From the NCBI GenBank assembly GCA_030529995.1, contig JAUMVT010000029.1, positions 1 to 33,556 on the forward strand: a DNA stretch of 33,556 bases, in the 5' to 3' direction. Positions 1 through 33,556 of the stretch are shown piece by piece. Numbering within the stretch: the stretch's first letter is position 1; each line of letters opens with the position of its first letter. The notes below the pieces were generated by a model that made no database searches, was not told the origin of the DNA, and saw only the letters and a program-made list of their open reading frames with translations. Source of the stretch: Clostridia bacterium. GTDB taxonomy: Bacteria; Bacillota; Clostridia; Christensenellales; Aristaeellaceae. Both the position numbers and the translations under genes were made by a program.

Positions 1-1
1 G

Positions 2-418
2 ACCGGCTATGATTCCTTCTACCGCATCCGCAAGCATGTGGGTCTGGGCTACTACAGCGAAGGCGCAACCCTGGACGAGCTGGCTGAGAAGCTGGGCATT
101 GACGCCGAGGGTCTGAAGGCCTCCGTGGCACAGTACAACGCAGACGCTGCCGCAGGCACCGAGAACGCACAGATCGGGGCTGTTCCCAGCCGTGCCCTGG
201 ACGCTGAAGGCCCCTACTACGGCGTGCGGGTGGAAGGCGCCAACCACATGACCAAGGGCGGCGTTGTGTGCAACGAAAAGGCACAGGTTCTCAGCAGCGA
301 CGGCACCGTGGTGCCCGGCCTGTATGCCGCAGGTGAAGTAACCTGGCAGGCAGGCGGCTACTCCGAGTCCGTGTGCTTCGGCAAGATCGCCGGCGAACAG
401 GCTGCACAGGCAGAGTAA
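2..418 (+). CDS. FAD-dependent fumarate-reductase-type flavoprotein, C-terminal part
   Basis: Only the last about 138 codons are present; the gene enters from the left edge in frame 2. The visible segment has the C-terminal signature of the FAD-binding fumarate reductase/flavocytochrome c superfamily. There is a substrate-side stretch around PYYGVRVEGANHMTKGG, a short beta segment, and then VPGLYAAGEVTWQAGGY, in which GLYAAGE is the typical second FAD-contacting motif. Such enzymes reduce fumarate or related enoates with FAD and electrons from a heme or FMN domain or from NAD(P)H. The N-terminal dinucleotide-binding domain, any FMN-binding domain and the promoter lie outside the window, so the substrate cannot be assigned. 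A clear terminator follows the stop, so this is the last gene of its transcript. Family is fairly sure, substrate unknown. Confidence 0.8.
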   Translation, partial: TGYDSFYRIRKHVGLGYYSEGATLDELAEKLGIDAEGLKASVAQYNADAAAGTENAQIGAVPSRALDAEGPYYGVRVEGANHMTKGGVVCNEKAQVLSSDGTVVPGLYAAGEVTWQAGGYSESVCFGKIAGEQAAQAE

Positions 419-430
419 AGCTTTCGATTT

Positions 431-465
431 CGGGCAAGCGGCAGAGCTGCTTGCCCGATTTTTTT
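431..465 (+). terminator. Rho-independent terminator after flavoprotein gene
   Basis: Perfect 9-bp stem CGGGCAAGC / GCTTGCCCG with a short loop, followed by ATTTTTTT. It begins 12 bases after the stop codon at 418. Confidence 0.9.
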
Positions 466-501
466 CGCACAGGCGTTGGACGAACGTATAAGTCAGCAAT
501 C

Positions 502-537
502 GCAGGGGCTTGACTGCCGTTTTCTGCACCCCTTCGG
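502..537 (+). repeat. Degenerate family A repeat
   Basis: GCAGGGGCTTGACTGCCG...TGCACCCCTTCGG keeps the outline and the CACCCCTTCGG tail of family A, but its arms no longer pair well. The rest of 466-581 contains nothing else I can identify. Confidence 0.4.
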
Positions 538-581
538 ACACTCGCTTTATGAAAGGGTGCAAGCTGCTAGGTTACAACAAC

Positions 582-617
582 AGGGGTCGGGAAGAACCAA
601 CATGCTTCCCGACCCCT
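582..617 (-). terminator. Strong hairpin downstream of the barnase-like gene
   Basis: A perfect 13-bp stem AGGGGTCGGGAAG / CTTCCCGACCCCT with a 10-nt loop lies just beyond the stop codon of the minus-strand gene. The tail in the minus direction is GTTGTTG rather than a clean U run, so it may stabilise the 3' end more than terminate transcription. Confidence 0.6.
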
Positions 618-621
618 TGCT

Positions 622-1224
622 TTATTCCTCTTGTTCCCAGGAGGGCTTCATTTCCGTAAAGGTTTCGTAGTGATCCGCTGTGTAGTACACCAGCCCGTCA
701 TTGGAGAAGATGATCCGCTCCGCCCCTCGCCGGGTGCCGGTGTAGTTGCAGTCGCATTCGTAGTACTTCCGCCCCTTGGCGGTGGGCAGCTTCTGTTCAT
801 AGTTGCCGAAGTAATCCCCGCCGATGGACTTGCCGGGAGCCACATCCCCCACATAGTTGCTTCGGCTGTCCCACCCCAGGGCTTGGGCTTCCTTCTTGGT
901 GATGAAGTTGCCCGGCAGCCTGCCGTAGGTGAACAGGTAATCCGCAATATCCTGGGGGGCGGTGTAGGTGCCGTCCTCTTCGATGGCGGCGGCCGCAGGC
1001 TCCGGCGTGGCGGTGGGGGCAGCGGTGGGCGTGGCGGTGGGCGACGCTTTCTTCTTTTTCTTGCTCTTGGCCACAAGGGCGGCATGGTCATCCTCCGCCG
1101 ATAGGGTAATGGCGGAAGCCTGGGCAGGCGTCAGCAGGGACAGCAGCCCTTCCGAGGGGCTCAGCACCATAAGCAGTGCCATCAAAAGGGCAAGCAGAGA
1201 AGTGAAGAAAGATTTTTTCTTCAT
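622..1224 (-). CDS. Secreted barnase-type ribonuclease (N1/T1 superfamily)
   Basis: 200 aa. Residues 1-38 form a signal peptide: MKKK, a long hydrophobic core, and an AQASA-like signal-peptidase site. Next come a lysine run (54-59) and a Pro/Thr/Ala linker (61-80). Residues about 90-191 closely match Bacillus barnase, including ITKKEAQALGW, DVAPGKSIGGDYF, ERIIFSNDGLVYY and TADHYETF. The catalytic set is complete by alignment from memory: Lys110 (barnase Lys27), Glu156 (Glu73), Arg170 (Arg87) and His185 (His102). The expected product is an extracellular guanyl-preferring endoribonuclease. The start at 1224 has AAAGGA upstream; an in-frame extension to 1374 would bury the signal peptide. No barstar-like inhibitor gene is visible nearby. 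The EamA transporter gene lies upstream on the same strand, 150 bp away. Family assignment is firm. Confidence 0.92.
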   Translation of the reverse strand: MKKKSFFTSLLALLMALLMVLSPSEGLLSLLTPAQASAITLSAEDDHAALVAKSKKKKKASPTATPTAAPTATPEPAAAAIEEDGTYTAPQDIADYLFTYGRLPGNFITKKEAQALGWDSRSNYVGDVAPGKSIGGDYFGNYEQKLPTAKGRKYYECDCNYTGTRRGAERIIFSNDGLVYYTADHYETFTEMKPSWEQEE

Positions 1225-1374
1225 ACCATCATTCCTTTCAGGATTTCGAGCGAATGGCTTTGCTGTATAAGCGAGATTTGCACGCTGTCGTTGGTTGAAA
1301 ATAGAAGCCGACAAGTCGCAGGGGGCTTCCTTTTGTTGAGGAGTGCAATCTTCGGATTGATTGAGCAGTCGCAT
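1225..1374 (-). other. Intergenic gap with repeat D remnants
   Basis: No gene is seen. Fragments such as GCGAGATTTGCA and TGCAATCTTCGGATTG also occur in the repeat D copy at 29743-29985, and GCAGGGGGCTT is a family A half-arm. It looks like decayed repeat sequence. The barnase promoter may lie here, but I found no convincing -35/-10 pair. Confidence 0.4.
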
Positions 1375-2238
1375 TTATTTCACCAGCATCAGCAGGGTGC
1401 CGGCCACAATGGCGGCAAGGCCTGCCGCCGCCTTCCGGCTCAGCTTCTCCTGAAACACCACCCGGGAGAAGAGCACCGTGACCAGAATGCTCAATTTATC
1501 AATGGGCGCCACCACGCTGGCAGGCCCGTCCTGCAAGGCTTTGTAGTAGCACAGCCAGCTTGCCCCGGTGGCCAGGCCGGACAGGCAGATGAACCCAAGC
1601 TCCTTTTTTTCGATGTGCCGGAGCTCCTTCCCCTTGCCGGTGACCAGCACCATCATCCAGGACATGATCAGCACCACCCCGGTCCGCAGGGCTGTGCCCA
1701 GGTTGGACTCCACATTGGTGATGCCCACCTTGCCCAGAATGGCGGTCAGGCTGGCAAACAGGGCGGAACCCAGGGCGTACCACAGCCAGCGGCTGTCCTT
1801 GGCGGTGACATTTTGGGTGTCCTTCTTCTCCAGCATCAGGAAGGTGCCGGCGGCAATGAGGAGGATGCCGATGCCGCTTGTCCATGTCAGGGACTCGCCA
1901 AGCAGCAGCACCGCCAGCAGAATGGTCAGCACCGTGCTGGACTTGTCAATGGGCACCACCTTGTTAATGTTCCCCAGCTGAAGGGCACGGAAGTAGCACA
2001 GCCAGCTTGCCCCGGTGGCAAGGCCGGACAGCACCAGAAACAGCAGGGATCGGCCGTCCACCTGACCCAGCTGACTTTGGGAACCCACCAGCAGCACCAT
2101 GACCCAGGAAAACGCCAGCACAATGATGGTTCGCAGTGCCGTTGCCACGGTGGAATCCGTTTTGCGGATGCCGCACTTGGCAAGGATGGAGGTCACCCCG
2201 GCGAAGAAAGCGGAACCGAATGCAAGTACCACCCACAT
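1375..2238 (-). CDS. EamA-family (DMT superfamily) transporter
   Basis: 287 aa, about ten hydrophobic segments. It is a clear internal duplication: each half carries a nearly identical block, GLATGASWLCYFRALQ near residue 70 and GLATGASWLCYYKALQ near 215, each followed by VVPIDK / VVAPIDK. This is the two-EamA-domain architecture of drug/metabolite exporters, which usually move amino acids, nucleosides or metabolites across the cytoplasmic membrane. The substrate cannot be read from sequence. The start at 2238 has AAGGAGATG eight bases upstream. The gene is divergent from the ImmA/IrrE-like gene; the 240-bp gap holds a hairpin repeat and the promoter of the latter. Confidence 0.9.
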   Translation of the reverse strand: MWVVLAFGSAFFAGVTSILAKCGIRKTDSTVATALRTIIVLAFSWVMVLLVGSQSQLGQVDGRSLLFLVLSGLATGASWLCYFRALQLGNINKVVPIDKSSTVLTILLAVLLLGESLTWTSGIGILLIAAGTFLMLEKKDTQNVTAKDSRWLWYALGSALFASLTAILGKVGITNVESNLGTALRTGVVLIMSWMMVLVTGKGKELRHIEKKELGFICLSGLATGASWLCYYKALQDGPASVVAPIDKLSILVTVLFSRVVFQEKLSRKAAAGLAAIVAGTLLMLVK

Positions 2239-2295
2239 GATGATTCATCTCCTTGATTTTTCCTCCCCCACTATAGCGCAGATGGGCGGGGGATG

Positions 2296-2324
2296 CAAGG
2301 GGGCAGTGAGTCAAGCCCCCTGCG
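2296..2324 (+). repeat. Family A-like hairpin
   Basis: Arms GGGGGC / GCCCCC around the loop AGTGAGTCAA. It resembles family A but lacks the CCCCTTCGG tail. A second small palindrome, GAAAGT / ACTTTC, follows near 2373-2395. The rest of this divergent gap holds nothing recognisable except the promoter at 2416. Confidence 0.45.
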
Positions 2325-2415
2325 TATTGCCAATTTATACGCTTGACCGTTGGCAGCGTGCGAAACTTGAAGAAAGTGACGGAGTGACTTTCTCGAATAC
2401 TTGTTCCTGTTCCTC

Positions 2416-2444
2416 TTGCAAACGCCCGTTCTCTATGCTATGAT
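2416..2444 (+). promoter_or_regulatory. Sigma-70-type promoter of the ImmA/IrrE-like gene
   Basis: TTGCAA, 17-bp spacer, TATGAT. The predicted start near 2451 gives a leader of about 30 nt before ATG 2481. Confidence 0.7.
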
Positions 2445-2480
2445 GTTCCTGTCGGTGTGGACGGGAAGGACAGGGAGCAT

Positions 2481-4346
2481 ATGGAGAAGCAGGGAGAATG
2501 GGCGCCGGTATTGCAGCGCATGGGGGACTACATCATCCGCCACTTCGGGGATGAAATGCTTCAGGAGGTGGAAGGCTGCCTGCAGGGGGCGGCCTTAAGG
2601 GATCTGCACATTGATCCGGCAGGGGATCTGGGGCTAATGCCCGGGGAAAGCTATCGCCTGGTTTTCGACCGGAGCGGCAGCAGGCTGGGGCGGTTCCGGT
2701 TTTATCAGGTGACACGCACCGGGCTGATGATCCACGCCGGGGCACGGATCCGGCTGGGGGTGGTCGGGGAGCATCAGCTGCCCCGGTACTTCCTGCGGCA
2801 GGTGTACTTCATCACCGGGTTTCACATGGAGGACGGGATACGGCGCATCGGGGAGATTCCTGCCGTGTTCTTTGATCCCCCTGCCCCTGCGGATGTGCCG
2901 GAGCTGTCCGACTATCTGGTGCCCATCCTCCGCAGCGAGGACATGGAGGATCTGTTCCGTCAGCGGCTCCGCCAATGCCTGGGAGACGGGGCCATGACCA
3001 TCCTCCGCCGCCGGGGTCCTACGGCGCTGACCCAGGCCTTGGGGCTGACGGTTCGCACCCTGCCCCTGCATGAGCACCGGTACAGCCGTGCCATGCTCTT
3101 TCTGGAGGAGGGGGAGGTGCAGATCACCACGGAGGACGGCGGGCATCAGCCCATCCGTGTGCCGGGAAAAACCATCATCCTCAACAGCAACGCCGCCCGG
3201 AAGGACGAGGCCGGCAGCGACCTGGCCATTTACCACGAGTGCGCCCACTACGAGTTTCACACCATGTTCCTCACCCTGCACCAGCTGCACCGGACGGATC
3301 TTCGCCTGCTGCCATACAGGGAGGCGGACAAGGCTTCCCGTGGGGCAGCCAAGGATCTACGGTGGGTGGAGCGGCAGGCGGATTACTTCGCCTACGCCGC
3401 CATGCTGCCCCGGGGGCTGCTGGTGCCCCTCATGCGCCTGTACTGGGAGGAAACCGAGGGGAAGGACATGAACACCGGGGATCGGGTGGACAGGGTGATT
3501 TACCGGATTGCCCGGGATCTGCAGCGGCCCAAGTCCCTGATCCGCACCCGGATGATCCTCCTGGGCTCCGCGGCGGCGAAAGGTGCCTGCAACTATGTGG
3601 ACGGCCGATATATTCGCCCCTTTGCCTTTTCCGGGGAGCATCTGAAGGCCGGGGAAACCTTCGTCATTGACCGGGGGAATTTTACCCGGCTGTACGGGGA
3701 GGATGAAACCTTTCGGGAGCTGATTCGCTCCCGAGGGTTCCTGTACGCCGAAGGGCACGTGTGTCTGGATCATCCCTTCTGCATCGAAAAAAACAAGGAC
3801 GGGATCCGGCTGACGGAATGGGCACGGGGGCACGTGGACGAGTGCTGCCTGAAATTCCGCCGGGAATACCGTTTCGCCCCTGCCGCCGCCCCCACCGGGG
3901 TGCTCTGCTCCGTGCAGGGATTCAATGACCGGTATGTGCCGGTGGATCCGGACGTGACCGACAGCATGACCCGGGAGGAGACCATCACCCAGGACGCCGC
4001 CTATCTGGCCGCCCTGCCCCGAACCCCTGCCCAGGCGCTGTCGAAGCTCATTGCCGACCGGTGCGGCACCCAGCGGGAGGCCGCCTTCCGCTGCGGATTA
4101 TCCGAAAGCATGGTCAGCCGCATGTGCAGCGACAACACCTTCCGCTACGACATCCGTCAGGTGACCCGGCTGGCGGTGGGGCTGTCCATGCCCCCGCCCC
4201 TGTCCGGCCTGTTCATGGAGATGGTGGGCTTCCCCCGGATGATGATGCTGAACTACTACCGCTACGAGTGCATCATCCAGTACCTCTACATGGAGGACAT
4301 GGAAACCGTGGAGGAGAGCCACAGGGAGATGTTCGGGAAAACGTGA
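2481..4346 (+). CDS. Large ImmA/IrrE-like metallopeptidase with C-terminal HTH-like segment
   Basis: 621 aa, far longer than ordinary ImmA/IrrE proteins (roughly 150-300 aa). Residues 1 to about 170 resemble nothing I recognise. A typical M78 core follows: a beta-rich approach with IILNSN, then HECAH (His252, Glu253, His256; HExxH zinc motif), and about 45 residues later VERQADYFAYAAMLP, the ExxADxFA block expected to give the third zinc ligand. Near residues 519-575, the segment with TQREAAFRCGLSESMVSRM looks like a helix-turn-helix. ImmA cleaves phage-type repressors and IrrE triggers the DNA-damage response, so a regulated protease that binds DNA is plausible, but this is inference. ATG 2481 is chosen for AGGGAG just upstream; GTG 2457 would fall almost on the transcription start. 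No repressor gene or phage gene is adjacent. Confidence 0.75.
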   Translation: MEKQGEWAPVLQRMGDYIIRHFGDEMLQEVEGCLQGAALRDLHIDPAGDLGLMPGESYRLVFDRSGSRLGRFRFYQVTRTGLMIHAGARIRLGVVGEHQLPRYFLRQVYFITGFHMEDGIRRIGEIPAVFFDPPAPADVPELSDYLVPILRSEDMEDLFRQRLRQCLGDGAMTILRRRGPTALTQALGLTVRTLPLHEHRYSRAMLFLEEGEVQITTEDGGHQPIRVPGKTIILNSNAARKDEAGSDLAIYHECAHYEFHTMFLTLHQLHRTDLRLLPYREADKASRGAAKDLRWVERQADYFAYAAMLPRGLLVPLMRLYWEETEGKDMNTGDRVDRVIYRIARDLQRPKSLIRTRMILLGSAAAKGACNYVDGRYIRPFAFSGEHLKAGETFVIDRGNFTRLYGEDETFRELIRSRGFLYAEGHVCLDHPFCIEKNKDGIRLTEWARGHVDECCLKFRREYRFAPAAAPTGVLCSVQGFNDRYVPVDPDVTDSMTREETITQDAAYLAALPRTPAQALSKLIADRCGTQREAAFRCGLSESMVSRMCSDNTFRYDIRQVTRLAVGLSMPPPLSGLFMEMVGFPRMMMLNYYRYECIIQYLYMEDMETVEESHREMFGKT

Positions 4347-4365
4347 TTGGCGGGAGGGGCGTTTT

Positions 4366-4403
4366 GCGAGAGGGCGGCTTTTGTGCCAAAAGCCCCCTCT
4401 CGC
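4366..4403 (+). repeat. Family C palindrome, C1 type
   Basis: Arms GCGAGAGGG...CTTTTG and CAAAAG...CCCTCTCGC nearly close a 16-bp hairpin. It is followed by the spacer CTCTCCCCGAAAAGCAGCTGG, shared (in either orientation) with the copies at 21610-21834 and 30076-30212. Confidence 0.75.
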
Positions 4404-4441
4404 GCTCTCCCCGAAAAGCAGCTGGGAGCGAACGTGGAATT

Positions 4442-4477
4442 GCGGGAGGCGGCTTTTGAGTCAAAAGCCCCTCCCGC
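4442..4477 (+). repeat. Family C palindrome, C2 type
   Basis: GCGGGAGGCGGCTTTTG-AGT-CAAAAGCCCCTCCCGC. It is the partner of the C1 unit at 4366 and is followed by CACCCGAAAACCGGCTGG. Confidence 0.75.
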
Positions 4478-4544
4478 ACCCACCCGAAAACCGGCTGGGC
4501 TTGACGTAGCCCTTTGGAAGATGTTTAGCTTTGCAGGGGGCTTT
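4476..4544 (+). repeat. 69-bp direct repeat, copy 1
   Basis: Identical by eye to 4652-4720. It runs from GCACCCACCCGAAAACCGG to the first arm of a family A repeat (GCAGGGGGCTTT). Confidence 0.85.
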
Positions 4545-4657
4545 GCGGTCGTTCCGCAACCTCAATCGTCGCGGCTTACAGCCGCTCGTTTCGGTTGATG
4601 CGTTCGCGGCTGCTTTATGCGCCACTGGCGCATAGCCGCTCACTTACCCCTGCACCC
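4533..4657 (+). repeat. Family A repeat interrupted by element B
   Basis: The left part GCAGGGGGCTTTGCGGTCG (4533 on) and right part CCCCTGCACCC (4647 on) are the two arms of one family A palindrome, split by a 93-bp insert. Confidence 0.8.
4554..4646 (-). repeat. Element B, copy 1 (93 bp)
   Basis: Read on the minus strand it starts TAAGTGAGCGGC and ends GAGGTTGCGG. Hairpin 1 is ATGCGCC-AGT-GGCGCAT inside GCGGCT/AGCCGC. Hairpin 2 is GCGGCT-GTA-AGCCGC. The flank beyond the end reads AACGACCGC. Confidence 0.85.
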
Positions 4658-4720
4658 ACCCGAAAACCGGCTGGGCTTGACGTAGCCCTTTGGAAGATGT
4701 TTAGCTTTGCAGGGGGCTTT
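4652..4720 (+). repeat. 69-bp direct repeat, copy 2
   Basis: Second copy of 4476-4544 at a period of 176 bp, with the B-interrupted palindrome between the two copies. A local duplication is the simplest reading. Confidence 0.85.
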
Positions 4721-4743
4721 CCGGTCGCCCCCTGCACCCCTTC
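4709..4743 (+). repeat. Family A repeat
   Basis: GCAGGGGGC-TTTCCGGTC-GCCCCCTGC with tail ACCCCTTCG; perfect 9-bp arms. Confidence 0.85.
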
Positions 4744-4833
4744 GCAGCACCCCTTCGGATGCAGATTGATTTCTAATGAAAGTTGAAAAAGGATTTCTAT
4801 CTTACATTACCCACAACCATTATAGGAAGGCGA

Positions 4834-4870
4834 CCGAAGGGGTCAAGGGGGCGATCGGAAAGCCCCCTTG
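4834..4870 (-). repeat. Family A repeat, inverted
   Basis: CCGAAGGGGT then CAAGGGGGC / GCCCCCTTG arms around GATCGGAAA. Confidence 0.85.
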
Positions 4871-4917
4871 GCATAAACACTAACAACAAGAAACAGGGAA
4901 CCCTAGTAGAAAGATGC

Positions 4918-4954
4918 CCGAAGGGGTCAAGGGGGCGATCGGAAAGCCCCCTTG
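4918..4954 (-). repeat. Family A repeat, inverted
   Basis: Identical by eye to the copy at 4834-4870 and about 84 bp from it. The 48 bp between them is unlike anything else in the window. Confidence 0.85.
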
Positions 4955-5012
4955 AAATAAGCATAAACGAAAGTAACAGATGCCCCAAAAGCGAGAAGCC
5001 CAAAGCCCCCGT

Positions 5013-5041
5013 TTGACATCCTCCCTCCCCGGTGCTACAAT
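5013..5041 (+). promoter_or_regulatory. Promoter of the FxLYD-like protein gene
   Basis: Consensus TTGACA, 17-bp spacer, TACAAT; likely strong. Leader about 30 nt. Confidence 0.8.
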
Positions 5042-5077
5042 GGAGGCGACGTTAACAACGTACACAGGAGGTTGAAC

Positions 5078-5770
5078 ATGAAGAAATTTGCTGCCATGAT
5101 GCTGGCGCTGTGCCTGACCCTGAGCTGCACCGCAGCCTTTGCCGCCGGCAAGCTGGAGGTTGTCCAGGAAAATTATGTACCCTTGGAGTTCTACTCCAGC
5201 TTTATGGGCTATCTGTTTGCCGAGGTGACCAACACCGGCGACAGCAACGTGGAATTTAACGACGGCGTGGTGGAAGTGCTGAACGAGGACGGAGACGTGG
5301 TGGAAATCGACAACATTTACTCCGCCTATCCTTACATCCTTGCTCCCGGCGAAACGGGCTATATCATGAACACCACCTACGCCAATGATGCCGCCAGTGT
5401 CAGCGACATTGGGGATCACGCCCTGACCATCACCGGCAAGACCAGCAAGGAAGATGCCTTCACCCGTCTGGACGTGACTGCCAAGATTGAGTCCTACGAT
5501 ACCTGGGGCAACACCTACTACCGCGTAACCTTCACCATCACCAACAACACGGACGCAACCGTGTATGATGCCAAGCTGGTCACCGGCGTGTACGATGCCG
5601 ACGGCAAGCTGCTCTACGCCGGAACCGACACCCTGTACAACGTGGGCATTCCCGCCGGCACCACCGTGGAAGCCCGGGTGGATGTGGACAGCACCGTCAG
5701 CGATTACTGGCTGAAGAACGATGTGGTCCCTGCGAGCGTGAACAGCATCTGCTGGTATGAAAACGACTGA
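5078..5770 (+). CDS. Secreted FxLYD-like two-domain protein
   Basis: 230 aa. Residues 1-23 are a signal peptide (MKKFAAMMLALCL...AAFAAG, cleavage likely after AFA). The mature part has two beta-sandwich-like halves, each with a NxTGDSNVEF / NNTDATVYDAKL segment, an acidic turn (NEDGDVV, DADGKLL), and a PGETGY or PAGTTVEA stretch. This is the pattern of FxLYD-type extracellular domains, whose exact function is unknown. No lipobox, LPXTG or catalytic motif is seen, so it is probably released or loosely associated with the surface. ATG 5078 is chosen because AGGAGG lies six bases upstream; an upstream TTG is less likely. It is monocistronic between its own consensus promoter and terminator. Confidence 0.75.
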   Translation: MKKFAAMMLALCLTLSCTAAFAAGKLEVVQENYVPLEFYSSFMGYLFAEVTNTGDSNVEFNDGVVEVLNEDGDVVEIDNIYSAYPYILAPGETGYIMNTTYANDAASVSDIGDHALTITGKTSKEDAFTRLDVTAKIESYDTWGNTYYRVTFTITNNTDATVYDAKLVTGVYDADGKLLYAGTDTLYNVGIPAGTTVEARVDVDSTVSDYWLKNDVVPASVNSICWYEND

Positions 5771-5787
5771 TTAGGACGAAGCACTCT

Positions 5788-5820
5788 CCCCCCTTGCCTT
5801 TCGGCAGGGGGATTTTTCTT
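5788..5820 (+). terminator. Terminator of the FxLYD-like gene
   Basis: CCCCCTTGCC-TTTC-GGCAGGGGG (one bulged T) followed by ATTTTTCTTT. Confidence 0.9.
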
Positions 5821-5823
5821 TGC

Positions 5824-5853
5824 TTGACACACCCTTTCCCTTCCCTGTATCAT
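5824..5853 (+). promoter_or_regulatory. Promoter of the first MATE gene
   Basis: TTGACA, 18-bp spacer, TATCAT, immediately after the preceding terminator. The predicted transcript start near 5860 leaves a very short leader. Confidence 0.65.
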
Positions 5854-5872
5854 AGGCAGGAAAGTGAGGCTC

Positions 5873-7264
5873 ATGGATCGTATGGAGCAAGACAAGCTGA
5901 CGTGGCGCAAGGATTTGCTGAAGCGCATTTTTATTCTGGCCTGGCCTGCCATGCTGGAGCAGACCCTGCAAACCGTGGTGCAGTATGCGGATTCCGCCAT
6001 GGTGGGGCAGATGGGGGCAGCTGCCTCCGCTGCCGTGGGGCTTTCCTCCCCGGTGAATTGGCTGGTGAACGCTCCCATGTTTGCCATGGGGGTAGGCTTT
6101 CTGGCATGCATTTCCCGCTCCCTGGGGGCAAAGGATGAGGAAACTGCCCGGACGGCAGCCATGCAGTCCGTTTTCGCCGCTGTGGTCATGGGGCTGGGGC
6201 TGATGATCCTGACCCTGGCCGTGTCCCCCTTCCTTCCCGGCTGGCTTCACGCGGATGCGGAAATCTACGCTACCGCCGCCCGGTATTTCTTCATCGTCAG
6301 CCTGCCCATGCTGTTCCGCTCCGCCACCATTATTTTCTCCTCCTGCCTGCGTGCCGCCGGGGATACCCGAACCCCCATGCGGGTCAGCCTGCTGATGAAC
6401 CTGACCAATATTTGCTTCAATGCCCTGCTGATCTTCCCCACCGGCACGGTGCGTCTGGGCAGCTTCATTCTCCCCGGGGCAGGGCTGGGGGTGGAGGGCG
6501 CCGCCATTGCCACTGCCCTGTCCTATCTGGTCAGCGGCACGCTGATGTTTCTGGCGCTGATGCGCAGCCCTGCCCTGTCCCTGAAGGGGCAGAAGCTTAA
6601 GCTGAACACGGCGGTCATGGGGCAGTGCGTCCGCATCGGCATGCCGGCGGTGTTCACCCGCATCAGCGTGTGCCTGGGACACGTGGTGTTCCTGTCTCAG
6701 GTGTCCGGTCTGGGCACCATTCCCCTGGCTGCCCATTCCCTGGCACTGACGGCGGAGGAAGCCGTGTACCTCCCCGGCTTCGGCATGCAGGCCGCCGCCT
6801 CCACCCTGGCAGGCAACGCCGCCGGCGAGGGGGATGAAGCCTTCCTCCGCGGGGTGACCCGGGCGTGCACCGCCGTGGCCGTTGCCATCATGACGGTGCT
6901 GGGTGGCCTCATGTTCCTGTTTGCGGAGCCTCTGCTCAGCATCTTCACCCCGGATGAACAGGTGATTGCCGCCGGAGCCTCCGTGCTGCGGATTGTGGCG
7001 GTGGTGGAGCCTATCTACGCCGTGGCCATCATTCTGGAAGGCGTGTTCAACGGGGTGGGCGACACCCGGGCTCCCTTCTACTTCAACCTCTTCACCATGT
7101 GGGGCATCCGCATTGTATCCACTGCTCTGTGCCTGCATGTGTTCCACCTGGGGCTGAATGCCGTGTGGTGCTGCATGGGAGCGGACAACGTGACCCGTGC
7201 CATTCTTTTCGTCATCCGCTACGGCAGAGGAAAATGGAAAAAAGCCTTTCACCAGCCGGCGTAA
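5873..7264 (+). CDS. MATE-family efflux transporter (NorM-like)
   Basis: 463 aa, about 12 transmembrane segments in two homologous halves. Typical MATE features are the N-terminal WPAMLEQTLQTVVQYADSAMVGQMG (first helix pair), the conserved RAAGDTRTPM loop near residue 160, and GVFNGVGDTRAPF at the matching place in the second half. The family exports cationic drugs and metabolites using sodium or proton gradients; the substrate here is unknown. ATG 5873 has AGGAAAG at 8-bp spacing; GTG 5864 is nearly at the predicted transcription start and is less likely. It has its own promoter and ends at a bidirectional terminator shared with a convergent, unrelated-looking second MATE gene. Confidence 0.93.
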   Translation: MDRMEQDKLTWRKDLLKRIFILAWPAMLEQTLQTVVQYADSAMVGQMGAAASAAVGLSSPVNWLVNAPMFAMGVGFLACISRSLGAKDEETARTAAMQSVFAAVVMGLGLMILTLAVSPFLPGWLHADAEIYATAARYFFIVSLPMLFRSATIIFSSCLRAAGDTRTPMRVSLLMNLTNICFNALLIFPTGTVRLGSFILPGAGLGVEGAAIATALSYLVSGTLMFLALMRSPALSLKGQKLKLNTAVMGQCVRIGMPAVFTRISVCLGHVVFLSQVSGLGTIPLAAHSLALTAEEAVYLPGFGMQAAASTLAGNAAGEGDEAFLRGVTRACTAVAVAIMTVLGGLMFLFAEPLLSIFTPDEQVIAAGASVLRIVAVVEPIYAVAIILEGVFNGVGDTRAPFYFNLFTMWGIRIVSTALCLHVFHLGLNAVWCCMGADNVTRAILFVIRYGRGKWKKAFHQPA

Positions 7265-7285
7265 AACGATAACCGCGTACAAAAA

Positions 7286-7323
7286 CGCTCCCCGTCCGCA
7301 TTTGCCGGATAGGGAGCATTTTA
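7286..7323. terminator. Bidirectional terminator between convergent MATE genes
   Basis: GCTCCC / GGGAGC arms with an inner TCCG/CGGA pairing. The + side is followed by ATTTTATT and the - side by GTTTTTG, so it can serve both genes. Confidence 0.85.
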
Positions 7324-7335
7324 TTACCGTGTGTT

Positions 7336-8667
7336 TCAGGCGTATCCGTACTTTTCTCTCTTGGCTGCAATGAACGCCCCGGACATGATCACTGCCAGCA
7401 CTTCCGCCACCACAATGGAGATCCAGATGCCGTCCAGCCCCCAAATCAAGGGCAGCAGCAGCACCACGCCGGACTGGAACAGCAGCGTCCGCAGGAAGGA
7501 GATCAGGGCACTGATGAGCCCGTTGTTCAGCGCGGTGAAGAAGGAGGAGGCGAAAATGGAGAAGCCCATGAATAGGAAGCTGAAGGAATAAATGCGGAAA
7601 GCACCCTCCGTCATCTCCATCAGCTCCGCATCATAGCCCACGAAGAGCTTGGCCAGCGGGTGAGCCAGCCCCTGGGACAGGGCAAACATGGCGGCAGCAA
7701 AGACGGCGATGATCAGGCTGCTCTTCCGCAGCAGGCTCTTCAGCTCGTCCCTGTTCTGTGCCCCGTAGTGGTAGCTGATCACCGGCGCCGTGCCGACGGC
7801 ATAGCCGATGAACGCCCCGGAGAAGATCATGCTCACATACATCAGCACCCCGTAGGCGGAGACGCCGTTTTCCCCGGCGTACTGCATCAGCTGCACGTTG
7901 TACAGCATGCCCACCAGAGACATGGAAATGCTGCTCATCAGCTCGGAGGAGCCGTTGCCGCACACCTTCAGGATGATGCGCCAGTCAATCCTTGTGGGCA
8001 CCAGCTTCAGCAGGCTGTTGTTTTTCCGGCTGAAGTAGATCAGGGGAAACAGGCCGCCGATGCCTTCGCTGATGGCGGTAGCCGCGGCAGCGCCTGCCAG
8101 TCCCCAGCGGAAGACGCCCACGAACAGGGCGTCCAGCACCATGTTGGTGACGCCGGCGGCCACGGTGACCACCAGACCCAGGTGGGGTTTTTCCGCTGTG
8201 ACGAACAGGCTCTGGAACTCCATCTGCAGCACGAAGGGAATGGATGCCGCTGCCACAATGCGGCCGTAGAGCACGCAGTTGTCCAGCATTTCGTCCCTTG
8301 CGCCCATGGCGTAGGCCACCGGGCGGAGAAGGAACATGGCCAGAATGGTCAGCACCAGCCCCATGCCGATGGACACGTATACCAGCATGGAGAAGGTGCG
8401 GTTGGCATCCTCATGCCGCTTCTCCCCCAGAAACTTGGCCACCAGAGCACTGCCGCCGGTGCCCATCATGAAGCCGGGGGAGCCCAGGAACATGAGCAGG
8501 GGCATAATGAAGTTGACCGCGGCAAAGGCGGTTTTACCCGCAAAGTTGGATACGAAGAATCCATCCACCACGCTGTAGATGGAGGTGAAAATCATCATGG
8601 CGATGGAGGGAACGGTAAAACGCAGAAGTCGTCTGTAGGTAAAATGATCGGATAGCTTAATGGTCAT
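7336..8667 (-). CDS. MATE-family efflux transporter (MepA/DinF-like), MarR-controlled
   Basis: 443 aa with about 12 hydrophobic segments. The start is the usual MATE opening: FTVPSIAMMIFTSIYSVVDGFFVSNFAG, then FNIMPLL-like and GSPGFMMGTGGSALVAKFLGEK, which is typical of the MepA-type branch. The product is a cytoplasmic-membrane multidrug or metabolite antiporter. AAAGGA lies upstream of ATG 8667. The first 11 bases overlap the end of the marR gene, so the pair is translationally coupled and repressed together from the marR operator. This arrangement is known for MarR-regulated MATE pumps such as mepRA. The inducing compound cannot be inferred. Confidence 0.93.
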   Translation of the reverse strand: MTIKLSDHFTYRRLLRFTVPSIAMMIFTSIYSVVDGFFVSNFAGKTAFAAVNFIMPLLMFLGSPGFMMGTGGSALVAKFLGEKRHEDANRTFSMLVYVSIGMGLVLTILAMFLLRPVAYAMGARDEMLDNCVLYGRIVAAASIPFVLQMEFQSLFVTAEKPHLGLVVTVAAGVTNMVLDALFVGVFRWGLAGAAAATAISEGIGGLFPLIYFSRKNNSLLKLVPTRIDWRIILKVCGNGSSELMSSISMSLVGMLYNVQLMQYAGENGVSAYGVLMYVSMIFSGAFIGYAVGTAPVISYHYGAQNRDELKSLLRKSSLIIAVFAAAMFALSQGLAHPLAKLFVGYDAELMEMTEGAFRIYSFSFLFMGFSIFASSFFTALNNGLISALISFLRTLLFQSGVVLLLPLIWGLDGIWISIVVAEVLAVIMSGAFIAAKREKYGYA

Positions 8668-9124
8668 ATGATCGTCCTTTGTTGTCTTTCAGCGGCTGAA
8701 AGGCAGCGGACAGCCGCTGATTCAGTTTTTCCATCAGCTGCATGAGCAGCTCTGTCTCCTCGGGAGACTGGGACAAAACCTGCCTTTCCGCGGCACGGAT
8801 CTTCTCCGCTGTGGCCGCAGCCAGGATCTTGCCCTTTTCGGTCAGGAAAATGTGCTTGCTCCGCTTATCTTTCTCGGTGACCTGCAGGGTGACGTATCCT
8901 TCCTGTTCCAGCTTTTTCAGGGCGGAATTCACGGATTGCTTGGGCTGGCACATGGCATCGCACATGTGGCTCTGGGTGCAGCCCGGTTCTTCCAGCAGGG
9001 TGTAGAGCACCCACACGGTGGCTTCGCTGCAGCCCATGGAGCGGGCCGCAAGGCGATAATATTCATCCGTCTGCCGCAGCAGCCTGTTGTAGCGGCGCAG
9101 AAGGTCATCCGACATTTCTTTCAT
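8657..9124 (-). CDS. MarR-family transcriptional repressor
   Basis: 155 aa. The winged-helix fold is visible: helix 2-3 segment EEPGCTQSHMCDAMCQPKQSVNSALKKLEQEGYV (about residues 45-80) and the wing VTEKDKRSKHIFLTEKG (about 83-100), with dimerisation helices at both ends. MarR proteins bind short palindromes as dimers and release DNA on binding phenolic compounds, cationic drugs or oxidants. Two identical 14-bp palindromes overlap its promoter, which implies autoregulation. ATG 9124 has only GGGGG upstream; a second ATG three codons in is possible. The stop overlaps the start of the downstream MATE gene, making a two-gene efflux operon. Confidence 0.92.
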   Translation of the reverse strand: MKEMSDDLLRRYNRLLRQTDEYYRLAARSMGCSEATVWVLYTLLEEPGCTQSHMCDAMCQPKQSVNSALKKLEQEGYVTLQVTEKDKRSKHIFLTEKGKILAAATAEKIRAAERQVLSQSPEETELLMQLMEKLNQRLSAAFQPLKDNKGRSYDH

Positions 9125-9144
9125 TTATGCACCCCCAATAAATC

Positions 9145-9193
9145 GTCCGAAATCGGACAATTCCATTCTAGTCCGAAATCGGACGATTGTCAA
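9145..9193 (-). promoter_or_regulatory. marR-MATE promoter with two MarR operators
   Basis: On the minus strand TTGACA (9193-9188), 17-bp spacer, TAGAAT (9170-9165). The spacer begins with GTCCGATTTCGGAC (9184-9171) and an identical palindrome lies just downstream of the -10 (9158-9145). The centres are 26 bp apart, so both sites lie close to the same face of the helix. Occupation would block RNA polymerase. Confidence 0.88.
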
Positions 9194-9203
9194 GAGGAAG
9201 CTT

Positions 9204-9240
9204 CAAGGGGGCTTTCCGGTCGCCCCCTTGACCCCTTCGG
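9204..9240 (+). repeat. Family A repeat
   Basis: CAAGGGGGC-TTTCCGGTC-GCCCCCTTG with tail ACCCCTTCGG. Confidence 0.85.
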
Positions 9241-9323
9241 TCGCCACCCAATAAAGGTTATGGAACTTGGAAGGAAAGATATTTCCTTTGCATGTAAAGT
9301 CAAGCTGCTTCCGAAGGACGTGC

Positions 9324-9453
9324 CCGAAGGGTTGCAGGGTAAGTGAGCGGCTATGCGCCAGTGGCGCATAAAGCAGCCGCGAATGCATCAACCGAAACGA
9401 GCAGGCAAAGCCTGCGACGATTGAGGTTGCGGAACGATCGGAAAGCCCCCTGC
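9324..9453 (-). repeat. Family A repeat interrupted by element B
   Basis: CCGAAGGGTTGCAGGG (to 9339) and AACGATCGGAAAGCCCCCTGC (from 9433) are the halves of one palindrome. GCAGGG still pairs with CCCTGC around the insert. Confidence 0.82.
9340..9432 (+). repeat. Element B, copy 2 (93 bp)
   Basis: TAAGTGAGCGGC...GAGGTTGCGG. Hairpin 1 matches copy 1. Hairpin 2 is GCAGGC-AAA-GCCTGC, so both of its arms have changed together relative to copies 1 and 3. Confidence 0.85.
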
Positions 9454-9493
9454 AAAGCCTAACAAAAGAGAACAATTTGCTTGTAAGCGGACT

Positions 9494-9530
9494 GCGAAGG
9501 AGTCCAGAGGGCGACCGCAAAGCCCTCTGG
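9494..9530 (-). repeat. Family A repeat, CCAGAGGGC variant
   Basis: Arms CCAGAGGGC / GCCCTCTGG around GACCGCAAA. The stem keeps full pairing although several arm bases differ from the common AAGGGGGC form. The same variant occurs at 19062. Confidence 0.8.
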
Positions 9531-9536
9531 ATGCTA

Positions 9537-9611
9537 ATCGAGAAGGGCGAAGCCCTTCGACCAGTGAGCGAGTGCAATCCTCGCCAAAGCGGCGAAGCCG
9601 GTTTGGCGAAC
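9537..9611 (-). repeat. Partial repeat D, inverted
   Basis: The reverse complement reads AAACCGGCTTCGCCGCTTT...CACTCGCTCACTGGTCGAAGGG, matching the first about 75 bp of the D copy at 25427. It ends right before the promoter at 9617. Confidence 0.75.
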
Positions 9612-9616
9612 CCGGT

Positions 9617-9645
9617 TTGCATTTCCCTTCCGTCTCCTGTATAAT
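9617..9645 (+). promoter_or_regulatory. Promoter of the four-gene operon 9674-13080
   Basis: TTGCAT, 17-bp spacer, TATAAT. Confidence 0.75.
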
Positions 9646-9673
9646 GAAACCATTCCACGAGGAGGTTATTGTG

Positions 9674-10552
9674 ATGAAAGCTGCTTTCTCCCGGGCGTGG
9701 CAGACCTACCGCCGCCACTTCGGCCCGCTGATGCTGATGCTGTTAATCGAAATTGTACTGCGGCTCATGGTGTGTGTGCCCCTGCTCTTCCTTGCCGCCA
9801 CAGAAACGAAGGCGCTGGCGCTGCTGTGCCTGCCCCTGTTTGTGCTCCTTGTGCTGCCGGCACGGAGCAACGCCGCCATCGCCTATGCCAAGCTTCAGGA
9901 AACCGGCACCCTGCCCCTGACGGAGTTGGTCAGCTTTGACCACTATGGCAAAAAGATTCTTCAGGGGCTGAAGCGCACCGGCCTCATACTCCTGTGGGCG
10001 CTGCCCTTCCTGGCGGTGACAGGCTGCGCCCTGTACCTGTACAAGGCGGAAGCCATTCCCGGGGTCACGGATACCTTCTCCCTGCTGCAGAAGCTGCTGA
10101 ACCTGGGGCGCAGCGGTGCGGCGGCCTTCTTCTTCGGGGGCGTCAGCTCCATCACCGTGCGGGGGGTCATGATGCTGGTCATGCTGTACCTGCTGACCCT
10201 TGTGCCCCTGGTCATCGGCCTTGGCTTTCACAGCGGCACCCGCCACGGGGAAGCCCTGGGCAACAGGAAGATGATTCACGGCCATCGGGGTCAGGTGCTG
10301 GGCTGCTGGATTGTTGGTCTGGTGACCCTGCTGCCCTTCCTGGCGGCTGCCGGATGGATCTGCTCCGACTATGTGCATCAGCTGATGAACGCCCTGAGCA
10401 ACATCGGCATGGGCTCCCTGTCCCTGCCGCCCCTGGATAGCCGTGCCTGGCTCATGGGGGTGGCGCTGGTGGTGCTGCTGCTGCCCCTGATTCCCCTGAA
10501 GCAGCTCATTACCGCCTGTCGGGTGCAGGAGATCCGGGAGGCGCAGAAGTAA
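9674..10552 (+). CDS. Polytopic membrane protein, family not recognised
   Basis: 292 aa. About six hydrophobic segments are visible (near residues 17-40, 42-65, 103-125, 155-195, 215-235 and 255-280), separated by short basic loops. The N-terminus MKAAFSRAWQTYRRHFGPLMLMLLIE resembles the opening of DUF975-like or glycerophosphoryl-type membrane domains (a short amphipathic stretch, YRRHF, then a helix). No catalytic motif is evident and I do not assign a function. ATG 9674 is preceded by AGGAGG at 8 bp. It is first in an operon. Its stop overlaps the next start in TAATG, so its expression is tied to two RNA-modification genes and a PLP enzyme. Confidence 0.75.
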   Translation: MKAAFSRAWQTYRRHFGPLMLMLLIEIVLRLMVCVPLLFLAATETKALALLCLPLFVLLVLPARSNAAIAYAKLQETGTLPLTELVSFDHYGKKILQGLKRTGLILLWALPFLAVTGCALYLYKAEAIPGVTDTFSLLQKLLNLGRSGAAAFFFGGVSSITVRGVMMLVMLYLLTLVPLVIGLGFHSGTRHGEALGNRKMIHGHRGQVLGCWIVGLVTLLPFLAAAGWICSDYVHQLMNALSNIGMGSLSLPPLDSRAWLMGVALVVLLLPLIPLKQLITACRVQEIREAQK

Positions 10553-11268
10553 TGCGGCTGGATCGATACTTGGTGACCCTGGGCATCGGCAGCCGCACGG
10601 AGGTGCAGAAGCTGATCCGCTCCGGCGTTGTCACCGTGGACGGAAACCCTGTCCGTGACCCGGGCTTTGCCTGCAGAGAGCCTGCCGACCTGACCCTTCG
10701 GGGGGAGACGCTGGATACCCGGCTCATGCGGCACGTGATGCTTCACAAGCCGGCAGGCCTTTTGACCGCCGCCCGGGATAAGAAGCAGCCCACCGTCATG
10801 GATCTTTTGCCCCCGGTGTATGCCGCCATCGGCTGCATGCCGGTGGGACGGCTGGACAAGGACACCACCGGACTCCTCCTCCTCAGTTGCGACGGGGAGC
10901 TGAATCATCGCCTGCTGGCACCCCAAAGGCATGTGGACAAGACCTATCTGGCGCACGTGGACGGGGAACTGACCCCGGCAATGGCGGATGCCTTTGCCGC
11001 CGGGCTGGATCTGGGGGACTTTGTGACCCAAGGGGCGGCACTGACCATTCTGGAGCCTCATCTGGCGCAGCTCACCATTCACGAGGGGAAGTTCCATCAG
11101 GTGAAGCGGATGTTCGAGCACGTGGGGCTGACGGTGACGGCGCTGCACCGCTCCTCCTTCGGCCCCTTGACCCTGCCGGAGGATCTGCCGGAGGGGCAGT
11201 GGCGGGAGCTGACGGCGGAAGAAACGGCAGCCGTGTATCAATCGGCGCAGATGGAGGCAAAGCTGTGA
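10552..11268 (+). CDS. rsuA: RsuA-family pseudouridine synthase
   Basis: 238 aa. Residues 1-55 form an S4-like RNA-binding domain (MRLDRYLVTLGIGSRTEVQKLIRSGVVTVDG). The catalytic domain has the RsuA/RluB/E/F motif GRLDKDTTGLLLL, with Asp102 as the expected nucleophile, and later KTYLAHVDG and EGKFHQVKRMFEHVG. RsuA converts U516 of 16S rRNA to pseudouridine during small-subunit assembly; related enzymes modify 23S rRNA, and this sequence alone does not fully separate them. The KFHQVKRMF block and total length favour RsuA. The start ATG overlaps the upstream stop by one base. The next gene starts inside its last codons (GTGA). The neighbour is also an rRNA-methyltransferase-like gene. Confidence 0.88.
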   Translation: MRLDRYLVTLGIGSRTEVQKLIRSGVVTVDGNPVRDPGFACREPADLTLRGETLDTRLMRHVMLHKPAGLLTAARDKKQPTVMDLLPPVYAAIGCMPVGRLDKDTTGLLLLSCDGELNHRLLAPQRHVDKTYLAHVDGELTPAMADAFAAGLDLGDFVTQGAALTILEPHLAQLTIHEGKFHQVKRMFEHVGLTVTALHRSSFGPLTLPEDLPEGQWRELTAEETAAVYQSAQMEAKL

Positions 11269-11888
11269 GCGAAGAGCATATGAACGAGCAATACTATACT
11301 CCCGACCCTACCTGTGCCTCCCGACCGGCGGCATGCCATTTTTCCTGGCGGGGGCAGGTGATGCGGTTCACCACGGACGCCGGAGTCTTCTCCCGGGGAG
11401 AATTGGACAAGGGCACCAAGCTGCTGCTGGACGCTCTGCCGGAGCTTCATGGCCGGGTGCTGGATCTGGGCTGCGGCTGGGGCGCCATCGGCGTCACCGT
11501 GGGGAAGAAATACCCGGACACGGCCGTCACCATGGCGGATGTGAATCACCGTGCCCTGGCTCTGGCGCAGGACAATGCGGAGAAGAACGGCGTTGCCCTC
11601 CGGTGCCTGGAAAGCGACGGCATGGCAGCCCTGATGACGGAGCAGTTTGACACGGTGATTACCAATCCTCCCATCCGGGCAGGGAAGCAGGTCATTTATC
11701 GGATGTTTGCGGACATTGCCCCCTGCCTTGCCCCCGGGGGAAGCCTGTATCTGGTGATCCGCAAGCAGCAGGGAGCGGAAAGCTGCATGAAGTACCTGAA
11801 GACCCTGTATGCTCAGGTGGAGAAGCTGTCCCGGTCGGAAGGCTTCTGGGTGCTGAAGGCCTCGGAGCCGCTGGAGCATGAAAATTGA
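11265..11888 (+). CDS. RsmC-like class I SAM-dependent methyltransferase
   Basis: 207 aa. Motif I VLDLGCGWGAIGV near residues 65-77 binds S-adenosylmethionine. The catalytic NPPIRAGK block starts at Asn134; NPPF/NPPI is typical of N-methyltransferases acting on exocyclic amino groups. Together with the N-terminal FTTDAGVFSRGELDKGT it matches the C-terminal half of RsmC (16S rRNA m2G1207 methyltransferase), the short single-domain form common in Firmicutes. Start GTG 11265 has GGAGG at 7 bp and overlaps the upstream stop as GTGA; ATG 11280 is the alternative but lacks a clear ribosome site. Substrate by family analogy only. Confidence 0.87.
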   Translation: MSEEHMNEQYYTPDPTCASRPAACHFSWRGQVMRFTTDAGVFSRGELDKGTKLLLDALPELHGRVLDLGCGWGAIGVTVGKKYPDTAVTMADVNHRALALAQDNAEKNGVALRCLESDGMAALMTEQFDTVITNPPIRAGKQVIYRMFADIAPCLAPGGSLYLVIRKQQGAESCMKYLKTLYAQVEKLSRSEGFWVLKASEPLEHEN

Positions 11889-11907
11889 CAGAAGGAAGGC
11901 AATTCCC

Positions 11908-13080
11908 ATGGTTTATAATGAGGAGTATTTCGAATCCGGCCTGTACCGCATGAACACCCGCTGTGAAAAGTGGGATCTGATGCGGGAGGAAAATCACGAT
12001 GATACCATGATCCCCCTGTGGGTGGCGGACATGGATTTCCCCAGCCCCCCGGAGGTGCAGCAGGCACTGCTGAACCGTGCCGCCCATCCCACCTACGGCT
12101 ACACGGAGCCCCTGGCGGATGATGATCAGGCAGTGATGGACTACTGGCAGCGGCGGCACAACCTGACCATCGCCCGGGAGGACATTACCATGCTGCCCTG
12201 CGTGGTGACAGGGCTGAAGCTGGCCATTCAGGCCGTAACGGAGCCCGGGGACGGGGTCGTCCTCATGTCCCCCGTGTACGGACCTTTTGCCGGTTCGGTG
12301 GAGGCCACCGGACGCACCAAGGTGGATTGCCCTCTGGTGAAGGACGCAAAAGGACGCTACACCATGGATCTGCCTGCCATTGAAAAGGCACTGCAGCAGG
12401 GTGCCAAGGCGGTCATGCTCTGCAATCCTCACAATCCTGCCTCCCGTGCCTGGAGCAAGGAAGAGCTGCTGGCACTGCTGCATCTGACGCGTCAGTATCA
12501 CGTGCTGCTGATTTCCGATGAAATTCATGCGGACTTCGTGTATGCCCCGGCTGCCTTTACCCCCATGCTGTCGCTGGAGACGGAAAACGTGCTGTCCCTG
12601 TGCGCCGCCAGCAAGACCTTCAATCTGGCAGGGCTTCAGCAGGCTCTGTGCCTGTGCAAGGATGAACAGCTCCGTGCCAAGTTCGTCCACGTGATGGAAG
12701 CCGCCGGGGTGCGCAGCGGCAATATTTTCGCCCTGGAGGCCACCCGTGCCGCCTATCAGCACGGAGATGCCTGGCTGGACGGGCTCCTTGCCTACCTGGA
12801 CGGCAGCCGGAAGATGCTGACTGCCTGGGTGGAGGAGCATCTGCCCAAGGCGGTGCTGACCCCCATCGAGGCCACCTATCTGGCCTGGCTGGATCTGTCC
12901 GCCTACGGCTTCACCACCGAGGAACTGATGAGAAAGGCCAAGGCCGCCGGGGTGTACTTCACCGCAGGCACCTTCTTCGGTGCGGAGACCGGGGAGTATC
13001 ACCTTCGGGTGAATTTCGGCACCCCGCGGCATATTCTCTTTGAAGGCATGGCAAGGCTGGAAAAAGCTTTGCAGGAATAA
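11908..13080 (+). CDS. MalY/PatB-type PLP-dependent enzyme (cystathionine beta-lyase-like)
   Basis: 390 aa, fold-type I aminotransferase. Seen in order: IPLWVADMDFPSPPEV (residues about 35-50, the MalY/PatB hallmark), YGYTEP, the NPHNPASRAWSKEEL loop, SDEIHADF (the DE...H pyridine-ring contact), and ASKTFNLAGLQ with Lys236 as the Schiff-base lysine, then the C-terminal LRVNFGTPR with the carboxylate-binding arginine. Members split cystathionine or cysteine conjugates to thiol, pyruvate and ammonia. MalY also represses mal genes in E. coli, which is not inferable here. ATG 11908 has AAGGAAGG at 8 bp. An earlier in-frame ATG at 11878 would overlap the methyltransferase gene and add ten unusual residues. 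Confidence 0.9.
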   Translation: MVYNEEYFESGLYRMNTRCEKWDLMREENHDDTMIPLWVADMDFPSPPEVQQALLNRAAHPTYGYTEPLADDDQAVMDYWQRRHNLTIAREDITMLPCVVTGLKLAIQAVTEPGDGVVLMSPVYGPFAGSVEATGRTKVDCPLVKDAKGRYTMDLPAIEKALQQGAKAVMLCNPHNPASRAWSKEELLALLHLTRQYHVLLISDEIHADFVYAPAAFTPMLSLETENVLSLCAASKTFNLAGLQQALCLCKDEQLRAKFVHVMEAAGVRSGNIFALEATRAAYQHGDAWLDGLLAYLDGSRKMLTAWVEEHLPKAVLTPIEATYLAWLDLSAYGFTTEELMRKAKAAGVYFTAGTFFGAETGEYHLRVNFGTPRHILFEGMARLEKALQE

Positions 13081-13086
13081 TTTTTC

Positions 13087-13121
13087 GCAGGGGGCTTTGC
13101 GGTCGCCCCCTGCACCCCTTC
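13087..13121 (+). repeat. Family A repeat
   Basis: GCAGGGGGC-TTTGCGGTC-GCCCCCTGC with tail ACCCCTTCG, starting 6 bases after the malY-like stop. It may also act as the operon's 3' hairpin, though no U tail follows. Confidence 0.85.
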
Positions 13122-13203
13122 GCCGCCCCTTCGGAAGCGACTTGGTTTCAAATGAGAGAAAAAGTTTTTTCTTGCAATACCCATCACGATACATGGGAGG
13201 CGT

Positions 13204-13240
13204 CCGAAGGGGTCAAGGGGGCGACCGGAAAGCCCCCTTG
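13204..13240 (-). repeat. Family A repeat, inverted
   Basis: CCGAAGGGGT and CAAGGGGGC / GCCCCCTTG arms around GACCGGAAA. Confidence 0.85.
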
Positions 13241-13285
13241 AAGCTTCTCAAATGAAAAGTATGGTTTACCCCAAACGTTGAATAC

Positions 13286-13322
13286 CCGAAGGGTTTCAAG
13301 GAACGACGGTCAAGCCCCCTTG
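13286..13322 (-). repeat. Family A repeat with AACGA variant (possible empty B site)
   Basis: CCGAAGGGTTTCAAGG|AACGACGGTCAAGCCCCCTTG. The sequence GG|AACGA replaces the usual GGGGGCGA and equals the junction seen beside element B copies 1 and 2. Confidence 0.6.
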
Positions 13323-13344
13323 CTTGTAAGAAAGAGGTGAGCCC

Positions 13345-16300
13345 ATGGGACAGGTTATTATCCGCACCGGCCGTGCCGGACAGGTTCTGCCGGAGGTCAT
13401 CCAAAGCATCGGCAGGCAGTATGCTGCCCATGAGCCGGTGGTGCTGCTGGTGCCGGAGCAGTATACCCTGCAGGCGGAGCGGGAACTGGTGGAGCAGCTG
13501 GATCTTCCCGGCTTCCTGGACTTAGACGTGCTGTCTCCCTCCCGGCTGCGGCGGCGCATCCGTGAAGGCGGCGGCGCTGATCCCCTGCCCAAGCTGGACG
13601 ACCGGGGGCGGAACATGGCTCTCAGCCACGCCCTCATCAAGGCGGAAAAGGAACTCCGCTACTACGGCAAGGTGGCGTCTGCCCCCGGTCTGCCCTCCAA
13701 GGTGGCCCGGATGCTGGATGATCTGTGCCACGCCGATGCGGACGCTGACAAGCTGGAGGACATGGCCGCCGCTTCCCCCTCTGCTGCCACCGCCGCTAAA
13801 CTCCGGGATCTGGCGCTGATCTGGCGCACCTATGAAGGCATTGTGTCCGGCCGCTTTGCGGACGAGCACGCCCAAGAGGAGGAAAGCTGCCGCCGCCTGT
13901 CAGCAAGCGGCGTGGTCACGGGGGTGCATCTGTGGGTCTACGGCTTTGACGACCTGCCTGCTCCCCTGTGCAATCTGCTGTGCGTGGCAGCCCCCCTCAC
14001 CCGCTCCATGACCGTCACCATGACCATGGACGCCGCCTCTGCCCCGGACGGGCATCTGTTCCTGACCCAGCGGCAGAGCGTAGGCAGGCTCATGCAGCAG
14101 CTGGAGGAGCAGGGCATTGCCTGTCAGCTGCAGCCCCTGCCGGAACGTACAAGCTCCCGTGCCCCTGCCCTTTGCTGGCTGGAGAAGTACCTCTTTGCCT
14201 ACGAATCCCCGGCGTTCACGGGGGATACCTCTCCCATCACCATCCACGCCAGCGCCACCCCCTTTGCCGAGGCTGCCTACGCCGCCCAGACCCTGCGCCA
14301 CTGGCACGATGCCGGCATCCCGTGGAGCCGCATGGCCATCGCCCTCAGCGGCGCCGGTTCTGCCGCGCTGGATGTAACCCTAAGCAAGGCCAACATTCCC
14401 CACTACATGGCACGAAAGGACACGGTGCTCCGCCACGGTCTGTGCCGCTTCCTCATCAGTGCTCTGGCGGCGGTGACGGAAAATTACCGGCAGGAGGATG
14501 TGCTGGAATGTGCCCGCAGCGGCTTCTCTCCCCTGATGGCGGAGGAAGCCATGATGCTGGAAAACTACGCCATTGAAAACGGCATCCGCCGGGATAAGTG
14601 GCGCAAGCCCTTCACCCGGGGCGCAAAGGCGGAGGAAAATGAAGAACTGCGCCTGCGGCTCATTACCCCCATGGAGACCCTTCGTGCTTCCCTCGGCAAG
14701 GCGAGAAACGCCGGTGAATCCCTGACGGCCATCTATACCCTGCTGGAGGATGTGGAGGCGTATCAGCACCTGATGCAGCGGGAGGAAGACCTGCTCCGCC
14801 GGGGCATGGCCGCCGCGGCGGCGCAGAACCGGCAGGTGTGGCAGCTGCTGCTGGATGTGCTGGATCAGCTGTACAATCTCCTGGGCAGCGACCGTGCCCG
14901 CATGAAGGATCTGACCCGGTTCCTGTCCTCGGCTTTGGCGGATGCTTCCCTGTCCTCCCTGCCCCCTACCCGGGACACGGTGATGATCGGCGAAGCCGGG
15001 CACCTGATGACCGGCTCTCTGGATGCCCTGCTGATGATGGGCTTGCAGGACGGTGTGCTGTCCTCTGCCCCGGATAGTCTCTTGTCCGAGCAGGAGAAAG
15101 CGGAGCTGGGGGAAACCCTGAAGCACCCCGTTGGCCTGACCCGTGCCCAGCAGGGAGCCCTGCGCCTCAGCGACTTTTACCGCACCATGGCCATGCCGGG
15201 GAAGTACCTGACCCTGACCTTTGCCGAGGGGGCGCAGGACGGTGCCGCCCTTCGCCCCTCCTCCCTCATCGGGGATGTGCGGCGGCTCATGCCGGATGTG
15301 CAGGTGACCGGCGGCGTGACGGATACGGGGGACGCTGTGCCCCTTGCGCCCCTGCCTGCTCTGGAAGGCCTGTCCCTCCGGTTCCGTGCTCTGGCGGACG
15401 GGAAAGCCGACGCGCTGGAAGAGCCTTGGCAGGACGCTCTCCGTGCCCTGTGGCATTTGCCGGAATATCATCAGGTGACTCGGCAGATGATCGCCGCTCT
15501 GGACGCGAAAATCGAGCCCAAGCGGCTGGACGTATCAGACGCCGCCGCCCTCTTCGGGCAGGACGCCGTGTCCGTGTCCCGGCTGGAGGAGTTCGCCGCC
15601 TGCCCCTATCAGCACTTTGTGGATTACGGATTGAAGCCGGTGGAGCGGCGGGAGTTTGTCTATCAGGCGGATGAAAAGGGTTCCTTCTTCCATGCTGCCC
15701 TGTGCCGGTATGCCGCATTGGCTGCCGCCATGCCCGGTTGGCCGGACGTGGACGACGATACCGTGGATCGGATGATGGATCAGGTGCTGTTTCCCCTGAC
15801 GGAGCTGTGGGAAAACGGCCCCCTGACGGACGACGGCATCGGTCGCCAGCAGGGCAAGAGCTACCTGCACACCATCCGCCGGGCGGCGAAGATGTTCACT
15901 GCCCACAGCCGGAACAGCCGCTTTGTGACCATCGGCACGGAAGTGCCCTTCGGTCAGGGGGAAGGTTTGCCCCCGGTGGTGCTGTCCCTGAAGGACGGGC
16001 GGAAGCTGACCCTGCGGGGCACCATCGACCGGGTGGATCGGTTCGACGGGCAGCACAAAACCTATCTCCGTGTGGTGGACTACAAGAGCAGCCGCCGAAC
16101 CCTGAATCCCACCCGGGTGTGGCACGGCTTGCAGCTCCAATTGCTCACCTACCTGCAGGCCGCCGCGGAGGGCATCCCCGGCACAACCCCTGCTGGTGCC
16201 TTCTACTTTACGGTGAAGGATCCTGTGGTGGATACCGAGGCGGACACCAAGGAAGCGGCGGAAAAGGACATTGCCAAGGAGCTGCGCCTGAAGGGCATTG

Positions 16301-16719
16301 TGCTGGCGGATGAGGAAGTGGTGGAGGCCATGGACTGTGACGAGCCCGGCTTCTCCTTCGAAAAGGTGTTCAAACAGGACGGCACCCTGACCGCCGCCGC
16401 CAACGCCCTGGATGCTGAACAGATGGCTGCCCTGATGCGGCACACCCGGCGGACGGCGGAGCAGTTCGCTCAGGAGATCCGGGAAGGCCGCATGGACGTC
16501 AGCCCGGCGCAGGTGGGGGAAGAAACGCCCTGCACCTACTGCACCTACGCCGGCATCTGCCGCCGGGATCCCCGGCTTCCCGGGGGTCAGCCCCGAAAAA
16601 TCCCTGAGATCAGCAAGGAGGATTTTCTCACCCTCTTGGCGAATGAATCCTCAAGCGATTTGTCCCTGTCGCCAAAGGGGGCGGAGGATTCTGATGATGA
16701 AGCGGGAAAATCATCATGA
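13345..16719 (+). CDS. addB: ATP-dependent helicase/nuclease subunit B (AddB)
   Basis: 1124 aa, normal AddB length. The C-terminal RecB-type nuclease is complete: GSFFHAAL (His783), GTIDRVD (Asp895), VVDYKSS (Asp912, Lys914) and QLQLLTYL. The four iron-sulfur cysteines are present: Cys753, then Cys1063-x2-Cys1066-x5-Cys1072, the same spacing as in Bacillus AddB. AddAB resects double-strand breaks, recognises Chi and loads RecA. Two oddities stand out. The N-terminal Walker A, GRSGSGKT-like in Bacillus, reads GRAGQVLPEV here and has lost GKT. And addA, usually adjacent, does not follow: the next gene is a small P-loop protein with its own promoter. Start ATG 13345 follows AAAGAGGTGA. Codon use resembles the neighbours, so recent transfer is not suggested. 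Confidence 0.92.
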   Translation: MGQVIIRTGRAGQVLPEVIQSIGRQYAAHEPVVLLVPEQYTLQAERELVEQLDLPGFLDLDVLSPSRLRRRIREGGGADPLPKLDDRGRNMALSHALIKAEKELRYYGKVASAPGLPSKVARMLDDLCHADADADKLEDMAAASPSAATAAKLRDLALIWRTYEGIVSGRFADEHAQEEESCRRLSASGVVTGVHLWVYGFDDLPAPLCNLLCVAAPLTRSMTVTMTMDAASAPDGHLFLTQRQSVGRLMQQLEEQGIACQLQPLPERTSSRAPALCWLEKYLFAYESPAFTGDTSPITIHASATPFAEAAYAAQTLRHWHDAGIPWSRMAIALSGAGSAALDVTLSKANIPHYMARKDTVLRHGLCRFLISALAAVTENYRQEDVLECARSGFSPLMAEEAMMLENYAIENGIRRDKWRKPFTRGAKAEENEELRLRLITPMETLRASLGKARNAGESLTAIYTLLEDVEAYQHLMQREEDLLRRGMAAAAAQNRQVWQLLLDVLDQLYNLLGSDRARMKDLTRFLSSALADASLSSLPPTRDTVMIGEAGHLMTGSLDALLMMGLQDGVLSSAPDSLLSEQEKAELGETLKHPVGLTRAQQGALRLSDFYRTMAMPGKYLTLTFAEGAQDGAALRPSSLIGDVRRLMPDVQVTGGVTDTGDAVPLAPLPALEGLSLRFRALADGKADALEEPWQDALRALWHLPEYHQVTRQMIAALDAKIEPKRLDVSDAAALFGQDAVSVSRLEEFAACPYQHFVDYGLKPVERREFVYQADEKGSFFHAALCRYAALAAAMPGWPDVDDDTVDRMMDQVLFPLTELWENGPLTDDGIGRQQGKSYLHTIRRAAKMFTAHSRNSRFVTIGTEVPFGQGEGLPPVVLSLKDGRKLTLRGTIDRVDRFDGQHKTYLRVVDYKSSRRTLNPTRVWHGLQLQLLTYLQAAAEGIPGTTPAGAFYFTVKDPVVDTEADTKEAAEKDIAKELRLKGIVLADEEVVEAMDCDEPGFSFEKVFKQDGTLTAAANALDAEQMAALMRHTRRTAEQFAQEIREGRMDVSPAQVGEETPCTYCTYAGICRRDPRLPGGQPRKIPEISKEDFLTLLANESSSDLSLSPKGAEDSDDEAGKSS

Positions 16720-16722
16720 GGA

Positions 16723-16751
16723 TTGCATAATCCGCCAAAATGGGATATAAT
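16723..16751 (+). promoter_or_regulatory. Promoter of the P-loop protein gene
   Basis: TTGCAT, 17-bp spacer, TATAAT, beginning 4 bases after the addB stop. Confidence 0.8.
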
Positions 16752-16790
16752 GATACCAGAGAAAAGATTCTCCGAAGGAGGCGTTTTCCC

Positions 16791-17201
16791 ATGATTAAGA
16801 TCATTGCAGGAAAAAAGGGTTCCGGAAAGACCAAGCGGCTCATCGATATGACCAATCAGGCTGCCAAGGAATCCGCCCATGATGTCATTTTCATCGATGA
16901 CGATAACCGCTATATGTTCGACATTGACCACAAGGTTCGCTTCATCAACGCAGCGGACTACCACGTGAAGACCCCCGAAATGTTCCTGGGCTTCCTGTGC
17001 GGCATGCTGAGCCAGAACTTCGACGTGGGCACCATTTTCGTGGATGCTTTCGTGAAGCTGTGCCAGACCGAGCTGGCTGAGGCTGGCTGGCTGTTCACCG
17101 GCATGGAAGAGCTGTGCCAGAAGCACGACGTGGACTTCATCCTCTCCGTCAGTGCGGATCCTGACACCCTGCCTGAGTTCATGAAGGCTTACCTGATCTG
17201 A
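16791..17201 (+). CDS. Small P-loop NTPase-like protein (PilT-annotated clostridial family)
   Basis: 136 aa. A perfect Walker A, GKKGSGKT, occupies residues 7-14, followed by a long helix. VIFIDDD (about 31-37) and GTIFVDAF (about 80-87) are hydrophobic strands ending in Asp; the second is a good Walker B candidate. The protein is cytosolic and has no other domain. I recall similar stand-alone proteins in Clostridia annotated as ATPase or twitching-motility protein PilT, but nothing here supports a role in motility. ATG 16791 has AAGGAGG at 9 bp. It is monocistronic: own promoter, own terminator. Placement next to addB might be chance; function unknown. Confidence 0.8.
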   Translation: MIKIIAGKKGSGKTKRLIDMTNQAAKESAHDVIFIDDDNRYMFDIDHKVRFINAADYHVKTPEMFLGFLCGMLSQNFDVGTIFVDAFVKLCQTELAEAGWLFTGMEELCQKHDVDFILSVSADPDTLPEFMKAYLI

Positions 17202-17240
17202 TCAGGCAGCAGTCTGCGGGCGGATTGACCTGTGAAAACC

Positions 17241-17278
17241 GGGAACGGTGGTAAGCATCCGCCGTTCCCTTTCTTTAT
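17241..17278 (+). terminator. Terminator of the P-loop gene
   Basis: GGGAACGG / CCGTTCCC stem (8 bp, extendable) followed by TTTCTTTATAT. Confidence 0.88.
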
Positions 17279-17314
17279 ATCAGCCGATGAATATCATGAT
17301 CGGAGGGTGATCCC

Positions 17315-18811
17315 ATGTCCTTCTTTTCCACCCGGGGGCAGCATTGCGTTACTGCCTCTCAGGCCATTTTGCGGGGCATTGCCCCTGACGGCGGACTGTT
17401 CGTTCCGGCTATGTTCCCCCAGGTTTCCAAGGAAAAGCTGGTGGAGATGGCCGGCATGGATTATTGCCAAAGGGCGGTCAGCATTCTGAAGCTCTATCTG
17501 GAGGACTATGACATCCCCGAAATCACCGGGGCGGTGCACGCCGCCTATGACGGGGATAAGTTCGACAGCAAAGAAATCGCCCCGGTGCATCAGCTGGATG
17601 AAAACACCTACGTGCTGGAGCTGTTCCACGGCCCTACCCTTGCCTTTAAGGATATGGCGCTGCAGCTGCTGCCCCATCTGGTGACCCTGGCCGCCAAGAA
17701 GAATCACGAGCACCGGGAGATTGCCATCCTCACCGCCACCAGCGGCGACACGGGCAAGGCGGCGCTGGAAGGCTTCCGGGACGTGCCCGGCACCAGCTGC
17801 ACCGTGTTCTACCCCGTGGACGGGGTCAGCAATGTGCAGAAGCTGCAGATGACCACCACCGGCGGGGACAATACCCACGTCATTGCCGTGAAGGGCAACT
17901 TCGACGACGCCCAGACCGGGGTGAAGAAGCTCTTCGCCTCCCGGGACTTTGCCGAGGCCATGGACAAGGAAGGCAAGGTGCTTTCCTCTGCCAACAGCAT
18001 CAACTTCGGCCGGCTGGTGCCCCAGATCGTGTACTACTTCAGCGCCTATGCGGATCTGATCCGTCAGGGTGCCGTTTCCGTGGGGGAGCCGGTGAACTTT
18101 GCCGTGCCTACGGGCAACTTCGGCGACATTCTGGCGGCCTACTATGCCCGGAACATGGGTCTGCCCATTGGCAAGCTGATCTGCGCCAGCAACCGGAACA
18201 ACGTGCTGACGGACTTCTTCCACACAGGCATTTATTCCACCCACCGTACCTTTGTGAAGACCACCTCCCCCAGTATGGACATTCTGGTCTCCTCCAATCT
18301 GGAACGGCTGCTGTTCGAGGCCGCCGACCGGGACGGGGATCTGGTAAAGGTGTGGATGAATCAGCTGTCCGACTGCGGCAGCTACTCCGTAGGCGAGCAG
18401 CGGCTGGAGTGGATGCAGAGCCTGTTTGCCTCCGGCTGTGCGGATGACCGGGAGACCGCCGAGGAGATTCGCAGCCGCTTCCTCCATGATCATTACCTGA
18501 TGGATACCCACACCGCCGTGGCGTCCCAGGTGCTGGGGCAGTACCGGAAGGCCACCGGGGACGATACCCTGACGGTGCTGGTATCCACCGCCAGCCCCTA
18601 CAAGTTTGCCGAAGCCGTGCTGGCTGCCGTGGAGGGACAGGAAAAAGCTGCCTCCATGGATGCCTTTGCCTGCGGTGAAGAACTGTCGAAGATGATCGGC
18701 ATTCCCGTGCCCCGGCAGGTGCAGGCACTGAAGACCCTGCCTGTGCGGCACACCGCCGTATGCGAAAAGGACGGCATGGCCAAGGCCGTGCTGGATGCAT
18801 TCGAAAAATGA
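17315..18811 (+). CDS. thrC: Threonine synthase
   Basis: 498 aa, the long class of threonine synthase. It converts O-phosphohomoserine to threonine with PLP in the cytosol, the last step of threonine synthesis. Seen: N-terminal FFSTRGQ and APDGGLFVP, ELFHGPTLAFKDMALQ with Lys112 as the PLP-binding lysine, TATSGDTGKAALEGF (PLP phosphate cup region), YPVDGVSNVQKLQM, ANSINFGRLVPQIVYY and VPTGNFGDILAAYYA. All core motifs are intact. ATG 17315 follows GGAGGGTG. Other threonine-pathway genes (hom, thrB) are not in the window, and the gene is alone between two terminators. No leader-peptide or riboswitch structure is seen in the 36-bp gap upstream. Confidence 0.95.
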   Translation: MSFFSTRGQHCVTASQAILRGIAPDGGLFVPAMFPQVSKEKLVEMAGMDYCQRAVSILKLYLEDYDIPEITGAVHAAYDGDKFDSKEIAPVHQLDENTYVLELFHGPTLAFKDMALQLLPHLVTLAAKKNHEHREIAILTATSGDTGKAALEGFRDVPGTSCTVFYPVDGVSNVQKLQMTTTGGDNTHVIAVKGNFDDAQTGVKKLFASRDFAEAMDKEGKVLSSANSINFGRLVPQIVYYFSAYADLIRQGAVSVGEPVNFAVPTGNFGDILAAYYARNMGLPIGKLICASNRNNVLTDFFHTGIYSTHRTFVKTTSPSMDILVSSNLERLLFEAADRDGDLVKVWMNQLSDCGSYSVGEQRLEWMQSLFASGCADDRETAEEIRSRFLHDHYLMDTHTAVASQVLGQYRKATGDDTLTVLVSTASPYKFAEAVLAAVEGQEKAASMDAFACGEELSKMIGIPVPRQVQALKTLPVRHTAVCEKDGMAKAVLDAFEK

Positions 18812-18817
18812 ATGATG

Positions 18818-18857
18818 CCCCTCCGCTGATTCTACAGATGAGGCGGAGGGGTTTTCT
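18818..18857 (+). terminator. Terminator of thrC
   Basis: CCCCTCCGC / GCGGAGGGG perfect 9-bp stem followed by TTTTCT. Confidence 0.92.
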
Positions 18858-18872
18858 CTAACACAGATGGGC

Positions 18873-18912
18873 TCCGAAGGAATTAAGGGGGCGACGGTCA
18901 AGCCCCCCTTAA
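18873..18912 (-). repeat. Family A repeat, inverted
   Basis: CCGAAGGAATTAAGGGGGC / GCCCCCCTTA arms around the loop GACGGTCAA. Confidence 0.75.
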
Positions 18913-18957
18913 ATCAGCAATCAATGCAAGATGCAGGAAACCCATAAAGATGCTTGC

Positions 18958-18994
18958 CCGAAGGGGTCAAGGGGTCGACGGTCAAGCCCCCTTG
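18958..18994 (-). repeat. Family A repeat, inverted
   Basis: CCGAAGGGGTCAAGGGG...CCCCCTTG around TCGACGGTCAAG. Confidence 0.75.
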
Positions 18995-19061
18995 AAAACA
19001 TTCAACCAAAAAAGAACTTGCTGGTTACCAAGGTACCTGCTTCAGTACGAAAATGCTTATT

Positions 19062-19096
19062 CCAGAGGGCTTTGCGGTCGCCCTCTGGACTCCTTC
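19062..19096 (+). repeat. Family A repeat, CCAGAGGGC variant
   Basis: CCAGAGGGC-TTTGCGGTC-GCCCTCTGG with tail ACTCCTTCG; same compensated stem as 9494-9530, opposite orientation. Confidence 0.8.
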
Positions 19097-19137
19097 GCCG
19101 CCCCTTCGGATGAAGATGTTCCCATATGAAAGTTTTT

Positions 19138-19164
19138 GCAGGGAACGACCGCAAAGCCCCCTGC
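19138..19164 (-). repeat. Family A repeat with AACGA variant (possible empty B site)
   Basis: GCAGGG|AACGACCGCAAAGCCCCCTGC. Joining the left flank of B copy 2 (GCAGGG) to the right flank of B copy 1 (AACGACCGC...) gives this sequence exactly. Confidence 0.7.
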
Positions 19165-19232
19165 AAAGAATCACCCACAACCATGCAGCGGTCACGCATC
19201 ACCAATGTTATGAAGAATCAGGAGGCAATGGC

Positions 19233-20162
19233 ATGACCTTTTTCCAAACCATCGATGAACAATTCCCCGTGCGGCGCACCCGTGCCCAAAAGGACGCTTT
19301 CCTTTCCTGGGCAGTGAAGCAGGCAGGACAAATGGGCTACACCGCCCGCACGGAAACTGTGGGCAAGAAAAGCGTCAGCCGAAACCTGATCATCGGCTCC
19401 CCTGCCGAGGCGGAAGTGGTGTACACCGCCCACTACGACACTCCTACCAATAAGCTGTTTCCCAGCCTGGTGTTCCCCAAGAACATTCCCCTGTTCCTGC
19501 TGTACACCCTGGGGGTAACGGTGGTGCTGCTGGCCATCGCCTTCGGGGCGGCAGCCCTTGTTTCCCTGCTGCCGGTGAAGCGGCTGGTGGTCATCGCCAT
19601 GTTCCTGTGCGTGTATGTGGGGCTGCTGCTCCTCATGTCCTACGGCCCGGCCAATCAGCATAACCGGAACGACAACACGGCAGGTGTCGCCGCCCTCCTG
19701 ACCCTCATGGCGCAGCTGCCGGAAAGTGCCCGTACCCGGGTGGCCTTCATCCTCTTTGACAATAAGGAGCAGGGCTGCGGCGGCTCCAAGGACTATGCCA
19801 AGCAGCATGTGCAGGCAGCCTATACCCAACTGACGGTAAACTTCGACGGCATCGGCGTGGGGGAAACCTTCTTCACCATTGCCTCTCCCCTGGCACAGAA
19901 AACGGACTTCTATCCCCGGCTGAAGGAAGGCTTCCGGGATGGGGATGGTTTCCGGGTGCAGCACCTGGGCAGCACGGGGCGGATGCTCCGGGGGGATGAT
20001 CACACCTTCAAGCTGGGCATCGGCGTCATGGCCTGCAAGCGGAAGAAGGGCATCGGCTACTATATTCCCAGCCTTCACACCCGTCACGATACGGAGGCCC
20101 GGGAGGAAAACATCGCCTTCCTGGCCAAGTCCATGGCGGCACTGTGGCAGGAGGAAGCCTGA
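19233..20162 (+). CDS. M28-like membrane peptidase with altered catalytic pair
   Basis: 309 aa. Zinc-peptidase M28 landmarks: AHYDT (His67, Asp69), NDNTAG (Asp147, bridging ligand), FDNKEQGCGGS (Lys178-Glu179), NFDGIG (Asp205) and LHTRHDT (His282). In this family the fourth block normally reads EE; the first Glu is the catalytic base. Here it is Lys178, while the zinc-binding Glu remains. Between AHYDT and NDN there is an insertion of about 60 residues with two hydrophobic segments (FLLYTLGVTVVLLAIAF and LVVIAMFLCVYVGLLLLM), so the protease fold is interrupted by a membrane hairpin. AGGAGG lies 7 bases before ATG 19233. The stop overlaps the trmO start. It may be a non-classical or inactive peptidase. 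Confidence 0.8.
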   Translation: MTFFQTIDEQFPVRRTRAQKDAFLSWAVKQAGQMGYTARTETVGKKSVSRNLIIGSPAEAEVVYTAHYDTPTNKLFPSLVFPKNIPLFLLYTLGVTVVLLAIAFGAAALVSLLPVKRLVVIAMFLCVYVGLLLLMSYGPANQHNRNDNTAGVAALLTLMAQLPESARTRVAFILFDNKEQGCGGSKDYAKQHVQAAYTQLTVNFDGIGVGETFFTIASPLAQKTDFYPRLKEGFRDGDGFRVQHLGSTGRMLRGDDHTFKLGIGVMACKRKKGIGYYIPSLHTRHDTEAREENIAFLAKSMAALWQEEA

Positions 20163-20860
20163 TGGAGACGATCGGCATGAAGGTCATCGCCCATGTGCGC
20201 AATGACTTCCCCACCAAGTTCGGCCTGCCCCGGCAAAGCGGGCTGGCGAAGGACCTGCAGTCCGTGATTGTCTTCGAGCCGGAGTACCGGGCGGCGGAAG
20301 CCCTTCGGGGACTGGAAGGCTTCAGTCACCTGTGGCTGGTGTGGGCCTTTCATCAGGCGCAGCGGGACACCTGGTCCCCCACGGTGCGCCCACCAAGGCT
20401 TGGGGGCAATACCCGCATGGGGGTCTTCGCCACCCGTTCCCCCTATCGCCCCAATCCCATCGGGCTCACCTGCGTGACCCTGCAGGAGATTCGCACCACC
20501 CCCCACGAGGGCACGGTGCTCATCGTTTCCGGGGCGGACATGATGGATGGCACCCCCATTCTGGACATCAAACCCTATCTTCCCTATGCGGACAGCTACC
20601 CGGAGGCGCGAGGGGGATTCGCCAAGGAAGTGGAGGGGCACTGTCTGACGGTGGATTGCCACCCTGCCCTGCTGAACAGGGTGGAGGAAGAGAAGCGGCC
20701 TGCCCTGCTGGAGGCTCTCCGGCAGGATCCACGCCCGGCGTACCAGCATGACCCGGAAAGAGTGTACGGCTTTCCCTACGGCCGGTGGGAAGTCCGCTTT
20801 ACCGTCCGGGAGGATACCCTGACCGTAACCGATGTACAGGAAGGAAAGGTGAACCCGTGA
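20162..20860 (+). CDS. trmO: tRNA (t6A37-N6)-methyltransferase TrmO/TsaA-like
   Basis: 232 aa. The TsaA-like beta-barrel signatures are clear: GMKVIAHVRNDFPTKFGLPRQ at the start, EPEYRAAEALRGLEGFSHLWLVWAFH, and RMGVFATRSPYRPNPIGLTCV, followed by VSGADMMDGTPILDIKPYLPYAD. This last pair is the SAM/tRNA-binding hallmark of TrmO, which N6-methylates t6A37 in certain tRNAs. The C-terminal about 70 residues (VYGFPYGRWEVRFTVREDTLTV) match the extra domain of the longer bacterial form. ATG 20162 overlaps the preceding stop (TGATG) with AGGAGGA upstream. It is the middle gene of a three-gene coupled operon. Confidence 0.92.
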   Translation: METIGMKVIAHVRNDFPTKFGLPRQSGLAKDLQSVIVFEPEYRAAEALRGLEGFSHLWLVWAFHQAQRDTWSPTVRPPRLGGNTRMGVFATRSPYRPNPIGLTCVTLQEIRTTPHEGTVLIVSGADMMDGTPILDIKPYLPYADSYPEARGGFAKEVEGHCLTVDCHPALLNRVEEEKRPALLEALRQDPRPAYQHDPERVYGFPYGRWEVRFTVREDTLTVTDVQEGKVNP

Positions 20861-21543
20861 AGGAAGGATGCATGGTCAAGCTGAACTGGCTGGTATACCG
20901 CAAGCACATCGTGAAGCTGCTGCCCCTGCTGGGGGTGACGGATCCTCAAGCCGTCTGGCAGCAGGCAAAGGCCAAGTACAAGTCGGAAATGAAGCGCCTG
21001 CCGGACTACGGCAAGTATGATGTGCTGAAGCTGAACCTTGCCCACGCCGTGATGCTTGGGGCAATTTATGAAAGCTGTGCAGCAAAGCCTACCGTGAATC
21101 AGCTGGCCAAGTTCTATCGCGATATGGTGCTTGCCCCCAAGCTGGTGCGTGCCGCCTTCGCCAAGAAGGATATGGTGAGTGCCAAAGCCATGGCCATGCA
21201 GCGGCGTCAGGGGGAAAAGAGCCAGAAGGCTCAGCATCCCTACACCTGGCAGTACAAAATGACAAATGAGGGCAACAGGCGCTTTACCCTTCAGTTTACC
21301 CGGTGCGGCATCTGCGACTACCTGACCGACCGGGGGCTCAGGCACATCGTGCCGGCTATGTGCGCCATGGATTACGCCTTCGGGGAGGCAGGCAATCACC
21401 TGTTCCTCAGGAAGGAAACCCTGGCTACCGGGGGCAGCATGTGCGACTGCACCTACATCGGCAAGGATGTGGCCACGGCAGCGGAAAGGGAAGAATCCCG
21501 GCAGGACTGTCTGGCGGAAGCACGAAGGGGCGGAATGCACTAA
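20857..21543 (+). CDS. L-2-amino-thiazoline-4-carboxylate hydrolase-like protein
   Basis: 228 aa from GTG 20857 (GTGA overlap with the trmO stop, AAGGAAAGG upstream); ATG 20872, also with AAGGA upstream, is an equal alternative. An N-terminal helical part (about 1-110) is followed by the ATC-hydrolase block: FTRCGICDYLTDRGLRHIVPAMCAMDY, then FLRKETLATGGSMCDCTY, with several conserved cysteines. Family members carry out one step from 2-amino-thiazoline-4-carboxylate to cysteine in Pseudomonas. Many clostridial homologues have unknown substrates, so the reaction should not be assumed. It ends the operon; a family A hairpin begins two bases after the stop. Confidence 0.8.
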   Translation: MKEGCMVKLNWLVYRKHIVKLLPLLGVTDPQAVWQQAKAKYKSEMKRLPDYGKYDVLKLNLAHAVMLGAIYESCAAKPTVNQLAKFYRDMVLAPKLVRAAFAKKDMVSAKAMAMQRRQGEKSQKAQHPYTWQYKMTNEGNRRFTLQFTRCGICDYLTDRGLRHIVPAMCAMDYAFGEAGNHLFLRKETLATGGSMCDCTYIGKDVATAAEREESRQDCLAEARRGGMH

Positions 21544-21544
21544 C

Positions 21545-21580
21545 GCAGGGGGCTTTCCGATCGCCCCCTGCACCCCTTCG
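21545..21580 (+). repeat. Family A repeat
   Basis: GCAGGGGGC-TTTCCGATC-GCCCCCTGC with tail ACCCCTTCGG. Confidence 0.85.
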
Positions 21581-21609
21581 GGCACGTGCTTCGGGTGAAA
21601 GTTGAATTC

Positions 21610-21834
21610 AGCTGCTTTTCGGGGAGAGCGCGAGAGGTAAGTGAGAGGCTACACGCCAGTGGCGTGTATAGCAGCCGCGAACGCATCAACCGAAACGAGC
21701 AAGCGCAGCTTGCGACGATTGAGGTTGCGGGTGGTCTTTGGCACAAAAGCCGCCCTCTCGCAATCTTGCATCGATTCCAGCCGGTTTTCGGGTGGGTGCG
21801 GGAGGGTGCTTTTGACTCAAAAGCATCCTCCCGC
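21610..21834 (+). repeat. Family C pair, first palindrome interrupted by element B
   Basis: CAGCTGCTTTTCGGGGAGAG leads into C1 (arms GCGAGAGG at 21630-21637 and CCTCTCGC ending at 21761), split by a 93-bp insert. Then CCGGTTTTCGGGTGGGT and an intact C2 at 21798-21834, GCGGGAGGGTGCTTTTG-ACT-CAAAAGCATCCTCCCGC, which has an extra wobble pair compared with other copies. Confidence 0.8.
21638..21730 (+). repeat. Element B, copy 3 (93 bp)
   Basis: TAAGTGAGAGGC...GAGGTTGCGG. Hairpin 1 is ACACGCC-AGT-GGCGTGT (two pairs changed on both arms relative to copies 1 and 2). Hairpin 2 is GCAAGC-GCA-GCTTGC. It sits in a family C palindrome, unlike copies 1 and 2. Confidence 0.85.
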
Positions 21835-21854
21835 AAATTCCGTCCGTCTCCCCG

Positions 21855-21884
21855 TTTACTTTTCCTCCGTCTTAGTATTATAAT
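21855..21884 (+). promoter_or_regulatory. Promoter of the holin-rpiB-CPBP operon
   Basis: TTTACT, 18-bp spacer, TATAAT; the -10 is perfect, the -35 is weak. Confidence 0.6.
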
Positions 21885-21911
21885 GGACGCAGACTCTGCG
21901 GGAGGTGCGAG

Positions 21912-22268
21912 ATGATAGCAGAACTGCTGGCCACGGTAGTCGCCATTCCCCTGTGCGTGTATTTCATGGAGGGGGTTACTGCCGCCAATATGGAGTATGC
22001 CGTCATGGTGGGGGTCTGCCTGGCTGTGGTGAACCTGATTCTCCGGGCGCCTCTCCACTTTCTTACCAAGCCCCTGGGATGCCTGACCCTGGGGCTTTTC
22101 GGCACGGTGGTGGACGCTGTGCTGGTGGAGCTTTGCGCCTATCTGGCGGATCAGTACCTGATGCCCCGCGGGTTCGCCGTGGCCTCCTTCCTGTGGGCAC
22201 TGGGGGTGGCTCTGTGCGTGAACGTCCTCCGGGGCATCATGCGGCTGCTGTTCAGCCACAAACACTGA
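21912..22268 (+). CDS. Phage-holin-4 superfamily small membrane protein
   Basis: 118 aa, four transmembrane segments. The central AVVNLILRAPLHFLTKPLGCLTLGLFGTVVDAVLV is the signature of the holin-4 group 2 / YvlD-like family (NxxxRP..K.LT.P...LTLGLF). Despite the name, these are common chromosomal proteins without a known lysis role, and no phage genes are nearby. ATG 21912 follows GGGAGGTG. It is first of three co-directional genes with gaps of 47 and 21 bp; the grouping with a pentose isomerase and a CPBP protease has no obvious logic. Confidence 0.82.
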   Translation: MIAELLATVVAIPLCVYFMEGVTAANMEYAVMVGVCLAVVNLILRAPLHFLTKPLGCLTLGLFGTVVDAVLVELCAYLADQYLMPRGFAVASFLWALGVALCVNVLRGIMRLLFSHKH

Positions 22269-22315
22269 TTCGACAAAGGGGCAAAGTCACTTCTACGAAA
22301 CAAAAAGGAGAAACG

Positions 22316-22765
22316 ATGATGATCGCACTGGCTTGTGACCATACCGGACTGGAACTGAAGGAAGAAATGAAGCACCTGCTGGACAGCATGGGCCTGACCT
22401 ACAAGGACTTCGGCACTTATGACCACGCCAGCTGTGACTACCCTGTCTACGGCTACCGGGCGGCCAAGGCTGTGGCCGACGGGGAGTGCGACCGGGGCAT
22501 CCTCATCTGCGGCACGGGCATCGGCATCGGCATTGCCGCCAGCAAGGTGAAGGGCATCCGGGTGTGCACCTGCTCGGATGTGTACTCCGCCGAGTTCAGC
22601 AAGCGGCACAACAACAGCAATATCCTCACCATGGGCGCAAGAGTGGTGGGGGTGGATCTGGCGAAGATGATCGCCACCCACTGGCTCACCGCCGAGTTTG
22701 AGGGCGGACGGCATCAGCGCCGGGTGGATCTCCTCACCGCCATTGAAAACGGGGAAGCACTGTAA
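22316..22765 (+). CDS. rpiB: Ribose-5-phosphate isomerase B
   Basis: 149 aa, full length for RpiB. Characteristic segments: IALACDHTGLELKE at the start, CDYPVYGYRAAKAV, the anion hole CDRGILICGTGIGIGIAASKVKGIRV (with the catalytic-site cysteine in ICGTG), and RHNNSNILTMGARVVG. It interconverts ribose-5-phosphate and ribulose-5-phosphate in the cytosol, in the non-oxidative pentose phosphate pathway. LacAB or allose-6-phosphate isomerases share the fold, but the HNNSN and GTG motifs with no lac or als context favour RpiB. ATG 22316 follows AAGGAG; ATG 22319 would drop one residue. Confidence 0.92.
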   Translation: MMIALACDHTGLELKEEMKHLLDSMGLTYKDFGTYDHASCDYPVYGYRAAKAVADGECDRGILICGTGIGIGIAASKVKGIRVCTCSDVYSAEFSKRHNNSNILTMGARVVGVDLAKMIATHWLTAEFEGGRHQRRVDLLTAIENGEAL

Positions 22766-22786
22766 TACAGAAAGCGAGACATACCC

Positions 22787-23704
22787 ATGAGCGAACAAAC
22801 CAAAGAGCCTTCCGGGTTTCTGAACGCAGTAAAAAAGGCAGGCGTCTTCCTGCTGATCATCGCCGCCGCCCTTGTGATCATGGGCTTGGGGGATCTGCTG
22901 GGCGCAGTCGCCTACCTGCCGGCTAAGTATTCTGAAACGCTGAAAAACAACCCTGCCTGGCAGACGATGGAAATGTACCTCACCTTCTGGGGCACCTGGG
23001 CCGTGATGCTGCTGGCCCTCCTGATTCCCGTGAACCGTCCCATCTACGGGGCGCTTGGCACCAAGGTGAAGGGCAACACCTGGAAGCATCTGGGGCTTGG
23101 CATCCTCATCGGCTTCGGCATGAACGCCCTGTGCATCGCCGTGGCGGTGCTCACCGGCAGCATTCACCTGAGCTACAACAGCTTCAAACCCCTGTCCTTC
23201 CTGCTGGTGTTCGCGGCGGTGTTCATCCAGTCCTCTGCGGAGGAAGTGGTGTGCCGGGGCTTTATCTATCAGCACCTGCGGCATCAGTTCACGTCCCCCT
23301 GGGTGGCCATCCTCTGCAACTCGGTGCTCTTTTCCGCCCTGCATCTGTCCAATCCCGGAGTCACCCCCCTGGCACTGATCAATAACACCCTGGTGGGCAT
23401 TCTCCTGACCATGACGGTGTATTACTTCGATAGCTTCTGGTGCGCCGCTGCCATCCACACCGCCTGGAACTTCACCCAGAACATTCTCTTCGGCCTGCCC
23501 AACAGCGGCGTGGAGGTGCCTTACTCCGTGTTCACCTTGGACAAGGCCACTGCCGTCAACGGCTTCGCCTACGACATCGGCTTCGGCATCGAGGGCACCT
23601 GGTGCGACCTGCTGGTGATGCTGGCGGTTACCGTTGCCATTGTGCTGTGGGGAAAGAAGCACAACGCCAAGCCCACAGACATCTGGGTGGCAGAGGCAAA
23701 ATAA
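22787..23704 (+). CDS. CPBP-family intramembrane metalloprotease
   Basis: 305 aa, about eight transmembrane segments. All Abi/CAAX-protease motifs are visible: EEVVCRG (Glu152, Glu153, Arg157), FSALHLSNPG (FxxxH type) and AIHTAWNF (HxxxN/B). The family includes Rce1-type prenyl proteases, bacteriocin-immunity proteins and membrane-protein regulators; no bacteriocin gene is nearby to suggest immunity. The N-terminus has a single segment before a soluble loop (residues 45-65). The ribosome site before ATG 22787 is weak (GAAAGCGAG), consistent with coupling to rpiB 21 bp upstream. The operon ends at a strong terminator. Confidence 0.88.
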   Translation: MSEQTKEPSGFLNAVKKAGVFLLIIAAALVIMGLGDLLGAVAYLPAKYSETLKNNPAWQTMEMYLTFWGTWAVMLLALLIPVNRPIYGALGTKVKGNTWKHLGLGILIGFGMNALCIAVAVLTGSIHLSYNSFKPLSFLLVFAAVFIQSSAEEVVCRGFIYQHLRHQFTSPWVAILCNSVLFSALHLSNPGVTPLALINNTLVGILLTMTVYYFDSFWCAAAIHTAWNFTQNILFGLPNSGVEVPYSVFTLDKATAVNGFAYDIGFGIEGTWCDLLVMLAVTVAIVLWGKKHNAKPTDIWVAEAK

Positions 23705-23715
23705 GATTTTCACTG

Positions 23716-23752
23716 AAACAGAGCTTCCTGATACCGGGAGGCTCTGTTTTTT
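23716..23752 (+). terminator. Terminator after the CPBP protease gene
   Basis: AAACAGAGC / GCTCTGTTT with inner TTCC/GGGA pairing, followed by TTT. Confidence 0.92.
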
Positions 23753-23782
23753 GATGGAATCCGAAAAATCTTCCCAATATAT

Positions 23783-23833
23783 CGAACTTTAATGTAAAAT
23801 CTACTTGAAAAGTTCGTAAAGTTATTGTAAAAT
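23783..23833 (+). promoter_or_regulatory. Promoter and inverted repeat upstream of the solute-binding gene
   Basis: TTGAAA (23805-23810), 17-bp spacer, TAAAAT (23828-23833). CGAACTTT (23783) and AAAGTTCG (23809) form an 8-bp inverted repeat whose right arm overlaps the end of the -35. TGTAAAATCT occurs twice, at about 23793 and 23827. A regulator site is likely; its protein is unknown. This AT-rich block contrasts with the surrounding GC-rich DNA. Confidence 0.65.
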
Positions 23834-23872
23834 CTCTCCCGTTCCCTATCAAACAGAGAGGAAGAAACCCGA

Positions 23873-25426
23873 ATGGCTAAGAAAATTTTTTCTCTTCTCC
23901 TGGTGCTGGCCATGGTGATGACCATGAGCCTGTCCGTTTCCTTCGCAGAGGATGAGTATGCGGATATCATCAACATCGCCGATGATAACCAGAGTGCTTC
24001 CTACGACCTGCACAAGGACACCTCCGTCAACGGCCGCAACATGCTGCGGGGCACCGTGATGGAGCAGCTGGTGACCCTGAAGGCAGACGGCAGCATCGCA
24101 CCGGAGCTGTGCGAAAGCTATGAAGTGAATGACGACAATTCCGTGTTTACCTTCAACCTTCGACAGGGCGTGAAGTTCCACAACGGCAAGGAAATGACCG
24201 CTGAGGACGTGGTTGCTTCCCTGAACCGGTGGATTGACTGCTTCGCCACGGCCGCCTCCATGGTAGGCGACGCCCGGTTCGAAGCCGCTGACACCTATAC
24301 CGTGACCCTGACGCTGGATCACTCCGCCATTATGCTGCTGGACATGCTGGCAGGCGCCGCTCAGGCCGCTGTTATTTATCCCAGCGAGTCCATCGCGGCG
24401 GTGAATGCCGATACCGGCTATGTGCCTGCGGAGTACATCATCGGCACCGGCCCCTACATGTTCAAGGAATGGGTTGTGGATCAGTACGTGCTGCTGGAGC
24501 GGTTTGACGACTATGCCGCCTACGGCGATCCCGATCAGGACATTGACGGCCTGTGGGGCTACAAGCACGCCTACACCAAGACCCTGAAGTACTGGATCGT
24601 GAAGGACGCCGCCACCCGCTTCAACGGCCTCATGTCCGGTGAGTACGACTTCATCGTCAAGGCCACCGACGCTTATCTGGATACCCTGAAGTCCATGCCC
24701 GACATTACCTGCTATTCCATGCAGACCGGCATGATCAACCTGGTGTGGAACAAGCACAGCACGGATAAGTACCTGCGCCTTGCCTTCCAGGCGCTGGCCA
24801 ATGCGGATGACCTGAACACCGCCAACTACGGCTCCCTGTACGATAACGACCCCTGCTTCATGGAAAAGTCCCAGCCCGGCTGGTACACCACTGCCGGTGC
24901 CGAGTACTTCTGCCAGAACGATCCTGAAAAGGCCAAGGAACTGCTGGCTCAGTCCACCTGGGATGCTTCTCAGCCCGTGCGCATCCTGGCTGCCTCCGGC
25001 GGCGGCGCAGAAGCCATGCTGGAGGTGCTCCGTCAGGAGGCTGCTTCCATCGGCATCACCCTGGAGATCACCGTCACCGACCGCACCACCATGACCTCCC
25101 TGCGGAATGACGAAGCCCAGTACGATGCTTACTTCACCACCTTCTCTTCTGTGGCTGTGCCCTCCCTGCGGAACTTCCTGTCCGCCAACTATGCCGGCTG
25201 GTCCGATGATGAGCACCTGCAGGAGCTGATGCTGCAGATGACCACCGCCGCCACCAAGGAAGATGCCTTCAAGACCTGGGAAGAGATTCAGTACTACTGC
25301 TACAGCGATTACTGCCCCATCCTGATGATGGGTCACTTCCATCAGGCCGCTGCGTGCACCAATCGGCTGACGGGATACAACGTATTCCTGACCACCAACT
25401 TCTGGAATGCGAAGCTGGCCAAGTGA
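23873..25426 (+). CDS. Peptide ABC transporter substrate-binding protein (family 5)
   Basis: 517 aa. Signal peptide at residues 1-24, then the SBP_bac_5 layout: LRGTVMEQLVTLKADGSIAPELCESYEVNDD near the N-terminus, FTFNLRQGVKFHNGKEMTAEDVVASLNRW (the family signature), YIIGTGPYMFKEW, and a C-terminal lobe ending YNVFLTTNFWNAK. It captures oligopeptides or similar ligands and delivers them to the permeases encoded from 25887. Most Gram-positive members are lipoproteins with LxxC after the signal; here the segment MTMSLSVSFAEDE has no cysteine, so anchoring must differ or the protein is released. ATG 23873 has AGAGAGG upstream. Confidence 0.92.
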   Translation: MAKKIFSLLLVLAMVMTMSLSVSFAEDEYADIINIADDNQSASYDLHKDTSVNGRNMLRGTVMEQLVTLKADGSIAPELCESYEVNDDNSVFTFNLRQGVKFHNGKEMTAEDVVASLNRWIDCFATAASMVGDARFEAADTYTVTLTLDHSAIMLLDMLAGAAQAAVIYPSESIAAVNADTGYVPAEYIIGTGPYMFKEWVVDQYVLLERFDDYAAYGDPDQDIDGLWGYKHAYTKTLKYWIVKDAATRFNGLMSGEYDFIVKATDAYLDTLKSMPDITCYSMQTGMINLVWNKHSTDKYLRLAFQALANADDLNTANYGSLYDNDPCFMEKSQPGWYTTAGAEYFCQNDPEKAKELLAQSTWDASQPVRILAASGGGAEAMLEVLRQEAASIGITLEITVTDRTTMTSLRNDEAQYDAYFTTFSSVAVPSLRNFLSANYAGWSDDEHLQELMLQMTTAATKEDAFKTWEEIQYYCYSDYCPILMMGHFHQAAACTNRLTGYNVFLTTNFWNAKLAK

Positions 25427-25740
25427 TTCGCAAAACCGGCTTCGCCGCTTTTGCGAGTGCTGCACTCGCTCACTGGTCGAAGGGCTTTGCCCTTCTCTCG
25501 GTTGTTCCCTCGTGTAAGGAAGCTTTCCTTGCAGAAAGCTGCGGGAATCGCCGCACAGGGGCTTCGCCCCATTTAACGCCCCGAAGGGGCTCGCTGAAAG
25601 CCGAACTAAAGTTGGAGGGCTTGCGAGCCCGACCACACCTCCCAGGGGTATGGTGTTGATTGAGCGAAAAGGCTTGCGAGCCCGACCACACCTCCCGAGG
25701 GGGTTGCGGCTTACGCCGCAGGGCTTTGCCCCGATTGTGT
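25427..25740 (+). repeat. Repeat D, copy 1
   Basis: Non-coding, made of many small hairpins (AAGGGCTTTGCCCTT, GGGGCTTCGCCCC, GCCCCGAAGGGGC, GGCTTGCGAGCC). It shares CTCACTGGTCGAAGGG, GCCGCACAGGGGCTT and GAGGCTCGCTGAAAGCCGA-like blocks with 29743-29985. Inside it a 26-bp unit starting GGCTTGCGAGCCCGACCACA is repeated at 25618 and 25671. It occupies most of the gap between the binding-protein gene and the permease genes. Confidence 0.8.
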
Positions 25741-25759
25741 CATCGTTCGTTGATGGTCT

Positions 25760-25797
25760 GAGGCAGCCGTCATCTCAGTACGGCTGCCTCTTTCTTG
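25760..25797 (+). terminator. Hairpin between binding-protein and permease genes
   Basis: GAGGCAGCCG / CGGCTGCCTC perfect 10-bp stem followed by TTTCTT. It may partly terminate transcription so the binding protein is made in excess over the permeases. No clear promoter lies between it and 25887. Confidence 0.75.
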
Positions 25798-25886
25798 TGA
25801 GCTTGGGGTTTTTCGAGCTTACAGGAAAGGGGCAGCGCATCAGCCTCTTTCCCGGACAGGTTTCATTGCCGGAGGAGAAATGGTTT

Positions 25887-26837
25887 ATGAAGAAATATGT
25901 GGTTAAGCGATTGCTGTCCCTGATTCCCACCATCTTTATCGTTTCCGTGGTGATCTTCCTGCTGGTGCATTTAACCCCCGGCGACCCTGCCGCCGCCATG
26001 CTGGGCGAGGATGCCACGGCAGAGGAGATTGCCGCCCTGCACACCCAGCTGGGGCTGGATGATCCCCTGATTGTCCAGTACATCCGCTGGGTGAACAACT
26101 GCCTGCACCTGAACTTCGGCACGTCTACCGCCGTGGTGGGCAAGTCCGTCAGCGAAATGATCGCCAGCCACTTTCAGCCCACCATTCTGCTGGCCATCTA
26201 TTCCCAGCTGATCACTATCCTCATCGCCATCCCCTGCGGCATGATCGCCGCCAAGAAGCGGGGGTCGGCGGCGGATTATTTTGTGTCCGTGCTGTCCATG
26301 CTGGGGATTTCTCTGCCCAGCTTCCTGATGGGTCTGGGCATGGTACTGCTCTTTGCGGTGGTGCTGCGGATTCTCCCTGCCGCCGGGTACAAGAATCCCT
26401 TTACCGATGGTCTGCTCCCCTTCCTCAGGTACATGACCCTGCCGGCCGTGTCCCTGGGCTTTATTCACGCAGGATACATGATGCGCATGACCAAGGCCTC
26501 CATGCTGGAGGTGCTGGGCAGCGACTACATCAAAATGGCTCGTGCCAAGGGCGTAAGGGAATGGAAGATCGTTACCAAGCACACCTTCCGCAACGCCCTG
26601 CTGACGGTGATTACCGTCATCGGTCAGGGATTCATCAGCGCCCTGGCAGGGGCTGCCGTGGTGGAGCGGCTGTTCAATATTCCCGGCATGGGCTCCCTGA
26701 TGGTGGACTCCATTGAAAAACGGGACTATCAGGTGATTCAGGCCATTACCCTGCTCATCGCCATGCTGAACGTATGCATCAACCTGATCATTGACCTGAT
26801 TTACGGACTGGCTGACCCCAGAATCCGCCTGGACTGA
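25887..26837 (+). CDS. Oligopeptide/dipeptide ABC transporter permease (DppB-like)
   Basis: 316 aa, six transmembrane segments. The DppB/OppB opening MKKYVVKRLLSLIPTIFIVSVVIFLLVHLTPGDPA and the low-identity loop of about 50 residues are followed by the permease EAA motif: DYIKMARAKGVREWKIVTKHTFRNALLTVIT (residues about 210-240), which docks on the ATPases. It forms the heterodimeric channel with the next gene. ATG 25887 follows GGAGGAG. The reading frame extends upstream into repeat D, but that part has no family similarity and was excluded. Confidence 0.92.
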   Translation: MKKYVVKRLLSLIPTIFIVSVVIFLLVHLTPGDPAAAMLGEDATAEEIAALHTQLGLDDPLIVQYIRWVNNCLHLNFGTSTAVVGKSVSEMIASHFQPTILLAIYSQLITILIAIPCGMIAAKKRGSAADYFVSVLSMLGISLPSFLMGLGMVLLFAVVLRILPAAGYKNPFTDGLLPFLRYMTLPAVSLGFIHAGYMMRMTKASMLEVLGSDYIKMARAKGVREWKIVTKHTFRNALLTVITVIGQGFISALAGAAVVERLFNIPGMGSLMVDSIEKRDYQVIQAITLLIAMLNVCINLIIDLIYGLADPRIRLD

Positions 26838-26859
26838 CGCAGAGGAGGACAAGATCCCA

Positions 26860-27771
26860 ATGAAGTACGCAACCGTTTCGCCGGAGGATCGTGCATCCCT
26901 GCGGGCGCTTCGCAAATCCCTTGTCCGGGAGCAGCGCAGGGTGTCCCGGCATAAATTCTTCCGCAACAAGCTGTCCGTGGTGGGCATGGTGCTGGTGCTG
27001 CTGATGCTCATCTGCGCCCTGTTTGCTCCCCTGATTACCGGGGCGCTGGGTGTCGACCCTTATACCGCCGTGATGCAGGACAGGTTTCAGGCACCATCTC
27101 TCAATCACCTGTTCGGCACGGATAACCTGGGGCGGGATATTTTCGCCCGGGTGCTGTACGGAGCGCAGATCTCCATGACCGTAGGCTTTACGGTAGGCCT
27201 GCTTTCCGCCCTCATCGGCACGGCACTGGGACTGTACGCCTCCACCAGCAAGGTGCTGGATAACCTGCTCATGCGCCTGTGCGATGGCCTGAAGGCCATC
27301 CCCAACATTTTGCTGGCCATTACCCTCATGGCGGTGCTGGGGGCAAACATGAAGAATGTCATCATCTCCCTGACGGTGGTCAGCATTCCCGGCGTTGCCC
27401 GCATTGCCCGCTCTCAGGCGCTGCTGGCACGGGAACAGACCTATGTGGAGGCCATGACCGCCGTGGGTGCCGGCAAGACCCGAATCCTTTGGCGGCACAT
27501 TCTGCCCAACATCGTGTCTCCTATTATTGTACAGATGACCTTCACCTTCGCCACTGCCATTATTTCCGAGGCCTCCCTCAGCTTCCTGGGGGCAGGCATT
27601 CCCTCTCCCTATCCCAGCTGGGGCGGCATGCTGAACGAGGCAAGAAGCTACGTGTACATGGGCTGGTGGATGATCGTCTTCCCGGCGGTGTTCACTGCCC
27701 TGTCCGTGCTGGGCTTCAACCTGTTTGGTGATGGTCTCCGCGACCTGATCGACCCCCTGTCCGGACGCTGA
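26860..27771 (+). CDS. Oligopeptide/dipeptide ABC transporter permease (DppC-like)
   Basis: 303 aa. The N-terminal extension (about 30 residues, basic, cytosolic) ends in SRHKFFRNKLSVVGMVLVLLM, the DppC/OppC start. HLFGTDNLGRDIFARVLYGAQISM is the family hallmark. The EAA loop is YVEAMTAVGAGKTRILWRHILPNIVSPIIVQ, and FLGAGIPSPYPSWGGML lies near the C-terminus. It is the second channel subunit of the importer. AGGAGG lies 11 bases before ATG 26860. It is separated from the dppB-like gene by 22 bp and from the first ATPase gene by 13 bp. Confidence 0.93.
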   Translation: MKYATVSPEDRASLRALRKSLVREQRRVSRHKFFRNKLSVVGMVLVLLMLICALFAPLITGALGVDPYTAVMQDRFQAPSLNHLFGTDNLGRDIFARVLYGAQISMTVGFTVGLLSALIGTALGLYASTSKVLDNLLMRLCDGLKAIPNILLAITLMAVLGANMKNVIISLTVVSIPGVARIARSQALLAREQTYVEAMTAVGAGKTRILWRHILPNIVSPIIVQMTFTFATAIISEASLSFLGAGIPSPYPSWGGMLNEARSYVYMGWWMIVFPAVFTALSVLGFNLFGDGLRDLIDPLSGR

Positions 27772-27784
27772 GGAGGAGAAGAAC

Positions 27785-28780
27785 GTGAGCGAGAAGATAC
27801 TGGAGGTTCGGGAGCTGGCCACCAGCTTCCATACGGATCGGGGCTGGCAGAAGGCCATTGACGGGGTCTCCTTCGATGTGTATCAAGGAGAGATTCTGGG
27901 CTTGGTGGGCGAAAGCGGATGCGGCAAAAGCGTGACCAGCCAGTCCGTGATGCGCCTGTACGATGAGAAGCATCTGGTGCGCTACACCGGTCAGGTGATA
28001 CTGGACGGACAGTCCCTGATGGATCTGCCCTTCCGCAAAATGCAGGACATTCGAGGCTCCAAGGTGTCCATGATCTTTCAGGACGCCCTCAGCTCCCTGA
28101 ACCCGGTGCTGACCATCTGTGACCAGATCAGCGAACCCCTGCGGATTCATCAGCATCTGTCCAAAAAAGATGCCCGTGCTAAGGCACTGGAAATGCTGAA
28201 GCTGGTGGGCATTCCTGCCCCGGAAAAGCGGCTGGATCAGTACCCACACGAGCTTTCCGGCGGCATGCGCCAACGGATGATGATCGCCATCGCCCTGGCC
28301 TGCCATCCTCAGCTGCTGATTGCGGACGAGCCCACCACAGCCCTGGACGTGACCATTCAGGCGCAGATCATGGAGCTGATTGTCCGGCTGAACAGGCAGC
28401 TTCACATGGGGGTCATGCTGATCACCCACGATCTGGCGGTGGTAGCCCAGACCTGCTCCCGGGTCATCGTCATGTATCTGGGGCAGATCGTGGAGGAAGC
28501 GGATGTGCTGACCCTGTTTGATCATCCCATGCATCCCTACACGGAGGGGCTTATGCGCTCCATCCCCCGGATGGAGGGGGATCGCACCCAGCCCCTGTAC
28601 ATGATTCCCGGCACCGTGCCCCTGCTGAGCCAGATTCCCTCCGGCTGCCGGTTCGCACCCCGGTGCGCCTATGCCACGGAGCAGTGCCGCAAGTGTATGC
28701 CGCCCCTGCAGCAGGTGGAGGATGGACACAAGGTGCGGTGCTTCCGTGCCTGCCCCTGCACGGCGAAGGAGGAAGACTAA
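27785..28780 (+). CDS. Oligopeptide/dipeptide ABC transporter ATPase (DppD-like)
   Basis: 331 aa. Walker A GESGCGKS (about residues 43-50), Q-loop in FQDALSSLNPV, signature LSGGMRQRMMIA, Walker B LLIADEPTTALDV and the switch histidine in LITHDL are all present. The C-terminal oligopeptide-transporter domain includes HPYTEGLMRSIPR and the cysteines of GCRFAPRCAYATEQC, which in relatives bind an iron-sulfur cluster. It powers import with the DppF-like partner. Start is GTG 27785 after AGGAGGAGAAC. Confidence 0.94.
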   Translation: MSEKILEVRELATSFHTDRGWQKAIDGVSFDVYQGEILGLVGESGCGKSVTSQSVMRLYDEKHLVRYTGQVILDGQSLMDLPFRKMQDIRGSKVSMIFQDALSSLNPVLTICDQISEPLRIHQHLSKKDARAKALEMLKLVGIPAPEKRLDQYPHELSGGMRQRMMIAIALACHPQLLIADEPTTALDVTIQAQIMELIVRLNRQLHMGVMLITHDLAVVAQTCSRVIVMYLGQIVEEADVLTLFDHPMHPYTEGLMRSIPRMEGDRTQPLYMIPGTVPLLSQIPSGCRFAPRCAYATEQCRKCMPPLQQVEDGHKVRCFRACPCTAKEED

Positions 28781-29742
28781 TGAGCCAAGGCGATGTGATT
28801 CTTCAGGCGGAGGACATCCGCACCTATTTCCCCGTAAAAGGGGGGCTGGGCAGTAAGGCCAAGTCCGTCAAGGCAGTGGACGGGGTCAGACTGTCCCTCC
28901 GTGCCGGGGAAACCTACGGACTGGTGGGAGAAAGCGGCTGCGGCAAAAGCACCCTGGGCAGAACCCTGATCCGCCTGCTGGAGCCCACCGGGGGGAAGAT
29001 CACCCTCTTCGGGCAGGACATTACCCACCTGAGCAGCAAGCAGATGCTTCCCTTCCGCCGGGATGTGCAGATGGTCTTTCAGGATCCTTACACTTCCCTG
29101 AACCCCCGGCAGCGTGTGGGGGATATGCTCATGGAGGTGCTGGCCATCCATCACATGGGGGATGCAGGCGAGCGCATGGCCAAGGCCCTGAACATGATGG
29201 AGCAGGTGGGTCTGCGGCCGGAGCACTTCTACCGCTATCCTCACGAGTTTTCCGGGGGACAGCGGCAGCGGATCGGCCTGGCTCGGGCGCTGATTCTGGA
29301 TCCCAAGGTGGTGGTGTGCGACGAGCCTGTGTCCGCCCTAGATGTGTCCATTCAGTCCCAGATCATCAACCTGCTGAAGGAGATGCAGCGGCAGCGTGGG
29401 CTGACCTATTTGTTTGTGGCTCACGACATGAGCGTCATCCGCTACATTTCCGACCGGGTAGGGGTCATGTACCTGGGGCATCTGGTGGAGGAAGGGGAAA
29501 CGGACGAGGTGTTCGAGCATCCCCTGCACCCCTACACCAAGACCCTCATGTCCGCCGTGCCCTCCATTGATCCCCGGGATCAGCATCAGCGGATGCTGCT
29601 GGAAGGAGATCCGCCCTCTCCCATTGATCCCCCCAGCGGATGCGTGTTCCACACCCGGTGCCCCTACGCTAAGGAAGAATGCAAGCATGCCGTGTGCAGG
29701 TTGAAGGAAGTAAGGCCGGGGCACTACTCGGCGTGCGAATAA
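28780..29742 (+). CDS. Oligopeptide/dipeptide ABC transporter ATPase (DppF-like)
   Basis: 320 aa. All ATPase motifs are intact: GESGCGKSTLGR (Walker A, near residue 47), VFQDPYTSLNPRQRV, FSGGQRQRIGLARAL (signature), VVCDEPVSALDVS (Walker B) and FVAHDMSVI (switch). The C-terminal HPYTKTLMSAVPSIDP and SGCVFHTRCPYAKEEC complete the OppF type. The ATG overlaps the upstream stop (TAATG), with AGGAGGA upstream, so the two ATPases are coupled. It is the last gene of the importer cluster; repeat D copy 2 begins directly after the stop and no U-tailed terminator is seen. Confidence 0.94.
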   Translation: MSQGDVILQAEDIRTYFPVKGGLGSKAKSVKAVDGVRLSLRAGETYGLVGESGCGKSTLGRTLIRLLEPTGGKITLFGQDITHLSSKQMLPFRRDVQMVFQDPYTSLNPRQRVGDMLMEVLAIHHMGDAGERMAKALNMMEQVGLRPEHFYRYPHEFSGGQRQRIGLARALILDPKVVVCDEPVSALDVSIQSQIINLLKEMQRQRGLTYLFVAHDMSVIRYISDRVGVMYLGHLVEEGETDEVFEHPLHPYTKTLMSAVPSIDPRDQHQRMLLEGDPPSPIDPPSGCVFHTRCPYAKEECKHAVCRLKEVRPGHYSACE

Positions 29743-29985
29743 ATCGCTAAATCGGCTTCGATGTTTCGGCGAGATTTGCATTCGCTCACTGGTCGAAGGG
29801 CACTGCCCTTCGACCAGCCGTTTGCTCGTGTAAGGTTGCAATTCTTCGGATTGCTGCGGCTTTCACCGCACAGGGGCTTTGCCCCCGGCTGAACGCCCCG
29901 AAGAGGCTCGCTGAAAGCCGATCTGAGGTCGGAGGGCTTGCGAGCCAGACCACGCCACCCAAGAGGCGTCATGTGGCTGAAAGAA
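29743..29985 (+). repeat. Repeat D, copy 2
   Basis: Same order of blocks as copy 1 (GCTCACTGGTCGAAGGGC, TTTGCTCGTGTAAGG, CCGCACAGGGGCTTTGCCC, GAACGCCCCGAAG, GAGGGCTTGCGAGCC) in the same orientation, with many point differences. It starts within a base of the stop codon at 29742. Confidence 0.78.
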
Positions 29986-30004
29986 TCGTCTGTTCGAGAA
30001 GTTT

Positions 30005-30041
30005 CAAGGGGGCTTTCCGATCGCCCCCTTGACCCCTTCGG
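30005..30041 (+). repeat. Family A repeat
   Basis: CAAGGGGGC-TTTCCGATC-GCCCCCTTG with tail ACCCCTTCGG. Confidence 0.85.
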
Positions 30042-30075
30042 GCATCCATCTTTTCGATACTCTTTGAGGTGAACG

Positions 30076-30212
30076 CAGCTTTTCAGCTGGTTTTCGGGGA
30101 GAGCGCGAGAGGGGGCTTTTGGCACAAAAACCGCCATCTCGCAGAATTGCCCTTTTCAGCTGGTTTTCGGGTGGGTGCGGGAGGGGCTTTTGACTCAAAA
30201 GCCGCCTCCCGC
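30076..30212 (+). repeat. Family C pair, uninterrupted
   Basis: AGCTTTTCAGCTGGTTTTCGG introduces C1 (30105-30142, slightly decayed right arm), then CAGCTGGTTTTCGGGTGGGT introduces C2 (30177-30212). It shows the empty form of the site occupied by B at 21638. Confidence 0.8.
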
Positions 30213-30242
30213 AAAACCCCAGCTTAAAATTCTTCCCCCCGG

Positions 30243-30271
30243 TTGACTTCTTTTTGCAATTGCGGTAAGAT
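30243..30271 (+). promoter_or_regulatory. Promoter of guaB
   Basis: TTGACT, 17-bp spacer, TAAGAT. The leader of about 60 nt has one weak hairpin (GCGG...CCGC near 30294-30317). I do not recognise a purine riboswitch there. Confidence 0.7.
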
Positions 30272-30339
30272 AAATCAATTTCAATCCGGCATAGCGGGCG
30301 AAGGCTCGCTTTCCGCGGGTAGATGGAGGAGGTATCGCT

Positions 30340-31848
30340 TTGGCGTATTACTATCAGGAACCCAGCCACACCTTCAGCGAGTATCTGCTGATTCCCGGGT
30401 ACACGGGAGAGGATTGCATTCCGGCCAACGTATCCCTGCGCACGGCGCTGACCAAGTACCGTAAGGGTGAGGAAGAGCCCGCCATTTCCCTGAACATTCC
30501 GCTGGTGAGCGCCATCATGCAGTCCGTGTCGGACGATAAGCTTGCCATCGCCCTGGCCAAGGAAGGCGGACTTTCTTTCATTTACGGCGCGCAGACCATC
30601 GAGTCCGAGGCTGCCATGGTGGCACGGGTGAAGAGCCATAAGGCAGGCTTCGTCGTCTCTGCCAGCAACCTGACCCCGGAAAACACCCTGGCGGATGTGC
30701 TGGCCCTGAAGGCCAAGAACGGCTACTCCACCGTGGCCATCACCGAGGACGGCACCGCTACCGGCCGGCTGCTGGGCATTGTGTCCAGCCGTGACTACCG
30801 GGTCAGCCGCATGAGCACCGAGGAGAAGGTGGCCACCTTCATGACCCCTCTGGAAAAGCTGGTCACCGCCCCGGCAGAAACCACTTTGAAGGAAGCCAAC
30901 GACATCATTTGGGCGCATAAGCTGAACTCTCTGCCCATTGTGGACGCGGAAGGCAAGCTGATGTACTTCGTGTTCCGCAAGGACTACGCCAGCCACAAGG
31001 AAAATCCGCTGGAGCTGCTGGACAGCAAGAAGCGGTACCTGGTGGGCGCAGGCATTAACAGCCGGGACTATAAGGAGCGGATTCCTGCCCTGCTGGAAGC
31101 CGGTGCGGACGTGCTGTGCATTGACTCCTCCGAGGGCTATACCTGCTGGCAGGAGAAGACCATCCGCTGGGTGCGGGAAACCTACGGGGACACCGTGAAG
31201 ATCGGCGCCGGCAATGTGGTGGATCGGGACGGATTCCTCTTCCTGGCCAAGGCCGGGGCAGACTTCGTGAAGGTGGGCATCGGCGGCGGATCCATCTGCA
31301 TCACCCGGGAGACCAAGGGCATCGGCCGCGGTCAGGCTACCGCCGTGATCGAGGTGGCGGCAGCACGGGATGAGTACTTCCGGGAAACCGGCATCTATAT
31401 CCCCATCTGCTCCGATGGCGGCATTGTTCACGATTATCACATGACCCTGGCCCTGTCCATGGGCGCCGACTTCCTAATGCTGGGCCGGTACTTCGCCCGG
31501 TTCGACGAAAGCCCCACCAACAAGGTCATGGTCAACGGCGTGTACATGAAGGAATACTGGGGCGAGGGCTCCAACCGTGCCCGGAACTGGCAGCGGTACG
31601 ATCTGGGCGGTGCCACCAAGCTGTCCTTTGAGGAAGGCGTGGATTCCTACGTCACCTACGCCGGCCCCCTGCACGATAACGTGGAGGTAAGCCTGTACAA
31701 GGTGAAGAGCACCATGTGCAACGTGGGTGTCACCAACCTGGAGGATCTGCGGCGGGAAGCCCGGCTGACCCTGGTGTCTTCCACCTCCATTGTGGAGGGC
31801 GGCTATCATGATGTGGTGCTCCGCTCCACCAATCAGGTAACAAGGTAA
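30340..31848 (+). CDS. guaB: IMP dehydrogenase
   Basis: 502 aa. Catalyses NAD-dependent oxidation of IMP to XMP, the committed step of GMP synthesis, in the cytosol. The (beta/alpha)8 barrel is interrupted at about residues 105-215 by two CBS domains ([23 protein letters not shown]...[31 protein letters not shown]...LPIVD). The catalytic loop is [18 protein letters not shown] with Cys320; canonical IMPDHs read SICTTR, but the ICITR form is, from memory, usual in a clostridial branch. [16 protein letters not shown] and the flap [16 protein letters not shown] follow. The start codon is TTG 30340, supported by GGAGGAGG 7 bp upstream; no nearer ATG exists. Confidence 0.93.
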
Positions 31849-31869
31849 AAATGCCGCAGGCATTTGAAA

Positions 31870-31918
31870 CCCCCCCCCCGGCGTCCTGTTCACGATAGGA
31901 TGCCGGAGGGGGTTCTGT
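31870..31918 (+). terminator. Terminator of guaB with C10 tract
   Basis: GGCGTCCT / AGGATGCC stem, extended by a C-run against GGAGGGGG, then TTCTGTTC. The left arm contains ten consecutive C (31870-31879). It also lies between convergent genes. Confidence 0.8.
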
Positions 31919-31933
31919 TCATATGAGGAAAGT

Positions 31934-33001
31934 TTATTGTTTCGCTTCGGAGGGAGCCTGTTCTTTGGCCATTTCCTCGCTGATCGCCTTGTCCTTGCGG
32001 AAGCCGTGAACCACGGTGGTTACAGCCCCCACCAGAATGGAGATGTAGTAGGTGAAGAACCGCCACAGCAGCAGTGCCATCAGACGAATGCCGTCGGGGA
32101 ACACCTTCGAGAAATAAATGGCGAAGACGCCTTCCTGTGCGCCGGATGCGCCGGGCAGGGGGGTGTAGGCGGCGCTGACGTAGAGCATAATGCCCAGGGT
32201 GGTCAGCTCCAGATAGTTGGAGCCGGTAAGCTCAAAGGCGCAGTATACCAGGAAAATGGGCAGCATCTGTGCCAGCAGAATGGCACCGCCCAGCACCAGC
32301 TGTATAAAGAAATCTTTGGGGTGGGTGCGCATGGACATGACACTTTCGTGGAAGGTGCTGAGAATGTCCTCCCACTTCACCAGAGTAGCCTCCGGGTTCT
32401 TGCAGATGCGCAGCTTGGTGCCGATGCGGATGAACAGCTTGATGAAGAAGCGAACCAGGTTCTTGTTCACTGCCATCATCAGCACAAAGGACACGGTGAT
32501 CAGGTTGTAGGTGTAGCCCACGATTAAAATCCAGATGCTGGAGCCGGTCTGCACGGCGATGTAGTCCCCGTAGGCAATCCACAGCACGGTGGAAAGCACC
32601 GCCAGCATGAACTGGAAGCAGAAGAACTTCACCGTCAGGGCGGAGGTACCGATGCCGATGGGCACACCCTTCTTCTTCAGGTAATAGACCTGCATGGGCT
32701 GGCCGCCGGTGGCGCCGGGGGTCACATTGGAGTAGTACATGCCGATAATGGAATTAAACAGGGCATAGCGGAAGGAAACCTTGTAGCCCTGGCAGCGGAG
32801 ATAGTGCCAGATGGTACCGGCATCCAGGCACAGATGCAGCAGGTAGGCACCTACGCAAAGGATGATCCACACCGGCGCAATGGACTTGAGGGCATCCACC
32901 GCCCCGGTCATTTCCTGCCCGTTGATACCGACCAGCAGCACAAGCGCCAGGGTGCCGAAGATCAGTGCGAAATTCAGAATCTTCTTCGTCCGGGACTTCA
33001 T
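31934..33001 (-). CDS. Flippase-like integral membrane protein (LPG-synthase TM / UPF0104)
   Basis: 355 aa, about eight transmembrane segments. Family landmarks: GMYYSNVTPGATGGQPMQVYYLKKKGVPIG (about residues 85-115, TPGxxGGxPxQ), SALTVKFFCFQF and near the C-terminus AYTPLPGASGAQEGVFAIYF. These belong to the membrane domain shared by MprF (lysyl-phosphatidylglycerol synthase/flippase) and related lipid-glycan transporters such as AglD. The C-terminal aminoacyl-transferase domain of MprF is absent, so this is the stand-alone form, probably moving a lipid or lipid-linked sugar. ATG 33001 follows AAGGAGGGCCT; an in-frame upstream extension to 33094 is proline-rich and unlikely. Confidence 0.88.
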   Translation of the reverse strand: MKSRTKKILNFALIFGTLALVLLVGINGQEMTGAVDALKSIAPVWIILCVGAYLLHLCLDAGTIWHYLRCQGYKVSFRYALFNSIIGMYYSNVTPGATGGQPMQVYYLKKKGVPIGIGTSALTVKFFCFQFMLAVLSTVLWIAYGDYIAVQTGSSIWILIVGYTYNLITVSFVLMMAVNKNLVRFFIKLFIRIGTKLRICKNPEATLVKWEDILSTFHESVMSMRTHPKDFFIQLVLGGAILLAQMLPIFLVYCAFELTGSNYLELTTLGIMLYVSAAYTPLPGASGAQEGVFAIYFSKVFPDGIRLMALLLWRFFTYYISILVGAVTTVVHGFRKDKAISEEMAKEQAPSEAKQ

Positions 33002-33033
33002 AGGCCCTCCTTGTTGCTTCACAATTACAGCAC

Positions 33034-33063
33034 AGTATAACACATTTGTCGGGAAAGTGGCAA
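33034..33063 (-). promoter_or_regulatory. Possible promoter of the flippase-like gene
   Basis: On the minus strand TTGCCA, 18-bp spacer, TATACT. Confidence 0.5.
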
Positions 33064-33177
33064 TACACGGAGGGAGATTTTGCGGGGGCGGCAATTTCCG
33101 AAATCAATGCCGCAGCGCATGGCTGAGGCGGAAAAACCCGTCAGCTTTTTGCTGTTTTCTCACGGTCAATTCCATGG

Positions 33178-33206
33178 TTGTTCTTTCCCGGCTGATATGT
33201 TATAAT
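33178..33206 (+). promoter_or_regulatory. Strong promoter upstream of the tRNA-half/structured RNA
   Basis: TTGTTC, 17-bp spacer, TATAAT. The predicted start near 33213 is about 24 nt before the tRNA-like segment, and GTGCCGTGCGGCATGGCAC in that leader can fold. Confidence 0.8.
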
Positions 33207-33236
33207 AAACGCTGTGCCGTGCGGCATGGCACGCTT

Positions 33237-33275
33237 GGTCTCGTAGCTCAGTAGGATAGAGCGGCTGCCTCCTAA
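33237..33275 (+). other. tRNA-Arg(CCU) 5' half without its 3' half
   Basis: Acceptor strand GGTCTCG, T8-A9, D-stem GCTC/GAGC with loop AGTAGGATA, anticodon stem strand GCTGC and loop CTCCTAA with anticodon CCT. After A38 the tRNA pattern stops: no GCAGC strand, T-arm or CGAGACC follows. It aligns with the second tRNA at 33517 with about seven differences, including a paired change in the D-stem (GCTC/GAGC against CCTC/GAGG). Confidence 0.85.
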
Positions 33276-33514
33276 TAAGAAGTCGGACTGCCGCCTGAAT
33301 TGAGCGACCGGATAGCAAGATTCCTCCTGATTTCGTCCGATTTTCCCTCCCAGAGCTACCGCCAAACTGCTAACATCAGGCGGAAGATGAAGGGCTCGTG
33401 AAAGTCGAACACGCCGCCCGCAGTTAGCCAGCTAACGCGGAAAGCCCGGATGACTCCCCTCGGTCAGGAAGACCGAAAAGCTCGAAAGCCTTGTAAAATA
33501 AGGATTTCGAGGAC
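33276..33514 (+). ncRNA. Highly structured RNA fused to the tRNA half (raiA-like?)
   Basis: No open reading frame of note. Pairings seen: CCGCCTGA (33291) with TCAGGCGG (33376); GAAGTCGGAC (33279) with GTCCGATTTT (33335), which crosses the first helix and so makes a pseudoknot; GGGCT (33392) with AGCCC (33443), closing CGTG/CACG and CCGC-a-GTTAG/CTAAC-GCGG hairpins; TCGGTC/GACCGA (33460); CTCGAAA.CCTT/AAGG.TTTCGAG (33481-33511). Size, pseudoknot, likely strong promoter and phylum recall the raiA RNA motif of Firmicutes, but this is recollection of its general features, not a match I can verify. Confidence 0.6.
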
Positions 33515-33516
33515 AT

Positions 33517-33556
33517 GGTCCCGTACCTCAGCAGGATAGAGGGTCCGCCTCCTAAG
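33517..33556 (+). tRNA. tRNA-Arg(CCU), 5' part, cut by window end
   Basis: GGTCCCG acceptor strand, TA, D-stem CCTC/GAGG with loop AGCAGGATA, anticodon-stem strand TCCGC, loop CTCCTAA (anticodon CCT) and the first G of the 3' strand. It looks like an ordinary clostridial tRNA-Arg; the T-arm lies beyond the window. There is no terminator between it and the structured RNA, so they may be co-transcribed. Confidence 0.85.

Follow-up and report, generated by a model that had tools for sequence, protein, structure and literature searches.

What divides the tRNA-Arg(CCU) gene at the end of this contig from a Clostridia bacterium? The window (the whole stretch of DNA analysed, 33,556 nt) is the entire contig G000:C84 of an assembly in 102 contigs that is 92.2% complete, and near its end a tRNA 5' half behind a promoter-like site leads into 241 nt of other sequence and then into the 5' end of a second tRNA-Arg(CCU). 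A preliminary description had proposed a raiA-like or new structured RNA with a captured tRNA half, a self-splicing intron, or the scar of an element that integrated in the anticodon loop. The reading set out here, to which a probability of about 0.9 is assigned as a whole, is that the segment is the attL of an integrative element inserted in the host tRNA-Arg(CCU) gene, which replaces the tRNA that it interrupts and most likely uses the host promoter. Integration was thus retained from the earlier proposals and the plain scar was given up, since the segment is an attL with a replacement tRNA.

The contig end

Positions 33237-33275 (forward strand, as for all features below unless stated) comprise the acceptor 5' strand, D-arm, anticodon 5' stem and loop CTCCTAA of tRNA-Arg(CCU), and were assigned by sequence inspection and comparison with relatives to the displaced 5' half of the host gene; the earlier identification of a tRNA-Arg(CCU) 5' half with a D-arm was borne out by the sequence. 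The last 7 bp (33269-33275) are the attL core CTCCTAA, the presumed crossover region within the anticodon loop, as the same 7 bp stand at 5' half/leader, right end/3' half and right end/left end junctions. The following 241 nt (33276-33516) were delimited by alignments of relatives as the left end of the element, a type-A leader that would serve both as attachment arm and as tRNA leader. The 5' part of the element's replacement tRNA-Arg(CCU) occupies 33517-33556, has the same loop CTCCTAA, and is readable up to CTCCTAAG, where the contig stops at 33556 within the anticodon stem and cuts off the remainder. The preliminary description had also noted this second 5' end with the same anticodon loop; it begins at 33517, and the whole tRNA was found in relatives. 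Its loop (33549-33555) would be the next integration target. GCCTCCTAA is present twice in the window versus 0.17 copies expected, and two copies occurred in 1 of 100 shuffles. Over the window as a whole, ARAGORN called no tRNA and Rfam gave no family.

A promoter-like site (TTGTTC, 17 nt, TATAAT; 33178-33206), assigned by match score and presumably that of the host tRNA-Arg(CCU) gene, precedes the half tRNA and now lies upstream of the element. Within the leader, GCTAAC at 33369-33374 and an inverted GTTAGC/GCTAAC pair at 33423-33436 (no strand assigned; found by inspection) are putative arm-type sites of the integrase, a role suggested by enrichment of these hexamers in the relative G008. 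Folding gave a small hairpin (CGGTC-AGGAA-GACCG, 33461-33475) and, from the tails of long leaders, a hairpin immediately 5' of the replacement tRNA (33481-33511).

The first 281 bases of the element and its left junction are what the window contains. In the own genome (assembly 92.2% complete), searches did not recover the element's far end and the host 3' half that should adjoin it; a pattern search for that half returned only a tRNA with loop CTTTTAA. The host open reading frame adjoining the tRNA (31934-33094, reverse strand) belongs to the LPG_synthase_TM family (PF03706), and in a search for an empty site homologues of this upstream neighbour were found in 36 of 100 genomes, including the own genome.

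Left ends, right ends and nested arrays in relatives

The junctions, reunited halves, complete replacement tRNA, nesting and rarity of promoters in leaders described below are read from sequence, mostly that of relatives, and the strongest evidence comes from relatives selected for holding displaced halves. In a DNA search of 150 relatives, the leader was 89-91% identical in G008, G080 and G025, partial in G081 and G053, and present in more distant forms in other relatives. In G008, G080, G147, G028 and G073, among others, the leader runs on into a complete tRNA-Arg(CCU), and by eye a terminator-like stem and T run follow the complete tRNA in relatives. Leader types A, B and C were assigned by short motifs, with 6 of 32 long leaders remaining "X". 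The 5' half before ten type-A units varies (GGTCTCG, GGTTCCG, GCACCCG, GCGCCCG, GGTCCCG), and behind these units the same GGTCCCGTACCTCAGCAGGATAGAGGGTCCGC occurs in 9 of 10. Since the half tRNA varies between hosts before near-identical leaders, it belongs to the host gene.

Pattern scanning of species genomes returned 40 left ends at 36 loci, all titled as MAG or uncultured Clostridiales, Clostridia or Christensenella, with goat, sheep or roe-deer gut named in 13 of the 36 titles. A 5' half precedes 38 of the 40 left ends; the 40 lead into an intact tRNA (16), a further 5' half and leader (5), a 5' half at the record end (2), the record end before any tRNA (15), or a tRNA lacking its middle (2). 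Replacement tRNAs without a middle were seen at three loci, L132 (= L035, G025), L134 and L037 (= L023, G055); the loss starts exactly behind GTA[CG]CTCAG in all three, the right breakpoints differ, and the cause may be either faulty assembly where an insertion is nested or a true lesion. The intact-tRNA pattern matched once in 107, not at all in 93 and twice in none of 200 family genomes, counted as a single list; elsewhere some genomes carry two handles (e.g. G166/G213 and G170/G194, judged from contig numbers and positions).

Two left-end loci were unusual. At L154 (6587-6660), the intact tRNA is followed by a direct repeat of 46 bp that starts at the core and duplicates the tRNA 3' half. 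At L151 (G172:C9, 106299-106340), the left end is preceded by an inverted core (TTAGGAG...CTCCTAA) without a 5' half, and lies near degenerate-looking tRNA sequence. That left end made the 106-kb contig G172:C9 a candidate circular element, which was dropped: its termini showed no overlap of 15-300 bases, and by eye its open reading frames looked unlike those of an element.

For the opposite end, CTCCTAA followed by a T-arm was searched for in 19 chosen genomes. Displaced 3' halves were preceded, instead of by a 5' half, by a recurring sequence (cgttagaaa...cagtaata...cgaac..., then CTCCTAA), taken as the right ends of elements, and less often by other sequences. 19 of 28 displaced 3' halves paired at 12 of 12 tested positions (7 acceptor, 5 anticodon-stem) with a displaced 5' half of their own genome, versus 101 of 1020 pairs (9.9%) in a cross-genome control, with all genomes in the test selected for holding such halves. 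The other 9 of the 28 were without full reunion, one of these nine (in G147) is no tRNA half, and three more 3' halves, outside the 28, had no 5' half to pair against. Unusual acceptors also reunite: CTCTCCG/CGGGGAG (G147), GTTTCCG/CGGGAAC (G265) and GCGCCTG/CAGGCGC (G055, G072). Four junction types were seen, namely 5' half/3' half (the intact gene), 5' half/left end, right end/3' half and right end/left end, and all four have CTCCTAA in common; the last type was found at L223, where the two ends abut as they would in attP or in tandem copies.

G147 (L033, L111-L115) has seven exact matches to the CCU 3'-half pattern, one of them inside an intact tRNA, and several different sequences in front of its 3' halves, as if several element families used the site. 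At L207 (G166:C120, oriented 856-4194), a displaced 3' half has a different right end and is followed by two open reading frames that presumably resemble serine recombinases.

46 distinct units of 5' half, leader and 5' half were collected, with leaders of 44, 53-57 or 189-262 nt; across elements, the leader from core to replacement tRNA ranges from 44 to 262 nt. At least two leaders are stacked at L130, L135, L137, L148, L153, L154, L156 and L158, stacks with 44-nt leaders occur at L014 and L015, and in G032 four displaced 5' halves stand before a fifth that belongs to an intact tRNA. Such stacked 5' halves and leaders are what insertion of a newcomer into the previous element's tRNA would give. 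By exact patterns counted by hand, 5' halves outnumber intact copies in 51 and 3' halves in 37 of 200 family genomes, both counts being inflated by contig ends. At L042 (G032, oriented 4388-4534), two 54-nt leaders with the T-loop-like GTTCGAATCC lie between tandem 5' halves.

The whole arrangement was found on one strand of a single 3,260,197-bp contig in G185. A TTGACA-17-TATACT site is followed by the host 5' half (core at 1,052,530), a 253-nt type-B leader, an intact replacement tRNA (core at 1,052,822), and a body of ~16 kb with a TetR-type regulator, a truncated integrase and an MCRA-family gene that we take to be an oleate hydratase. A right end and 3' half follow at 1,069,183, giving 16.7 kb from core to core, and at 1,073,803 comes another right end, whose 3' half pairs fully with the host 5' half, so that the host 3' half lies 21 kb from the 5' half. 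The inner 3' half has no matching 5' half, and it is plausible that two nested elements moved as one unit.

Relatives of one lambda-like tyrosine integrase lie ~300-390 bp behind the replacement tRNA in G068, G051 and G072, pointing towards the tRNA (Pfam integrase domain confirmed for G068 and G072), and G088 has a fragment of such a gene. The left core of G008 is followed after ~13 kb by an integrase gene, confirmed by a Pfam integrase domain, whose neighbours encode type III restriction, helicase and DNA methylase domains; bases 1-23,800 of the contig yielded no right-end core. In none of the loci examined did a type-A element have its two ends on the same contig. A different integrase, presumably XerC/D-like, is present as incomplete pieces in type-B and C elements (G073, G185, G170). 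Shorter bodies were found at L201 (4.0 kb, with rubrerythrin) and L205 (~0.7 kb), with no integrase among the open reading frames listed for either. Family searches of element genes returned restriction-type, MCRA, TetR, JAB and rubrerythrin families. GCTAAC/GTTAGC occurs 7 times in 680 bp at the element end of G008 versus 4 times in the next 18,323 bp, an enrichment that fits putative integrase arm sites.

Leader fold, promoter and rival explanations

The preliminary description had drawn two crossing helices in the leader, and the first rival reading takes the segment for a new structured non-coding RNA with the tRNA half as its 5' domain and a conserved pseudoknot. The sequence of the window allows both helices, type-A leaders of full length share 89-91% identity, the 241-nt leader gives a fold slightly more stable than those of dinucleotide shuffles (z = -1.95; 5 of 200 equally good), and the hairpin before the tRNA is strong (11-14 pairs, z of -4 or lower in 20 of 25 distinct long-leader tails, by single-sequence folding against mononucleotide shuffles), with two-sided changes in it judged by eye. 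Against this, helix 33279-33288/33335-33344 forms in all 11 type-A rows, which include the window twice (itself and L001), with zero two-sided changes; helix 33291-33298/33376-33383 is broken outside the window, with just 6 of its 8 pairs left in the 9 rows from relatives; and the check for covariation of these helices in homologues found none in the 11 rows. RNAalifold on 10 non-redundant leaders of types A, B and C retained only the tRNA-proximal hairpin, other leaders at the same place are just 44-57 nt long, and the half tRNA varies with the host and not with the leader. A pseudoknotted RNA was therefore not confirmed, for want of covariation and with the second helix broken outside the window; a raiA-like or new structured RNA with a captured half is not supported, as no raiA match was obtained either, and a structured RNA of this kind is considered very unlikely. 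The Rfam covariance scan for raiA and group I intron gave nothing at gathering thresholds or at E up to 10. Permissive hits at the window end at that setting (YrlA, mir-2131, RT-19 and others) were far below cut-offs and were discarded.

A self-splicing intron in tRNA-Arg(CCU) would suit the anticodon-loop position, and group I introns are known in tRNA-Arg(CCU) elsewhere, but the Rfam group I and II intron models gave no match even at E up to 10, what comes next opens as a tRNA 5' end and not as a 3' exon, and in G185 the host 3' half is 21 kb distant, which leaves the intron proposal close to negligible. That two tRNA loci of a metagenome bin were wrongly joined is suggested by the contig break right at this place in a genome of 102 contigs, and by the 17 of 40 related left ends that reach a record end at or before the second tRNA; the same junction was found in separate assemblies of many species and on the 3.26-Mb contig, which makes such an artefact extremely unlikely. 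The remaining rival, that the element body has been lost and its end and tRNA persist as a resident gene, shares its insertion history with the preferred reading and is compatible with it. The short bodies in relatives (~0.7 kb at L205, 4.0 kb at L201), the incomplete integrase pieces, and the failure to find a right end in the own assembly speak for a fossil of this kind; against it, the window ends at the tRNA, and the same type of left end in G008 is followed by ~12 kb of restriction-type genes and an integrase. We regard a fossil as unlikely.

For the promoter, a sigma-70-like site scoring at least 9/12 was found within 100 nt upstream of the outermost 5' half at 17 of 24 loci (at least 10/12 at 10), compared with 1 of 27 for the last 100 nt of long leaders (at least 10/12 in 0 of 27) and 4.8% and 1.2%, respectively, of random 100-mers from the same loci. 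7 of the 24 outermost 5' halves have no promoter scoring 9 or more, and some low-scoring upstream regions are element ends themselves. In the window, the site reported earlier is present as a promoter-like one (TTGTTC/17/TATAAT, 9/12); its -35 is poor and a stricter scan omits it. Since consensus promoters are rare in leaders and frequent before host 5' halves, the replacement tRNA is probably transcribed from the captured host promoter, and the promoter scores suggest that promoter, half tRNA, leader and replacement tRNA probably form one transcript, which is the one part of the earlier structured-RNA proposal to be kept.

Proposed mechanism and related systems

In the proposed mechanism, a tyrosine integrase, presumably also in this genome, would recombine the 7-bp CTCCTAA core of the anticodon loop with the same core on a circular element. 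The host gene would thereby be split, its 5' half and promoter remaining at the left end and its 3' half being moved to the far end. Since a 7-bp core is too short to rebuild the tRNA, the element would carry a complete tRNA-Arg(CCU) 241 nt inside its left end, a tRNA that the host presumably needs. Transcription from the host promoter would most likely run through the half tRNA, the leader and the new tRNA in a single RNA, and RNase P together with 3' processing may then release the replacement tRNA. As the new tRNA again has the core, further elements could insert, and 5' halves and leaders would pile up.

The closest comparison is the tRNA-dependent lysogeny of actinobacteriophages described in 2024 (Guerrero-Bustamante and Hatfull, PMC10865867). 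In excerpts of that paper, a tyrosine integrase uses a short core in a host tRNA gene, insufficient to rebuild the tRNA, and a borne tRNA of the same isotype replaces the single-copy host tRNA; the authors speculate on tandem integration into the borne tRNA and ask about prevalence elsewhere. The same excerpts describe the tRNA of Fionnbharth as separate from attP-int and as having a promoter of its own, which a reporter demonstrated. Judged against them, the elements described here are alike in the short core, the tRNA that is not rebuilt and the same-isotype tRNA on the element, and two corresponding features were found: a 7-bp core common to the compared junctions and a complete tRNA behind the leader in relatives. 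As for a single-copy host tRNA, at most one intact-tRNA match per genome was seen in 200, with none in 93; as for an integrase of the element, one lies beside the tRNA in four relatives (in G088 as a piece), incomplete pieces occur in types B and C, and none was seen for the window's element. The elements differ from Fionnbharth in having the tRNA within the left arm, at 44-262 nt from the core, with no promoter of its own evident and probably dependent on that of the host, and from tRNA-dependent lysogeny, as given in those excerpts, in a cargo that, where seen, consists of restriction or metabolic genes, and in the presence of nested arrays. The left-end pattern occurred 0 times in viral_contigs; phage and plasmid collections gave short tRNA-like matches only, with 0 records covering 80% of the segment; and no phage gene came to notice in the element bodies inspected, whose searched genes gave the families named above. 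Because the phage feature was looked for and not found, the system was not classed as lysogeny; it works like tRNA-dependent integration, apparently in a non-phage, promoter-capturing form in gut Clostridia.

In excerpts of the Islander account (PMC4383910), islands rebuild the tRNA with a fragment, which is a 3' fragment in 3760 and a 5' fragment in 159 of 3919. The tyrosine integrase, anticodon-loop site and displaced fragment marking the island end are shared with the tDNA islands of those excerpts; unlike these islands, which have one displaced fragment, the present elements carry a whole tRNA and displace both host halves. The fragment restoring the target tRNA at one junction, as in canonical tDNA islands, was not found.

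CIMEs, as known from ICE accretion, have attachment ends and stack at one site. The present elements likewise have attachment ends without a noticed integrase, stacked at a single site, but stack here via the supplied tRNA, which collects the leaders to one side of it and the bodies to the other. Integron cassettes are small cargo units that may need an integrase elsewhere and a resident promoter upstream; small cargo units, a possible outside integrase and a resident upstream promoter recur here, whereas the captured promoter serves the tRNA and not the cargo. In the open-access literature, no promoterless replacement tRNA inside an attachment arm and no nested tRNA-replacing stacks were found, which is weak evidence of absence.

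A wider reading, to which we would give even odds, is that mobile cassettes of Clostridia swap an essential tRNA: a promoterless tRNA-Arg(CCU) in the attachment arm would be expressed only behind the host promoter, each cassette would renew the docking site, and many, lacking an intact integrase, would use the integrases of others. If this is true, supply of the tRNA would both select for and report insertion. The arrangement would be a form of tRNA-dependent integration in gut Clostridia, apparently outside phages, with the tRNA inside the attachment arm. tRNA annotation and island finders that look for a single fragment would misread such sites. With the target re-created by each element, stacked displaced halves would record the order of arrival, and the host would come to depend on keeping the newest element.
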